A stretch of DNA of 64,000 bases, taken from contig NC_016023.1 in the NCBI RefSeq assembly GCF_000169195.2, forward strand, positions 124,001 to 188,000, given 5' to 3'. The translations under genes and the position numbers were made by a program. Shown here piece by piece: positions 1 to 64,000 of the stretch. Under the pieces are notes generated by a model. It was not told the origin of the DNA and searched no databases. It was given only the letters and a program-made list of their open reading frames with translations. The DNA comes from Heyndrickxia coagulans 36D1. GTDB taxonomy: Bacteria > Bacillota > Bacilli > Bacillales > Bacillaceae_C. The number at the start of each line of letters is the position of its first letter. Position 1 is the first letter of the stretch.

Positions 1-83
1 TTATCTTGATTATACTTGAAAAGGAAGTTTTTTTCCGGTTTATTTTAAAAGCTATGTTAAATAATATTGTGGATAAATGATCG

Positions 84-117
84 TAAAACAAGGACCCGAT
101 GTGGGATCCCTGTTTTA
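84..117 (-). terminator. Probable terminator of the satA-like gene
   Basis: An inverted repeat with arms built on AAAACA, GG and CCC closes over a five-base loop and is followed on the minus strand by TTTTA. It lies 26 bases past the stop codon of the acetyltransferase gene. The stem has two mismatches, so the call is moderate. Confidence 0.5.
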
Positions 118-142
118 GATTCATATTGAAGATTAGCACCCG

Positions 143-688
143 TTATTTGAATAGCTTATACCAATACAAAGTGGTCTCTATATTTGGATTATATGACTGT
201 TTCAATGTGTCAACTCCACCTAGTATGAATCCTTGTTTCACATAAAACCTGCACGCTCCAAGATTATCATCTTGCGTTTCTAAAGACATTCCGATAAGTT
301 TTCTTTTTTTTGCCCATTCTTCCGCTTTAGTTAAAAGCAACTTCCCGATTCCATATCCTCTAAATTCTTTTTTTGTAGCGATATTTTCAATATAACAGAA
401 GCGATTCCAATCCTTAATTATTCTAATTTGCCCAATGCAATTATGATTCTTATAAGCTAAAAATAGAGCTTTATCTTCACGGTTTATATAACGGCTCCAA
501 TCCAGTTTATCATCTGGGAAACGAATTTCTTTAGTTTCATCAAATAGAATCTCTTCAAAAGACCATTTTCCTGATTGAAGACTGGGTACAACCTTACCAA
601 ACACGTTGAAATAATCATTTGTTTTATTGATGTCCTCAATTAATTCATCCTTTAATGGAGAAATTACGATTTCTTCTGCAATATTCAT
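143..688 (-). CDS. GNAT acetyltransferase, streptothricin acetyltransferase-like (SatA/YyaR type)
   Basis: The 181-residue protein carries the GNAT acetyl-CoA loop near residues 110-118 (RGYGIGKLL), preceded by the ENIAT strand, and the C-terminal motif LETQDDNLGACRFY typical of the SatA/streptothricin acetyltransferase group. Family members acetylate the beta-lysine amine of streptothricin-type aminoglycosides with acetyl-CoA; that substrate is inferred from similarity only. Length matches the family (about 170-185 residues). The ATG at 688 is preceded by GGAAGGTG. It stands alone next to a decayed insertion sequence, which fits acquisition as an accessory resistance-type gene. A general GNAT with another substrate is possible. 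Confidence 0.8.
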   Translation of the reverse strand: MNIAEEIVISPLKDELIEDINKTNDYFNVFGKVVPSLQSGKWSFEEILFDETKEIRFPDDKLDWSRYINREDKALFLAYKNHNCIGQIRIIKDWNRFCYIENIATKKEFRGYGIGKLLLTKAEEWAKKRKLIGMSLETQDDNLGACRFYVKQGFILGGVDTLKQSYNPNIETTLYWYKLFK

Positions 689-899
689 TTTGGCACCTTC
701 CCATTCTGAAAAAGAATTTTTCTAGCACAAGCCTAAATACCTACCCTCTTTAACATGACTGCCCCAAAAGTTGAATAATGCTTATGAAGCACTGAATATA
801 GATAACCTCAATTTATCATAAGTCGCCATTGTCCGAAATAAGCAGCTGTCGACAATCTGCCTACATACAGTTGTATAATCGTTCGGGGGCGGATCGTAT

Positions 900-1262
900 T
901 CAAATACAAAAACAGCTCAAATAATGGTCGCGGTACTTGGTTACCACGCCATTGAATCGGTTCATCCAACCCTTTAAGCGGCTGTAATAGTTATTAACAT
1001 TTTGAATATGGTAAAACCCTTTTACCCGTTCCTTTCCACAGGATTTGAACGGGTAATGTTCGATTCCTTTTTCTTTTGCATAGGCTTTGAAAGCTCTCCA
1101 GGCGTCTGTAAAAAGGGGATTCGTAACGGAGACCTTGGAACCAATTGCTTGGTTAAAATACGACCCTCATCACGTTAAAGAAGGTTTGTTTTGACGATCC
1201 CTCGCAACCAAAACGCTGACCTGTTCCTTACTGTTATTATAGGAAGAATGTTTGATTTTAGT
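900..1262 (-). pseudogene. Decayed IS1595/ISXO2-family transposase fragment
   Basis: No intact gene lies between 689 and 1377. Translating the minus strand gives two pieces typical of ISXO2-like transposases: an upstream piece with KEQVSVLVARDRQ, and a downstream piece with TDAWRAFKAYAKEKGIEHY, then FYHIQNVNNYYSRLKGWMNR, ending at a stop at 900-902. The pieces are in registers broken by a stop near 1168 and a frameshift near 1145. The N-terminal half is missing. Terminal repeats are not certain; a sequence near 763 (ACTGCCCCAAAAGTTG) resembles an insertion-sequence end. It is a dead remnant, not an active element. Confidence 0.75.
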
Positions 1263-1310
1263 AAATATCAACATAAATGTTTAACAGAGCTATTTTAAAA
1301 AAACGGCTGT

Positions 1311-1339
1311 TTGACAATAAAGTCAATCAATGATATATT
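1311..1339 (+). promoter_or_regulatory. Sigma-A promoter of lmrA-lmrB
   Basis: A perfect TTGACA (-35) is separated by 17 bases from TATATT (-10), with a TG just upstream of the -10. It lies 39 bases before the lmrA start codon and directly upstream of the first operator-like palindrome. Confidence 0.8.
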
Positions 1340-1344
1340 TTTCG

Positions 1345-1360
1345 TTAGACCGTTCTGTAC
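1345..1360 (+). promoter_or_regulatory. LmrA-type operator 1
   Basis: TTAGACCGTTCTGTAC is an imperfect palindrome centred on GACCGTTC, five bases downstream of the -10. It resembles the AGACC-GGTCT boxes bound by LmrA/YxaF repressors in B. subtilis, and the same core recurs perfectly before lmrB. Binding is inferred. Confidence 0.6.
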
Positions 1361-1377
1361 AAAAAAGGAGAGAAAAG

Positions 1378-1938
1378 ATGGCAAAGAGTAAAAGAGAAGC
1401 AATTATCCAGGCGGCAAAAAAACTTTTCCAGGTGCAGGGCTACCATGCGACCGGCATCAATCAAATCATTGAGGAAAGCGGCGCACCGAAAGGCTCTTTA
1501 TATTACCATTTTCCAAACGGGAAAGAAGAAATTGCAATTGCCGCAATTGACAGCGTCAAGGTTGAAGTAAGGCAGGAACTGGAGCAGTTGCTTGCCGGTT
1601 GCGACGATCCGATTGAAGCCATGCAGGCGCAACTTTTACATGTCGCTGAAAAAGTATTTGGCGATCAACCGGACTTCCGGATCGGCCTGCTCGCTTCGGA
1701 AAGTGCGAACCTTAACGAAAATATCAGGGAAGCGTGCAAAAATGCGTATGAGGAATGGATCGCAACCGATACCGATTATCTGATGAAAAAAGGCTACACA
1801 AAGGAAAGCGCAAGGCAAACCGCTGTTTTGTTTCATATCTTAATCGAAGGCGCGATGACGATGTCGATCACATACAAGGACGCTTCCTATTTTCAATTAG
1901 TTGCAGAACAAATCCCAAAAATAATAAAGAACATTTGA
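1378..1938 (+). CDS. lmrA: TetR-family repressor, LmrA/YxaF-like
   Basis: This 186-residue TetR/AcrR regulator has its helix-turn-helix at residues 8-55 (FQVQGYHATGINQIIEESG, then KGSLYYHF). The remainder is an all-helical ligand domain of the LmrA/YxaF type. Members repress their own operon and a lincomycin/drug exporter and are released by flavonoids or drugs. The ATG at 1378 is chosen because AAAAAGGAGAG lies upstream; an in-frame start at 1330 would lie inside the promoter/operator. It is followed after 62 bases by the exporter gene, which has its own operator. Function by family and context is well supported, the ligand is unknown. Confidence 0.85.
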   Translation: MAKSKREAIIQAAKKLFQVQGYHATGINQIIEESGAPKGSLYYHFPNGKEEIAIAAIDSVKVEVRQELEQLLAGCDDPIEAMQAQLLHVAEKVFGDQPDFRIGLLASESANLNENIREACKNAYEEWIATDTDYLMKKGYTKESARQTAVLFHILIEGAMTMSITYKDASYFQLVAEQIPKIIKNI

Positions 1939-1973
1939 TGTTCTTTTTTCTCCAAATTATACTGACCGGTCTA
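1935..1973 (+). promoter_or_regulatory. Second promoter plus LmrA-type operator before lmrB
   Basis: In the 62-base lmrA-lmrB gap, TTGATG (1935-1940) and TATACT (1958-1963) are 17 bases apart. The palindrome TGACCGGTCTA (1963-1973) overlaps the end of the -10. It has a perfect GACCGGTC core shared with the operator before lmrA, so lmrB may also be repressed from its own promoter. Confidence 0.55.
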
Positions 1974-2000
1974 TTTAAAAATAAAGGGGAGATTTTACCA

Positions 2001-3452
2001 TTGCAAAGTGATTATAAAAAATTTCCGATTATGCTTGGGCTTTTAATTGGCGGCTTTATCGGCATGTTCAGCGAAACAGCCTTAAATATTGCATTAACTT
2101 CATTGATGAAAGATCTGCACATTACCGCTTCCACCGTCCAATGGCTTACAACCGGATATTTGCTTGTTGTCGGCGTGCTGGTGCCGGTATCCGGGTTAAT
2201 GATCAGATGGTTTACAACAAGGCAGCTGCTGCTAAGTGCATTAAGCGCATTTATTATTGGCACGCTCATTTCAGCCGTGTCCCACACCTTCCCCTTTTTA
2301 CTCATCGGCAGGCTCGTTCAGGGAATCGCAACCGGCATTCTCATCCCGCTCATTTTTAATACGGTCATGACGATTTTTCCGCCGCATAAAAGAGGCGCGG
2401 CACTCGGCGTTGTCGGGCTTGTCATTATGTTTGCGCCGGCCATTGGCCCAACTGCTGCTGGGTTCATTTTGGGCAAACTCACATGGCAGTGGATTTTCTG
2501 GGTCATGCTGCCGTTTTTGGTTGCTGCCCTGATCATTTCCGCCATTTTTTGTAAAAATGTAAATGAAGTCACCCGGCCAAAAATCGATGTGCTCTCTATC
2601 GTTCTGTCCACGATCGGGTTCGGCGGAATTGTTTTCGGATTTAGTTCCGCGGGGGATTCAGGCTGGGGAAATGCAAAAGTCATTGTAACCCTTGCAATCG
2701 GTATTGCGGCTCTGGCGATTTTTTCCATCCGGCAATTACGAATGGAAAAACCGATGCTGAATGTGCGTGTCTTCCAGCATAAAATGTTCACTATTGGCAC
2801 GCTGATGATGATGATTGTCTTCAGTATTATCATGTCGTCTATGCTTTTGCTGCCGATGTACTGGCAGAGCGGAAAACTGGTAGCTGTCGCGCTTACCGGC
2901 ATCCTTCTTTTGCCAGGGGGCATTGTAAACGGGATTGTGTCAGCTGTCTCGGGCAAGTTTTATGATATATACGGCGCAAAATGGCTTGTCAGAATCGGCT
3001 TTCTGATCTGCATCGCAGCTGGTGCAATGTTTATCTGTGTCCAAACAACATCTTCTTTTCTTTTCGTGATCGCAGCAAATCTTTTGCTCATGATCGGCGC
3101 GCCGCTTGTTATGTCCCCGGCACAAACGAACGGGCTGAATGCATTGCCAAGAGAAATGTCCCCTGACGGCAGCGCAATTATGAATACCGCCCAGCAAGTG
3201 AGCGGCGCAATTGCCACTGCCTTGTCTGCCACATTGTTGGCTGCAGGTGAACACGCTTATACAGGAGCCGGCGGACAACATGCCGCAGCAGCATTAACAA
3301 ACGGCGTCCAGTACGGTTTTATGTTCACGCTCATCCTGGCAGTCATCGGATTTGCCCTTTCCTTTACCGTTCGAACCGTTGGGGTATTTGAAAAACCGCA
3401 GGACCAGCAAAGGAAAATGCAATTAAAAAAAGAAACAGACTCCCCCGACTGA
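2001..3452 (+). CDS. lmrB: Multidrug efflux MFS transporter, DHA2 family (LmrB-like)
   Basis: The 483-residue membrane protein has about fourteen hydrophobic segments, as expected for drug:H+ antiporters of the EmrB/QacA (DHA2) group. The segment ETALNIALTSLMKDL near residues 27-41 replaces the usual acidic motif D1; GRLVQGIATGILIP is motif B, and GPTAAGFILG matches motif C of exporters. LmrB proteins export lincomycin and related compounds. A TTG start at 2001 is chosen because GGGGAGATT lies 9 bases upstream; a longer reading from 1755 would overlap lmrA out of frame. It forms an operon with lmrA and ends at a strong terminator. Confidence 0.85.
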   Translation: MQSDYKKFPIMLGLLIGGFIGMFSETALNIALTSLMKDLHITASTVQWLTTGYLLVVGVLVPVSGLMIRWFTTRQLLLSALSAFIIGTLISAVSHTFPFLLIGRLVQGIATGILIPLIFNTVMTIFPPHKRGAALGVVGLVIMFAPAIGPTAAGFILGKLTWQWIFWVMLPFLVAALIISAIFCKNVNEVTRPKIDVLSIVLSTIGFGGIVFGFSSAGDSGWGNAKVIVTLAIGIAALAIFSIRQLRMEKPMLNVRVFQHKMFTIGTLMMMIVFSIIMSSMLLLPMYWQSGKLVAVALTGILLLPGGIVNGIVSAVSGKFYDIYGAKWLVRIGFLICIAAGAMFICVQTTSSFLFVIAANLLLMIGAPLVMSPAQTNGLNALPREMSPDGSAIMNTAQQVSGAIATALSATLLAAGEHAYTGAGGQHAAAALTNGVQYGFMFTLILAVIGFALSFTVRTVGVFEKPQDQQRKMQLKKETDSPD

Positions 3453-3458
3453 GGAGCA

Positions 3459-3501
3459 AAAAACCCGTTTTAGCCTGATAAGCTAAAACGGGTTTTTTTT
3501 A
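3459..3501 (+). terminator. Rho-independent terminator of lmrA-lmrB
   Basis: AAACCCGTTTTAGC and GCTAAAACGGGTTT pair around a short loop and are followed by a run of eight T. It sits 8 bases after the lmrB stop codon. Confidence 0.9.
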
Positions 3502-3624
3502 GGTTTGTCAGCACTCCGCCTCAATATGATAAAATCATGGATCTGCGAAAGAACCGGCTTCTGGCCTGCATTTTATAAAATTTTGCCAGCACTGTCAGAG
3601 TCCTTGCCAAGCCCGGGATAAGCC

Positions 3625-4965
3625 TTATTGATTTGCTGCTGTTTTTCCGCTTTCACTCGCATCATTATGAATCAGAAAAGAAGTTAAAAGGGCCAAAATG
3701 CTGCCGCAAAAGCCGAACAGGAATAAATGGTGAATGCCCTGCATGTAGGTGGACCCGCTTGTCAGAAAGGCGCCCATTACGGTCACCCCGATCGCAGTTC
3801 CCATGTTCCGGCAAAACATAAAAAACGAAGTGGCGATCCCTTTTTCGTGGGCGCTCACCATTTGCTGGGAACCGATAATCCCGACCGTCGAAAGCAACCC
3901 GAACGCAGCGCCATGGACAATCATGACGAGAAAAACGTACCAGAACCCGTGGCCCGGATTTAAAAAGATCCAACATACACCCGAAACAAGCAAAAGTCCG
4001 TTCCCGATTAATAACAGCCTACGGTAGCCATACCGCAATATCCATTTTCCGGCAGGGACTGCAGCGGCCATCCAGCCGATCGACGACCCAAGCAACGCAA
4101 CCCCGCTCATCAATAGTGACAGCCCTGTTACTTTCTGCAAAAACAGCGGCACATAGCTGGAAGCACCAAACAACGCCACTGTCCCGATAAAGGAGTTGAC
4201 ATTCATCCGGGCAAATGTCTTATTTTTAAACATCGAAAGCGGCACAATCGGAGAATCCTGTCTTTTTTCATAAAAATAAAAAAGGAGAAGAAAAATGATT
4301 CCGGTTGCTGTAAACAACAAGTAGTTACGGTGTACGACCGTGACCAAAAGCAGGAGTGTGATCGCAACCGCAAATAATGCAGCGCCTATGTAATCGACAC
4401 GCGCTTTTTTTGGCGCATAATGCTCGTTATAAGGCAAAAGCGTTAAAAATGAGATGAGACAGACAGGCAGGTTTACAAAGAAAATCCATCTCCACGATAA
4501 ATACGTTACAAAAAACGAGCCTAAAAGCGGCGCCAGGACAGCGGATAATCCCCACATACCGGTAAACAATGCCTGGATTTTCCCGCGGTTTTCAACAGAA
4601 AACAGGTCTCCTGCGATAATGGCCGGAAACGGGACCATGAAACCTGCCCCAATGCCCTGAATAGCCCGAAAGACGATAAGTTCAATCATCCCGGAGGACA
4701 TGCCGCATAAAAGCGATCCGGCGAAAAAAAGCACGATCCCGAACCCGAACACTTTCTTCCTTCCGAACAAGTCAGACAACCGGCCTGCAACCGGTGATAA
4801 AATCGTGCTGGTGATCATATAGGAAGCAAATGCCCATGCGTACAAGTCAAAGCGGCCGAGTTCTTTTGCAATGACGGGCATCGTGGTATTCATAATCGTT
4901 GCGTCAATCGATGACACAAGCATTGCCAAGACAATGCTAATCATGACAAACGTTCTACTCTTCAT
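3625..4965 (-). CDS. MFS drug exporter (EmrB/QacA-like)
   Basis: The 446-residue membrane protein shows motif D1 near residue 20 (SSIDATIMNTTMPVI), motif A in the loop after helix 2 (GRLSDLFGRKKV), motif B (FRAIQGIGAGFMVPF) and motif C (LAPLLGSFF). These mark a drug:proton antiporter of the DHA family. The length suggests 12-14 helices. Its ATG overlaps the stop of the folate cyclo-ligase gene (ATGA), and its ribosome site GGAGGGG lies inside that gene, so the two are translated together. Substrate unknown; the coupling invites the guess that it handles a folate-related or antifolate compound, which is unproved. Confidence 0.85.
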   Translation of the reverse strand: MKSRTFVMISIVLAMLVSSIDATIMNTTMPVIAKELGRFDLYAWAFASYMITSTILSPVAGRLSDLFGRKKVFGFGIVLFFAGSLLCGMSSGMIELIVFRAIQGIGAGFMVPFPAIIAGDLFSVENRGKIQALFTGMWGLSAVLAPLLGSFFVTYLSWRWIFFVNLPVCLISFLTLLPYNEHYAPKKARVDYIGAALFAVAITLLLLVTVVHRNYLLFTATGIIFLLLFYFYEKRQDSPIVPLSMFKNKTFARMNVNSFIGTVALFGASSYVPLFLQKVTGLSLLMSGVALLGSSIGWMAAAVPAGKWILRYGYRRLLLIGNGLLLVSGVCWIFLNPGHGFWYVFLVMIVHGAAFGLLSTVGIIGSQQMVSAHEKGIATSFFMFCRNMGTAIGVTVMGAFLTSGSTYMQGIHHLFLFGFCGSILALLTSFLIHNDASESGKTAANQ

Positions 4966-5537
4966 GAAACCCCTCCATTCACTTTCAACATTCCGGATTC
5001 TGTCACGATTTGCCGCACCGGAATATCATAAGATTCGCTAGGGACATGCGCCTTCAATTGGCACGAGTGAATCAAAGACACGGTCTGATTGGGAAAACCG
5101 GCAAGAAATCGGTCATAATAACCGCCGCCAAAACCGATGCGAAAGCCTTTTTTGTCAAAAACAAGGCCTGGAACAATGAGCAGATCGATGGCCTGCTTTT
5201 CAATTTTTACCGTTTCTTCCGGTTCCGGCTCAAGCAGGTTAAAAAAGCTTTTTTTCAATTGTGTGAAATCATCCAGCTGGTAAAAGACGAGCGCTTTTTC
5301 TTTTGGCACGCATTTTGGCACACAAATCGTTTTTCCCTGCGCCCACCCGGTTTCAATGATCCGCCGCGTATCCCATTCGAAATGTTGGGAGACCGTCACG
5401 CCAACCGTTCCGGATATTTTCCATATATCGGATGAAAACAAAATTTGTTGCAGTTTTTCTTCGATGGCCTGCTTTTCGTTAAGATCCAACCGCTTTAACC
5501 GGCCGATCATTTCTCTTCGCATTTCCGCCTTGTCCAT
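4962..5537 (-). CDS. 5-formyltetrahydrofolate cyclo-ligase
   Basis: The 191-residue enzyme converts 5-formyl-THF plus ATP to 5,10-methenyl-THF (EC 6.3.3.2). The family signature LIVPGLVFDKKGFRIGFGGG followed by YYDRFL is present near residues 125-150, with the nucleotide-binding glycine-rich loop GFGGGYYD. Length fits YqgN/MTHFS proteins (about 185-200). The ATG at 5537 is preceded by GGGGTGG; longer readings to 5732 cross a hairpin and lack homology. In B. subtilis yqgN sits near rpmG and yqgP; here it is coupled to an efflux gene, an unusual setting. Confidence 0.9.
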   Translation of the reverse strand: MDKAEMRREMIGRLKRLDLNEKQAIEEKLQQILFSSDIWKISGTVGVTVSQHFEWDTRRIIETGWAQGKTICVPKCVPKEKALVFYQLDDFTQLKKSFFNLLEPEPEETVKIEKQAIDLLIVPGLVFDKKGFRIGFGGGYYDRFLAGFPNQTVSLIHSCQLKAHVPSESYDIPVRQIVTESGMLKVNGGVS

Positions 5538-5601
5538 TTTTTCCACCCCAGAAAGCAAAAATTTGCGCTTTTCCATCTTACCATGTTTGGGCTGAAGTGA
5601 A

Positions 5602-5638
5602 AACGAAAATGCCCCCGGGGTATGAAACCAGGGGGGCT
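5602..5638 (-). terminator. Probable terminator downstream of mgsA
   Basis: GCCCCC and GGGGGC pair with inner GG/CC pairs around an eight-base loop. On the minus strand the hairpin is followed by ATTTTCGTTTTC, about 65 bases past mgsA and ahead of the folate gene. Confidence 0.5.
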
Positions 5639-5700
5639 GCAAAATGTCTGTGCTAATCGTTTTTTCCGGTAAACCGAAGTATGAAATATGGTGGAAATTC

Positions 5701-6123
5701 TTATTCCCCCCTGTTCTTCTTCTCCTTCTCATGCACGAGGTTGCGCCAGTTTAAATCGCCGCGCATTAAGCCCTGGACAAGCAGTTCGGCCGTACCCATG
5801 TTGGTGGCAAGTGGAATCGAATAGACATCGCAAAGGCGGAGTAAAGCGGTAATGTCCGGTTCGTGCGGCTGGGCCGTGAGTGGATCACGGAAAAAGAAAA
5901 CGAGATCCATTTCATTTTTGGCAATCATTGCGCCGATTTCCTGGTCGCCGCCGAGCGGGCCGGAATTGAAGCGGGTAATGTTCAAATTTGTTTTTTCCAT
6001 AATCCTCTTGCCGGTTGTGCCGGTCGAGTACAATTCATGGTCGGCGAATACCGGCTCATAGGCAACCGCAAAGTTTACAATTTCCTTTTTCTTTTTATCA
6101 TGGGCAATAAAAGCAATTTTCAA
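5701..6123 (-). CDS. mgsA: Methylglyoxal synthase
   Basis: The 140-residue enzyme turns dihydroxyacetone phosphate into methylglyoxal and phosphate (EC 4.2.3.3). Family motifs are complete: [10 protein letters not shown] at the start, TGTTGKRI (phosphate binding), [13 protein letters not shown] containing the catalytic Asp, and [13 protein letters not shown], then [16 protein letters not shown] start at 6123 is chosen because AAGGGAG lies 8 bases upstream and the protein then matches the 137-residue B. subtilis length; an upstream TTG at 6144 lacks a site. It follows the rhamnose operon, whose aldolase produces dihydroxyacetone phosphate, but a terminator separates them, so a shared role is only suggestive. 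Confidence 0.93.
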
Positions 6124-6179
6124 CTTGGAAACTCCCTTCTCCAAAAAATAACGTTACTACTATAATACGATAATATGAT

Positions 6180-6222
6180 GAAAAAAACGAATGACCCATT
6201 TCCCAGGGTCATCCGTTTTTCA
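6180..6222 (-). terminator. Rho-independent terminator of the rhamnose operon
   Basis: ACGGATGACCC pairs with GGGTCATTCGT around a short loop and is followed on the minus strand by a run of seven T, immediately after the stop of the truncated lactaldehyde reductase reading frame. Confidence 0.85.
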
Positions 6223-6225
6223 GCC

Positions 6226-6429
6226 TTAAGCTTTCACAACCGGATCATGCAGCATGGATTTGTACAAGCCTTCGATTTCTTCGACACTTGTATCACGCGG
6301 GTTGCCACCCGTGCACACATCGGCATACGCATCTTTTGCGAGGTTCGGGATATCTTCTTCTTTGACACCGAGTTTATCAAGCGATTGCGGAATGTCAACA
6401 TTTTTAAGAGGTCGCATGCGCCATTCCAT
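6226..6429 (-). pseudogene. C-terminal stump of an iron-containing alcohol dehydrogenase (FucO-like lactaldehyde reductase)
   Basis: The 67-codon frame matches only the extreme C terminus of group III Fe-dependent alcohol dehydrogenases: LGVKEEDIPNLAKDAYADVC, then TGGNPRD and EEIEGLY. The nucleotide-binding domain and the metal-binding His residues are missing. FucO/RhaO enzymes reduce L-lactaldehyde to 1,2-propanediol and often close rhamnose operons, so this is best read as the remainder of such a gene after a large deletion. An ATG at 6429 with GGGAG eight bases upstream still allows translation. Whether the stump has any role is unknown. Confidence 0.75.
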
Positions 6430-6432
6430 CCT

Positions 6433-7269
6433 TTATTCTCCCAAAAATCCTTCCCGCGGCACGACCCCAAACGCATCGGCCAAGTCTTTCAGCTGCCGGT
6501 CGGTAATCGTTTGTTTGATGCCGCCCTGCGCCTGGACATAGGTGTAAACCTGTGCCGCTTTTTCTGCTGTTTCAATCAAGCCGAATGTCTCATCCATCGT
6601 GCGGCCGGCACCGTAAATGCCGTGATGCGGCCAAATGACGAGGCGATAGTCTTTCATTTTCGCTGCCGTCGCTTCACCGATTTCATTTGTGCCCGGCACG
6701 ATCCACGGAATGATGCCGACACCTTCCGGAAATACGACGAGGCATTCCGTGCACATTTGCCAAAGCGTGCGCGTAAAAGCTTTTTCATCAAGCGTATGGG
6801 TAAAGGTCATTGCGAGCAAATGGGTCGCATGGTTGTGCATGACAATCCGGTTTTCCGGGTCAACCTCAAGCCTAGCGATATGGCTCATAAAATGGGACGG
6901 CAGCTCGCTTGTCGGCATTCCGCCCCCTTCAAGCCCCCAAAGCAATTCAACATTTTGCCCGTCCTGTGCGACACGGATCAAACCGAGATTTTCAGCAGGG
7001 TTGTCGGCCACATTTTTAAAATATTTTCCGGAACCGGTGACAATAAAATATTTGCCGGCAAGCGCCCTTGCGTCGAATTTGACAGGGATGGCCCGGATAA
7101 CGGCGTTCACATCGAGATACGGCGCCACTTCTTCTTCTTTGAGAAGATAGCTGATATTCCCGCCGTTCCGTTCGTCCCAGCCAAGCCGGTACAAATTGGC
7201 GGTTGTTTTCATCATTTCCTGTGTAAAAGGTGCTTCAATGATATTCAATTTCGTCTTTATGTTTGCCAT
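6433..7269 (-). CDS. rhaD: Rhamnulose-1-phosphate aldolase
   Basis: The 278-residue class II aldolase splits L-rhamnulose 1-phosphate into dihydroxyacetone phosphate and L-lactaldehyde (EC 4.1.2.19). Visible landmarks are [11 protein letters not shown] near residues 30-40, VTGSGKYF (phosphate binding), the zinc-binding [10 protein letters not shown] near residue 145 and [10 protein letters not shown] with further zinc His. Length equals known RhaD proteins (about 275). The ATG at 7269 follows AAGGAAGGGG. It is third in the rhaB-rhaA-rhaD operon, 18 bases after rhaA, and is followed directly by the truncated lactaldehyde reductase frame. Confidence 0.95.
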
Positions 7270-7287
7270 GTGCTTCCCCTTCCTTGT

Positions 7288-8553
7288 TTACGCCCTTACA
7301 AGCAACGTATCTTTTTCATACTTTTGGACTTCTTCCAGCCAGCCAAGCCCGGCCGGCACCCCGTTTGCTTCGCAGAAATAGTGCCAAACATCGCCGTACG
7401 GGAAGTCTTTCAGTTCTTCTGTATAGACGAGGCGGGTAGTAAAATCGCCTTCCAGTTCTTTTTGTTTTAAGAAATCTGTCGGTTCAAGCAGCGCTTTCAG
7501 CAAAGCTTTTTGTGTGTTGCGGGCGCCCACTACCCAGGCTGCAACCCGGTTAATGGTGGCATCAAAGAAATCAAGGCCGATATTTGTTTTCTCAAGCAAG
7601 TCGTTGCGGACAAGTTCCCTGCCGATTGCCGCCAGTTCATCATCCATGATGACGACATGGTCACTGTCCCAGCGCACTGGGCGGCTGACATGGAGCATAA
7701 GCCCTTTGCTGAAGAGAGAAAGGGCGCTTAGTTTATTGGAAATCACTTCTGTCGGATGGAAGTGGCCGGCGTCAAGGCAGACCAGTTTGTTTCTTGAAAT
7801 ACCATAGCCCATATAAAACTCATGGGAACCGACTGTATAGGCTTCTGCGCCGAGGCCGAACAATTTGCTTTCCACCGCATCTTCCGTATAAGCCGGATTG
7901 AGCGGTTCCGCAAAAATTTCATCGAGCGCTTCCATTAAACGCCGGCGCGGTCCGAGCGTATCTATCGGATTGTCTTTATAACCGTCCGGAATCCAGAAAT
8001 TGTTGATGCTCGTTTGCCCTGTTTCTTTTCCAAAATACTCGGCAATTTTCCGCGTCCTTTTCCCATGTTCCACCCAGAAATCCCGCACGGCTTTGTCAGG
8101 GGAGGCGAGCGTAAAACCGTCTTTATACATCGGATGCGAGAAAAATGTCGGGTTAAAATCAAGGCCGAGCCCCTGTTCTTTTGCCCAGTCCACCCACGAA
8201 GCAAAGTGTTTTGGTTCAATTGTGTCAAGGTCAATTTTTTCATCCGTGTCCGCATAAATGGCATGCAGATTCAATTTATGCTTGCCCGGTATCAGAGAGA
8301 ATGCTTTTTCCAGGTCTTTGCGCAGCTCGGAAGGCGTGTGTGCCGCCCCTGGGTAGTTACCGGTTGCCATAATGCCGCCGGTCAGGTCGCCATCCGGATT
8401 TAAAAAGCCGCGGACATCGTCACCCTGCCAGCAGTGCAGCGAGATTTTCATCTTTTGCAATTTTTCAAGCGCCGAATCTGTATCCACACCGATTTCGGCG
8501 TACCGCTGTTTTGCGGTTTCATAATTTCGGATGATCTCTTCTTTTTTTGCCAT
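7288..8553 (-). CDS. rhaA: L-rhamnose isomerase
   Basis: The 421-residue enzyme interconverts L-rhamnose and L-rhamnulose (EC 5.3.1.14). It shows the RhaA hallmarks MKISLHCWQGDDVRGF near residues 35-50, NLHAIYAD, FNPTFFSHP, and the metal-site stretch CLDAGHFHPTE, then HVSRPVRWDSDHVV. Length matches B. subtilis RhaA (about 424). The ATG at 8553 is selected because AAAGGGAGCGG lies just upstream and overlaps the stop of rhaB; the longer frame would start inside rhaB. Second gene of the operon. Confidence 0.95.
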   Translation of the reverse strand: MAKKEEIIRNYETAKQRYAEIGVDTDSALEKLQKMKISLHCWQGDDVRGFLNPDGDLTGGIMATGNYPGAAHTPSELRKDLEKAFSLIPGKHKLNLHAIYADTDEKIDLDTIEPKHFASWVDWAKEQGLGLDFNPTFFSHPMYKDGFTLASPDKAVRDFWVEHGKRTRKIAEYFGKETGQTSINNFWIPDGYKDNPIDTLGPRRRLMEALDEIFAEPLNPAYTEDAVESKLFGLGAEAYTVGSHEFYMGYGISRNKLVCLDAGHFHPTEVISNKLSALSLFSKGLMLHVSRPVRWDSDHVVIMDDELAAIGRELVRNDLLEKTNIGLDFFDATINRVAAWVVGARNTQKALLKALLEPTDFLKQKELEGDFTTRLVYTEELKDFPYGDVWHYFCEANGVPAGLGWLEEVQKYEKDTLLVRA

Positions 8554-8569
8554 TCTTTTCCGCTCCCTT

Positions 8570-10030
8570 TCATTTTGCCGTTTCAAGCAAGGTCTTTTTG
8601 TAACGGTCGATTACCACTTTCCAATTGTCCTGCTGCGGCTTGTAAGATTTGATTGCAAACGACTGCCGGACAATTTTTCTTCCTTCACGGATGTCCCGAA
8701 TGTCCCCTTTGGCGATCATTTGCACAAGGAGATTGCCGATAGCGGTTGCTTCTTGGGGGCCGGCTGACACTTTGACATTTGCGAGATTTGCCGTCAGCTG
8801 GTTCAAAAGGCTTACATTGCTGCCGCCTCCGACAATGTACAGTTGGTCAATGGGCCGCCCCGTGATCGCGGCGAGTTTTTCCAGCTCGACTGCGTAACAG
8901 AGCGCCAGACTGCTGTAAATGCAGTTTGTCAATTCCCCGATCGATTCCGGAACCGCCTGGCCGGTTTCCCTGCAGTAATCTTGAATTTCTTTCACCATGT
9001 TTTCCGGATTGTTAAAGCGCGGGTCGTTGACATGAACAAATTGCGCAAACGGTTTGCATTTTCCGGCCTGTTCCGCCATTTCGGCATAGGTATAACGGTA
9101 GTCGTAATGCCGGGCAATTTCCTGGATAATCCACATGCCCATAATGTTTTTCAAAAATCGGTAAGTGCCATATGCGCCCCACTCGTTTGTGTAATTTTCC
9201 CTGAATGCTTCCTCGCTTGTGACAGGCACATTCAATTCCATGCCAAGCAACGACCATGTCCCGCTACTTAAGAATGCCCAGGAATCGCCTTCTGCCGGCG
9301 TACCGAGGACTGCGGAGGCGGTATCATGGGTTGCAACCGTGACAACCTGGCATGCCGGAAGATCGTATTTTTGGTACCATTCTGGTTTGATTTCGCCCAA
9401 AATCGTGCCGGCATCGGCCAGTTTGGCAAATTTATCGGCACTGACATGGACATGGCTGAGCAAGTCTTTATCGAATAATTTGTCACGCAAGTTCAGCATT
9501 TGTGTTGTGGAAGAATTTGTCACTTCAGAAACGGCCTTTCCCGTCAGCACATATCCGATGTAATCCGGGATGAGCAGAATTTTATCCGCTTTTTCCAAAA
9601 GATTTTTATCTTCGGCATACAGTTGGTACAGCGTGTTCAATTCAAGAAACTGGATGCCGGTCTTTTTATAGATGAATTCCTTTGAATATTTGGACGTCAG
9701 CGCTTCTATCGCGCCAACCGTCCGTGGATCGCGGTAGCTGACCGGATCCTGGAGCCGGTCGCCGTTTTTGTCAACGAGCACATAATCGACCGCCCACGTA
9801 TCAATGCCGAGCATACACGCTTCAATGCCCATCTTTTTGGCTTTTTCCAGGCCTGTAAAAATTTCTTCAATCAGCCGTCCGATATCCCAACGGTCATGGC
9901 CGTCCCGTTTGGTAAAACCGTTTTTGAAGCGGTGAATTTCTTTGATTTCGATTTTTTGATGCCGGCATGTGCCTGCAATCAGCCGTCCGCTTGAAGCCCC
10001 AATGTCAACAGCGATGTAATTCCGGATCAT
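8570..10030 (-). CDS. rhaB: Rhamnulokinase
   Basis: The 486-residue FGGY-family sugar kinase phosphorylates L-rhamnulose with ATP (EC 2.7.1.5). The N-terminal ATPase motif [12 protein letters not shown], the RhaB signature HRFKNGF, the segment [14 protein letters not shown] and the C-terminal [14 protein letters not shown] nucleotide loop are present. The ATG at 10030 follows AAAGGAGTG at good spacing. It is the first gene of rhaB-rhaA-rhaD and is preceded by a regulatory region shared with the divergent AraC-type regulator. No rhamnose transporter or mutarotase gene is seen next to it. Confidence 0.95.
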
Positions 10031-10112
10031 TTTCTCACTCCTTTCCAGCTTCAAAATTGAATTATCTTTACATCATCTGCTTCTTCTATGAAGCATTGCA
10101 TCTATTAAAATT

Positions 10113-10145
10113 TAACGTTTATATTCCTATCGTAAACGTTATCAA
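10113..10145 (-). promoter_or_regulatory. rhaB promoter with nested inverted repeat (cre-like/regulator site)
   Basis: A perfect 9-bp inverted repeat TAACGTTTA/TAAACGTTA has centres 20 bases apart. It overlaps a minus-strand promoter-like pair TTGATA (10140-10145) and TATAAA (10118-10123), 16 bases apart. The stretch TGATAACGTTTACG matches the catabolite-response consensus TGWAANCGNTNWCA at all but two fixed positions. CcpA or a rhamnose regulator could bind; which one is unknown. Confidence 0.5.
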
Positions 10146-10166
10146 AAAAGATTTCATGAAACATTA

Positions 10167-10217
10167 TTGGCAAACCATTGTACGATCTTGGCAAGGTCGT
10201 GAAGGATATGGCATAAT
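10167..10217 (+). promoter_or_regulatory. Promoter of the AraC-type regulator with 21-bp-spaced direct repeat
   Basis: TTGGCAA occurs at 10167-10173 and 10188-10194, two helical turns apart, as expected of AraC-family half sites. The second copy doubles as a -35 (TTGGCA) 18 bases before CATAAT (10212-10217), ahead of the regulator gene. Confidence 0.45.
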
Positions 10218-10239
10218 CAATTTGAAGAGAGGTAGCAAA

Positions 10240-11100
10240 ATGGAACAATACTGGGAAAAAGCCGACTATTCCTGGACAGATGACTCCATCCGCTGTTTTA
10301 ACACGCCGTCGCAGCGGGCGCGCCAGCTGTTTTACTATGTGCAGGAAATCGGCCATTTTAAAGCGATGAAACCGTATTTTACAGAAAGGCAGCATTTGAA
10401 ATCGTACTTGTTAAAATATACGTTTGGCGGAAAAGGGAAATTGATTTATGAAGGACGCGAATATACGCTTGAAAAAGGGGATGTTTTTTTCATCGACTGC
10501 ATGAATTACCAGCATTACAGCACGATAAGCGATGAACCGTGGGAGATGGATTGGATCCATTTTTACGGGCCGAATGCGGATGCTTTTTACGGGGAATTTA
10601 TGAAAAACGGCAGCAATGTTTTTCATGCAAAAAACGGACGCATTTCCCAAATCATTGATGAGACCATGGCGCTTGTCGAAACGCGGAATGCAAAGGCGGA
10701 GTTCCGGATTTCGCTGTTGATCCATGAAATGCTGAATGAAGTGCTGATCCAGAAATACGATCTTGCATTTGAGGAAGAAAACATTCCCGATTACATTATA
10801 GAAGCAAAAAAATTTTTGGAGGACCATTTTAAAGAAAAAATTACCCTGCAGGATTTGGAACGGGTGTGCCGCCTGAACAAGTACCAGCTCAGCAAGGAAT
10901 TCACGCACTACATCGGCATCCCCCCGATTGAGTACTTAATCCATTTTCGGATCAACACCGCGAAAAGACTGCTCCGCTACTCCAATAAAAGCGTAAAAGA
11001 AATTGCCCTTGACGTCGGCATTGAGGACCCTCCCTATTTCAACCGACTGTTCAAGCGGAAAACAGAGATGACCCCGCTTGCGTACAGGCGGAATGGGTGA
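10240..11100 (+). CDS. AraC-family transcriptional regulator of rhamnose use
   Basis: The 286-residue protein has an N-terminal cupin sugar-sensing domain (LIYEGREYTLEKGDVFFID near residues 67-85) and a C-terminal AraC double helix-turn-helix from about residue 185 (KEKITLQDLERVCRLNKYQL, then SVKEIALDVGIEDPPYFNRL). It is divergent from rhaB, so it most likely activates rhaBAD in response to rhamnose. The ATG at 10240 follows AGAGAGGTAGC; longer frames begin inside the rhaB promoter. The usual aromatic in the second recognition helix (GF.D..YF) is replaced by IEDPPYF, a minor variation. Confidence 0.85.
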   Translation: MEQYWEKADYSWTDDSIRCFNTPSQRARQLFYYVQEIGHFKAMKPYFTERQHLKSYLLKYTFGGKGKLIYEGREYTLEKGDVFFIDCMNYQHYSTISDEPWEMDWIHFYGPNADAFYGEFMKNGSNVFHAKNGRISQIIDETMALVETRNAKAEFRISLLIHEMLNEVLIQKYDLAFEEENIPDYIIEAKKFLEDHFKEKITLQDLERVCRLNKYQLSKEFTHYIGIPPIEYLIHFRINTAKRLLRYSNKSVKEIALDVGIEDPPYFNRLFKRKTEMTPLAYRRNG

Positions 11101-11277
11101 CGAATCCATGCTGTTTGCGTTACCGGAACGTAGAGAAGACGTTACTGTTAGGGTTACCGGCACACAAGCGAGGGCGGGGTTATACTTCGGTTGCGGTTTG
11201 GGCTGTATTACGGGTGGGCGAAAATTCTGTATGCAAATTGATCGATTTGTCCCAATGTAAAAATTTAAAGTTCAATA

Positions 11278-12387
11278 TTATTCTTCTGCCTCTACTTCTT
11301 TAATCACCATCTTTGGCAGATCCCTGATAGTCTCACGTATTCGTTTCAATCGGGCTTTTCCCTGACCGGCAAAGCGAAGCAGATTGTAAGCGTATATGCC
11401 AAAATGCAGGGCAAGCTCATTCGTTTTTTGATTCCGGGAAGGCAGCTGTTTAAAACCAAGATCAAACCTAAATTCCCGTATCAACGATTTACAGACTTTC
11501 CGGTGTTCGTCGTAAAGCCTTGGCACAGCTTCCGGCGGAATATCGAGCGTTGTCATGTACACATCCGCTTCATACTCTGGAATCAAAAGGATTTGCCCGT
11601 TTTTATCAATGGTTGTTTCAATGAGTTTAAAAACATAATAGGCTGGTTTTTTTGCCCCGGCTGTCGTGTTGGTTTCCGCAACAGATCCAAAGTAAACGTT
11701 TTTTCCTTCCCGTTCGGATGAGCATGTGCCGTGTTTCCGTGCAGTTTCTACCCAAGTGCTAGCATCTGTCTGAAGTTTCATCACAAAATCGATGTTAAGG
11801 TCCAGCAGTTTTGCCGCAATTTCGGATCCTTCTTTTGCCTCGAGCCGCCAAAGGAAAGCACCTTCCGCCAATTGTTCAGCAGCACGGACCGACACGCTCG
11901 TTTCTTGTCCAAAGGAAAGGCAGTACCCTTCCTTTCCAATAAAAGCAAACGGCATTGCAACATCCACCGGTATAAAACTTTTGCCTTGTATGGTCACCGG
12001 GTTGATAGGTGCACCAGCCTTGCGAAGCAGGTGAAGAGACTCTTCAAGGATGATCTGTTTCCATTCTTCTGATAAAGCTGCCTCGTCCAGACGGTGCTCC
12101 AAGACAGCCGGCGAGGGAACCCTTTCCAATTTTAAAAAAGGACGGAAATCATAGTCGCTCCGTAACGGTTCAATTTCAGCAAACTTATTTTTTCCAAGGC
12201 AAAGCAGCCCGATATAGGCCTTCGCGATGTCCCCGTTTGAATAGCCGGGATTCCTTTTAATGGTTTCTGACTTGGCGCTATTCAGCCTTGATGCGAGATG
12301 AGTCTGGCTGATAAGGAACTCTACTATGCCCATTCCGAATTTATCCAATATCATTTCATTCGTTTGCTCAATCCGTAAATTTTTCAT
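11278..12387 (-). CDS. IS1380-family transposase-like protein, shortened and altered
   Basis: The 369-residue protein resembles IS1380-family DDE transposases at both ends: KNLRIEQTNEMI, SNGDIAKAYIGLLCLGK, and near the C terminus LPSRNQKTNELALHFGIYAY, then IRETIRDLP. Intact members are about 430-450 residues. The stretch after the first catalytic Asp (VDVAMPFAFIGKEGYCL) lacks some tens of residues, and the usual R(L/M)DSG carrying the second Asp reads RLEAKEG. Inverted terminal repeats are not evident on either side. The frame is open and has AGGTGAG before its ATG. It is either a degenerate transposase or a derived, non-transposing protein; the loss estimates rest on recalled family sequences. 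Confidence 0.7.
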   Translation of the reverse strand: MKNLRIEQTNEMILDKFGMGIVEFLISQTHLASRLNSAKSETIKRNPGYSNGDIAKAYIGLLCLGKNKFAEIEPLRSDYDFRPFLKLERVPSPAVLEHRLDEAALSEEWKQIILEESLHLLRKAGAPINPVTIQGKSFIPVDVAMPFAFIGKEGYCLSFGQETSVSVRAAEQLAEGAFLWRLEAKEGSEIAAKLLDLNIDFVMKLQTDASTWVETARKHGTCSSEREGKNVYFGSVAETNTTAGAKKPAYYVFKLIETTIDKNGQILLIPEYEADVYMTTLDIPPEAVPRLYDEHRKVCKSLIREFRFDLGFKQLPSRNQKTNELALHFGIYAYNLLRFAGQGKARLKRIRETIRDLPKMVIKEVEAEE

Positions 12388-12475
12388 CTGCTCACCTGCG
12401 AAAATTGATATTTATATTATACAAAAAGTAGCTTATAATGGGTGTGAAGTCTGAATTTTAGAAAGGATGTGAACG

Positions 12476-13381
12476 ATGCTTTTCAAGGAAAGAAAAACTT
12501 CACTTGAATGTGCTCTTTTAAAGTCGCTGAACAACCGGATGAAACTCCATGAAAAAGACATCCAGTATCTCCGGAATTTGGAAAAAGGGGACGAAGGCGA
12601 GCGGTATTTTGACTCTTTAACAGCAGCACTTACATGTGATTGTTTTGTACTGAATGATTTGCGGCTTTCCTGCAACAATGCTACGTTCCAGATTGATGCC
12701 CTCATGATTACCGGCGAAACCATTTACCTGTTTGAAGTGAAAAATTATGAAGGCGATTTTTATTACGAGCGGGACAGAATTTTTACAAAAAATAAGTCTG
12801 AAATCAACAATGCGCTGCTTCAGGTCAAACGTTGCGAATCGCTTTTCCGGCAGTTGATTCTCTCGCTCGGTTTCAATATGCCGGTCTCGGCTTCCGTTGT
12901 TTTTGTAAACCCCGAATTTACCCTGTACCAGGCACCCCTGAGTGCGCCATTTATTTTCCCGAATCAGTTAAAACGGTATATAAAAGATTTGAATGCAATT
13001 TCTGCAAAGCTGAGCGGAAAGCATAGAAGGCTGGCAGAAAAGCTATCTTCGCTGCATATAGAAGAATCGCCTTTTCTTCATTTGCCGAAATATGAGTATG
13101 ATCAATTGCGGAAAGGCATTGTGTGCGACGCTTGTGGTTCTTTTTCCTGTGCGGTAAAAGGGCATGCAATGATTTGTGAGGATTGTGGACATGCTGAATC
13201 TGTTGAGGCCGCGGTCCTCCGCAGTGTCAGAGAATTTCGGATGTTGTTTCCAGAGCGGAAGATTACAACAAATGATATTTTTGACTGGTGCAGGATTGTG
13301 GAATCGAAAAAAAGGGTGAGCAGGATACTGGCAAAAAATTTCAATAAGTTCAGAGGTGGAAGATGGTCTTACTATGAGTAA
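12476..13381 (+). CDS. NERD-domain (nuclease-related) protein with zinc ribbon
   Basis: The 301-residue protein has the NERD pattern of a restriction-endonuclease-like fold: GDEGERYF near residue 38, QIDALMITGETIYLFEVKNY near residues 72-91 giving the D...E-x-K triad. The C-terminal part has CDACG and CEDCG pairs (about residues 217-240), a likely zinc ribbon. NERD proteins are thought to act on DNA; precise roles are mostly unknown. GAAAGGATG lies before the ATG. It converges with the pyr operon across a tandem hairpin array and is divergent from the IS1380-like gene. Accessory; a defence function is conceivable but unsupported. Confidence 0.8.
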   Translation: MLFKERKTSLECALLKSLNNRMKLHEKDIQYLRNLEKGDEGERYFDSLTAALTCDCFVLNDLRLSCNNATFQIDALMITGETIYLFEVKNYEGDFYYERDRIFTKNKSEINNALLQVKRCESLFRQLILSLGFNMPVSASVVFVNPEFTLYQAPLSAPFIFPNQLKRYIKDLNAISAKLSGKHRRLAEKLSSLHIEESPFLHLPKYEYDQLRKGIVCDACGSFSCAVKGHAMICEDCGHAESVEAAVLRSVREFRMLFPERKITTNDIFDWCRIVESKKRVSRILAKNFNKFRGGRWSYYE

Positions 13382-13480
13382 TTGATGATCACAAACTTAT
13401 GAATTAGAAATTCTACCGGGGAAAAGCATTTGGTATTTTGACACTTCAAAAAGACCAAATATGCTCAGTTCCCCGGTTAT

Positions 13481-14205
13481 TTTTGTCCTTTTGAACACTC
13501 CAAAAAGACATTTTGTTCCGGTCAATGGCTCCTTTTGTCCTTTTGGATGCTCCAAAAGAACAATTTGCTCCGGTCCACGGCTCCTTTTGTCCTTTTGACA
13601 GCTTCAAAAGGACATTTTGTTTCAGTTCACGGCTCCTTTTGTCCTTTTGGCAGCTTCAAAAGGACATTCCGAGCCCAGATACAGCTTGTTTTGTCCTTTT
13701 GACAGCTTCAAAAAGACATTTTGGACCCCGATGCAACGCGTTTTGTCCTTTTGACTGCTTCAAAAGGACATTTCGGGACCGGATGCAACGTGTTTTGTCC
13801 TTTTGGCAGCTTCAAAAGGACATTCCGAGCCCAGATACAGCTTGTTTTGTCCTTTTGACAGCTTCAAAAAGACACTTTGGGTCCAGTCGCGACTCCTTTT
13901 GTCCTTTTGGCAGCTTCAAAAGGACATTCCGAGCCCAGATACAGCTTGTTTTGTCCTTTTGACAGCTTCAAAAAGACATTTCGGGCCCAGATACAGCTTG
14001 TTTTGTCCTTTTGACTTTCAAAAGGACATTCCGAGCCCAGATGCAACGTGTTTTGTCCTTTTGGCAGCTTCAAAAAGACATTCCGAGCCCGGATGCAGGG
14101 TGTTTTGTCCTTTTGACAGCTTGAAAAAAACATTTCAGGCCTAGGTGCGGCTCCTTTTTGTCTTGAATACTCCAAAAAAAATTTGCTATGGTCCCGCGAT
14201 TTCAT
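13481..14205. repeat. Tandem array of about 14 hairpin-bearing 52-bp repeats
   Basis: The 900-base gap between the NERD gene and pyrE holds no credible gene. From 13481 a 52-bp unit starting TTTTGTCCTTTTG recurs at 13533, 13585, 13637, 13689, 13741, 13793, 13845, 13897, 13949, 14001 (this copy is 50 bp), 14051, 14103 and, degenerate, 14155. Partial copies flank it near 13430 and 14206. Each unit holds an inverted repeat, TGTCCTTTTGA and TCAAAAGGACA, around CAGCT, then a more variable 22-base linker. The hairpins lack a following T-run on either strand, so they are not ordinary terminators. Open frames across it are by-products of repetition. Confidence 0.95.
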
Positions 14206-14283
14206 TTGTCCTTTTAAATGCCTCTCTGAAACAACAGTAAGCTTACTTTTGCCATATTTTAATAGCAAACCAAAGTATCTTGT

Positions 14284-14918
14284 TCAGCCCTTTTTGGATT
14301 TCCCCCATTCCTCCGGTTCCCGCCGCCATTCCTCGAGTGTCGCCAAGTCTTCTTCCCGGATCAGCCCCCTTTCTACGCCAACCTGAAGCAGTGTGGAGTA
14401 ATTCGATAAGGAGTAAGCGGTGATGCCTTCTTTTGCAAAATTTGCCGCTCCGGCCGGAAGTTCATATGTAAAAATCGAGACAACGCCGAGCACTTCGCAG
14501 CCGGCTTCCCGTAATGCGCGGACAACGGTGAGCACGCTGCCGCCGGTTGAAATTAAATCTTCGACAACGACAACTTTTTGCCCGGTGGAAACCCGCCCTT
14601 CGATCTGGTTGCCCTTGCCGTGTGTTTTTGCACTCGAACGGACGTATACCATTGGCAAATTCATCAGGTCGCTGACAAAAGCGGCGTGGGCAATCCCGGC
14701 AGTTGCCGTGCCTGCCACCACTTCCGTTTCCGGGAAGTGTGCTTCGATCAGCTTTTTCAGTCCGATGGCGATTTCTTTCCGCAGGTTCGGATAGGACAAT
14801 GTAATGCGATTATCGCAGTAAATTGGCGATTTGATTCCGGATGACCATGTAAAAGGTTCACCGGGTTTTAAAAAAACAGCTTCAATGTCAAGCAATTGTC
14901 CGGCAATGTATTTTTCCA

Positions 14919-14919
<1 letters not shown>
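14284..14919 (-). CDS. pyrE: Orotate phosphoribosyltransferase
   Basis: The 211-residue enzyme joins orotate and PRPP to give OMP (EC 2.4.2.10). The PRPP loop [12 protein letters not shown] sits near residues 115-127, and [16 protein letters not shown] near residues 23-38 is the orotate-binding N-terminal stretch. The ATG at 14919 is chosen: it overlaps the pyrF stop by one base (TAATG) and GGGGG precedes it; an ATG five codons earlier would have no site. Last gene of the pyr operon. No T-rich terminator follows it; the tandem hairpin array begins within 80 bases. Confidence 0.95.
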
Positions 14920-17578
<2,659 letters not shown>

Positions 17579-17582
<4 letters not shown>

Positions 17583-20500
17583 GCGTGCACCGCCTGCTTT
17601 GCCCCCTGCACCATCGGCATGATCGAAAAACTTATCGATTCCAAAATGGATACGATGGCTGCTGCTGTATCAAGCGAAGTCAGGCACGGGATGCCGCATT
17701 CGACTGCTTCCCTGCGGATCCGGAAGCCGTCGCGTTCGTATTCCCGGCCTTTTGTGATCGTGTTCAGGACAAATTGCACATCGCCCCTTTGGATCGAGTC
17801 GAGCACGGTCGCCCCTTCGCCGCCAATTTTTTCCACTTCTTCGACAGCCAGGCCGTTTTCCCTTAAAAATTTTGCCGTTCCCGCCGTTGCTTTTAAGGTA
17901 AAACCGATCTCGACAAAGCGTTTCGCAAGCGGCAGGGCTTCCGGTTTGTCTTTATCGGCAACCGTAAACAGGATGCTGCCATCCGGCGAAAGCTTCATGC
18001 CTGCTGCAACGAGCCCTTTGTACAGCGCTTTTTCAAATGTACGGTCGCAACCCATCACTTCTCCCGTCGATTTCATTTCCGGTCCGAGTGTCGGTTCCAC
18101 CCGCTTCAATTTTGCAAAAGAGAAGACCGGCACTTTCACGAACACCTCCGCTTTTTCCGGCCTCAAGCCGGTGCCATAGCCGAGATTTTCAAGCGATTCG
18201 CCTAAAATCACTTTCATCGCGAGTTTTGCCATCGGGACATCGGTAATTTTGCTTAAAAACGGAACCGTCCGGCTTGAGCGCGGGTTCACTTCGATCACAA
18301 AGAGTTCATTGTGCGAGACGATAAACTGGATGTTCATTAACCCTTTGATTTCAAGCTCTGAAGCAAGCTTGCGGCACGTCTCCACCATTTCCGCTTTTAA
18401 TGCCTCGGAAAGCCGCTGCGGCGGATAGACTGCGATCGAGTCGCCGGAGTGGACGCCGGCCCGTTCAATATGTTCCACGATGCCCGGGATTAAAATATCC
18501 CGGCCGTCCGCGATCACATCGACTTCAAACTCCTGCCCTGTCACATAGCGGTCAATCAAAACCGGCTGGTTCGGGCTGACTTTCACCGCGTGTTTCATAT
18601 ACTGGCGCAAGTCTTCTTCATGGTAGACGATTTCCATCGCCCGTCCGCCGAGCACAAACGACGGGCGCACGAGCACCGGATAGCCGATTTCGGCCGCAAT
18701 TCGGACGGCTTCTTCCGCCGAAGTGCCGGTTTTTCCAAGCGGGCGTTTAATGCCGAGCCGGTTTAACAAATGGTCGAATTTGTCGCGGTCTTCGGCACGA
18801 TCGAGATTTTCAAGCGAAGTGCCGAGAATGCGCACCCCGCGGTTTGCGAGCTGTTCCGCGAGATTGATCGCCGTCTGGCCGCCGAACTGGACAACAACCC
18901 CTTCCGGCTGTTCCAAATCGATGATATGCATGACATCTTCAATCGTCAGCGGTTCAAAATAGAGCTTGTCAGAGATGCTGAAATCGGTGGAGACGGTTTC
19001 CGGGTTGTTGTTAATGATGATCGCTTCGTACCCGGCTTCCTGGATTGCCCACACCGCATGGACGGTTGCATAGTCAAACTCGATTCCCTGGCCGATCCGG
19101 ATCGGGCCGGAACCGAGGACAATGATGCTTTTTCTGTTTGTCACAACCGATTCGTTTTCTTCTTCATATGTACCGTAAAAATACGGCGTTTCTGATGCGA
19201 ATTCGCCGGCACATGTATCGACCATTTTATAGACCGGTAAAATGCCATTCTCTTTGCGCCATGCGTACACTTTTTCTTCTGTCGTTTTCCACAGCCCGGC
19301 AATCGTCTGATCGGCAAAGCCCATTTCTTTTGCTTTCCGGGCCGCCTCTTTGTCCCATTGCGCCTCCTGAAGCGTGTTTTCAAAGCGGATGATGTTTTCC
19401 AGCTTATGAAGGAAAAACAAGTCGATTTTGCTCCAGTCATGCAGCTGCCCGATCGTGACACCCTTTCTTAGCGCTTCTGCGATGTAAAAAAGGCGTTCGT
19501 CGCCGGCATTTTTGATCCTTTTTTCGATCACGCCCATACCGGATGCTTCCTCGAGTTCCAAATGATGGACGCCGATTTCAAGCGACCGTACTGCTTTTAA
19601 CAGCGATTCTTCAAATGTGCGGCCGATCGCCATTACTTCGCCCGTTGCTTTCATTTGCGTGCCAAGTCTGCGGTATGCCTGTTCAAACTTATCGAACGGG
19701 AACCGCGGAATTTTTGTGACGACATAATCAAGCGCCGGTTCAAAATTGGCGTAAGAAGTGCCGGTGACCGGGTTTTTCATCTCGGCCAGCGTGAGCCCGA
19801 CTGCAATTTTCGCTGACAGTTTCGCAATCGGGTATCCGGTTGCTTTCGAAGCGAGCGCAGATGAACGGCTGACGCGCGGGTTGACTTCGATTACATAATA
19901 TTGAAAACTGTCCGGGTCAAGCGCGAACTGTACATTGCAGCCGCCTTCGATGCCGAGGGCGCGGATAATTTTCAATGAAACATTGCGCAGCATCTGGTAT
20001 TCTTTGTCGCTTAACGTCTGGCTTGGGGCGACGACAATCGAATCGCCGGTATGGACGCCGACCGGGTCAATGTTTTCCATGTTGCAGACGACGATGGCAT
20101 GGTCTTCGCTGTCGCGCATCACTTCGTATTCGATTTCTTTAAAGCCGGCAATGCTTTTTTCGAGCAGGCACTGGTGGACAGGGCTCTGGCGCAATCCGCC
20201 TGATACGGTTTCGATCAGCTCCTCTTCATTACGGCAGATGCCGCCGCCCGTTCCGCCCAGCGTGTAAGCCGGACGGACGATGACCGGGTAGCCCGCTTTT
20301 TCGATAAAACGGTAAGCTTCTTCGAGTGTATGGATGATCATGCTGTCCGGCACCGGCTCGCCAAGTTTTCCCATCAGTTCGCGGAACGCTTCCCGGTCTT
20401 CCGCCTGCTCGATGGCGCCCAGTCTTGTTCCGAGCACTTCGACGCCGTACTCGTCAAGGATGCCGGATTTCGCCAGTTCCATTGCAATGTTGAGACCGGT

Positions 20501-20779
20501 CTGGCCACCAAGCGTCGGCAGGAGGGCATCCGGGCGTTCTTTGCGGATGATGCGGGCGACAAATGCCGGCGTAAGCGGTTCGATGTAGATTTTATCCGCC
20601 ATTTCCGTATCGGTCATAATCGTTGCCGGATTGGAATTGACCAAAACGACATGATACCCTTCTTCTTTTAAAGCAAGGCAGGCCTGCGTGCCGGCGTAAT
20701 CAAATTCTGCAGCCTGGCCGATCACGATCGGGCCGGATCCGATCACAAGAATTTTTTCGATATCAGTGCGTTTTGGCAT
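17579..20779 (-). CDS. pyrAB: Carbamoyl-phosphate synthase large subunit (pyrimidine-specific)
   Basis: The 1066-residue enzyme forms carbamoyl phosphate from bicarbonate, ammonia from PyrAA, and two ATP. Two homologous ATP-grasp halves are clear: [20 protein letters not shown] near residue 10 and [20 protein letters not shown] near residue 550, with [11 protein letters not shown] and [13 protein letters not shown] as nucleotide loops. The C-terminal MGS-like domain (from about residue 930) is the usual site for UMP/PRPP control. The ATG at 20779 is chosen because AGGAGG precedes it; it overlaps pyrAA by 17 bases. Confidence 0.97.
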
Positions 20780-21860
20780 AGGTTTGTTCCTCCTTTTGTT
20801 TTTCAACCATGGTTAAAAACTTGTCGAATAACGGGTTCGAATCGTGCGGGCCTGGCGATGCTTCCGGGTGGTACTGGACGGTAAAAGCAGGGTATTTGCG
20901 ATGTGCCAGTCCTTCAATCGTGCCGTCGTTCAATGCCCGTTCCGTTACGATAAGGTCTGTTCCGGCAAGCGAATGTTCATCGACCGCATAGCCGTGGTTC
21001 TGCGAGGTGATCACCGTTTTCCCTGTTTCGATGTCCTGGACAGGATGATTCGCGCCGCGGTGGCCGAATTTTAATTTGAACGTATCGGCGCCGCACGCTA
21101 ACGCAAACAGCTGGTGCCCGAGACAAATCCCGAAAAGCGGCACTTTCCCGAGTATGCCTTTTACCATATCAACCGCACAAGCGACATCTTTCGGGTTGCC
21201 GGGACCGTTTGACACCATCACCCCATCCGGCCGGAGCTGTAAAATGTCCGCCGCCGTTGTATCATACGGCAACACGGTAACGCGGCAGTTTCGTTTTGAA
21301 AGTTCGGTTAAAATGCTTTTTTTCGCGCCGAAATCGACAAGGGCAATATGTTTGCCGGGCCCTTCCATTTCGTAACGCTTCTTTGTGGATACTTGTGCAA
21401 CGGCATCATGAATAGCTCGTTTCGCTTGAAGATTTTTGATCACGGCTTCCGGATCTTCGTCTTCGGCACAAAGGGCGGCCCTGAGCGTACCGAAAGCGCG
21501 GATTTTTCTTGTCAGTTTCCGGGTGTCAATGCCGGATATACCGGGGATGCCTTTTTCTTTTAAAAAGGTATCGAGCGTTAAGGTGCTCCGCCAGTTTGAC
21601 GGGTACGAAGCCGCTTCTTTCACCACGACCCCCTTCACATACGGCTTTACCGCTTCAAAATCGTTCCAGTTGATGCCGTAGTTCCCGATGAGCGGGTAGG
21701 TGAACGTGACGATCTGGCCGTAAAAAGACGGGTCGGTTAATGTCTCCTGGTAACCAGTCATCCCGGTTGTAAAAACGATTTCCCCGTAAGCCGCTTTTTC
21801 ACTGCCAAAACCTTCCCCTTTAAAAACCGTGCCGTCTTCCAAGAGCAGTTGCCTTTTCAT
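20763..21860 (-). CDS. pyrAA: Carbamoyl-phosphate synthase small subunit (glutamine amidotransferase)
   Basis: The 365-residue protein releases ammonia from glutamine for PyrAB. The amidotransferase triad is visible: Cys in [16 protein letters not shown] (about residue 245), and His/Glu in [13 protein letters not shown] near residue 328. N-terminal motif [15 protein letters not shown] and [14 protein letters not shown] match CarA. The ATG at 21860 overlaps the pyrC stop (ATGA) and has AAAGGAG upstream; longer frames run into pyrC. Confidence 0.96.
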
Positions 21861-23143
21861 TTCAATGCCAGCTCCTTTTCCCATACCAGTTTTCCGCTTC
21901 CCCATGTGGCTTGCGGGAAGCCTTTGCATACACACCCCAAAAACGGGGTATTTTTTCCTTTCGATAAAAAGCGATCCGGGTCAATTGTTTTTTCTTCTGC
22001 CAGGTTAACTGCCGTGATATCGGCGGGTGCCCCTGTTTTCAGCGTCCCGTATGGAAGACCGAACACGCTAGCCGGCTTTATTGTCATCCAGTCAACAAGC
22101 TGTTTTAGCGTAAATATGCCAGTTTCAACAAAATGTGTATATAAAAGCGGAAAAGCTGTTTCAAATCCGGTGATGCCAAATGGCGCCTGTTCAATGCCTT
22201 TTGCTTTTTCCTCCGCGGTATGCGGAGCGTGGTCAGTGGCGATAAAATCAATCGTGCCATCCAAAAGGCCTTCAATAAGGGCGTCGCGGTCTCTTTTCGA
22301 CCGGAGCGGCGGGTTCATTTTCCAGTTGGCATCAGGGCCCGGGATGTCGTCTTCAGAAAGGAGCAAATGGTGCGGTGTCACTTCGGCTGTCACTGGAATG
22401 CCGGCCCGTTTTGCGTCACGAACAACCCGGACGGATTCTTTCGTGCTGATATGGCAGACATGATAATGGCAGCCTGTATGTTCTGCAAGCAACACGTCGC
22501 GGGCGATCTGCACCGACTCGCATACGGAAGGGATCCCTTTTAACCCGTGCGCCGCCGCGAAAGATCCGTCATGCACGCAGCCGCCCCGGATGAGCGAATT
22601 GTCTTCACAATGGGCGACGACCGCCATACCGAGTGCTTTTGCCTGTTCCATCGCAGCTAGCATCTGCCCCGCTTCCTGCACGCCGACGCCGTCATCCGTG
22701 AACGCGAAGGCGCCTGCTGCTTTTAAACCGGCAAAATCCACGAGTTCGCCGCCTTTTTCATCAAGGGTGATGGCAGCATAAGGGAGCACGCGCACAACTG
22801 CATCCCGGCTGATTTTTTCCTTTAGAGACAAAAGGCGCGCCGGCCGGTCGGTAACCGGTTTGGTGTTTGGCATCGCCGCTACCGTTGTAAACCCGCCTTT
22901 TGCCGCGGCCATCGTCCCGGTGCGGATCGTTTCCTTCTGTTCGAACCCCGGTTCCCGCAAATGCACATGCAAGTCGACAAACCCGGGGAGAACCGTAAGC
23001 CCCGTTGCATCATATACCTGTTCGCCCGCTTCTTTCAGTTCCGAGCCGGTTTCCGCAATTTTTCCATCTTTGATCCGGATATCCCGCTTTACCGATTCTC
23101 CCTTTTCATCTAAAACCATCCCGCCTTTAATTAACCAGTCCAC
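21857..23143 (-). CDS. pyrC: Dihydroorotase
   Basis: The 428-residue class I dihydroorotase cyclises carbamoyl aspartate to dihydroorotate (EC 3.5.2.3). Metal-site motifs are [16 protein letters not shown] near residue 58 and [14 protein letters not shown] near residue 304. The GTG start at 23143 gives exactly the B. subtilis length, has AAGGTGG eight bases upstream, and removes a non-homologous extension that would overlap pyrB. Confidence 0.95.
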
Positions 23144-23202
23144 TTGGCAAACCACCTTTTCTGTTTTGTCAAAATAGCGCGATCCATAGCAATTTTCATT
23201 TT

Positions 23203-24102
23203 TCAAGCTGTCTGGAAAACCGCTTTTTCTTTCTGTAAAATCGTTTTTAAAATCGCCATCCGTGCAAACACGCCGTTTTCCATTTGTTTAAAAATCCGCG
23301 ACCGGCTGCATTCCACGAGGCTAGTTGCAATCTCGACATCGCGGTTGACCGGCGCCGGGTGCATAATGATGCTGCCCGGTTTCATCATCCGTTCCCGTTC
23401 CACCGTCAGCCCGTATGCGCGGTGGTACGCTTCTTTTGTCAGATGGGCAGTTTCTTGATGGCGTTCATGTTGGATGCGGAGCAGCATGACGACATCTGCT
23501 TCCGCTACGCCGTCATCGACCGGAACGTACGGGAGATGCATGGTTGGGTCAAACCATTTTACAGGCCCCGAACACGTGACGGTGGCACCAAGCTTTTTCA
23601 ATGCTTCGGCGTTTGATCTGGCAACGCGGCTGTGGACGATATCGCCGATGATACACACCTTTAAGCCGCGGAAGCCGCCGAATTCCTGTTTGATCGTCAA
23701 AAGATCAAGCAGGCATTGGGACGGATGCTGACCGCTGCCGTCTCCCGCATTGACAATCGAAAGCGCCAATCCTGCGAGCTGCCTGTAATATTCATCTTCC
23801 TGGTGACGGATCACCACCACTTTGACGCCGATCGACTGCAATGTTTTCACCGTGTCGTACAATGTTTCACCCTTTTGCACGCTTGATGCCCCGACTTCAA
23901 ACGGAAGCAGCTCAAGGCCAATCCGCCGTTCTGCCACTTCAAAGCTGCATTTTGTCCGCGTGCTCGGCTCGTAAAACAAATTGGCTGCAAAAACCGGCTC
24001 CGGCGCTTTCCATACGGCCCCTTTTGAAAAGGCATCGGCTTCTTCCAGAAGTTCCAAAATTTCCTCATTGCCCAAATCGGATATCGTCAGAAAATGCTGC
24101 AT
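23203..24102 (-). CDS. pyrB: Aspartate carbamoyltransferase
   Basis: The 299-residue enzyme condenses carbamoyl phosphate and aspartate (EC 2.1.3.2). The carbamoyl-phosphate signature [13 protein letters not shown] lies near residues 46-58, followed by [12 protein letters not shown] and the aspartate-site [10 protein letters not shown]. The ATG at 24102 follows AGGAGG. It is the first enzyme gene after pyrR; the two attenuators lie directly before it. No regulatory PyrI subunit is present, as in other bacilli. Confidence 0.96.
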
Positions 24103-24128
24103 GTTCCATCCTCCTTTGTTTTTCAGCC

Positions 24129-24220
24129 AAAAAAGCACCCTGCTTATGGCAGGGTGCGTGAAATGGCACGGCAAGTCAAAAGCCTTGCGCGGCCGGCACC
24201 CTTCCAAGCCTCTCCGGACT
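24129..24220 (-). promoter_or_regulatory. PyrR-dependent attenuator directly before pyrB
   Basis: On the minus strand the binding loop AGTCCGGAGAGGCT (24207-24220) fits the PyrR consensus ARUCCNGNGAGGYU at every position. AGGGTGC (24196-24202) can pair with the 5' arm of a terminator whose arms are GCACCCTGC and GCAGGGTGC (24135-24157), followed by six T. UMP-bound PyrR stabilises the anti-antiterminator and stops transcription before pyrB. Confidence 0.9.
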
Positions 24221-24253
24221 TGCAGTTAAAAGGTGTTCCGTATTCATTTCAAT

Positions 24254-24321
24254 GAAAAAGCCCCTTTGCCGTGAGGGTACAAAGGGGGCTTTCAAACCTC
24301 CTTTGCAAACCTCACAGGGCT
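24254..24321 (-). promoter_or_regulatory. PyrR-dependent attenuator after pyrR
   Basis: AGCCCTGTGAGGTT (24308-24321) matches the PyrR loop consensus except for C at the third position. It is followed by a terminator with arms AAGCCCC..TTTG and CAAAGG..GGCTT and a T-run. In B. subtilis this copy would precede pyrP; here pyrP is absent and the next attenuator follows within about 35 bases. Confidence 0.8.
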
Positions 24322-24333
24322 TGCTTAAAAGGA

Positions 24334-24967
<634 letters not shown>

Positions 24968-24996
24968 GTTTTTAAAAGGCTTATGAAGTTATTTTT

Positions 24997-25025
24997 ACCT
25001 TACCCGTTTTTCATCCGTTTGTCAA
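24997..25025 (-). promoter_or_regulatory. pyr operon promoter
   Basis: On the minus strand TTGACA (25020-25025) is 17 bases from TAAGGT (24997-25002), about 30 bases upstream of the leader PyrR loop. The -10 is weak, as is common where control is by attenuation. Confidence 0.65.
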
Positions 25026-25045
25026 TATTTTTTATACCGTGATGT

Positions 25046-25957
25046 TCACAGACCGCGCCTCATTGTGTTTAAAAGATGCGCGAAATCATCCGGCAACGGC
25101 GCTTCAAATGTGAGCGTTTCGCCGGTGCGCGGGTGGCAAAAACCGAGTACCCCGGCGTGGAGCGCCTGGCCGCCGAAATCAATCGTTTTTTTCGGCCCGT
25201 ATTTCGGGTCGCCTGCCAAAGGATGGCCGATATACTTCATATGGACGCGGATCTGGTGGGTGCGCCCCGTTTCAAGCCGGCATTCGATAAATGTATACCG
25301 GTCAAACCGTTCCAGCACGTGGAAATGGGTCACCGCGTCTTTTCCGTTATCGACCACGGCCATCCGCTGGCGGTCAGCCGGGTCCCTTCCGATCGGGGCG
25401 TCAATGGTGCCGGCTTCATGCGGAATATTGCCGTGGACAAGCGCAAAATATTTGCGGGTTACCGTTTTTTCGCTGAGCTGCGCCGCCAGCTTTTCGTGCG
25501 CGTAATCGTTTTTGGCCACCATTAACAGCCCGGATGTGTCCTTGTCAATCCGGTGGACAATCCCGGGGCGGAGCACGCCGTTAATACCCGATAGATCTTT
25601 GCAGTGGTACATCAGGCCGTTCACAAGCGTCCCTGTAAAATGCCCATTTGACGGATGGACAACCATGCCTTTTGGTTTATTGACAACAAGCACATCGGCA
25701 TCTTCATAATAGATATCAAGATGCAAGTCTTCCGGTTCAATATCGGGCAATTCCGGCTCCGGCACCTCAATTTCAACCAAGTCGCCTGTTTGCAATCTGT
25801 AATTTGCTTTTTCTTTTTTGCCGTTTACGGTAATGTCACCATCTTTAATCCATTGCTGAACTTGTGATCTTGACCATTCTTCCCGGATAGAAGAGACCAT
25901 TTTATCAAGCCGTTCATTTGCTTCGTGTTCAAGAATGGTGTGATCCATTTTTTCCAT
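25046..25957 (-). CDS. 23S rRNA pseudouridine synthase, RluD family (YlyB)
   Basis: The 303-residue enzyme has an N-terminal S4 RNA-binding domain (RLDKMVSSI, QVQQWIKDGDITVNG) and the RluA-type catalytic motif VHRIDKDTSGLLMVAKND near residue 135 containing the essential Asp. RluD-family proteins make pseudouridines in helix 69 of 23S rRNA; the exact sites are inferred. Its ATG at 25957 follows AAAGGAG and lies inside the end of lspA (29-base overlap). Same gene order as B. subtilis lspA-ylyB-pyrR. Confidence 0.92.
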   Translation of the reverse strand: MEKMDHTILEHEANERLDKMVSSIREEWSRSQVQQWIKDGDITVNGKKEKANYRLQTGDLVEIEVPEPELPDIEPEDLHLDIYYEDADVLVVNKPKGMVVHPSNGHFTGTLVNGLMYHCKDLSGINGVLRPGIVHRIDKDTSGLLMVAKNDYAHEKLAAQLSEKTVTRKYFALVHGNIPHEAGTIDAPIGRDPADRQRMAVVDNGKDAVTHFHVLERFDRYTFIECRLETGRTHQIRVHMKYIGHPLAGDPKYGPKKTIDFGGQALHAGVLGFCHPRTGETLTFEAPLPDDFAHLLNTMRRGL

Positions 25958-26426
25958 CGGTTTTCTCCTTTGTCTTTCTGTCTTCCAAAAGCATTGAAAT
26001 CAGCAACAATACAACGCCAATCGTTAAACTGGCATCCGCCACGTTAAAAATGGCAAAATCATAACTGCCGAAACGCAAATGGACAAAATCAACCACTTCG
26101 CCGCGGAACAGGCGGTCAATAAAGTTGCCGATTGCCCCTCCTAATATAAGGCCGAGGCTGATGCCGACTAGCGCCCTATCTTTCGCATATTTTTGTATGT
26201 AATAAAGAATGCCGGCAATGACAATTAGGGTAATGAGATAAAATAGCCACATCTGCCCTTCCAGTATGCTGAAGGCAGCGCCTGTGTTGCGCGTCGATGT
26301 GAGAAAAAAGAAACCCGGAATCACTTCGATGCTTTCCCCGAGCGCCATCCCTTTTAAAACGAGCCATTTGGCCAGCTGGTCCAAGATGATCACAATGAGT
26401 GCAACCGCATAATAAAAAATAACCAA
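25929..26426 (-). CDS. lspA: Prolipoprotein signal peptidase (signal peptidase II)
   Basis: The 165-residue membrane aspartyl protease cleaves lipid-modified signal peptides. Four hydrophobic segments are visible, with catalytic Asp residues in GNFIDRL (about residue 104) and FNVADASLTIG (about residue 131), and DQLAK in helix 1. The start is TTG at 26426 with GGAGG upstream. The tail KTKEKTDGKNGSHHS is hydrophilic and overlaps the next gene. Confidence 0.95.
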   Translation of the reverse strand: MVIFYYAVALIVIILDQLAKWLVLKGMALGESIEVIPGFFFLTSTRNTGAAFSILEGQMWLFYLITLIVIAGILYYIQKYAKDRALVGISLGLILGGAIGNFIDRLFRGEVVDFVHLRFGSYDFAIFNVADASLTIGVVLLLISMLLEDRKTKEKTDGKNGSHHS

Positions 26427-26520
26427 TCGCTTTTCCTCCGCCTGTGTTTACGGCAGGCGCAAAATACCGCCTGGTCCGGAATATATTTCTTTCTGCATTT
26501 TAGCATAAACAGCAGGAAGT

Positions 26521-26556
26521 GAAAAGAACGGACGGCTGGATCCGGTCCGCCCGTTC
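26521..26556 (-). terminator. Terminator between the small hypothetical gene and lspA
   Basis: GAACGGGCGG and CCGTCCGTTC pair (one G-T) around an eleven-base loop and are followed by TTTTC on the minus strand. lspA therefore probably has its own promoter. Confidence 0.75.
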
Positions 26557-26643
26557 CTGCCAGCTTCTTTTAGGCGGAAACCATTTTTGCTGATTGAAGT
26601 TGCGCAAAAGCAATGCCCTTTTTGACATTTCTTTCTCCCTTTT

Positions 26644-26892
26644 CTAGTGAATAAGATCGTACGGGACGGTTACTTTGCCGTATGACAGGATGGTTTGCCG
26701 GTCCGCAGGCAACAGGGCAGGGATTTCCGCAAGGCCCGGGTCAACTTTCCGGGTGCCGTGGAACCCGTCCAATGCCGCCTCAATCTCTTTCAATTCCTCC
26801 TGAACCAGATGTTGCACAAGCTCATGTTTCGCCTCGTATACGGATAATTCAGCCCGTAGCGATTGCAGCCAAATTTTCGGATCTTTACGCAT
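26644..26892 (-). CDS. Small hypothetical protein (82 aa)
   Basis: I do not recognise this 82-residue protein. It is predicted soluble and mainly helical (WLQSLRAELSVYEAKHELVQ, then EELKEIEAALDGF), with a Pro/Leu-rich tail (AEIPALLPADRQ). The ATG at 26892 has GGGGAGG ten bases upstream. It sits where B. subtilis has ylyA (a DksA/TraR-like gene) between ileS and lspA, but lacks the DksA zinc finger and is unlike it. It is flanked by terminators, so it may be a single-gene unit. Confidence 0.65.
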   Translation of the reverse strand: MRKDPKIWLQSLRAELSVYEAKHELVQHLVQEELKEIEAALDGFHGTRKVDPGLAEIPALLPADRQTILSYGKVTVPYDLIH

Positions 26893-27046
26893 CTTCCAAC
26901 AGCCTCCCCGCTTCTTTGTTGGTTTTAGCATTCCCGCAGGCAAGGCTTGTTTGCGGAAAAACGTTTTCTAAAAGTAACAAAATCATGCAGCGGCAAACGG
27001 TTTTTGCCAGTTAAAATCCGGCGCTGGCAATGGGCTGAAATCCGTT

Positions 27047-27090
27047 AAAAAAGCCGGCGCTGCATGTCTTCATGCAAGCCCCGGCTTAAA
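27047..27090 (-). terminator. ileS terminator
   Basis: AAGCCGG..CTTGCATG and CATGCAG..CCGGCTT form a long stem followed by TTTTTT on the minus strand, four bases after the ileS stop. Confidence 0.9.
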
Positions 27091-27093
27091 GCT

Positions 27094-29862
27094 TCACACT
27101 TCCCGCATCAATGTTTTCACAACTTGTGCACAGCGCGGGCAGAGCGTCGGATGGTCATGGTCCAGGCCGACTTCCGGCGTTACAACCCAGCACCGTTCGC
27201 ATGTTTCGCCTTCCGCTTTTTCGACGACAATAGCCGCGTGTTCAAGCTTCAGCGCATTTTCCGGCGCGTCTTCAATGGCGCCTGCCACTTCAAATCCCGA
27301 TACAATGAACAATTGCTTTTTGCTTTCCGAAATGCTGTCAAGCAGTGCTTTCGTCTCCTCATTCACATACAAGGTCACTTTCGCCGTCAGCGATTTCCCG
27401 ATTACTTTTGCATTCCGCGCTTCTTCCAATGCTTTTAAAACGTCTCCGCGGAGCGCCATAAACGCATTCCATTTTTCTTCAAGCGCACTAGCATCCGGCA
27501 AATCCACATATTCCGGCATATCGGTCAGCTGGACGCTTTCTTCCGCGACACCCGGAATATACTGCCAGACTTCATCGGCTGTATGCGGCAAAATCGGCGA
27601 CAACAGCTTGGTTAAGGCAACAAGGCATTCATACAAAACGGTTTGCATCGCACGGCGTTCCGGATTGTCTGCAAGCTCGATGTACAGCACGTCTTTTGCA
27701 AAATCCATATAGAACGAACTGAGGTCTGTGGCACAGAAATTGTTCACCGCATGGTAAATGGTGGCAAATTCGTACCGCTCATAAGCCTCCCGCACTTCTT
27801 TTACAAGCTTGTTCAATTTGACAAGCATAAACCGGTCGACCTCGCGCAACTCTTCATAGGCAACTTGGTGCCGGGCCGGGTCGAAGTCGTTCAGATTGCC
27901 CAGCATAAACCGGAACGTGTTGCGGATTTTCCGGTAGACTTCGGACACTTGTTTTAAAATTTCATTGGAAACCCGGACATCTGCCTGATAGTCAACGGAA
28001 GCGACCCACAAGCGGATGATGTCAGCCCCCAGCTGTTCAACCACTTTGCCAGGCAAAATCGTATTGCCGAGCGATTTGCTCATCTTCCGGCCTTCGCCGT
28101 CCAGCACAAACCCGTGGCTTAAAACGCCGTCGTACGGGGCGCGCCCTGTTACCGCCACACTGGTAATGAGCGACGAGTTAAACCAGCCGCGGTACTGGTC
28201 GGAGCCTTCAAGGTACAAATCAGCCGGCCGTTTCAAGCCTTCTTGTGCAGCCAGCACGCCCTGATGGGAAGAACCGGAATCGAACCAGACGTCCATAATA
28301 TCCGTTTCTTTTTTAAATACGCCGTTCGGGCTGCCCGGGTGCGTAAAGCCTTCCGGAAGCAGGTCTTTCGCTTCCCGTTCAAACCAGACGTTTGATCCGT
28401 GTTTGCGGAACAGGTCGGACACATGCCGGATGGTTTCTTCCGTGATGATCGCTTCGCCGTTTTCCGCGTAAAAAACAGGGATCGGCACGCCCCATGCACG
28501 CTGGCGGGAGATGCACCAGTCGCCGCGGTCGCGGATCATGTTATGCATCCGGAGTTCGCCCCAAACAGGCGTCCAGTTGACCTCTTCAACGGCTTTCAAA
28601 ATGTCATCGCGGAACATGTCAACCGATGCGAACCATTGCGATGTTGCCCGGAAAATTACCGGTTTTTTCGTCCGCCAGTCATGCGGGTACGAGTGCGTTA
28701 AAAACTTCAGTTTCAAAAGCGCACCTGCCTGATCCAGTGCTTCACAGATCGGTTTGTTGGCTTTGTCGTAAAACAGCCCTTCAAAACCGGGCGCGTCTTT
28801 TGTCATCATGCCTTTGTCATCTACAGCACAAATCACATCAAGCCCGTATTTTTTGCCGATGAGAAAGTCATCTTCCCCGTGTCCAGGTGAGGTGTGGACG
28901 CAGCCGGTCCCGCTGTCGGTTGTGACGTGGTCTCCGAGCATAACGAGCGAATCGCGACCGTACAGCGGATGTTTTGCAACAATGTACTCCAGCTTTTTCC
29001 CCGGAACCGTTTGAACGACTTCCGCGTTTTCCCATTCCAAAACGCTGCTTACTTCTTCAAGCAGGGCTTCGGCAACCAGATATTTGTTGCCGCCCGTTTT
29101 TACGACCACATAGTTGATCTCCGGATTGACGGCAATGCCGAGGTTTGACGGAATGGTCCAAGGGGTCGTCGTCCAGATGACGATTTTCGTATCCGTATCA
29201 AGCACGCCTTTTCCGTCTTTTACGTCGAACGCAACATAAATCGATGGCGATTTAATGTCTTTGTACTCAATTTCTGCATCTGCAAGCGCGGATTCGCTGG
29301 AAGGGGACCAGTATACCGGCTTCAGGCCTTTGTAAATATAGCCTTTTTTCGCCATTTCCCCGAATACTTTGATTTGCTCGGCTTCATATGCGGGCCGGAG
29401 CGTTAAATACGGATTTTCCCAGTCGCCGCGCACGCCGAGCCGTTTAAACGCTGTCCGCTGGCGATCGATTTGCTCATGGGCATATTTTTCGCACAGTTTC
29501 CTGAATTCGGCAACCGACATTGATTTCCGGTCTACGCCTTTTTTTGTCAGTTCCTGCTCAATAGGCAGCCCGTGCGTATCCCAGCCCGGTACATAAGGGG
29601 CATGGTAACCCGTCATCGATTTGAACCGGTTGATGATGTCTTTCAATGTTTTATTCAGGGCGTGGCCCATATGGAGATCGCCGTTTGCATACGGAGGCCC
29701 GTCGTGGAGCACAAACAGCGGCCTTCCTTCCGTGCGTTTCATCACCTTTTGATAAATATCCATTTCTTCCCATTTTGCCTGGATTTGCGGCTCTTTTTTC
29801 GGCAAATTTCCACGCATCGGGAAATCCGTTTTCGGCATTAAAAGTGTATCTTTGTAATCCAT
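27094..29862 (-). CDS. ileS: Isoleucyl-tRNA synthetase
   Basis: The 922-residue class I synthetase charges tRNA-Ile. The HIGH motif appears as [11 protein letters not shown] near residue 58, KMSKS as [12 protein letters not shown] near residue 595, and the editing domain includes [17 protein letters not shown]. The C-terminal zinc site is CERCW and CPRCAQ (residues 885-910). The ATG at 29862 follows AGGAGG; the longer frame to 30018 reads through the T-box. Bacterial type 1 IleRS by length and zinc tail. It is controlled by the T-box upstream. Confidence 0.97.
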
Positions 29863-29933
29863 GCTGATCCTCCTGCCTTTTGCATATTGTATTTTGAATT
29901 TTTCGTTATGTTCAGCCTTGCCAAAAATCCAAT

Positions 29934-30180
29934 AAAAAAACCTTCCCATCCCCAAAATAGGGACGAGAAGGTTCCCGCGGTACCACCCTAGTAGGCATCC
30001 AATATGCCCGCTCGACATCCGTAACGTGGAAGGTCCCGCTTAACTCTACTGGCCTTTTCGGCGTTCAAGGCAAGAACTCAAGGGGGATGTTCAGGCTGCG
30101 CGCTTTGCCGGGCTCGCACTGTCCCCGGTTCGCTTGGAAAGCTTTCACAACCCTACTGCCCTGTCATCGTTTTTTCGTAT
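29934..30180 (-). promoter_or_regulatory. T-box riboswitch of ileS
   Basis: The 363 bases between divIVA and ileS hold a T-box leader. The conserved T-box GGGTGGTACCGCGGG lies at about 29974-29988, and the terminator with arms AACCTTC..CCC and GGG..GGGAAGGTT plus seven T is at 29934-29972. The stem I stretch GAACCGGGGACAGTGCGAGC is typical. The probable specifier codon is ATC (Ile) at 30086-30088 in GAACATCCCCCTTGAG. Uncharged tRNA-Ile would prevent termination. Confidence 0.93.
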
Positions 30181-30225
30181 ACAGTATTGAATGTATTCCA
30201 TTATAGTGGACCGTGTTCGGATTCG

Positions 30226-30741
30226 TCAAGTTTGATTTGCTTCTTCTTCTTCCAGTTCAAACTCCGTAGCATCGACTTCAAATTCCATCAGCTTTTCCCA
30301 ATCGTCGCTATCAATCAGGTCAAGCTGCGCCTCAATCAGCATTTTAAAGCGCGTCCGGAAGACTTTCGACTGTTTTTTCAGCTCTTCGATTTCGAGCGCA
30401 ATTTTTCTTGCTTTCGAAAGGGCTTCATTGACAATCCGATCGGCATTTTTTTCCGCCTCGCGGATGATCAGTTTCGCTTCTTTCTGGGCATTGCCCTTGA
30501 CTTCTTCCGCCGCTTCCTGGGCAACAACAATCGATTTATTTAAAGTTTCCTCAATGGAAGTAAAATGGCTCAGGCGTTCGTTTAATGATGCCACCTTATC
30601 TTCCAGGTTTTTCTTTTCGCGGATCAGCATTTCATAATCTTTGATCAGCTGGTCAAGAAATTCATTTACTTCATCTTCATCATAGCCGCGAAACCCTTTG
30701 CTGAACTCCTTATTATGTATATCTAAAGGCGTTAAAGGCAT
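30226..30741 (-). CDS. divIVA: DivIVA, septum/pole scaffold protein
   Basis: The 171-residue coiled-coil protein binds negatively curved membrane at poles and septa and places MinJ/MinCD and, in sporulation, the chromosome anchor RacA. The N-terminal membrane-binding domain has PLTPLDIHNKEFSKGFRGYD, followed by DEVNEFLDQLIKDY. Residues 60-150 are long heptad-type helix. AGGAGGTGGCCAC precedes the ATG. It sits between ylmH and ileS as in B. subtilis. Confidence 0.95.
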   Translation of the reverse strand: MPLTPLDIHNKEFSKGFRGYDEDEVNEFLDQLIKDYEMLIREKKNLEDKVASLNERLSHFTSIEETLNKSIVVAQEAAEEVKGNAQKEAKLIIREAEKNADRIVNEALSKARKIALEIEELKKQSKVFRTRFKMLIEAQLDLIDSDDWEKLMEFEVDATEFELEEEEANQT

Positions 30742-30848
30742 GTGGCCACCTCCTGTTCAATTTGCCTTTCGATTGCAAGATTCCCCTTCTTTTTTATATT
30801 ATAATGGAATTCGACGATTTTTTGGGAAAATCCTGCTAATCCATCAAA

Positions 30849-31625
30849 TTATTTTAAAATCCCTGCCACCATTCGCCACTTTTCTTTCTTCGTTTTGCCT
30901 TCCACGCGGATGAGCCGGCTTCTCCCGTACCCCCTAGCTGAAAAAGTATCACCTTCCTCGCACTGGAATGCCGGATCTTCCACTGTTTTCCAGTTCACTT
31001 TTACAAGCCCGTGCTCAATCAGCGCCCGCGTTTTTTGCCTTGAAATATTGTAAACGGCGGATAAAATCGCATCAAGGCGGAGCGAACTGACGGTGGCCTG
31101 TTTTTCAAGCCAGCGTTGCTGTTGCCCGATGGCCTCGCCCAACTGCATTTTCGTAAGGGTAACCGGCGTTTTTCCAATTTGCCGGAATTCCATTTGAATA
31201 AAGTCCGAAAGTTCCGCTGCCACGAAAAACTGAATGCGCCCTTCCCCGATTAAAATATCCCCGAATTTTTCGCGTTTCAGGCCGAGCGCCATCAGCGAAC
31301 CAAGCACATGTTTATGTTCAAAGGAAACAAATTTGGCAGGGTAATGGACTTCGAATAAGGCAAGATGGAAGTCGTCCTCATCCGGAGAAAAATAGTCAGG
31401 AAAAAGCAGCATTCTTTTCCGCTCACTCTCTCTGTATCCGCCAAAAGCCCGGACAGAGACTGCGCCGTGGTTTCCGATCACCGTGTTGACAATTCTCTGC
31501 ATGCGCGGATCCAAAAAATCCGTCAGTTCAGGGGCATACGCATCTTCCACGTATTGTTTCCAGGTCAGCACCTGGTCAATAAATTCCTTTTCATCCGGCC
31601 GGAAATGCTGGTAAATCGATTCCAT
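30849..31625 (-). CDS. ylmH: YlmH, S4-domain RNA-binding protein
   Basis: The 258-residue protein has an N-terminal domain of the YlmH type (YQHFRPDEKEFIDQVLTW, FLDPRM) and a C-terminal S4 RNA-binding domain (RLDAILSAVYNISRQKTRAL, then GLVKVNWK). YlmH proteins bind ribosomal RNA/50S subunits and have been linked to ribosome quality control; the exact role here is inferred. The ATG at 31625 follows AGGAGTC. Between ylmG and divIVA, as in B. subtilis. Confidence 0.93.
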   Translation of the reverse strand: MESIYQHFRPDEKEFIDQVLTWKQYVEDAYAPELTDFLDPRMQRIVNTVIGNHGAVSVRAFGGYRESERKRMLLFPDYFSPDEDDFHLALFEVHYPAKFVSFEHKHVLGSLMALGLKREKFGDILIGEGRIQFFVAAELSDFIQMEFRQIGKTPVTLTKMQLGEAIGQQQRWLEKQATVSSLRLDAILSAVYNISRQKTRALIEHGLVKVNWKTVEDPAFQCEEGDTFSARGYGRSRLIRVEGKTKKEKWRMVAGILK

Positions 31626-31640
31626 TTGTCTGACTCCTTT

Positions 31641-31669
31641 TAAAAAAAGGAACTGCACAGTCCCTTTTT
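31641..31669 (-). terminator. Probable terminator after ylmG
   Basis: AAAGGGACT and AGTTCCTTT pair (one G-T) around GTGC, followed on the minus strand by a T-rich run. It lies between ylmG and the ylmH ribosome site, so it may only partly stop transcription. Confidence 0.6.
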
Positions 31670-31685
31670 CTGAAAATGGCTCTTT

Positions 31686-31958
31686 TTACATGAACCATGA
31701 AAAAATTTCCGCAATGCCGGCTCTTGCCAAATCCAGGACAAAAAAAGCGACGATCGGAGAAATATCAATCATGCCGATCGGTGGAATGATTCTGCGGAAA
31801 GGGTCGAGATAAGGTTCCGAAACGCGCGCAAACAAACGCCCGATGTCGGTGTCCCTGAGATTAAACCACGACATAAAGATATAAATCAGGAGAATGTAAG
31901 AGTAAATTCTCATGAGAAGCAGAATGATCTTTAAAATTGAAAATAAAATTGGATCCAT
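31686..31958 (-). CDS. ylmG: YlmG, YggT-family membrane protein
   Basis: The 90-residue protein has two hydrophobic segments (ILKIILLLMRIYSYILLIYI and the C-terminal VAFFVLDLARAG) and the YggT loop YLDPFRRIIPPIGMIDISP. YggT/YlmG proteins are linked to division-site or thylakoid organisation, with unknown biochemistry. The ATG at 31958 gives the same length as B. subtilis YlmG; a GTG at 31973 lies inside sepF and cannot be excluded. Part of the ylmE-sepF-ylmG-ylmH block. Confidence 0.9.
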   Translation of the reverse strand: MDPILFSILKIILLLMRIYSYILLIYIFMSWFNLRDTDIGRLFARVSEPYLDPFRRIIPPIGMIDISPIVAFFVLDLARAGIAEIFSWFM

Positions 31959-31963
31959 CCGGT

Positions 31964-32413
31964 TTATGGCCACCTCGTATCGTCATATTCCTGTCCCTGC
32001 AGGAATTCAGAAATTTTTCCGGAAACTTCTACGTTATCCGGCGTACAAAGAAAAATATTGCTGCCGACTCTCTGGATATCGCCTGCAATGGCATACACCG
32101 TTCCGCTCAGAAAATCGACAATCCGCTTCGCCTGGTCATGCGGCATGCTTTGCAAATTGACGACCACCGCGCGCCTGTTTTTCAAATGGTCGGCAATTTC
32201 CTGTGCATCGGCATATACCCGCGGTTCCACCAGAATGACTTTTGAAGACTTTTGGACGCTTTGCAGGCTGACCACATTTTGCCGCGCATGCCGGACCGGT
32301 TTCTCAGCGGGCTGCTCGGGTTCTTCATACTCTTTTTCCATCATTTCTTCTTCCTGGTCTTCGTATTCATCATCAAGCAAAAAGAATGACTTAAATTTCG
32401 TTTTCAGTCCCAT
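31964..32413 (-). CDS. sepF: SepF, FtsZ-ring assembly protein
   Basis: The 149-residue protein bundles FtsZ filaments and tethers them to the membrane. The N-terminal amphipathic anchor is [14 protein letters not shown], followed by an acidic linker of about 25 residues. The core domain starts near residue 58 ([20 protein letters not shown], then [20 protein letters not shown], and IFLCTPDNV). Situated between ylmE and ylmG as in other bacilli. Confidence 0.95.
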
Positions 32414-32439
32414 TCCATTACACCTCCGTTTGTTTTCCC

Positions 32440-33117
32440 TTATCCGACAAGCGCAGTGCCGATTCTGACAAAAGTCGCCCCTTCTTCTACTGCAATTTCA
32501 AAGTCGTTGGACATCCCCATCGACAATTCGCGGCACGGAGCGTAATCCAAATGCAGTGATTCAATGTCCTGCTGCAGTTGTTTCAGCCCGCGGAATGTGC
32601 GCCGGATGACGTCCTCATCTTCCGTAAGCGGCGCCATCGTCATCAGACCCGCAACGCGAATATGCGGAAAATCCTTCAGTTTGCGGACAAAATCCACCAC
32701 TTGCCCGGGCGCCATCCCGTGTTTCGATTCTTCCCCGGAAACATTCACCTGAATAAAGCAATTGATTTCTTTATCCAATTTTGCCGCCCTTTTTTCGATT
32801 TCCTCTGCAAGGCTCAGACGGTCCAAAGAGTGTATGTAGCTGACTTTATCAATAATGTTTTTGACTTTCCTTGTCTGCAGCGTCCCGATAAAATGCCAGA
32901 CGGGACGGTTTCCGAGCGCCTCGTATTTTTTTAGAAGACCGTCATCGCGGTTCTCGCCTAAATGCTGAATGCCTGCTTCCAGTGCCTCTTTTGCTCTTTC
33001 TGTTGTGACATATTTCGTTACTGCAATGATTTCCACATCCCCGCGGCTTCTTCCTGCCCTTTGGCACGCTTTTTCAATTTTTTCGTTGATGCGCGCGAGG
33101 TTTTCCGATACTTTCAT
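32440..33117 (-). CDS. ylmE: YggS-family pyridoxal phosphate-binding protein (YlmE)
   Basis: The 225-residue protein has the alanine-racemase-like barrel of YggS/PLPBP. The PLP lysine is in IIAVTKYV near residue 35, followed by HLGENR and [13 protein letters not shown]; the C-terminal [20 protein letters not shown] and IGTALVG bind the cofactor phosphate. It buffers PLP rather than catalysing a known reaction. It overlaps ylmD by an ATGA junction. Confidence 0.94.
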
Positions 33118-33938
33118 TTCTCCGGTGCTCCTTTTATCCCAATAAAGCCAAGCATTCTCCCGGTAGCGCCGTGATCGCGCCGGTGCGAAAAAAAGTCTTC
33201 TTCACAACAGCTTGTGCACAGGCTGCTGATTGCGATCCGGCTTTCCGGAATGCCTGCCTGCTGTAATATGATTTTGTTTAACTGCTTTAAATCAAGTGCA
33301 TACTGGCCGGGTGATTTTTCCACGTACGGTAATTTTTCTTCTTTGCCAGTCCAAGGGCGGACAGCCTGGATGACACGGTCATCAACAAGATAGCATTCGC
33401 CGCAAATGGACGGCCCGATGGCGACTTCTATTTCATCAAGCGGCACGCCATCCTTTACCCATTTTTCAACCATTTTAGCCGCAATCCCGCGGGTGGTTCC
33501 TTTCCACCCGGCATGTGCGATCCCGACGCGCCCGTACTTCGGTGCGAAAAAGAAAACCGGCACACAGTCCGCAAACGCCAGCACAAGCAATATTTCTTTT
33601 TCATCGGTGTACAATCCGTCCGTATGCGGAAAAGAGGAACGGTAATCAGCCGCCCCCTTGCCGGCGTCTTTGCGCGTGACCCGTTGCACATGGTCTTCAT
33701 GCGTTTGTTCGGCGCCGATCCAGTTTGATAAAGGGAATCCGGCCGCACTTGCAATGATCTCCCGGTTTTTCCTGACCGATTCAGGATCGTCGTTCACATG
33801 GAAAGCAAGGTTTAAACTGCCGGGAAAATTTGTGCTTGCGCCGCCGTTTTTCACTGTAAATCCGGCACATATCCCGTTTTTTTGCCAAGCGCCGACAGTA
33901 TAATACACGGCCTGTGTTTTTATAAACGGTTCTCTCAT
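33114..33938 (-). CDS. ylmD: YlmD, YfiH/LACC1-family purine nucleoside-processing enzyme
   Basis: The 274-residue protein carries the YfiH metal-site motifs: [10 protein letters not shown] near residue 75, FADCVPVFF near residue 122, and [14 protein letters not shown] near residues 138-151. The C-terminal [17 protein letters not shown] completes the family. YfiH proteins act on purine nucleosides (adenosine deaminase/phosphorylase-type activity) and were formerly called multicopper laccases. Length fits. First gene of the ylmD-ylmE-sepF-ylmG string. Confidence 0.93.
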
Positions 33939-34109
33939 CTCACCCTCACCCGGTTCTCTTTTGTACTATTATACCTTTTTATCCATATGTCTTCTATAGA
34001 TTTTAGCATTCAATACGTTTTTTTCCGTACTGATTTTATTTATAGCAAATTTCATCAAAATTCTCTACTTTTTAGCTTGAAAACGGGGATCATCCGGAAA
34101 TCCCCCGGA

Positions 34110-34159
34110 TGTAACAGGTTTGTAACGCAACTAATAAACAGATGTTACCTTTCTGTTAT
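34110..34159 (+). promoter_or_regulatory. Two WalR-type boxes upstream of the LysM/3D gene
   Basis: TGTAAC-N5-TGTAAC (34110-34126) and TGTTAC-N5-TGTTAT (34143-34159) both fit the WalR (YycF) consensus TGTWAH-N5-TGTWAH. They start 33 bases apart, about three helical turns. A possible -10 TATATT (34157-34162) overlaps the second box. In B. subtilis WalR controls cell-wall hydrolase genes including yocH. Confidence 0.7.
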
Positions 34160-34207
34160 ATTAGACTGCTATTCTATCAATAACAAATCACTTACATAAC
34201 AGAGGTA

Positions 34208-34750
34208 ATGAATTTGAAGAAAACTTTAGTATCACTACTGACTGTTTGTATGTTGTCTATTGGGACGGGCCACGCATTTGCAGCAACAACGACATATACG
34301 GTGAAGTCGGGAGATTCATTATATAAAATCGCCGGAAAATATCATGTGACCGTGGCGCAGTTGAAAAGCTGGAACCACTTGAGGTCAAATGTGATCCGGG
34401 TGAAGCAGAAGCTAAAAATCCAGACGAAAACGCCTGCAAAAAAAGTTTCGACTTCGTCTTCTTCTTACCGCACGATGACGGTGAAAGCAACGGCTTATAC
34501 AGCGGGTTCCGGCGGCGGGATTACGGCGACCGGCTTCAACTTAAAAAGACATCCTTCCGCAAAAGTGATTGCGGTCGATCCAAAGGTGATCCGGCTCGGT
34601 TCGAAAGTGTACGTTCCGGGTTACGGGATGGCTGTTGCCAGTGATACCGGCGGGGCTATCAAAGGGAAAAAAATTGATGTCTTTATTTCAAGTAAAAAGA
34701 AAGCCCTCCAGTGGGGCCGAAAAACGGTGACAATTAAAGTGTATAAGTAA
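34208..34750 (+). CDS. Secreted LysM / 3D-domain cell-wall protein (YocH-like)
   Basis: The 180-residue protein starts with a signal peptide (KKTLVSLLTVCMLSIGTGHA, cut near AFAA), then one LysM peptidoglycan-binding domain (YTVKSGDSLYKIAGKYHVTV, residues 30-72), a Ser/Lys linker, and a C-terminal 3D domain (AYTAGSGGGITATG, VIAVDPKVI, ASDTGGAIKGKKIDVF) with the three conserved Asp residues. Such proteins are muramidase/lytic-type wall enzymes. WalR-type boxes upstream fit that role. It is a plus-strand gene inserted between ylmC and ylmD, absent from that place in B. subtilis. Confidence 0.9.
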   Translation: MNLKKTLVSLLTVCMLSIGTGHAFAATTTYTVKSGDSLYKIAGKYHVTVAQLKSWNHLRSNVIRVKQKLKIQTKTPAKKVSTSSSSYRTMTVKATAYTAGSGGGITATGFNLKRHPSAKVIAVDPKVIRLGSKVYVPGYGMAVASDTGGAIKGKKIDVFISSKKKALQWGRKTVTIKVYK

Positions 34751-34775
34751 AAAACGGCTGCGCGGCCGTTTTTTT
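34749..34775 (+). terminator. Bidirectional terminator of the LysM/3D gene and ylmC
   Basis: AACGGC and GCCGTT pair around a short GC loop with T-runs on both strands. It lies between two convergent genes. Confidence 0.8.
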
Positions 34776-34791
34776 CTTTGTCAGGCCGCGC

Positions 34792-35070
34792 TTATTTTCT
34801 CGGTTCCTGCAGCTGCTGCTGGGTATAGGCCGACTCTTTAAACCTGACGAGGATCACATCGGCGCCGATTTTGACGATGTTGCTCCACGGGATGACCACT
34901 TCGTCCTCTTTTCCAAATAAGCCGAACATTTTCCCCGATGAGCCGCCGACAATGATGCTTTCAATTGTGCCATTATCCAGATTGATATCAATATCTTCCA
35001 CGTTTCCGAGTTTTCTGCCGTCCGATATGCTGACAACATCTTTCACTTGAAAATCTGAAATTCGGACCAT
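34792..35070 (-). CDS. ylmC: YlmC/YmxH-family PRC-barrel protein
   Basis: The 92-residue protein is a single PRC-barrel domain: RISDFQVKDVVSISDGRKLG, then DIDINLDNGTIESIIVGG and PWSNIVKIGADVILV. YlmC/YmxH proteins are sporulation-associated and of unknown biochemistry. The ATG at 35070 follows GGGGGGAGAG; the longer frame has no homology. Lies downstream of sigG as in other bacilli. Confidence 0.9.
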   Translation of the reverse strand: MVRISDFQVKDVVSISDGRKLGNVEDIDINLDNGTIESIIVGGSSGKMFGLFGKEDEVVIPWSNIVKIGADVILVRFKESAYTQQQLQEPRK

Positions 35071-35140
35071 CTGCTCTCCCCCCTGCTGTCTTTCCGCCAT
35101 GTAATACAAGTTTATGCACGGGGGGAGGTTTTTACGAATA

Positions 35141-35545
35141 GAAAAGCGGAGGCGTTGCCGGACAAGGATTTCAAAGCCCCCTTTAATAAAGGGGCGGAAA
35201 TCCATACGCCGACGAGCAAGCGCCCTCCGCTTTTCTTATTGTCCAGCTCCGGCTCCTAGCGGCTAGCGGATTTTTGCGTCTTCTCCTTTCGATAAGCGGG
35301 CATCGATTCGCCTGTCGGCTCATCGTGTTTCCTTTATCTCGGTCGAAGACTACAAAATCCGTACGCCGCTGTACAGTCGCCTCCGCTTTTCTTTGTCCAG
35401 CTGCGGGCGCTGTCGGCGTATGAATTTCCAGTCCCCTCCCCTACGATAAGTCAACATCGGCTCGTTCCTCGCCGTGTTTCCTTTATCTCAGTTCGGGGAC
35501 TATGAAATTCATACGCCGACGAGCAAGCGCCCTCCGCTTTTCTTA
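35141..35545. repeat. Block of three related intergenic repeat elements
   Basis: The 475-base gap between ylmC and sigG holds no gene. Three segments each end in a CTCCGCTTTTCTT motif (near 35238, 35392, 35545). The first begins with the inverse, GAAAAGCGGAGG. Shared inner blocks are TTGTCCAGCT, TGTTTCCTTTATCTC, CATACGCCGACGAGCAAGCG and its variants. Inverted copies (GAAATTCATACGCCG against CGGCGTATGAATTTC) let the segments fold into long hairpins. It resembles the dispersed Bacillus/Geobacillus repeats of the type TGTCCAGCTCC-GCGCCTAG. The last copy abuts the sigG stop codon. Confidence 0.85.
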
Positions 35546-36322
35546 CTACTGTATATTTTTGTTCATTTGTTTGATGGCTGCTTTTTCGAGGCGGGAGACT
35601 TGGGCTTGGGAGATGCCGATTTCTTCTGCGACTTCCATCTGTGTTTTTCCTTGGAAAAACCGTTTGCGGATGATCATTTTCTCCCGTTCGTTCAGACGCC
35701 GCATTCCTTCTTGCAAGGCGATTTCTTCAATCCATTGCGAATCTTTGTTTTTTTCGTCACTCACCTGGTCCATGACATAAATCGGATCCCCTCCGTCGTT
35801 ATAAATCGGTTCAAACAGTGATACGGGATCCTGAATGGCATCAAGTGCAAATACAATGTCTTCGTGCGGAACATCCAGCTCTCTGGCGATTTCTTCTGTT
35901 GTCGGTTCTTTCGAAGTGGCGCTCATCAGCTTTTCCCTTACTTGCAGGGCTTTATAAGCAATATCCCTCAAGGAGCGCGATACGCGGATCGGATTATTAT
36001 CCCGTAAATAACGCCGGATTTCGCCGATAATCATCGGCACGGCGTACGTTGAAAAGCGGACATTTTGATTCAGATCAAAATTATCAATGGATTTCATGAG
36101 TCCGATACAGCCGACTTGAAACAGGTCGTCCACATATTCGCCACGGTTGTTAAAGCGCTGAATGACGCTCAGCACAAGGCGTAAATTGCCATTGACCAGC
36201 TTTTCTCTTGCAGACGCATCGCCGGCATGCATTTTCTTTAAAAGATCCCTCATTTCCTCATTTTTCAAAACGGGAAGCTTGGAGGTATCCACCCCGCAAA
36301 TTTCCACTTTGTTGCGCTTCAA
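35546..36322 (-). CDS. sigG: RNA polymerase sigma-G factor (late forespore)
   Basis: The 258-residue sigma-70-type factor drives forespore genes after engulfment. It is close to B. subtilis SigG throughout: NKVEICGVDTSKLPVLKNEE at the start, GNLRLVLSVIQRFNNRGEYV, DLFQVGCIGLMKSIDNFD (region 2), and QMEVAEEIGISQAQVSRLEK (region 4). The start is TTG at 36322 with AAGGGGGG upstream. It lies downstream of sigE, and a sigma-F/G-type promoter precedes it. Confidence 0.97.
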   Translation of the reverse strand: MKRNKVEICGVDTSKLPVLKNEEMRDLLKKMHAGDASAREKLVNGNLRLVLSVIQRFNNRGEYVDDLFQVGCIGLMKSIDNFDLNQNVRFSTYAVPMIIGEIRRYLRDNNPIRVSRSLRDIAYKALQVREKLMSATSKEPTTEEIARELDVPHEDIVFALDAIQDPVSLFEPIYNDGGDPIYVMDQVSDEKNKDSQWIEEIALQEGMRRLNEREKMIIRKRFFQGKTQMEVAEEIGISQAQVSRLEKAAIKQMNKNIQ

Positions 36323-36366
36323 ATCTTTTCCCCCCTTCAGGACTTCAGGAGCTGCTGTTCAAAAAA

Positions 36367-36395
36367 CAGTATCTCCCCGGGTGGGAAATTTATGC
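36367..36395 (-). promoter_or_regulatory. Possible sigma-F/sigma-G promoter of sigG
   Basis: On the minus strand GCATA (36391-36395) and GATACTG (36367-36373) are 17 bases apart, 45 bases upstream of sigG. This resembles the forespore promoter of B. subtilis spoIIIG. Confidence 0.5.
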
Positions 36396-36400
36396 ACTGC

Positions 36401-36460
36401 GCAAAAAGCGGGAATTGCCTGCGGAAGATGCCCGGACATTGCCGTTCCTGCTTCCCGCCC
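36401..36460 (-). terminator. Possible terminator after sigE
   Basis: GCGGGAA (36452-36458 inverted) and TTCCCGC pair across a long, partly structured loop and are followed on the minus strand by TTTTTGCGC. It would uncouple sigG from sigE transcription. The large loop keeps confidence low. Confidence 0.45.
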
Positions 36461-36477
36461 GCCTGCAAATTTTCCTG

Positions 36478-37197
36478 CTATACCATTTTATTGAATTCTT
36501 TACGCAATCTTTTAATAATTCTTTTCTCAAGCCGCGAAATATAGGACTGGGAAATACCAAGCATATCGGCAACATCTTTTTGTGTTTTCTCTTCCTGCCC
36601 TTTAAGGCCGAAACGCAATTCCATAATCTGCTTTTCCCGATCCGACAAACGGTGCAGGGCGCTGTAAAGTAATTTTTTATCGACGTTCGCTTCAAGATCC
36701 CTTGTAATGATATCATCATCCGTGCCGAGCACATCCGAAAGCAGCAGTTCATTGCCGTCCCAATCGATATTTAGCGGTTCATCAAACGAAACTTCGGACC
36801 GGAGCTTATTGTTCCGCCTTAAATACATCAAAATTTCATTTTCAATACAGCGGGAAGCGTAAGTCGCCAGTTTGATCTTCTTTTCCGGATTAAACGTATT
36901 CACGGCTTTAATGAGGCCGATTGTGCCGATGCTGATTAAGTCTTCGATATTGATGCCGGTGTTTTCAAATTTGCGCGCAATGTAAACGACAAGGCGCAAG
37001 TTGCGTTCGATAAGGATCGAACGTGCTGCCTTATCCCCTGCCGGCAGTTTTTTTAACAGCATTTCTTCTTCTTCTTTGGAAAGCGGGGGCGGCAGGGCTT
37101 CATTCCCGCCGATATAATAAATTTCATCCGCTTTCAGCCCGAGCTTGAATAGGAGTTTGTACCAAAAATAAGCGAGTTTTAACCGTAAATGTTTCAT
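36478..37197 (-). CDS. sigE: Pro-sigma-E factor (early mother cell)
   Basis: The 239-residue sigma factor begins with the pro-sequence [20 protein letters not shown] that SpoIIGA removes, followed by [19 protein letters not shown]. Region 2 ([40 protein letters not shown]) and region 4 ([20 protein letters not shown]) are nearly identical to B. subtilis. The ATG at 37197 is chosen for its six-base spacing from GAGGAGG. spoIIGA normally lies immediately upstream; here an IS110-family element separates them by 1.8 kb. A TTGACA..19 bp..TATTAT pair (37213-37243) just upstream may provide some transcription. Confidence 0.97.
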
Positions 37198-37279
37198 ATT
37201 CATCCTCCTCGTATAATAAGTTTAAATCCAAAGTGGATGTCAATTTCCAGTTCATTCTGCTGCTCATTGACAAGTGAAT

Positions 37280-37607
37280 ATAAGATTTTGTATTCCGGGC
37301 TCGCCCGGAATACAAGTTCGGACTTGGACGCTTCGCGATGTTCCCGGATAATGGTCTTAGGATCGTTTGGGTCAATGCTTCCCCTCCTTGTAGCCTGACT
37401 ACTCGAAAAGTCTGCATCCCCAGGTTCTTGCTTGAACGTCTAACCCGTAGGCCGTTCCTCCGGATCTCCGTGCTGGAAATGAGCAGTTCCAGGCAGCCCA
37501 CGGCCCGGATGAGTTCTCATACGCGAGGCTGACAGATCGGCAAGCCATCTGGGGATATCCCGAAGCGTCCGATTCCATCGATCCCAATACAGAGAGGAGG
37601 AAATCAT
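37280..37607 (+). ncRNA. Candidate bridge RNA (IS110 leader)
   Basis: IS110-group elements encode a structured bridge RNA in the region before the transposase, with loops that pair with donor and target DNA. This 330-base leader is unusually long and holds strong dyads: TTGTATTCCGGG/CCCGGAATACAAG around CTCG (37289-37317), and a larger structure around GGCCG..CGGCC (about 37452-37502). The loops were not assigned. Identification rests on position, length and family knowledge. Confidence 0.5.
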
Positions 37608-38831
37608 ATGCCCTTATTTGTCGGTATTGACGTGAGCTCCAAAAACCTCGATGCCTGCCTGATGGATGGAATGGGGGAAACGTTGGCCACCCAAACGGTG
37701 ACAAACAATCTTCCCGGTGCCTCTGAGTTAAGAGACGCCATCCTCCAACATGCGGAGGCGGATGACACCATCCAGATCGCCATGGAGGCCACATCTGTGT
37801 ATAGTTGGCACCCGGCAATGTTTTTCCATGAAGATCCCGAGCTGAAACAGCGTCGTACAAAGGTGTTTACCCTGAATCCGAAGCTGGTGAGAAATTTCAA
37901 AAAGGCTTATGCCGAGATGGACAAGACCGATCCCAAAGATGCCTGGGTAATTGCGGACCGCTTGCGTTTCGGGAGATTGCCGAAATCCGTGATTCAGTCA
38001 GAACAATACCTTGCCCTTCAACGGTTAACACGGATGCGCTATCACCTGATTCAAAGTTTAACCCGGGAACAACAGGTATTTTTGAATCATCTGTTTTTCA
38101 AATTCAGTGCCTTTAACCTTGAAGTGGATACACCGGTCTTCGGCCATGCCATAACGGAATTTTTGCTTGAGGCCTATAGCCTCGATGAAATTGCCCAAAT
38201 GCCTCTGGAGGACTTAGCGATGTATCTCCAGACCAAAGGCCATGGCCGCTTTAGCGATCCCAAGGATTTGGCCGCATCCATCCAAAAAGCTGCCCGGTCC
38301 TCTTACCGGCTTTCTAAATGTGTGGAGGATTCGATTGACTTGGTCCTGGGCAGTTCTATTGAGATCATCCGGCATCTTAAACGCCAAATCAAGGATTTGG
38401 ATAAGGCGATTGCCCGCGTTCTTGATGGAATCCCGAATACCCTCCAGACCATTCCGGGAATAGGCCCGGTGAGCTGTGCTGGGATTCTCGCTGAAATCGG
38501 CGACATTGAGCGCTTTGACGACCAAGCCGCGATCGCAAAATTTGCTGGATTGTTCTGGCCCCGCCACCAATCGGGTGATTTTGAGGCTGATGACAAAATG
38601 CTTGCGCGTACAGGCAATCGTTATCTCCGGTATTACCTGGTTGAGGCTGCCAATCTGGTCCGGCGACACGAACCTGAGTACCGCGCCTTTTACCAAAAGA
38701 AATATCGTGAGGTGCATAAGCACTCACACAAACGCGCCCTCGTCTTAACGGCAAGAAAACTGGTGCGCCTGATCGATGCGCTGCTCCGCAACGATCAAAT
38801 TTATGCGCCGAAAAAGAAGGTGACGCGATGA
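37608..38831 (+). CDS. IS110-family transposase (DEDD recombinase)
   Basis: The 407-residue protein has the N-terminal RuvC-like DEDD domain (FVGIDVSSKNLDACL at residues 4-18, MEATSVYSW near residue 60, MDKTDPKDAWVIADRLRFG near residue 104) and the C-terminal Tnp domain (LQTIPGIGPVSCAGILAEIG, then the RTGNRYLRYYLVEAAN stretch). The catalytic Ser is expected in the segment HQSGDFE near residue 324. GAGAGGAGG precedes the ATG. The frame is full length and undamaged, so the element may still be active. Confidence 0.95.
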   Translation: MPLFVGIDVSSKNLDACLMDGMGETLATQTVTNNLPGASELRDAILQHAEADDTIQIAMEATSVYSWHPAMFFHEDPELKQRRTKVFTLNPKLVRNFKKAYAEMDKTDPKDAWVIADRLRFGRLPKSVIQSEQYLALQRLTRMRYHLIQSLTREQQVFLNHLFFKFSAFNLEVDTPVFGHAITEFLLEAYSLDEIAQMPLEDLAMYLQTKGHGRFSDPKDLAASIQKAARSSYRLSKCVEDSIDLVLGSSIEIIRHLKRQIKDLDKAIARVLDGIPNTLQTIPGIGPVSCAGILAEIGDIERFDDQAAIAKFAGLFWPRHQSGDFEADDKMLARTGNRYLRYYLVEAANLVRRHEPEYRAFYQKKYREVHKHSHKRALVLTARKLVRLIDALLRNDQIYAPKKKVTR

Positions 38832-39000
38832 GGTAACCAGGTAACCATCATCGATAGCCTGAACTTGAAAACTTCCAGATTATTCCAATTATCTGGAGGC
38901 TTAGTTCAGTATTGCCATTTTTACGACATAGAGCCAACAAAATTTCCAATTCACTTGTTTTTAACCCTTGACATCACACCGTAGGACTTTAAAGTCACCA

Positions 39001-39927
39001 TCAGGCGGATTGCGCAGCTTCTGCCATCATTTGCGGGTGAACAATGCAGCTGAATGCATCATCCCCGGATAAACATTGTGCCGAAAAAGAAATCAGCACT
39101 TTTTTTACAGGCCATGTCCGGTTTCCGCTCGTCAGTTGTACCTCATCCGGCTTGTACGCTAAAAGAAGCGATTGTTTCCCGACTGTTTTTGCCGGGATGA
39201 ACCGGACGCGGCCGGCCCATTCGTCAGGAAGTGTAGCACTTCCGTTCAAAAGACGGGTCGCATCTTCCGCAAGCACCGCAATTTCTTCGGGGAGATGCTC
39301 ACGGACGGGCAGGATGGAAAGGATCATCACTGGCAGCTTTGTCAGCGGATCATATAACTGGTTGCCGCTATCCACCAGCCCTTTTACTGTAAAATCACTT
39401 TCCCCGATGCGAATATAAACATCGACAAGCTGGTCATACTTGATTTTCGCCATTTCAAGCCCCTGAATCCGGTTCTTTGAAAACAGCCATGCCGCCGGAA
39501 GACCGAGCGCAACAAACGCCCAGCTGACCGGGTCGCCAAATCCCCCCGCCGCAGCTTTAAGCATTTTCACCTGCATGTCGAAGTGAAAGCTTAAAAAGTA
39601 GTGGGCCCCCATTAAAATGCCGCCCATCAGAAACGTGGCAAAATAAAAGGTTAGGAGATTTGAAAAAAAATAGCGCCACCGCTTATAGCCGAAAACTGCA
39701 AATACCATGATGCCGGAAAAAAGCAGCTTTACAACCGGATTACCGGCATAATAAGAAAGCTGCGGCATAAAGCCCATGATGATGATCGCTGAACCGATGA
39801 GCCCGCCTGCAAGAATCCGGAGCAGGCGGGCCGGCCGTTTTAAGGCAATGCTTGTCAGCCACAACAGCAGGCTGTCGGCAAGAAAATTCAAAAGCCAGAT
39901 GGCATCCATATATACAACCAAACGCAT
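39001..39927 (-). CDS. spoIIGA: SpoIIGA, pro-sigma-E processing membrane protease
   Basis: The 308-residue aspartic-type protease sits in the septal membrane and cleaves pro-sigma E after signalling by SpoIIR. About five N-terminal hydrophobic helices (WLLNFLADSLLLWLTSIAL on) precede a soluble C-terminal domain with the catalytic Asp in GLVDSGNQLYDPLTKLPV (near residue 184). GFGDPVSWAFVALGLPAAW links the domains. The frame is intact with a normal C terminus. The ATG at 39927 directly follows GGGGGG; a TTG two codons later has better spacing. Normally co-transcribed with sigE. Confidence 0.93.
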   Translation of the reverse strand: MRLVVYMDAIWLLNFLADSLLLWLTSIALKRPARLLRILAGGLIGSAIIIMGFMPQLSYYAGNPVVKLLFSGIMVFAVFGYKRWRYFFSNLLTFYFATFLMGGILMGAHYFLSFHFDMQVKMLKAAAGGFGDPVSWAFVALGLPAAWLFSKNRIQGLEMAKIKYDQLVDVYIRIGESDFTVKGLVDSGNQLYDPLTKLPVMILSILPVREHLPEEIAVLAEDATRLLNGSATLPDEWAGRVRFIPAKTVGKQSLLLAYKPDEVQLTSGNRTWPVKKVLISFSAQCLSGDDAFSCIVHPQMMAEAAQSA

Positions 39928-40053
39928 CCCCCCTGTCTCCGCCTCAAATGAATCCGCAGCCGTCCCGCCAAAACGGCCGCTTTTGCCCGGGCCGCGTGCC
40001 CGAGGCTGCGGAATGCTTGCCGCAATGCATCCTGTGCCGGTTTTCGTATACTA

Positions 40054-40133
40054 ACCCGGTAACGTTGTTGAAAGGTACATCGACTAAGGCTTTACCCGGT
40101 GATTGTTGCTGAAAGGTGCATCTGCTGCGGCTT
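40054..40133. repeat. Degenerate 40-bp direct duplication upstream of spoIIGA
   Basis: Two copies of a 40-base block beginning ACCCGGT and containing TTG-TGAAAGGT-CATC and GGCTTT lie head to tail, roughly 75 percent alike. They fall in the spoIIGA leader. No function is evident. Confidence 0.6.
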
Positions 40134-40260
40134 TAAGAACGCCAATCCGGTGAATGAATCATGGCGCAAACCGGTCCGCGCAGTTCCGGCATGTTCCGGT
40201 TTCCAGGCGGACCGCTTTGCTCGATTGCTGCATCTGTCCTTCTTGATTTGATTTATGGCT

Positions 40261-40361
40261 AGTATAACGCACCCGGAGTATTAAAGTGTGTCAGTTTCTG
40301 CTGGCAAAAAAACAGAACTTTTCATTTTTTTAGCCGAAAAGTGTCAAGCGTGCTTGCCGGA
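40261..40361 (-). promoter_or_regulatory. Spo0A-controlled spoIIG-type promoter
   Basis: On the minus strand CTGACA (40289-40294) and TATACT (40261-40266) are 22 bases apart, the atypical spacing known for the B. subtilis spoIIG promoter, which sigma A uses only with Spo0A. Candidate 0A boxes (consensus TGNCGAA) with 6 of 7 matches are AGCCGAA (40332-40338) and TGCCGGA (40355-40361); TGTCAAG (40342-40348), ten bases from the first, is weaker. The leader to spoIIGA is about 330 bases and holds a duplicated block. Confidence 0.6.
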
Positions 40362-40393
40362 TAGTCCCGCTGTCACACCGGTATTCACCGAAA

Positions 40394-40448
40394 AGAAAAA
40401 ACCCGGCTGGATAAGCAGACAACATCTGCAAATCCAAAACGGGTTTAA
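40394..40448 (-). terminator. Second terminator downstream of ftsZ
   Basis: AACCCG, TTGGAT and GCAGAT pair with TCTGC, ATCCA and CGGGTT in one long stem, followed by TTTTTT on the minus strand. With the next hairpin it makes a tandem terminator. Confidence 0.85.
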
Positions 40449-40462
40449 AAAATTTTCAAACG

Positions 40463-40520
40463 CAAAAGAGCCCATCTTTGCTTTCAGGCAATGGCCTGGA
40501 AAGCAGAGACGGGCTCTTTC
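40463..40520 (-). terminator. ftsZ terminator
   Basis: AAAGAGCCC/GGGCTCTTT encloses GCTTTCCAGGC/GCCTGAAAGC around a four-base loop, followed by TTTTG on the minus strand, one base after the ftsZ stop. Confidence 0.85.
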
Positions 40521-40521
40521 A

Positions 40522-41655
40522 TTATTTTCTTCTGTTCCGGTTTCGCAAAAAAGTCGGAATATCAAGTGTATCTTCACTGTACTGAACGGCGCGTTGCGGT
40601 TCAGACTGGGGTTCTTCACGCTTTGTTTCGCGTTTTGCCTGTTGGTTCAAGGCCGGCCTTGATTGTCCGAGCGACGGGCGCTGCTTGCTCTGGGTCTGCG
40701 CTTCTTCATTAAAGCCGGTTGCAATGACCGTAACCACGATTTCGTCCTTCAGGCTTTCATTGATAACGGACCCGAAAATCATATTGACTTCCTGGTCTGA
40801 TGCGGAGGCGACAATATCGGCCGCTTCCTGCACTTCATACAAACTTAAATTTGCGCTGCCGGTAATGTTCATCAGCACGCCTTGTGCACCGTCAATAGAC
40901 GTTTCAAGCAGCGGCGACGAAATGGCTTTTTTTGCCGCCTCTGTCGCACGATTTTCCCCGGAAGCGATCCCGATTCCCATCAATGCTGAACCTTTATTGG
41001 TCATAATTGTTTTGACATCCGCAAAATCCAGGTTGATCAGGCCCGGTACCGCGATCAGGTCGGAAATCCCTTGTACGCCCTGGCGCAGCACATTATCCGC
41101 TTCCCGGAATGCTTCTAGCATCGGTGTGCTTTTATCGACAATTTCCAGCAGGCGGTCATTCGGGATCACGATCAGCGTATCGACCGCTTCTTTCATGGCA
41201 CTGATGCCGCCGGCCGCCTGGTTTGCCCGTTTGCGGCCTTCGAATGTGAACGGCCTTGTAACCACACCGACCGTCAGCGCCCCGAGTTCCTTTGCGATAT
41301 GGGCAATGACCGGCGCCGCCCCTGTTCCGGTGCCGCCGCCCATCCCGGCTGTCACGAACACCATATCCGCACCCTTTAACGCTTCTTCAATTTGTTCTTT
41401 GCTTTCTTCGGCCGCTTTCCGCCCGACTTCCGGATTTGCGCCGGCACCGAGGCCACGCGTTAATTTTGCGCCAATTTGCATTTTAATTTCAGCTTTGGAA
41501 AGGTTTAATGCCTGGGCATCCGTGTTTACGGCAATAAATTCAACGCCCTGCAGATCATGTTCAATCATACGGTTCACGGCATTGTTGCCGCCGCCGCCAA
41601 CGCCGATAACTTTTATCGTTGCCAAAGCGTCTACATTGGTATCGAACTCTAACAT
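40522..41655 (-). CDS. ftsZ: Cell division protein FtsZ
   Basis: The 377-residue tubulin-like GTPase forms the division ring. N-terminal GTP-binding parts are [17 protein letters not shown] and the tubulin signature [10 protein letters not shown] near residue 105; the T7 loop is [12 protein letters not shown] Gln/Arg/Glu-rich linker (about residues 317-362) leads to the C-terminal peptide [13 protein letters not shown] that binds FtsA, SepF and other partners. AGGAGGATTAGTG precedes the ATG. Downstream of ftsA; two terminators follow. Confidence 0.98.
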
Positions 41656-41743
41656 TCACTAATCCTCCTAATTCGTATTGCGTATCTTATCCCGGTCCTG
41701 CTGCCGGACGGGCTCCGGTTTTTTCGCACATGATGCCGGCAGG

Positions 41744-43033
41744 CTATTCGAAAAACAAACCAAAGAATTTTTTCATTTTCGATGACATTTTTTCTTCCTG
41801 ACCGGAAGCTTGTTTTGGTTTGGACTGCGGCTTTTTCGCCGGTTTCGGTTCCGCATACTCCATTCCGGCTGCCACCAGGCGGGAGCTGACATTTTTCCCT
41901 TCCAGCCGCGCATTTTTCGCAGCGTACTGGATCAGGCCGACCGCCGTCGTATATTGCGGCTCACGGACACCGATATAATCCGGAATGGCAACTCTTACGC
42001 GGTTTTGAAAGACCGTTTCTGCAAGCTCCGGTACACCGGGCATATTTGCAGTGCCCCCTGTCAGCACAATCCCGCCCGGCAAATCATGGACGCCGATCTT
42101 CCTCAGTTCCTGCTGGATAAACAAAAAGATTTCTTCTAATCTAGCTTCTATAATATCAGAAATTTGTAATTGGTTAAATTGTTCTTTTTGTTCACTGCCG
42201 ATGATCTGTACATCAAAAACATCGTCTTCGAGCGCATCCTGGCTGAACGCGTGCCCGTGCTTCAGTTTGATTTTTTCCGCATCTTCCGTTGAAGCCCTTA
42301 GACAGATGGACAAATCTTTTGTGATATGGTCCCCGCCGACGGGCAGCACGCTCGTTGTCCGGATATGGCCGTTTTCAAAAACAGCCAGCGTCGTCGACCC
42401 GCCGCCGATGTCAACGAGTGCCGTCCCGAGTTCCATTTCATCTTTTGACAGCGCAATGGCACCGGCTGCAAGCGGCATGAGAACAATTTCCGCGATGGTC
42501 AGGCCGGCCTTTTCAACACAGCGCAATGTATTATGTAAGATCGTTTTGGAAGTCGTGACAATGATGCCTTCCATTTCCAATCTGACACCGATCATCCCGC
42601 GAGGATCATGTATTTCATCCAAACCGTCCACAATGAATTGCTTCGGAATGACATTCACAATCTCTCTTTCGGGAGGAATAGAAAGCACTTGCGCCGCATC
42701 CATCACTCTTTGTACATCCCCATCCGTAATTTCCCGGTTCTCGCTCTGGACCGCCACCACCCCGTGGCACGGCTGCAGCATCACATGATTGCTGGCAATG
42801 CCGACGATCACGTGGTCAATTTTCATGCCGACCATTCTTTCCGCTTGTTCAATTGCCCGCCTGATGGACAGGACGGTTTCATCTATATCTACAATCGATC
42901 CTTTTTTAATGCCTTCGGACCTGACATTGCCAACCCCAATAATATTTAATGAATCATTGCCCATTTCGGCAATGATGACTTTCGTGGCAGATGTACCGAT
43001 GTCAAGACTCACATATATTTCACTGCTGTTCAT
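41744..43033 (-). CDS. ftsA: Cell division protein FtsA
   Basis: The 429-residue actin-like ATPase anchors FtsZ to the membrane. Actin-fold phosphate loops are YVSLDIGTSATKVI at residues 7-20 and ALVDIGGGSTTLAVF near residue 205; the SHS2 insert lies between them. The C terminus ends in an amphipathic helix (SSKMKKFFGLFFE) for membrane binding, after a Lys/Gln-rich linker. GGGAGGTG precedes the ATG. Promoter signals between divIB and ftsA are not clear. Confidence 0.97.
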   Translation of the reverse strand: MNSSEIYVSLDIGTSATKVIIAEMGNDSLNIIGVGNVRSEGIKKGSIVDIDETVLSIRRAIEQAERMVGMKIDHVIVGIASNHVMLQPCHGVVAVQSENREITDGDVQRVMDAAQVLSIPPEREIVNVIPKQFIVDGLDEIHDPRGMIGVRLEMEGIIVTTSKTILHNTLRCVEKAGLTIAEIVLMPLAAGAIALSKDEMELGTALVDIGGGSTTLAVFENGHIRTTSVLPVGGDHITKDLSICLRASTEDAEKIKLKHGHAFSQDALEDDVFDVQIIGSEQKEQFNQLQISDIIEARLEEIFLFIQQELRKIGVHDLPGGIVLTGGTANMPGVPELAETVFQNRVRVAIPDYIGVREPQYTTAVGLIQYAAKNARLEGKNVSSRLVAAGMEYAEPKPAKKPQSKPKQASGQEEKMSSKMKKFFGLFFE

Positions 43034-43238
43034 ACTGCGGCACCTCCCTTTGCCTTTCGATCAAACGCAATCCGCCTATGTTAAAGCGCCATTTTTCCCA
43101 ATTCGTCTCTTCTGAGGCGGGCTCTTTTTGCCGTTCCGTCCGTGAGTCCGCCAGAAGCCTCCATTCAAAAAGGTGATTATAAACAAAGTATTCTGCGTCA
43201 TAATCAAATTCCCTTTTTTTCAATCGGACTTTTTTCAT
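43020..43238 (-). CDS. Possible small protein upstream of ftsA (72 aa)
   Basis: I do not recognise this 72-residue, highly charged reading frame (KKVRLKKREFDYDAEYFVYN, then WEKWRFNIGGLRLIER). It ends inside the first codons of ftsA, overlapping it by 14 bases, and its final codons contain the ftsA ribosome site, an arrangement that allows coupled translation. No good ribosome site precedes its own ATG (only AAAAGAAA). B. subtilis has other small genes here (sbp, ylxW, ylxX) that it does not resemble. It could be a chance frame. Confidence 0.4.
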   Translation of the reverse strand: MKKVRLKKREFDYDAEYFVYNHLFEWRLLADSRTERQKEPASEETNWEKWRFNIGGLRLIERQREVPQYEQQ

Positions 43239-43352
43239 TTTCTTTTGGTGATCAAAATATTTCCAGTCTCAAAATATAGCAATTCCTAAAATTTGGTTTC
43301 ATCATAAGTCTACACTAAGATGGACACGGAGAAAAGCGAAATTTTTTCATGT

Positions 43353-44108
43353 CTACTTCGAATCGTAAGCTTTAAAATACGAACCGACTTCGAGGTCAAT
43401 CACACCTTTTTTCTTCGGGTCAAGCTGACTGATGATCGAAGGGTAATGCGCCATCTTTTCTGCGAACGACGGAATGCTTGCGCGCACTTCAAAACCGTTA
43501 TTCATGTACAGGGTGACAAGGTCACGGTCAACGTTTGAAGGGGTATAGCGGACTTCCGAAATGGCATTTGTGATCGAATCCGGCAATTTTTGCATCTGGC
43601 GGATCATTTCATGCAAATGCGTATCCTGTTTGAAACCGGTAAATATCAGGCTTGCGGCCGGAATTTCTTTCACCGTTCTTTTGACGACCGAACCGTTATC
43701 CAAAACCGGCAAAAAACCGCCTTTCTGCTGTAAATACCCGATTTTTTGATGCTCTTTCACTTTTATGTAAAGCGTATTCGGCAAGGAAATGCCCACTTTC
43801 ACCGAATCAACTTCAGGGATGGATGCGATTCTTTTCCGGACTGCGTCTTTACGGATATTCCATATATTCTCACCCGTGGCAATGCCGCTTTTTTTCAAAA
43901 TGTACGGCTTGCTGACCGCCTCATTTCCCTCTATCTGAATGCGGTGGACGCGGCTCAGCGGGGACTCGAGGTAGATGATCAGCATCACCAGCATAAAAAA
44001 AACCGTCAGCAGCATGATGAGCCGCCGGTTCGTTTTTCGGCGGCGCTGCTGCTTTAATTTCGGGATCCGGTCTTCCAGCGAAACGATGTTTTTGTCAGAC
44101 CGCGCCAT
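43353..44108 (-). CDS. divIB: Cell division protein DivIB (FtsQ)
   Basis: The 251-residue single-pass membrane protein joins FtsL and DivIC in the divisome. A basic cytoplasmic N terminus (KLKQQRRRKTNRR) precedes one transmembrane helix (LIMLLTVFFMLVMLIIYL, residues 30-47), then a POTRA domain (VHRIQIEGNEAVSKPYILKK) and the beta domain. AAAGGGAGG precedes the ATG. It follows murG directly; the murB gene that lies between them in B. subtilis is missing here. Confidence 0.94.
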   Translation of the reverse strand: MARSDKNIVSLEDRIPKLKQQRRRKTNRRLIMLLTVFFMLVMLIIYLESPLSRVHRIQIEGNEAVSKPYILKKSGIATGENIWNIRKDAVRKRIASIPEVDSVKVGISLPNTLYIKVKEHQKIGYLQQKGGFLPVLDNGSVVKRTVKEIPAASLIFTGFKQDTHLHEMIRQMQKLPDSITNAISEVRYTPSNVDRDLVTLYMNNGFEVRASIPSFAEKMAHYPSIISQLDPKKKGVIDLEVGSYFKAYDSK

Positions 44109-44136
44109 TTTGTTCCTCCCTTTTTTATTTGCCGCA

Positions 44137-45240
44137 TCACGATTTGGCTTTTGCGGCCAGATTTTCCATCACTTCATAAAGCCGCCATGAAGCGTCACGA
44201 ATACCGAGCTTGCGGGCGGCCGCCTGCATTTTCTCCATCTGTTCCCGATCCAGCAAAATTTTATCAATCAAGGATACGAGCTTTGCGGAAGATAAATCTT
44301 TTTCAAGCAGCATAAAAGCTGCGCCGTTTTCCACGAGTGTTTTCGCGTTTTTTTCCTGGTGATTGTTTGTCACATAAGGGCTCGGGATTAAGATACTTGG
44401 CAAACCGAGCGCCGTCAGTTCGGCCAATGTGGTTGCCCCTGCCCTTGAGACGACAAGATCCACCGCTCGCAACACTTCCGGCATATTGTGGATAAACGGT
44501 ACCACCTTGATATTTCCTTTTTCGCCGATCAATGCAATTTCTTTTTTGACGGCCTCATAATGCACATCCCCTGTCGCATAAATGACCTGGTAATTTTTTT
44601 GTGCAAAATTGGAAAAAGATTTCACAACCGCTTCATTAATCGGGCGTGCCCCGCGGCTCCCGCCGAAAATGAGAACGGTTGGAAGCGTTGTTTTCAGGTT
44701 GAAACCGGAAAGGACGCCGCGCCTTTTGTCCCCGATCACTTCCGATGCGCGCGGATTGCCGGTCAGCACCACTTTTTTCTCATCAAAAAAAGATTTTGCA
44801 GATTCAAAGCAAATGGCCACTTTGTCAACGTACCGGCTTAAAAATTTATTCGTCAGCCCCGGCACGCTGTTTTGTTCGTGAATGATGGTCGGGATGTGCA
44901 GTTTGGCGGCAGCGTAGACAACCGGACCGCATACATACCCGCCTGTTCCGATGACCACATCCGGCTTGAATTCGCGGATGATTTTTTTGCACCGGCTTAC
45001 CCCTTTTAGAAAGCGGACAACCGTTTTGACATTTTCAAACGAAAGGGAGCGTTTAAACCCCGTAATATGAATCGATTTGAACGGAATGTTTTCCCGCGGC
45101 ACAAGCCGGGATTCGAGCCCTTTTTCCGTGCCAATATACAAACATTCCGTGTCAGGATGTTTCTGTTTGATCGTTCTGATCAATGCCAGGGCCGGATAAA
45201 TATGCCCGCCTGTTCCGCCCCCGCTGACAATGATTTTCAT
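44137..45240 (-). CDS. murG: UDP-GlcNAc: lipid I N-acetylglucosaminyltransferase MurG
   Basis: The 367-residue peripheral membrane GT-B enzyme makes lipid II from lipid I. Motifs: [16 protein letters not shown] at residues 5-20, [14 protein letters not shown] near residue 98, [16 protein letters not shown] near residue 191, and the UDP-GlcNAc site [11 protein letters not shown] near residue 266. GAGGTGG precedes the ATG. A sigma-A promoter lies directly upstream, so murG-divIB(-ftsAZ) can be expressed apart from the genes before it. Confidence 0.96.
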
Positions 45241-45356
45241 GTTTTTCCACCTCAGGACGCCGTGCTAGGTTGCACGGGTATCAATATATGATGTTTGAAA
45301 CATTCATTTTTCTATATTACTATATTTTAAACGACAATGGGTGCACAGTAAAACGA

Positions 45357-45385
45357 TTATTACCAAAATGTTAACTTGTTGTCAA
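45357..45385 (-). promoter_or_regulatory. Sigma-A promoter upstream of murG
   Basis: On the minus strand TTGACA (45380-45385) and TAATAA (45357-45362) are 17 bases apart, just after the spoVE terminator. Confidence 0.8.
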
Positions 45386-45388
45386 ACG

Positions 45389-45414
45389 AAAAAAGAACCC
45401 CTTTATGAGGTTCT
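45389..45414 (-). terminator. spoVE terminator
   Basis: AGAACC and GGTTCT pair around a nine-base loop and are followed by TTTTTC on the minus strand, a few bases after the spoVE stop and directly before the murG promoter. Confidence 0.8.
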
Positions 45415-45421
45415 CCTTCCG

Positions 45422-46522
45422 TTACAGCCGGGAATGGCGGCTGATGTTTAAGAGCACGCCGACTGAGACAAGCATCAACGTCAAAGAAGAGCCGCCGTAA
45501 CTGATGAACGGAAGCGTAATGCCTGTAACCGGGATCAGGCCGATGACAACGCTGATATTGATCATCACCTGGATCGCGATCATGGAAATAATGCCGACTG
45601 CGAGCAGGCTTCCGTACAGATCGGGTGCGCCAAGTGCGATCCGGATGCCGCGCCAGAGCAATAGCGCAAACAAAATCAGGACAAAAGTCCCGCCGATAAA
45701 ACCGAGCTCCTCGGAAAGAATGGCAAAGATAAAATCATTTTGCGGTTCCGGCAGATAGTGGAATTTTTGTTTGCTCTCCCCAAGCCCCATGCCGAACAGG
45801 CCGCCTGGACCGATCGCAAGGAGCGACTGGATAATTTGAAATCCTTTCCCCTGCGGATCGGACCATGGATCAAGGAAAGAGGTGATCCGTGCAATCCGGT
45901 ATGGAGCCGATAAAACAAGAGCGACAAAACCGCCCACTCCAAGGAGCCCGAGCATGACAAAATGGGCAATGCGGGCGCCGGAAACAAAAATCATGATGAT
46001 GCATGTCCCAAGCATCACCGTTCCCGTTCCAAGGTCCGGCTGCAGCATAATCATCCCGAAAGCAACAAAAACGAGCGCCAGCGCCGGGAGCATGCCTTTT
46101 TTAAAAGTCGTAATGTATTTCTGGTTCTCCGATAAAAATTTTGCCAAATACGCGATCAGCGCCATTTTAATGAATTCAGAAGGCTGGATGGAAAATGCGC
46201 CGACCCCGATCCAGCTCCGCGACCCGTTCCGTTCAAGCCCGATGCCGGGAATCAAAACAAGGACGAGCAGCACAAAACAGATGACCAGGATCGTTTTCGC
46301 CCATGCCCGCCACGTCCAGTAATCAATGCGCATCACGAAAAACATCGCTGCCACGCCGAGCCCGGCAAAAAGCAGCTGCCGCTTCAAAAAATAAAATGCA
46401 TCGTTAAATTTGTATTCCGCCACGATTTCGCTCGCGCTGAACACCATCAGAAGCCCGGTTGCAAGCAGCGCCACGGTCACAATGATTAATAAAAAATCGG
46501 GATTCGTTTTTTTCGACGGCAT
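45422..46522 (-). CDS. spoVE: SEDS-family glycosyltransferase SpoVE (FtsW/RodA paralogue)
   Basis: The 366-residue protein with about ten membrane helices polymerises peptidoglycan, here the spore cortex together with SpoVD. SEDS marks: RSWIGVGAFSIQPSEFIKMA near residue 110, LQPDLGTGTVML near residue 163 with the key Asp, and GITLPFISYGGSSLTLML near residue 330. It starts at an ATG with GGGGTGGG upstream. Its location between murD and murG matches B. subtilis spoVE; it could also serve vegetative division, since family members are hard to tell apart by sequence alone. Confidence 0.9.
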   Translation of the reverse strand: MPSKKTNPDFLLIIVTVALLATGLLMVFSASEIVAEYKFNDAFYFLKRQLLFAGLGVAAMFFVMRIDYWTWRAWAKTILVICFVLLVLVLIPGIGLERNGSRSWIGVGAFSIQPSEFIKMALIAYLAKFLSENQKYITTFKKGMLPALALVFVAFGMIMLQPDLGTGTVMLGTCIIMIFVSGARIAHFVMLGLLGVGGFVALVLSAPYRIARITSFLDPWSDPQGKGFQIIQSLLAIGPGGLFGMGLGESKQKFHYLPEPQNDFIFAILSEELGFIGGTFVLILFALLLWRGIRIALGAPDLYGSLLAVGIISMIAIQVMINISVVIGLIPVTGITLPFISYGGSSLTLMLVSVGVLLNISRHSRL

Positions 46523-46599
46523 CCGCGCCCACCCCAGAAAAGATTTAGAACTTCCCGCAAAAACCGGTAACCCGCACCGGCTAAAAGCGGGCCAAGCCC

Positions 46600-47955
46600 T
46601 TATCTTAACTTATGCACGGCGTCGATGAAAATATCACCACGAATTTCAAAAGATTTATATTGGTCCCAGCTGGCACATGCCGGCGACAGCAAAATGCAAT
46701 CACCCGGTTCGGATAATGCCCATGCGACCGGGACCGCTTCTTCCACGTTTTCCACCGTGCGGATGACCGGAATGCCTGCTTTTTTCGCGGTGCTTTCCAG
46801 CTTCGGCGCGGTTTCTCCGAAAGTAATCAATGCTTTTACATATTTCAAAGCCGGGATCAGTTCATCAAAGCCGTTGCCACGGTCAAGCCCGCCGGCAAGC
46901 AGAATGACCGGCTGATGGAAAGCGGCAAGCGCGGCTTTGCAGGCGAGGATATTGGTCGCTTTTGAATCGTTATAAAATTTCCGTCCTTTGATTTCGCCGA
47001 TATATTGCGTCCGGTGCTTCACGCCTTTAAACGTTCCGAGCACCCCGCTGATGGCATCATTACTTGCTCCCATCAGCTTGGCAGCGGCGACAGCGGCTAA
47101 AATATTTTCCAGATTATGGTCTCCCGGCAGCACAATGTCAGCGCGGTCCATGATTTTTTCGCCTTTCCACATGATGCTGCCGTCTTTTACCGATGCGCCG
47201 TCTTCAACATATTCCTTCGTTGAAAAAGGAATAATTTTTGCTTTCGTGAAGGAGACCAGATCCCACAGTTCCGGCTGGGCATGGTTCAGAATCAGGAAAT
47301 CATCCTCTGTCTGGTTTCGGGTAATATTTGATTTTGCTTTTGCATAAGCTTCTTTTGTCCCGTGATAGTCGAGATGGGCTTCATAAATATTCGTGATGAT
47401 GGCAATATGCGGCCTGAATGTTTGCACGCCCATCAGCTGGAAAGAAGACAACTCCACCACCATCTGCTGGTCCGCGCGTGCTCTTTGCGCCACCGTGGAG
47501 GCCACTTTGCCAATATTTCCGGCAATTAACGGATCAAGATGCGGATCCGCCTGGAAAATTTCATAAATCAACGTGGTAGTCGTCGTTTTCCCGTTCGTTC
47601 CCGTAATGCCGACCATCGGGCATTCTGCAATTTTATAAGCCAGCTCGATTTCGGTAATGACCGGGATCCCTTTTTCAATCGCCCCCGCAACAAGCGGGTT
47701 CGAATAAGGGATGCCCGGATTTTTCACAATCAGTTCAAAGCCTTCATCCAATAGTTCAATTGGATGGCTGCCACAAATGACTTTAATCCCCTGTTCCAAA
47801 AGCCCCTGCGCCTCCGGGTTCTCTTCAAGCGGTTTATAATCATTCACCGTCACAAACGCCCCGAGCCGGTGCAACAGGGAGGCCGCGCTCACCCCGCTTT
47901 TCGCCAGCCCGAGTACCAATACTTTTTTATGTTCATATTCCGTGATATTTTTCAT
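46600..47955 (-). CDS. murD: UDP-N-acetylmuramoyl-L-alanine: D-glutamate ligase
   Basis: The 451-residue ATP-dependent ligase adds D-Glu to UDP-MurNAc-L-Ala. The N-terminal domain starts KVLVLGLAKSGVSAASLLHR, the ATP loop is [15 protein letters not shown] near residue 116, and the C-terminal domain shows NDSKATN, VILLAGGLDRG and LLSPACASWDQYKSFE. GAGGTG lies upstream and overlaps the mraY end; the two genes are separated by one base. Confidence 0.97.
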   Translation of the reverse strand: MKNITEYEHKKVLVLGLAKSGVSAASLLHRLGAFVTVNDYKPLEENPEAQGLLEQGIKVICGSHPIELLDEGFELIVKNPGIPYSNPLVAGAIEKGIPVITEIELAYKIAECPMVGITGTNGKTTTTTLIYEIFQADPHLDPLIAGNIGKVASTVAQRARADQQMVVELSSFQLMGVQTFRPHIAIITNIYEAHLDYHGTKEAYAKAKSNITRNQTEDDFLILNHAQPELWDLVSFTKAKIIPFSTKEYVEDGASVKDGSIMWKGEKIMDRADIVLPGDHNLENILAAVAAAKLMGASNDAISGVLGTFKGVKHRTQYIGEIKGRKFYNDSKATNILACKAALAAFHQPVILLAGGLDRGNGFDELIPALKYVKALITFGETAPKLESTAKKAGIPVIRTVENVEEAVPVAWALSEPGDCILLSPACASWDQYKSFEIRGDIFIDAVHKLR

Positions 47956-47956
47956 G

Positions 47957-48931
47957 TTACATCCACACCTCGATATAAATTCCTAAAATCGCACACAAAA
48001 GGCCTACCGCCCAGAACGTCACGACAACACGCCATTCCGACCAGCCCGAAAGCTCATAATGGTGGTGCAGCGGGCTCATCCTAAAAATTCTTTTTCCTGT
48101 TGTCTTAAATGATATCACTTGGAGAATGACAGACAAAGTCTCAATGACAAAAACGCCGCCAATCACAATTAAAAGAATCTCAAGATTGGTCAGAATTGAA
48201 ATGGCGGCAATCGCTCCGCCCAATGCAAGTGAGCCGGTGTCCCCCATGAAAACTTTTGCCGGATGGGCATTAAAGACGAGAAAACCGAGCACGGCCCCGA
48301 CAACGGCAACCGAAAACAGGGCGACATCCGCCTGTGACTGGTTCCATGCCAAAACGGCGAATGCCCCGAAAGCAATCGCTGCCGTCCCGGATACAAGGCC
48401 GTCAAGCCCATCCGTCAGATTGACCGCATTGGAAAACCCGACAAGCCAGAGAAGAATGATAACAAAGTAAAACCAGCCGAAATCGACCGATTTGTCCGTA
48501 AACGGAATCGAGACTTCCGAAGATAAATGGAAGTGGCGGAAAACGACATAAAAAATGATGGCAACGAGAATCTGGCCGAGCAGTTTCTGCTTTGATGTAA
48601 GGCCAAGATTCCGCTTCATCACCACTTTAATAAAGTCGTCCAAAAATCCGAGCAGCCCGAATCCGATCGTCACAAGCAGCAAAAGGTAAATTCTTACAGT
48701 CGGTTCTGCGAATTTACCGGCCATGATCAGTGTGGATGCAATGATCGATACCAAAATAATCAAGCCGCCCATTGTCGGCGTCCCGGATTTTTTCTGGTGC
48801 GATTTCGGGCCTTCTTCCCGGATGCTCTGGCCGAATTTCAATCTCCTTAAAAAAGGGATAAAAACGGGCGAAAGCAGCACGGAAATCAAAAAAGCCATCA
48901 GCGTTGTAAAAAAAATCACTTGCTCGATCAT
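47957..48931 (-). CDS. mraY: Phospho-MurNAc-pentapeptide translocase MraY
   Basis: The 324-residue protein with ten membrane helices attaches phospho-MurNAc-pentapeptide to undecaprenyl phosphate, giving lipid I. Signatures are [11 protein letters not shown] near residue 46, the catalytic Asp pair in FLDDFIKV near residue 95, NLTDGLDGL near residue 173 and the HHHYEL loop near residue 288. The ATG at 48931 has GGGAGGG and overlaps the preceding MurF-like frame by ATGA. Length equals B. subtilis MraY. Confidence 0.97.
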
Positions 48932-49368
48932 GCTTTTTCCCTCCCGTGGCGCCTGCATGCACAAAGCAGCCGCTTCCTGTTTTCCGCATCCGCCAAATCA
49001 TATGTATGAGGGTTTTTTTCCCGCAATTCCGGTCCGTAAAAAATAAAAGTTGTCTTCATATCCAAATCCTTGCTTTCCATTTTTTTTAGATAAAACTGTA
49101 CCAGTTGTGTAAAAGCAACAGAAACATCCTCTGCCATAAACAGCGGAAAATCATTCGGTATATAGCGGGGCACGGGTGCATCGTTTTTCCAAAGCGCCGC
49201 GATTGCCCCGTGTGCAATTGCCCGGTTAATGTCCGGTTCAGAAAAAGGGACGTATAATCCCTTTGGCTGGTTTACATCCGCAAACACGCTGACTGTGGCA
49301 AATTCGAGCGCCATCTCCATGCCGCGGCCCAAACTGAAAAGGCGGGCTGTATCCCCGAATGATAACAT
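48928..49368 (-). CDS. Orphan MurF-like N-terminal domain protein
   Basis: The 146-residue protein resembles only the N-terminal UDP-substrate-binding domain of Mur ligases of the MurF type: [14 protein letters not shown], then [13 protein letters not shown], and [12 protein letters not shown]. The ATP-binding domain (GxxGTNGKTT) and the C-terminal domain are absent; after about residue 98 the sequence ([20 protein letters not shown]) is unlike MurF. It cannot be a ligase on its own. Both junctions are tidy: the murE stop lies 6 bases before its ATG and it overlaps mraY by ATGA, with GGAG upstream, which argues for a kept gene rather than debris. A functional murF must lie elsewhere, as in B. 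subtilis. Similarity is weak, so the family call is tentative. Confidence 0.6.
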
Positions 49369-49373
49369 ATGCT

Positions 49374-50831
49374 TCACCGCTCCTTTATCATTTCCAGTGC
49401 AACTTCCCTGTCATCAAAATGATGCACTTCATTTCCAATGATTTGATACGTTTCATGGCCTTTTCCGGCAATCAGGACAACATCCCCCGCCTCTGCACGG
49501 AAAATGGCTGTTTTGATTGCTTCCCTCCGGTCGGGGATGCATTCATATTGCTCACCTTCTACCCCTTTTTCCATCTCGCGCAAAATGGCAATCGGATCTT
49601 CACTGCGCGGATTATCCGATGTAAAAATCGGATAATGCGCATATTTGCAAGCAATTTGCGCCATCACCGGCCGCTTTGTTTTATCGCGGTCGCCGCCGCA
49701 GCCGACAACGACAAAGATTTTTTTGCGGGCAAACTGCCGGATCGTTTTCAGGACATTTTCCAGACTGTCGGGCGTGTGCGCGTAATCGACAATCACGGAA
49801 AAATCCTGGCCGCCGTTTACGAGTTCAAACCGGCCGCGTACGCCTTCCATCGCTTCCGCCGTTTTAATGACCGAATCAAGCGGCACCCCGGAAACAACTC
49901 CGGCTGCGATCGCTGCAAGCATATTATAGACGCTGAACTTCCCGGCGAGCTTGAGCCGAACTTCCCGTTTCTCAAAAGGCGTCACAAGCGTGAATGTTGT
50001 CCCGCGGGCGTGCATGTCAATGTTTTCGGCCATAAAATCCGCATCATGGTCGATCCCGTACGTAATGACAGGCACCGCGGTTACTTGTTCAAATTCCTTT
50101 GATGCGGCGTCATCTGCATTTAAGATGGCATATTTCGGCTTATCTTGCGGGCAGGAGTTCCCGAGCTGCGAAAACAATAAACTTTTGGCGCGCCGGTATT
50201 CCGCCATCGTTTTATGATAATCGAGATGATCCTGCGTGAGATTTGTGAAAACGGCAATATCATAGTCGCAGCCGTGCACCCGGCCTTCAACAAGCGAATG
50301 CGAAGAAACTTCCATCACACAATCGGTGACACCGCGCGCGTTCATTTCATGGAATGTTTTTTGCAATGTCAGACTGTCCGGCGTTGTGTTTTTCGTTTCC
50401 AGTGTTTCATCGCCGATTTTCATATACATCGTGCCAATCAGGCCGGTCGTTCTGCCTGCATCCCGGTATATTTTTTCGATAATATGGCTCGTAGTTGTTT
50501 TTCCGTTTGTGCCGGTAATTCCGACAAGGCGAAACTTGCGGGACGGCTGCCCGTAAAACCGGTCTGCAAGGAGCGCCATTGCCCGTTTTGTATTGCGGAC
50601 GATAATAACTGGTATATCCACATCGACCGGCTTTTCGGCTAAAATGGCTGCTGCACCCCGTTTGGCCGCATCAACGGCAAACTTATGCCCGTCAACCGTA
50701 TAGCCCTTGATACAAATAAACAGACTGTTTTTCGTGACAAGCCGGTTATCCTGGACAAGTTCCGTAATTTCCGGATTCACTGCAGGCATTTTCACAAATG
50801 GTAATGCCTCTAACAATGTATGTAACTTCAT
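49374..50831 (-). CDS. murE: UDP-MurNAc-L-Ala-D-Glu: meso-diaminopimelate ligase
   Basis: The 485-residue ligase adds the third residue of the stem peptide. The ATP loop [14 protein letters not shown] is near residue 108. The DNPR motif in [11 protein letters not shown] (about residue 405) marks specificity for meso-diaminopimelate, giving an A1-gamma wall as in bacilli. The ATG at 50831 is preceded by AAGGGTTGG; the longer frame has no homology. Lies between spoVD and the MurF-like gene. Confidence 0.97.
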
Positions 50832-50995
50832 TTTGCTTCCAACCCTTCCTGTTCCAAACCCTTGTTGCTGCATCTTCTTTGTGTATACATGTAAATACAG
50901 TCCTTTTCTATTGTACAAAAAAAACGGCCATTAAGCTATGAAGTCCTGTTGATTTTTAAAATGTACGCCGAAAGAGCTTGTTTATGCCTCTTGAA

Positions 50996-51036
50996 ACAAA
51001 AACACGGGCGGCCGGACATACGGCGCCGCCCTGTTT
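50996..51036 (-). terminator. spoVD terminator
   Basis: ACAGGGCGGC and GCCGCCCGTGT form a GC-rich stem with a T-run (TTTTTG) after it on the minus strand, about 65 bases downstream of spoVD. Confidence 0.7.
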
Positions 51037-51099
51037 TTCTGCATGCAAATCCGGATTGTTGAGCCTAGCGGGGCCCATTCCGGAATTGGTGAATCTATT

Positions 51100-53016
51100 T
51101 TACTGCATGTAAACCCGGATCGTTGAGCCCTCTTCCACTTTCACGCCTGCTTCAGGGGACTGCCGGATCACCTTGTTTCCGGATCCGCTGACATCAAGTT
51201 TGAGATTATATTGATCGTTCATCATCTCTTTTTTCGTCTCTCCGATTAAATTCGGCACTTTTACCGTTGGCGTTTCAAAATAACTTTTTTCTTTTTCCGC
51301 CTGGTTTTTCACCGGCTTGACGCCCATGGCACGCAGGCTGTCGCCGATGATCGTGCCCGCGATCGGGGCTGCCACCTGGCCGCCGAATTGGATCGTATTT
51401 TTCGGATTATCGACCGCCAAGTAGACGACGATTTTCGGATCATTGGCCGGGGCGAAACCGATAAAGGATAAAACATAATTGTTTTCGAGATAGCGGCCGT
51501 TTTTGGCTTTTTGCGCCGTCCCGGTTTTCCCGCCGACCGGATAACCGTCCACATAAGCATTTTTTCCGCTCCCTTGTGTGACAACTGTTTCAAGCGCATG
51601 GCGGATTTGTTTCGATGTGTTTTCCGAGATCACCCTTCTTTTGGCAACCGGGTTTTTCCGCATGACCGTTTCCCCTGTTTTAGGGTCAACGAGTTCCTTT
51701 GCAATATACGGTTTGTAAAGAATCCCGCCGTTTACGGCAGCCGAGACCGCTGCCACCTGCTGGATCGGCGTAACAGAAACCCCCTGCCCGAAAGCCGTTG
51801 TCGCCAGTTCAACCGGCCCGACGCGGTCAAGGTTGAACAAAATGCCGGAAGCTTCGCCGGATAGATCCACACCCGTTTTTGTGCCAAACCCGAAATTGCG
51901 GATGTATTTGAATAATGTATTTTTTCCGAGCCTCTCGCCAAGTTCGACAAAGCCCGGGTTGCATGAATTTTGGACGACTTCAAGGAACGTTTCGCTGCCG
52001 TGCCCGCCCCTTTTCCAGCAGTGCAGCGTCGAGCCTCCGACTTCAACCGCGCCGGAATCGTAAAATTTGTCTTTTGTCAAATTCACTTTCTTTTCTTCAA
52101 GGGCGGCGGCAAGTGTGATAATTTTAAATGTCGAGCCCGGTTCGTATGTGCTCCAGATCGGCAGGTTCCGGTTATACACTTCCTGTGGCACATTTTTATA
52201 ATTGTCAGGCGTATAGCTCGGCCTGCTGGACATCCCGAGAATTTCCCCGGTGCCCGGGTCCATGGCAATCGCAATCAGCCCGTCCGGATGATATTTTTTT
52301 TCAGCATTATCGAGTTCACGTTCAATAATCGTCTGGACTTTTGTATCAACCGTTAGTTTCAGGTCAAGCCCGTTTTTTGGCGGTTCATATTCATCTGCCA
52401 TATCCTTCATCTTTTTCTTCCCTTTTGCGTCCGTATAAAACTCGACTGCCCCTTTTTTTCCGCTCAGCGCATCATCATAATACAGTTCGAGCCCGGTCAG
52501 CCCCTGGTTGTCGGCACCAGTGAATCCGAGTACATGCGAAAGATAACGGCCGAATGGATAATACCGCTTGGAATCTTCCGCGATATAGACCCCTAAAAGC
52601 CCAAGGCGGCGTACGGCATTTGCCTTTTCATTGCTGATTTTCCGCCCTTCTTTTATTCTGACAATCGATCTGACCTGTGTAATTTCTTTATAAAGCTTTT
52701 CTTTATCTGCATCAAGGGCGTCCCCCAGTTTTTCAGCCGTTTTTGCCGGATCCTTCACCTGCCTCGGAATGATAAAAATCGTCGGGGCACTTTGGTTGGA
52801 GGCGATCGGCACACCGTTTCTGTCTTCGATTTTTCCCCGCTCCCCTTCAAAAGGGATGCTTCTGCTCCATAGCGCTTTTGCCCTGTTCGTCAACATATCC
52901 CCGAGCCCGAACTGGACATAGCCGAGCCGCACATCTATAATGCTGAAAATGACAATCCCGCAAAGCAATATAAAAACAAGCCGCTTTCTCACCGTAACAT
53001 TGGATACACGTTTCAC
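51100..53016 (-). CDS. spoVD: Penicillin-binding protein SpoVD (spore cortex transpeptidase)
   Basis: The 638-residue class B PBP crosslinks cortex peptidoglycan with SpoVE. After one N-terminal helix (LVFILLCGIVIFSIIDVRLG) and a dimerisation domain, the transpeptidase motifs are STFK near residue 296, SCN near residue 352 and KTGTAQ near residue 499. One PASTA domain ends the protein (VKVPNLIGETKKEMMNDQYN), which with length separates SpoVD from PBP2B. The start is GTG at 53016 with GGAGG. Located between pbpB and murE as in B. subtilis. Confidence 0.95.
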   Translation of the reverse strand: MKRVSNVTVRKRLVFILLCGIVIFSIIDVRLGYVQFGLGDMLTNRAKALWSRSIPFEGERGKIEDRNGVPIASNQSAPTIFIIPRQVKDPAKTAEKLGDALDADKEKLYKEITQVRSIVRIKEGRKISNEKANAVRRLGLLGVYIAEDSKRYYPFGRYLSHVLGFTGADNQGLTGLELYYDDALSGKKGAVEFYTDAKGKKKMKDMADEYEPPKNGLDLKLTVDTKVQTIIERELDNAEKKYHPDGLIAIAMDPGTGEILGMSSRPSYTPDNYKNVPQEVYNRNLPIWSTYEPGSTFKIITLAAALEEKKVNLTKDKFYDSGAVEVGGSTLHCWKRGGHGSETFLEVVQNSCNPGFVELGERLGKNTLFKYIRNFGFGTKTGVDLSGEASGILFNLDRVGPVELATTAFGQGVSVTPIQQVAAVSAAVNGGILYKPYIAKELVDPKTGETVMRKNPVAKRRVISENTSKQIRHALETVVTQGSGKNAYVDGYPVGGKTGTAQKAKNGRYLENNYVLSFIGFAPANDPKIVVYLAVDNPKNTIQFGGQVAAPIAGTIIGDSLRAMGVKPVKNQAEKEKSYFETPTVKVPNLIGETKKEMMNDQYNLKLDVSGSGNKVIRQSPEAGVKVEEGSTIRVYMQ

Positions 53017-53204
53017 GAGCGCGCCTCCTTCATTTAAATCTCAAAGCCGCAGATCCCTGGTGCAGGAAAGATGAAAGATTTCAGCCTTCTCTTGGTTTCC
53101 TTTAACCCTGAAAAATCCGCTCCGGGCGCATAAAATGCCCTTTGTTGCCTTTACACCCATTTATATGCTTGTACGCATCCGGCTAGTACCTTTTCACGCG
53201 CATG

Positions 53205-53235
53205 AAAAAAAGCAAGCCTTATGCTTGCTTTTTTT
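53205..53235 (-). terminator. pbpB terminator
   Basis: AAAAAAAGCAAGC and GCTTGCTTTTTTT pair perfectly around five bases, directly after pbpB. The 240-base interval to spoVD should hold the sporulation promoter of spoVD, which I could not define securely. Confidence 0.9.
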
Positions 53236-53257
53236 CGCTATTCCTTCTGGCCCCCGC

Positions 53258-55399
53258 CTATGGATTCTTGAATTTTACAGTAAGGGCCTGTCCGGATTTC
53301 ACCTTTGATTTTGCCGGAATGCTTTGGGACACGGCATAACCTTCCCCGCTTATGGTCAGGCGGAGGCCGAGCAGTTTGGCAGCGCCCGCCACGTCGCGTT
53401 TCGAAAAGCCGCGTATATCCGGCATTACTTTATTGCCATTTGTTTTCAAAAATACTTTTGCGCCCGGCAGCAGTTGTTCCTGTGCCCCGGGTTCCTGGGC
53501 CGTTACGGCATCGCCATCGCCGAGCACAACAGGGGAAAGCCCCAATGCTTTTACGGCAGATGTCGCTTCTGACCGGCTGTCACCCGTAAAATCAGGAAGT
53601 TTGGCAAGGCGTACGGTCTTCCCTTTTGCCGGTTTAATGTTTAAATATTGCAGGCTGTTCTTCATAATCGGGTTAAACAGCGCTTTAACCGGTTCGCCGC
53701 CAAGCTCACCGGCTTTTAAATGCGGCTGCTGGACAACGGCGTAAACGATTAGTTTCGGATTGTCTTTCGGCGCCATACCGAGAAAAGAAAAGATATAATT
53801 ATCGGTACCGGTTAAATATCCGCCGCCGTTCGGATTCGGGATCTGGGCGGTACCGGTTTTGCCGGTCACCTCGTAGCCCGGAATGTTATAGGCCGTGCCG
53901 GTTCCGGTTTTTTTATTCGTCACAACCGTCCGCAAATAATCCCGGACTTTTTTCGCGGTATCCGCGCTGATCGGGTTGCCGGCAACGGTTGGTTTTGTTT
54001 TTTCCGTTTTTCCGGTTGCGGGATTGACCACTTTCTCGACTACATACGGTTTCATCATTTTCCCGTCATTGGCAATAGCTGTTGCCGCCTGAATCATCTG
54101 CATCGCGGTAACGGTTGTACCCTGCCCGAATGTCGACGTATACCGTTCAATCGGATAATCGTATAAAATTTTGCCGGAAGCTTCATTCGGCAAGCCGACT
54201 TTCGTCTGTTTCCCGAACCCGAACGCTTCCAAATACTGCTTAAATTTATCCTGCTTAATATAATCCAGCAATGTGGCAAATGCAACATTAGAAGAACGCT
54301 GCAGCCCTTCTAAAAAGGTGATCCTGCCCCAGCCGACCCCGCCATTATGGTCTTTAATCGGGTTTGGCACATTTTTCACCCGGAATTCTCCTGACTTATA
54401 GGTCGCATTCGGGTGAAAAACGCCTTCCTGGACGGCCGCCGCCAAGGTAAAAATTTTCATCGTTGAGCCCGGTTCATAAGCGGTTTCGACTGGATCGTCC
54501 TGCCAAGCATCGCTCAAACCTTTCCGCGTTTCCGGATCAAATGTCGGCCGCTGCCCCATTGCCAGTATCTTGCCCGTTTTCGGATCGGCCACGACAACAA
54601 ACGCTTTTTTCGGATTGTATTGTTTCTGGACTTTGCCAAGCGCATCTTCAACGAAAGACTGGATTTTCTTGTCAATCGTTAAATAGACATTTTCCCCGTT
54701 TTTCGGTTTGGTGACTTTTTTATGCGCGTTTGGCAAAATATATCCCCAAAAGTCGCCTTCATAACTGATTTTTCCGTCTTTGCCTTCCAAAGCGGCATTC
54801 ATGCTTTTTTCGATTCCCATTACACCTGCCATTTGGCCGCCTGTCTCATTTTTCTGCGCATAGCCGACCAGATGGGAGGCAAACGAACCGTTCGGATACG
54901 TGCGTTTCGGCACGGCTTCGAACTGGATGCCCGGCAAGTTCTGTTTTTGAATTTCATTTTTTACGTTATACGGAATATCCTGCCCCGCCTTCCCGAACTC
55001 CACTTGAAACCGCCCTTTTTGTGTCAGGAGCGAATAAATTTTTGATTCGGGCATGTCAATATATTTCGCAAGGGCCTGGGCGGTTTTTCGAGGGTTGACA
55101 ACATGTTTCGGATGTTCCGGATCAATCGTGACTTTCGGGTCCAAAACGGCGACCAGATTGTACGAAACAACATTTTCGGCGATCACTTCCCCGCTTGCAT
55201 CGTAAATATTGCCGCGGGAAGCGGGAATGGCGCTTGTCCGCAAATATTTTTTCGCCGCTTTTGCCGCGAGCACTTTCCCGTCTGCCTGCCCTGTGATTTC
55301 AATCGTCAAAAACCTTACGGCGATAATAAAAAAGGACAGACCGAATATGATAAATAATATCGCTGCCCCCCTGTTTGTATTCAGTTTTCTGGACTTCAT
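53258..55399 (-). CDS. pbpB: Penicillin-binding protein 2B (septal transpeptidase)
   Basis: The 713-residue class B PBP is the divisome transpeptidase. One N-terminal helix (AAILFIIFGLSFFIIAVRFL) is followed by a dimerisation domain, then STMK near residue 309, SSN near residue 367 and KTGTAQ near residue 513. Two PASTA domains follow (LPDFTGDSRSEATSAVKALG and MPDIRGFSKRDVAGAAKLLG). Its ATG overlaps the ftsL stop (ATGA), so FtsL and PBP2B are coupled in translation. Confidence 0.96.
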   Translation of the reverse strand: MKSRKLNTNRGAAILFIIFGLSFFIIAVRFLTIEITGQADGKVLAAKAAKKYLRTSAIPASRGNIYDASGEVIAENVVSYNLVAVLDPKVTIDPEHPKHVVNPRKTAQALAKYIDMPESKIYSLLTQKGRFQVEFGKAGQDIPYNVKNEIQKQNLPGIQFEAVPKRTYPNGSFASHLVGYAQKNETGGQMAGVMGIEKSMNAALEGKDGKISYEGDFWGYILPNAHKKVTKPKNGENVYLTIDKKIQSFVEDALGKVQKQYNPKKAFVVVADPKTGKILAMGQRPTFDPETRKGLSDAWQDDPVETAYEPGSTMKIFTLAAAVQEGVFHPNATYKSGEFRVKNVPNPIKDHNGGVGWGRITFLEGLQRSSNVAFATLLDYIKQDKFKQYLEAFGFGKQTKVGLPNEASGKILYDYPIERYTSTFGQGTTVTAMQMIQAATAIANDGKMMKPYVVEKVVNPATGKTEKTKPTVAGNPISADTAKKVRDYLRTVVTNKKTGTGTAYNIPGYEVTGKTGTAQIPNPNGGGYLTGTDNYIFSFLGMAPKDNPKLIVYAVVQQPHLKAGELGGEPVKALFNPIMKNSLQYLNIKPAKGKTVRLAKLPDFTGDSRSEATSAVKALGLSPVVLGDGDAVTAQEPGAQEQLLPGAKVFLKTNGNKVMPDIRGFSKRDVAGAAKLLGLRLTISGEGYAVSQSIPAKSKVKSGQALTVKFKNP

Positions 55400-55755
55400 T
55401 TATTTTCAACAACCTTGACATTATTCTCGTCCAATTTCAAGCCGAGTTTTTTTGCCTTTTCGTAAATACGGTCGTAGCGGCTCAATTCGCTTACTTGCAT
55501 TTTCAAATCATCGGTCACCTTGTTTTTGTTCTGGATCGTGGTTTTTGTATCTTCAATCGACCGGTTGACATTATAAATTGCAGCTTCCGTCGATACGATC
55601 TTCACGGCCATAATCAACACGAACAAAGCAAAAAGGCTTGCGATGATTTTTTCCCCTAAAGTGATCTGCGCGCGTCTTGTGGCCGGTGCTACTCTTTTTT
55701 CAATCTGTTGTTGCTGTTCCAGCGCACGTTTCGGCTGCCTTGCTAAATTACTCAA
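55396..55755 (-). CDS. ftsL: Cell division protein FtsL
   Basis: The 119-residue protein has a basic N terminus (ARQPKRALEQQQQIEKR), one membrane helix (IIASLFALFVLIMAVKIV, about residues 35-52) and an extracytoplasmic coiled coil (YNVNRSIEDTKTTIQNKNKV), as in the FtsL/DivIC group. The TTG start at 55755 has AGAGGAGGGAG upstream. Position between rsmH and pbpB identifies it as FtsL. FtsL is unstable and rate-limiting for division in B. subtilis. Confidence 0.92.
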   Translation of the reverse strand: MSNLARQPKRALEQQQQIEKRVAPATRRAQITLGEKIIASLFALFVLIMAVKIVSTEAAIYNVNRSIEDTKTTIQNKNKVTDDLKMQVSELSRYDRIYEKAKKLGLKLDENNVKVVENK

Positions 55756-55776
55756 AAAACTCCCTCCTCTATTTTC

Positions 55777-56706
55777 TTAGCGTTTTTCCGCAATGCGCAG
55801 TTTAGCCGACCTTGACCGGTTGTTCTCGCCCACTTCCTCATCATTCGGGACAATGGGTTTCCTCGTAATGAGTTTTAATACGGGCTCGTATTCTTTTGGG
55901 ATGACAGGCAGCCCATGCGGCAAATCTCCTGCACTGCTGTATTCTTTCAATATATTTTTACAAATGCGGTCTTCCAGGGAATGAAATGTAATGACAGAGA
56001 CCCGCCCGCCTGGTTTTAAAAGCGAAATGGCATCCGTTAAAGACGTTTCAAAAGCAGATAATTCATCGTTCACGGCAATCCGGATCGCCTGAAAGACCCT
56101 TTTTGCCGGATGCCCGCCTTTTCTTCGTGCGGGTGCAGGAATCGCTTCTTTAATTAAATCGGCCAGTTCACCGGTTGTTTCGATCGGTTTTTTGGCACGG
56201 GACGCCTCGATTTTGCGGGCAATTTGTTTTGAAAATTTTTCTTCCCCGTACCGGAAAAAGATCCGGACCAGTTTTTCATACGGCCATTCATTGACGACTT
56301 CATAAGCGGTAAGCGGCGTATCGAGGTCCATCCGCATATCGAGCGGTGCATCATGCTGATAGCTGAATCCCCGTTCCGGTGTATCAAGCTGGGGGGAGGA
56401 AACGCCCAAATCATACAAGATGCCGTCGACAGCCTGCACACCGCGCGCGTTCAATTCTGATTTTAAATACCGGAAATTGCTTTTAATAAAAGTGATCCTG
56501 TTTTGGTCATGGGCAAACTTTTCTTTGGCATGCTGAATCGCCGTTTCATCCTGGTCAAAAGCGTATAAATGCCCGCCGGTAAGCTGCTGAAGCAAATAGG
56601 CGCTGTGGCCCCCGCCACCGAGCGTGCAGTCAACATAAATCCCGTCCGGTTTAATATGTAGCCCGTCAACGGTTTCTTTCAGCAAAACGGTCTTGTGTTG
56701 AAACAT
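55777..56706 (-). CDS. rsmH: 16S rRNA (cytosine-1402-N4)-methyltransferase RsmH (MraW)
   Basis: The 309-residue SAM-dependent enzyme methylates C1402 of 16S rRNA. The start [15 protein letters not shown], the SAM loop [16 protein letters not shown] near residue 26, [16 protein letters not shown], and [14 protein letters not shown] near residue 245 are all typical. The ATG at 56706 follows AGGAGATTC. Second gene of the dcw cluster. Confidence 0.96.
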
Positions 56707-56733
56707 ACTGAATCTCCTATCCAATCGAACATG

Positions 56734-57165
56734 TTAAAGGTCAAAATCGATGAGGTTTTCCGCAATATCAGCAAAAGAAGCCTCCGATTCCTGAAAATAT
56801 TCTTCCCATAAATCTTTGCTCCAAATCTCAATTCGATTGGAAACGCCGAGCACCACGCATTCTTTTTCGAGTTTCGCATAGGAAAGGAGCGGTGCGGGAA
56901 TAAGAATGCGCCCTTGCTTGTCCCACTCGCATTCGGTCGCCCCCGAAAAGAAAAATCGTGTGAATGCGCGGGCATCTTTTTTCGTTAACGGAAGGGACTT
57001 CAGTTTTTCTTCCACCTGTTTCCATTCATCCGCAGGGTAACCGAAAATGCAACGGTCAAGCCCGCGGGTAATGACAAACGTATCGCCAAGCTGTTCACGG
57101 AATTTGGCCGGTACAATCAAACGGCCTTTTACATCGATATTGTGCCGGTATTCTCCCATGAACAT
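56734..57165 (-). CDS. mraZ: MraZ, dcw-cluster regulator
   Basis: The 143-residue AbrB-fold DNA-binding protein has two SpoVT/AbrB-like halves, each with a DxxGR motif: [16 protein letters not shown] and [15 protein letters not shown]. MraZ represses its own operon by binding repeated TGG-type sites upstream. The ATG at 57165 gives exactly the B. subtilis length; upstream in-frame codons lack homology. Three 10-bp-spaced direct repeats lie just before it. Confidence 0.95.
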
Positions 57166-57204
57166 TGGCGCGTGCCCCCCGCTTCCCACTTCATATTAAT
57201 AATT

Positions 57205-57230
57205 TACCACAATCCCCCACCTTTCACCAC
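57205..57230 (-). promoter_or_regulatory. MraZ-box-like triple direct repeat
   Basis: On the minus strand GTGG occurs three times exactly 10 bases apart (GTGGTGAAAG, GTGGGGGATT, GTGGTAAATT), ending about 40 bases before mraZ. MraZ proteins are known to bind three or four TGGGN-type repeats spaced one helical turn apart. Confidence 0.65.
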
Positions 57231-57371
57231 TTTAATTTTTATATTCTCCTCGCAGCTCCGTTTTCCTGCTTTTTGCAAGAAAAAATCAATTTAAAACTTG
57301 CCTGCCGTAAAGCCTTGTTCCAACATGGTGAGTCCCGGCAACCCGCTTTTTCGCTTTGCAATTATTTTTTC

Positions 57372-57462
57372 AAAAAAGCATCATGAACCAAAACCACGTC
57401 GGTATCGTGCGGGAAGCGTCTTTACAATTCATTTTTCCAACAAAGCATCGTGAACCAAAACC
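57372..57462 (-). repeat. Two copies of a 22-base sequence after bshC
   Basis: AAAGCATCATGAACCAAAAC (57375 on) and AAAGCATCGTGAACCAAAAC (57441 on) lie 66 bases apart, each ahead of T-rich sequence, between bshC and mraZ. On the minus strand both can be read as VLVHDA followed by a stop a few codons later, so they may be copies of a lost gene end. The rest of this 340-base gap holds the mraZ leader. Confidence 0.5.
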
Positions 57463-57475
57463 CCCTGTTTTTTTG

Positions 57476-57506
57476 CATAAAAAAAGCCGGCCGCTGTCAG
57501 CCGGTT
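57476..57506 (-). terminator. bshC terminator
   Basis: CCGGC and GCCGG pair around an eight-base loop overlapping the bshC stop, followed by a run of seven T on the minus strand. Confidence 0.8.
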
Positions 57507-59124
57507 AAATTTTGACGAGTTTATGGGTGCCGTCAAATGTGAACGGCAGGGCGGCAAGGGTGTGGATAAAGTCCGCCCCATATTTGTTAAGGAAATAAAA
57601 AAGGTTCCAGACCCTTTCCTGGGGATTGCCGTCCGGGCGCAAGGCACGTTCGACCCGCGCGTATTTTTCAAGGATGTTTTCATGTTTTCCCGCAATCTCT
57701 TCATCCACTTTCCGCTGCAAAAACGCAAGCTGCCCCAGGTGAAAATCGAGATTTTTGCGGGCAAGCGGTTCCAACCCCTTTCCAATTGCGGCAAAAATTT
57801 TATCGTATTGCATTTTCAGCATGTTTTCCGTTTCTGCAATGAGCGCGTCCATATTCTCATCTTTTGCGTCATTCCAATATTTTTCCCGCTCTTTCCGGGT
57901 CCCGTATTTTAATACATGCCCGATATCGAGTTCCAGTTCCTCGATATCCCTTTGGACCGCTCTCTCAAGCAACGTGATATTGAGTCGCGGCACAAGAGGC
58001 GGCATCAGAATCCCCATTTCTTCAAACACCCGCTTCAGCTCGGCCCAGTACGCAATTTCGCCCGGCCCGCCGATAAACGCAAGGGTTGGGAAGAGCCATT
58101 CCTGCATAAGCGGCCTTGTGACAACATTATTGCTCAGCCGTTCAGGGCTTTTCGCACAAAGCGCGCACAACGCTTCCTCTGTAAAAAAGGGGCTGCCGCC
58201 TTTTCCGGTAAATCCGCCTTGCTCCGGACTGTACTCCAGCAAAATCCGTTCCTTGCCGTCATAATAAAAAAGATTCAGCGCCCGCCTGGAAATATCAATC
58301 GCTTTTGGAAACTCAAACTGCGCGATTTCCTGCTGCTGCCAGAGGACCGCTTCCGTAATCTTGTCATAATCCTGGATCATCCGTTCAAAAAACGGCGCCT
58401 CGATCTTCCGCAAGTGTGCATCAGCCGAATCGATGAGCAGCACCCCGTATGCCTTGAAAAGATCGTGAATCATGCAGGCAAACAGGTCAGAAAGGCTTTG
58501 TGCCCTGTCTGCAAACGCCTCCAGCTTGGAAAGAAGGGCATTGGTATGTTCGGTTTCGCCAAATGCTTCAAAAACTTTATGTATCCATTTTTTTAAATGG
58601 GCAGGATCCGGTGTGGTATCAGAGATCATTTTTTTCTCAAGCGGCCCTTCAGCATAACTAAATTTTTTTAAACGCCTTTCCTGTTCGGCATAAATATGGT
58701 TCACTTCCAAATAGTCATGGTCCTCGCCCGCGATCCAGAAAACAGGTACAACCGGAATTTGCAGGGCTTCTTCCTGCTCACTGGCAAGCCGGATAATCGA
58801 AATCAGTTTATGGATCGTATAAAGCGGCCCTGTTAATAGCCCTGCCTGCTGGCCACCGATCACAACAGCAGCGTTCGGCTGCCTTAATTTTTCCAAGGAA
58901 TGGGCCGTCTCCGGGGAGATTCCAAATTTTTCCATATAGTGCCCGATACAATCTGCCAGCCCTTCCCGGTTAAAAGCCCGTTTTTTTAAATCTTCCACTC
59001 TTTTATGGAAAACAGAAGCATCCGTTATATCATAATGAAAAAAATCCTTTACAGGAGATTTTTGCGCAAGATAGAGGGAAGCGAACCGATTCGTTGCTGG
59101 AATTGAAAAGTTTTCCAGTTCCAT
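57505..59124 (-). CDS. bshC: BshC, bacillithiol synthase (cysteine-adding enzyme)
   Basis: The 539-residue enzyme adds cysteine to GlcN-malate in the last step of bacillithiol synthesis. Family marks are VVIGGQQAGLLTGPLYTIHK near residue 88, VFWIAGEDHDYLEVNH near residue 128 and TLAFIGGPGEIAYWAELK near residue 360. A coiled-coil region follows from about residue 450. The ATG at 59124 follows AAAGGAAG; a TTG one codon earlier is equally possible. Upstream of mraZ, as in B. subtilis. Confidence 0.95.
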   Translation of the reverse strand: MELENFSIPATNRFASLYLAQKSPVKDFFHYDITDASVFHKRVEDLKKRAFNREGLADCIGHYMEKFGISPETAHSLEKLRQPNAAVVIGGQQAGLLTGPLYTIHKLISIIRLASEQEEALQIPVVPVFWIAGEDHDYLEVNHIYAEQERRLKKFSYAEGPLEKKMISDTTPDPAHLKKWIHKVFEAFGETEHTNALLSKLEAFADRAQSLSDLFACMIHDLFKAYGVLLIDSADAHLRKIEAPFFERMIQDYDKITEAVLWQQQEIAQFEFPKAIDISRRALNLFYYDGKERILLEYSPEQGGFTGKGGSPFFTEEALCALCAKSPERLSNNVVTRPLMQEWLFPTLAFIGGPGEIAYWAELKRVFEEMGILMPPLVPRLNITLLERAVQRDIEELELDIGHVLKYGTRKEREKYWNDAKDENMDALIAETENMLKMQYDKIFAAIGKGLEPLARKNLDFHLGQLAFLQRKVDEEIAGKHENILEKYARVERALRPDGNPQERVWNLFYFLNKYGADFIHTLAALPFTFDGTHKLVKI

Positions 59125-59274
59125 CAAATGATTCTTCCTTTCTCGTTTTCATTGATTTTCTCATTGAGTATAGCATTTTTGTGAAAAAAAGAAAAAAAGC
59201 CTGCCTGCTCGTTGCAACAACTGAAACCTTGTTTCCGGCCGCTGCGGGCACGGCGGCAACACACGGAACGTGCC

Positions 59275-60153
59275 TCACCCCTTATCCTCCATCCCTTTCA
59301 CCATTTCATAAAGGGCGGACGCAAGCGGAACCTGGCTGTTTTGACGGGCAGCCGTTTCCAGCATGTAACCGAGAATCGCGTCAATCTCGGTCCGTGCTCC
59401 TTTTTTCACATCTTTCAGCATGGACGATTCATTTTCGCACGTATTTTTGCAAATGCCGGTGACTTCCTCCCACATCTTTTCCCGCGAAAGTTTTGGGAAA
59501 AGCGCCGCCAGTTCTTCAAATACGGCGCGGAACACACGGGCATAATGCGGGTTTTTGATCAGTTCCCCGTTCTTTGCCTTTAAAACGGCTGTGAGCGGAT
59601 TGATGACGGCATTGGCAAAACATTTGCGCAAAAGCATCAGCTCATAATCCGGCTGCACCGTGAACGGGAAAGCATCCGTATGCAAATGCACGCTTTCATC
59701 CCATTTCCCGCGGTAGACGGCGATATTCGTTTTGCCGTGCCCATTATGCTTCACCGTTGTGCCGTCAAGCCGGGATGCGCCGTGCTCTACCGTACCGACA
59801 AGGATCGTTTTTTGCGGCAATTCTTCAAGAAGAACAAGATGGCCCATGCCGTTTTGCAAAAACAAGATCGTCACCCCGCCATCTTCGTTTTTTAAAACGG
59901 TTGTCACAGCAGGAAGGTCATATTGCTTGACGGCAACAATGACTAGATCCTGGGAGGAAAGCGAAGAGAACGTGTCATCCGCTTTGACAATCGTCCTGAA
60001 CGAAGATGCGCCGTCTTTTACGGTAATCCCTTTTTCATTCAGCTCTACGGTCTGCGCCTTCGTATTTGGAAACAAGGTCACTTCATGCAACTTACCAAGC
60101 CAACCCCCGTATAATAAACCGATCGCACCAGCGCCAATCACCCCAATTTTCAT
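59275..60153 (-). CDS. 2-dehydropantoate 2-reductase (PanE/ApbA family)
   Basis: The 292-residue NADPH enzyme reduces ketopantoate to pantoate on the way to coenzyme A (EC 1.1.1.169). The Rossmann loop is KIGVIGAGAIGLLYGGWLG at the N terminus, the substrate Lys is in VAVKQYDLPAV, and NGMGH plus the second domain RKCFANAVINPLTAVL near residue 180 complete the family. The ATG at 60153 follows AAAGGGGCGGG. It corresponds in position to B. subtilis ylbQ. Some PanE paralogues act on other keto acids, so pantothenate use is likely but not certain. Confidence 0.9.
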   Translation of the reverse strand: MKIGVIGAGAIGLLYGGWLGKLHEVTLFPNTKAQTVELNEKGITVKDGASSFRTIVKADDTFSSLSSQDLVIVAVKQYDLPAVTTVLKNEDGGVTILFLQNGMGHLVLLEELPQKTILVGTVEHGASRLDGTTVKHNGHGKTNIAVYRGKWDESVHLHTDAFPFTVQPDYELMLLRKCFANAVINPLTAVLKAKNGELIKNPHYARVFRAVFEELAALFPKLSREKMWEEVTGICKNTCENESSMLKDVKKGARTEIDAILGYMLETAARQNSQVPLASALYEMVKGMEDKG

Positions 60154-60366
60154 TTTGCCCGCCCCTTTCCATTTTCTTTGCTCCATTTTAACAGGCAATA
60201 AGGGAATGGAAAAGAAAATTCCAGACAAATGGTGTGCGACCGTTTACACGTATTTCTTTCATTCTTCCAATTGTTTGTTATATAATGATAATATCAACCG
60301 GTTTTATGTAAGAATCGCCGCCATGCTGCTGCGACACAGCATATAAAGAGGGATGGGGGAATTGAT

Positions 60367-60867
60367 ATGGCTTATCAAGTGGAAAGGCTGAAAGTGAACT
60401 ACAAAACGCTCGAAGAATTCAAGCAGTTTAAAGAGTACGGGCAGCAGGAACTGTCCATGCTTGAAGATTTGCAGGACAATATTATTGAAGACAACGCCGA
60501 CTCGCCATTTTACGGCATTTATTTTGCCGATAAACTCGTTGCGCGCATGAGCCTTTACGAACGGGATGCAAAATACGATCTCTATTTTGACCCCCCGCAA
60601 ACATTTTTGGAACTTTGGAAGCTGGAAGTGCTCCCGAACTATCAATATAAGAATTACGGCCGGGCGCTTGTTGATTTTGCCAAAAGCTTCGGGCTGCCGA
60701 TTAAAACAAACGCCCGCCTGAAGTCGCGAGGATTTTGGGAAAAAATGGGGTTCAAACCTGTTCCTTATAATGTCGAACGCGATTTGAGTGAAAACCCGTT
60801 TGTCTGGTTGCCGCACGGCGTGAAGCTGAAAGACGCAAAACAGGACAAAAAAACGACCTCTTCTTAA
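60367..60867 (+). CDS. ylbP: GNAT N-acetyltransferase, YlbP type
   Basis: The 166-residue protein is a GNAT-fold acyltransferase of the YlbP group: QVERLKVNYKTLEEFKQFKE at the start, YGIYFADKLVARMSLYE, the acetyl-CoA region VLPNYQYKNYGRALVDFAKS and GFWEKMGFKPV. The substrate is unknown. GGGATGGGGG lies before the ATG. It is a single plus-strand gene with its own terminator, between panE and rsfA as in B. subtilis. Confidence 0.9.
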   Translation: MAYQVERLKVNYKTLEEFKQFKEYGQQELSMLEDLQDNIIEDNADSPFYGIYFADKLVARMSLYERDAKYDLYFDPPQTFLELWKLEVLPNYQYKNYGRALVDFAKSFGLPIKTNARLKSRGFWEKMGFKPVPYNVERDLSENPFVWLPHGVKLKDAKQDKKTTSS

Positions 60868-60893
60868 AGAACCGGATTCCGGTTCTTTTTTTG
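60865..60893 (+). terminator. ylbP terminator
   Basis: AGAACCGG and CCGGTTCT pair around a two-to-four-base loop and are followed by seven T. Confidence 0.9.
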
Positions 60894-60951
60894 CCTTTTA
60901 CGAACAAAAAATGTCCCCTGCCTTTTAAGGTCCAGGGGATGTGCCGCCGCT

Positions 60952-61464
60952 TTAATCTTGTTCAGACAACTGCCGTGCTTTTTCCATAATGGAAAGGAGC
61001 GCACTGTATTCTTTTTGCAGCTGCTCATGCTTTTCCTTTTCTTCAAGATACTTTTGAAGCAGCGCCTCATATTTGCTTTTCCATTCCTCTGTACCGCGCC
61101 GGGATGCGGACAACTGCCCACTCTCGTGCCTGCTTTTTTCCGCAAGCTGCTGAAGGATACGGATGGCATCAAACAGCGTTGCTTCTGTCTGCTGCCCTTC
61201 TTCAGCCGGTGCTCTCCCGGAATCTCGGACGAGCTGCTTTTTTTCCTTTCTTTCTTTTTTTGCGGCTTCAATTTCTGAGGCGTACTGCTTTCTCACATAA
61301 GAATTCCACCTGAACCCGCATGCCGCTGCGGTCCGGTTCATCCGCTTCCCTGCCTCTTCAAACGCCCGGAGCTGCGTGCTGCCTTCGCGGATATGGCGCA
61401 ACACAATGTCCGATAGCAGCAAATCTTCTTCCTGTGTCCAGGCATCCTGTCTGACTGCCGGCAT
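60952..61464 (-). CDS. RsfA-family transcriptional regulator
   Basis: The 170-residue protein has an N-terminal Myb/SANT-like DNA-binding domain ([20 protein letters not shown], then [20 protein letters not shown]) and a C-terminal coiled coil ([20 protein letters not shown]). The B. subtilis counterpart at this place is ylbO, a paralogue of rsfA, which modulates forespore sigma-F genes. The ATG at 61464 follows GGGGGG; longer frames lack homology. Role in sporulation is by family. Confidence 0.88.
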
Positions 61465-61603
61465 ATCTTTCCCCCCATCCTTTTTAATACTATTCATATG
61501 CCGTTGATAGAAAAGATAGACGAAAAGACGCTGCAAAATTTTGAGGAAAAAAGGAAGAACAGACAGAGGCTTTTGGCGGAAAGGGATGGCGTTTTGAAGG
61601 CAA

Positions 61604-61634
61604 ATAAAAAAGCACGGGTTTGCGCCGTGCTCTT
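61604..61634 (-). terminator. rpmF terminator
   Basis: AGCACGG and CCGTGCT pair around seven bases and are followed by a T-run on the minus strand, just after rpmF. Confidence 0.9.
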
Positions 61635-61637
61635 TTA

Positions 61638-61811
61638 TTATTTATTTACCACAACTTTGTTTTTGTAATAACCGCAAGATGGGCATACGCGGTGTGCCAT
61701 TTTCATTTCACCGCATCGCGGGCATTCAATCATGCCGGGAACTTGCAATTTAAAATGTGTGCGGCGTTTTCTTTTTGCCGTTTTAGAAGTTCTTCTAAAA
61801 GGTACAGCCAT
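61638..61811 (-). CDS. rpmF: 50S ribosomal protein L32
   Basis: The 57-residue basic ribosomal protein starts [20 protein letters not shown] and carries a zinc ribbon, CPRCGEMK and CPSCGYYK. Four Cys make it the zinc-binding form. AAGGAGGTGGG gives a very strong ribosome site before the ATG at 61811. It follows the YceD-family gene, the common bacterial pairing. Confidence 0.97.
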
Positions 61812-61863
61812 TCTTCCCACCTCCTTATAAGAGATCAGCATATCATTTAGCCGAAGATGGCGG

Positions 61864-62403
61864 TTATTCAGAATCCTGGTCAAAAAATTTCGCAAGGTCG
61901 GCCATACGCGGGTCTACCGCTTTTTCCGCCTTCTGCTCCATTTCCAGATACTCGTCCTCCGTCAGCACCTGCCAGTTGTCCGTATGCGGCAGTTCTCCTT
62001 TTTTGGCTTCCTCACTGAAAACCTGCATGGGAATATCGAGCAAAATCAATTCTTTCATAACCGGGATCAAATCAATGACCTCATTTTCGGCAACATGCAC
62101 TTCTTCATCTTCAGTGCCTTCATAATCGGAAGGCTCGAGAAGAAACGTTTCTGTCGATTTCAAGTCTACCGGGTAATGTACATCAACAAGCGTCCGGGCA
62201 CAAGGCAGCACAAGCGTTCCTTCAATGTGAAGATCAAACGTCACCCTGCCCTGCTGAGCACTCCCCGTTCCCGTTACGTGGAAAGGCGAAGCCCCGCGGA
62301 TCTCGGAATCAGTTTCCATTAAATCTTTTGTAATATCAACCGATTCATCTATCTCAAAGCGCTTGTCCCGAAATTTTTGCAATTGAATGGCAGACCATTT
62401 CAC
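61864..62403 (-). CDS. YceD/DUF177-family protein (YlbN), 23S rRNA accumulation protein
   Basis: The 179-residue acidic protein has the DUF177 core: [20 protein letters not shown], the [19 protein letters not shown] stretch with the conserved Cys, and the C-terminal [10 protein letters not shown]. YceD proteins support 23S rRNA accumulation/processing and nearly always precede rpmF, as here. A GTG start at 62403 is chosen because GGGGTG lies six bases upstream; an ATG two codons earlier has no room for a site. Confidence 0.9.
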
Positions 62404-62692
62404 TTTCATCACCCCAAGACAACAAAGGTAATTATAGCTTCCCTCATACCTTTTGTCAATATTTTTTGCTTTACAACCATGATGTCCAAAACGAAAATTT
62501 TTCTTCAAACCAGAAACCGGCCCGGGCTTGTTTAAGACGCGTCCTTTTTACGCTTTCATCTTCAAGACTCCCCGTTTTTTCAAAAAAATTTTGCAGCAGG
62601 CAGGATTGCTTTTTTTGCCGGTTATGTTAAAAATAACTTATCCCAAACGGGTGCTTTTAAACATCCAAATCTTCCGGAAAGGGGAATCACAA

Positions 62693-63919
62693 TTGAAAAG
62701 TACCGGCATCATTGTGGAGTACAATCCTTTTCATAATGGCCATTTGCACCATCTTCGCGAGACGCGGCGGATGACAGGCGCAGAGTGTATCATTGCCGTA
62801 ATGAGCGGCTATTTTATGCAGCGGGGCGAGCCGGCGCTTGTTTCAAAATGGACGCGGGCGGAGATGGCCGTATTATCGGGCGCGGATCTCGTTGTCGAAC
62901 TGCCGTATGCATTTGCCGTCCAGCCCGCCGAAAAATTTGCGGCAGGCGGGATTGCCATTTTGGACGCTTTGCAGTGCAAAAGCTTCTGCTTCGGCAGCGA
63001 ATCCGGCGACATCGAAGCATTCCGCCAGGCGGCTGCCGTCCTGCTTCAAAACGAAGCGGCATTTAACGCATCCGTCAAGCGCGAGGTCAAAAAAGGGATC
63101 AGCTATCCGGCAGCGCTATCAAACAGCTTTCAGAAGCTCGCACCAGGCGACAGTACGCTCGATTTAAGCTCACCCAATAATATTCTCGGCTTCCATTATA
63201 TGCTCGCGGCAGCAAGGCAAAACCCGGCGATGGAGGCTTTTACCGTCCAGAGAAAAGCGGCTGGGCACCATGACGTCGCGATAACCGGTGAAATTGCAAG
63301 TGCAAGCGCCATCAGAAAAACCATCTTGCAAACCGAAGATCTGCACGCTGCCCGCCCGGTGCTGCCGGAACCAGCATTTCATGTACTGAGCCGGCACCGC
63401 AACAACAACGGGCACTTCCTGCATTGGGCGCTTTACTGGCCTTTTTTGCACTACCGGCTGCTTTCCTCATCTGAAGAAGAATTACGCGCCATTTATGAAG
63501 TGGAAGAAGGCATTGAATACCGTTTAAAAAAAGCCGCGGCATCTGCCAACAGTTTTCCCGACTTCATGGAAAAAGTGAAAACAAAACGATACACGTGGAC
63601 AAGACTGCAGCGAATTTGCACCCATTTGTTAACCAATGCCAAAAAAGCAGAAATCAAAAAACATGCGGCAAAACCGTCGTATATCCGGCTGCTCGCCATG
63701 AACGAAACGGGAAGGCGCTATTTGAACAGCGTGAAAAAAACGGTACCGGTTCCTATTATTTCAAAATTTTCGCTGCAAACTGCCCCGTTGCTTGCACCGG
63801 ACATAAGAGCCGCGCGGATATATGCCCTCCCGCTTCCGGCAAACGAACGGGAACACTTAATGATCCGGGAATTCAGCAAGCCACCTTTTTTTGCAGACGA
63901 AAAAACGGATGGCGCGTGA
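62693..63919 (+). CDS. tmcAL: tRNA(Met) cytidine acetate ligase TmcAL (YlbM)
   Basis: The 408-residue enzyme acetylates C34 of elongator tRNA-Met using acetate and ATP. The nucleotidyltransferase-like N terminus has IIVEYNPFHNGHLHHLRETR with the HxGH motif, then VMSGYFMQRGEPALVSKWTR, LVVELPYAFA and FGSESGD. SSPNNILGFHY and GEIASASAIRK are further family marks. The TTG start at 62693 has AAAGGGGAATC upstream; the frame before it is not homologous. Divergent from yceD-rpmF, as in B. subtilis. Confidence 0.93.
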   Translation: MKSTGIIVEYNPFHNGHLHHLRETRRMTGAECIIAVMSGYFMQRGEPALVSKWTRAEMAVLSGADLVVELPYAFAVQPAEKFAAGGIAILDALQCKSFCFGSESGDIEAFRQAAAVLLQNEAAFNASVKREVKKGISYPAALSNSFQKLAPGDSTLDLSSPNNILGFHYMLAAARQNPAMEAFTVQRKAAGHHDVAITGEIASASAIRKTILQTEDLHAARPVLPEPAFHVLSRHRNNNGHFLHWALYWPFLHYRLLSSSEEELRAIYEVEEGIEYRLKKAAASANSFPDFMEKVKTKRYTWTRLQRICTHLLTNAKKAEIKKHAAKPSYIRLLAMNETGRRYLNSVKKTVPVPIISKFSLQTAPLLAPDIRAARIYALPLPANEREHLMIREFSKPPFFADEKTDGA

Positions 63920-64000
63920 CGCTTGATTCTGCCTTTTTACAGACGGAAAGCTTCGCGTATGCAGCTGGGGCAAAGCCGGATGAAACGCATGATTGTATGA
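63920..64000. other. Unassigned end of window
   Basis: These 81 bases after tmcAL contain no recognisable gene part in any frame. A neighbouring gene may begin or end here, but too little is present to name it. Confidence 0.3.

Follow-up and report, generated by a model that had tools for sequence, protein, structure and literature searches.

Tandem palindromes of 52 bp in Heyndrickxia coagulans 36D1 and their association with a family of NERD-domain genes

Between two converging genes of Heyndrickxia coagulans (Bacillus coagulans) 36D1 lies an array of palindromes repeated every 52 bp, which raises the questions of what kind of element it is and whether a protein belongs with it. The window studied here is a stretch of 64,000 bp from the 36D1 genome, a single contig of 3,552,226 bp. 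An initial annotation of the window knew of no named element with this design; satellites of 52 nt are in print, although the accessible text of that report assigns them no function (PMC8161180).

The array and its relatives within the species

The array (13480..14204, plus strand) contains 14 head-to-tail units, in agreement with the roughly fourteen 52-bp copies first described; eleven units are 52 bp long, one is 53 bp, and two are 50 bp, and Tandem Repeats Finder gives a period of 52 with a top score of 657. A typical unit is a 27-bp palindrome of the form TGTC..GACA, TGTCCTTTTGA-N5-TCAAAAGGACA, its 11-bp arms separated by a 5-base centre, followed by a linker. The 11-bp inverted repeat of the initial annotation therefore stands, but the linker is 25 bp rather than 22, and the hairpins described as perfect are palindromic without being uniformly perfect, since several units carry one arm mismatch arising from changes in the right arm. 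At the left edge, an extended palindrome (CCGGGGAA..TTCCCCGG, 13416..13476) surrounds a degenerate unit; it is longer than the array units and related to them, and strain DSM 1 (G002) has a near copy. At the right edge is a half unit (TTTGTCCTTTTA, 14205..14216, plus strand), and DSM 1 has the same.

The gene to the left encodes a 301-amino acid protein with a nuclease-related domain (NERD; 12476..13381, plus strand; Pfam PF08378, E 4.3e-17) and is the proposed partner of the array, which begins 98 bp beyond its end. From the right, pyrE (14284..14934, minus strand), a neighbour only, converges on the array, so that the placement between the 3' ends of the NERD and pyr genes is as first reported. 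Divergent to the NERD gene is an IS1380-like DDE gene (11278..12387, minus strand). Elsewhere in the window, five in-frame 54-bp repeats (16527-16797) give an N-terminal extension of 18-residue repeats to the ORF at 15619-16809, by eye a dihydroorotate dehydrogenase, and Rfam marks a PyrR binding site and a T-box leader on the minus strand (24893-24982 and 29956-30176).

Several familiar identities can be set aside. The array is not a coding repeat, as 52 is not a multiple of three and the ORFs crossing it look like by-products. Intrinsic terminators, defined by a G+C-rich stem and a T run, number two against 1.9 expected from shuffles, consistent with the absence of terminator T-runs noted initially. 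The spacers are not unique, as linkers recur within and between arrays, which upholds the earlier judgement that this is not a CRISPR; the 25 Pfam families found most often in 116 array-flanking proteins include no Cas family. A plasmid or phage element is likewise not indicated, as the window array has no match in plasmids and the array pattern none in the viral_contigs set. Rfam assigns it no family at gathering score, and a relaxed scan of five loci returned two weak matches, both far below gathering.

The array is one of many in 36D1. Pairs of TGTCYT..ARGACA palindromes spaced 51-53 bp apart number 188 in the genome against none for the reversed pattern, and a strand-oriented pattern for one unit matches 127 times forward and 82 times in reverse, with none for its control. 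With two window units as the query, the period was found at 12 places, the window array included and two of them being halves of one split array; a second arm family and the single-unit pattern add at least 12 more. The arm families in 36D1 are TGTCCTTTTGA/TCAAAAGGACA, a second family TGTCCTTCATC/GATGAAGGACA that contributes many sites, a few copies of TCTAATTGG/CCAATTAGA, and TCCTTAACATAGA/TCTATGTTAAGGA, which has longer arms and likewise a period of 52 bp. Blocks of the first family are nested inside another family's array at 1299.7 and 320.7 kb and stand beside one at 2466.6 and 2594 kb. At 1299.7, 2466.6, and 2594 kb (G000:C1; L025, L027, L028) the family flanking the first-family blocks is TCCTTAACATAGA/TCTATGTTAAGGA.

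Strains differ in their arrays. The array between NERD and pyrE has 7 units in DSM 1 and 14 in 36D1, with flanking matches 91-94% identical. The first two units and the last in 36D1 resemble those of DSM 1, so that the edges agree while the interior differs; the interior belongs to another subfamily, by eye that of four other 36D1 loci. Such a difference would be expected if arrays recombine with one another, and a nuclease may provoke such exchange. An array that in 36D1 is split by an insertion element (979.4-981.7 kb, L023; IS3-like by eye) is unbroken in DSM 1 (L044).

A NERD gene accompanies the arrays

The search of related genomes that was suggested with the initial annotation makes the finding larger than one locus. 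An array pattern made of two TGTCYT-N15-ARGACA palindromes separated by 24-26 bases is present in 33 of 299 genomes from the order, with 0 of 299 for the reversed control. When 84,980 species were scanned with it, at least 110 stretches matched, and the titles of those listed name Bacillota MAGs or genera that we take to be of Bacillaceae type.

The link between NERD gene and array is established by computation from both directions. Among 116 array-flanking proteins (from a random 148 of 253 flanking ORFs, then trimmed by hand, the DSM 1 NERD being among those dropped), NERD is the commonest Pfam family, with four proteins including the window's own. By phmmer, NERD homologues adjoin arrays in Neobacillus, Metabacillus, Ureibacillus, and Bacillus at loci chosen by DNA pattern alone. 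NERD homologues with E values of 1e-25 or better occur in 111 of these 299 genomes. The 111 include every one of the 33 array-positive genomes, and the 188 NERD-negative genomes contain no pattern match. The hypergeometric probability of this co-occurrence is 2e-16 with genomes taken as independent and 1.4e-9 by genus, both values being too small on account of kinship. G005 and G008 have arrays and are NERD-positive, and the same-genus genomes G003 and G004 have NERD homologues with 52-bp arrays bearing other arms. G034 (L277), although NERD-negative, retains an array of three units that the pattern missed and that is perhaps a relic.

Starting from the gene, at loci selected purely by NERD similarity, a tandem repeat of 51-53 bp is found within 1.4 kb downstream of NERD at 68 of 70 loci and upstream at 5 of 70. 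A repeat was accepted if, of all lags from 30 to 90, the best was 51-53 and reached 55% identity or more. The 70 loci are the 30 best matches together with 40 picked by hand from the listed matches, partly from down the score list and partly for several paralogues per genome; left out before the count were L197 and L199, which are parts of a single broken copy (0.55 at lag 52), L198, which had no match reaching the cut-off, and the fragment L200 (0.40). The two loci without a downstream repeat, L209 and L224, have one upstream instead. In a second set, of homologues at 39-57% identity, 22 of 22 have a period of 51-53 or double that, five of them being genes already counted, L272 and L276 possibly one gene twice, and L275 excluded for too little sequence. 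The L272/L276 pair, both in G011, was considered as evidence of transposition and set aside as a possible assembly overlap. As a control, 30 loci of other NERD-domain genes from the phylum were taken, of which ten were without downstream sequence and one (L317) was misframed; array-like repeats were found at 0 of 20. The second NERD of 36D1 also has no such repeats.

Other genes do not share this association. Within about 1.5 kb of the NERD loci, the only widely shared gene is NERD itself (93 of 93), and the search for another conserved neighbour as partner gave none above 5 of 93 loci. One neighbouring ORF is common to five NERD loci (L203, L204, L206, L219, L249) and resembles RlmH. The IS1380-like gene stands beside NERD in 36D1, DSM 1, and G003 (the window, L046, L197, L200), and its match to PF13701 is below the cut-off for that family; it is perhaps domesticated or decayed. 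Among the loci searched its homologues are confined to genomes of the genus Heyndrickxia, and it is not part of the general unit.

The NERD protein, the arms, and the period

The NERD domain covers residues 37-144 of the protein, and a zinc-ribbon-like motif of four cysteines (C217/C220/C234/C237) and a conserved C-terminal region follow. Across 68 homologues without internal stops, G41, E42, Q72, D74, K89, G93, Q116, C217, C234, C237, and W271 are invariant and C220 is nearly so; E42, D74, K89, and the four cysteines are each conserved at 99-100%. E87, a residue of the D..ExK core, does not vary among seven aligned proteins but reaches only 70-90% in the 68. There are weak matches to an RNA polymerase subunit in the PDB (residues 217-249, E 0.022) and to HEC-02B in PADLOC (E 2.9e-4). 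The partner is a candidate NERD/zinc-ribbon nuclease, putatively of the PD-(D/E)XK type.

The sequence of the arms varies with that of the protein. NERD identity and arm identity are correlated across 47 loci (Mantel r 0.523, with 0 of 5000 permutations as high), these being the loci of the 70 that passed a filter on palindrome quality, while the other 23 have a poor consensus palindrome or a broken gene. Mean arm identity rises from 0.32 at below 40% NERD identity to 0.88 at above 80%. Arms pair at 7.37 of 10 positions within a locus and 3.67 of 10 across loci; with the phase chosen to maximise pairing, the value is 6.16 of 10 against 4.54 for a unit-shuffled control (highest 6.33). Among 18 pairs of paralogues from the same genome, arm identity is 0.15-0.65. 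The NERDs of G309, G116, G181, and G317, from three families, form one clade (support 100/98) with common TGTCCGAAGT-type arms. Palindromes of TGTCCGAANT occur in nine of the 299 genomes, all NERD-positive and mostly at several places per genome; G309, G116, and G181 are among them, but G317 has a TGTCCGAAGT-type NERD array and no TGTCCGAANT match, its right arm being different. That array sequence tracks the relatives of NERD suggests that the protein reads the array. In another family of the class, a distant NERD homologue (L302, G554) has a 63-bp repeat with ATGTCCGAAG/CTTCGGACAT arms, which resemble the TGTCCGAAGT arms of the order. 36D1 itself has one NERD of the array-linked clade but several arm families, some without a cognate gene.

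In 1224 units from 160 loci, with overlapping loci retained in part, unit spacing is 52 bp in 942, 51 bp in 56, and 53 bp in 19. A spacing of 52 was itself a selection criterion for many of the loci, and in L083-L192, picked by the 52-bp TGTCYT pattern, the period and the palindrome ends are present by construction. In the same units, position 5/23 of the palindrome is unusually variable (C-G 676, T-G 213, C-A 182, T-A 137), as if by frequent C to T changes on either strand, and this is partly an effect of the search pattern. Among distant NERD homologues (23-30% identity), 13 of 15 lie beside repeats of 21, 41-42, 63, 82-83, or 103 bp, although L304 scored 0.52 and L301 0.44, and L306 resembles low-complexity sequence. 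The 21-bp-based repeats are direct repeats with no evident hairpin or palindrome. With 52 included, the periods fall near 2, 4, 5, 6, 8, and 10 turns of 10.4 bp. On the NERD tree, in which long branches are unsure and from which L301 and several duplicates of a gene were omitted, the period labels need four changes, the minimum possible; the labels were assigned by hand, with 82-83 (L298) placed in the 41 group, 42, 82, and 103 (L303-L305, L308, L309) in the 21 group, and 51 and 53 in the 52 group except at L293/L294. One reading of these near-helical periods is that double-stranded DNA is recognised from a single face of the helix.

A proposed two-part unit, its rivals, and known systems

On balance, the NERD gene and the array probably form a two-part unit, in which the protein binds phased sites and its cutting or nicking drives their amplification and spread, a role that has been proposed for RAYTs with respect to REPINs. 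This explanation draws together the linkage, the co-occurrence, the co-variation of arms and protein, the conserved nuclease-type and cysteine residues, and the near-helical periods, which are all computed observations; we infer from them that the NERD protein binds the arms and nicks or cuts DNA. Downstream of the gene, each 52 bp (about five helical turns) presents two inverted half-sites, and other arrays lie in trans across the genome, for the most part at the 3' ends of genes. A symmetric dimer of the NERD protein is proposed to bind the arms on double-stranded DNA, so the arms would be complementary because one protein reads both, and not for RNA pairing. Nicking or cutting of the arrays would stimulate recombination, by which units may be amplified, exchanged, and dispersed, and the arrays would then be a satellite of the NERD gene, analogous but unrelated to the REPINs of RAYTs. 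Of the roles first listed (a BIME-like buffer, an RNA tail, a protein-binding array, or a minisatellite), the protein-binding array is the one favoured here, although no protein had been named, and the list as a whole is partly supported. A broader generalisation is plausible but more tentative: one family of NERD/zinc-ribbon nucleases may produce and maintain both the 52-nt and the 20-21-nt satellites of bacteria, with lock-and-key specificity between a given paralogue and the dispersed, helically phased sites that it writes and reads.

Several observations count against the two-part unit: the incomplete conservation of E87, the arm families of 36D1 that have no cognate gene, the missing TGTCCGAANT match in G317, the array retained by the NERD-negative G034, the excess of G.T over A.C in the total of sense-strand mismatches, the detection of the repeats in RNA-seq reads, and the 23 of 70 loci with a poor palindrome or a broken gene. 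Orientation is a further one. Between codirectional genes, arrays are oriented opposite to the genes in 40 cases, the same in 15, and ambiguously in 13, while in 54 of 68 NERD-linked arrays the pyrimidine-rich strand, judged by the linkers, coincides with the sense strand of NERD. NERD-linked and other arrays thus seem to differ in how they are oriented to the gene upstream.

The placement of arrays bears on the first of four rivals. By a simple ORF rule, both neighbours were called for 118 of 157 arrays, of which 39 lie between convergent genes, 68 between codirectional genes, and 11 between divergent genes, so the converging setting of the window array is real there but is not the rule. The excess of convergent over divergent placement (p 9e-5) and the median gap of 146 bp to gene 3' ends, against 287 bp to 5' ends, show a preference for 3' ends. 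If the NERD protein were a sequence-specific DNA binder that polymerised along the phased arrays, and so organised the nucleoid or insulated the ends of genes, its nuclease fold serving binding or repair and not spread, then this preference and the constant, near-helical periods would be expected, and a nucleoid protein has been proposed in general terms in the available part of PMC8161180. Such a structural role is nonetheless unlikely: the arrays are patchy in occurrence, vary in copy number between strains, and contain nested blocks, a picture of turnover rather than housekeeping, and the nuclease-type residues are conserved.

Type III toxin-antitoxin systems have a tandem-repeat RNA as antidote, upstream of an endoribonuclease toxin. 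A nuclease-like gene beside a tandem repeat could similarly be a guarding system, in which the nuclease attacks invader DNA or RNA and the arrays are decoys or an RNA antidote. The weak HEC-02B match and the RNA-seq detection of the repeats described in the accessible text of PMC8625621 agree with this. It is improbable, however, as the repeats are downstream of the gene, not upstream as in type III systems (68 against 5 of 70 loci), many arrays stand elsewhere without a NERD gene, and the 21-bp-based relatives have no evident hairpin. The array pattern has no match in the viral_contigs set, which neither helps nor excludes a guarding role.

A role at the level of RNA, with hairpins in 3' regions stabilising or processing transcripts and the protein acting on RNA, is very doubtful. 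The 3'-end preference and the reported transcription (PMC8625621, as far as its accessible text goes) would suit it, as would the total of sense-strand mismatches, in which G.T exceeds A.C (192 against 109) as RNA hairpins would predict; counted per array, however, the test is near even (29 G.T-rich, 23 A.C-rich, 16 equal). The fixed linker length and the near-helical periods make little sense for RNA, there is no Rfam family, and the direct-repeat relatives are without evident hairpins. Least probable are neutral satellites, kept palindromic by slippage and template switching with NERD merely repairing or tolerating such DNA: copy-number and unit differences between strains and the nested blocks fit, but neutrality predicts neither that arms should go with a NERD clade in more than one family nor that 188 NERD-negative genomes should be free of pattern matches (the G034 relic being missed by the pattern).

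The two-part unit can be compared with several known systems. CRISPR and TIGR arrays are tandem repeats beside a nuclease gene, and here too tandem repeats adjoin such a gene; the differences are that there are no unique spacers, linkers recur, arms vary by array, and many arrays are without the gene. SmdA of Staphylococcus aureus also has a NERD-type domain, but it is located in the membrane and several of the residues conserved in NERD are missing from it, and to the knowledge of its authors the role of NERD in bacteria has not been studied (PMC9040797, from the accessible text). REPINs and RAYTs come closer. According to the available text of PMC3116915, they are dispersed extragenic palindromes with one class beside each distinct enzyme gene, enzyme and repeat are proposed to co-evolve, and an enzyme's closest relatives are in other genomes. 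Here each enzyme is likewise flanked by its own class of palindrome, which is also dispersed in the cases of one arm type and of 36D1. RAYTs, however, are tyrosine (IS200-like) transposases, while the gene linked here is a NERD gene (PF08378), and the palindromes are regular 52-bp tandems rather than REP doublets.

The closest relatives are the 52-nt repeats of Subirana and Messeguer (2021; PMC8161180), described, in the accessible text, as constant in size and variable in sequence, with no function given. They were found in about 30% of the Bacillus species studied, and in B. coagulans they are partly conserved between strains; the authors note that one repeat can hold short sequences together with their reverse, no evidence for a Cas-like protein was found, and a nucleoid protein or small RNAs were suggested. 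RNA-seq reads of B. coagulans 2-6 contain the repeats (PMC8625621, accessible text). The arrays studied here share the size of 51-53, at least four tandem copies, non-coding location, variable sequence, several families per genome, and the inclusion of B. coagulans with variation between strains (36D1 and DSM 1). The initial annotation named a match to a known element, or copy-number drift without conservation, as telling against it, and this has come about in part: the class is known and copy number and interior units drift, but the class is conserved beside NERD across the order. The same report has 20-21-nt repeats, and repeats based on 21 bp follow some of the distant NERD homologues, a correspondence of size; these are direct repeats without an obvious palindrome, unlike the 52-bp units. 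The difference from the published satellites is the protein, since the accessible text of PMC8161180 gives no partner (the terms "palindrom", "hairpin", "nuclease", and "NERD" are absent from it) while NERD is linked here. Among the matches listed, the open-licence literature contained no link between NERD and tandem repeats, and the papers listed for a search with sequence strings included none on such repeats.

The 52-nt repeats have been a published puzzle, with a constant length, a sequence that is not constant, and no protein; now that a family with conserved nuclease-type residues is linked to them, a single gene is enough to put the puzzle to the test. Should the arm specificity be real, there are dozens of natural protein-site pairs for a domain hardly studied in bacteria, and a new route by which satellite DNA arises in bacteria. 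The repeat alone is a member of the published class and was already known; what is new, within the reach of the searches made here, is the system of NERD gene plus array, in which a NERD/zinc-ribbon protein is tied to repeats with arm specificity and near-helical phasing.
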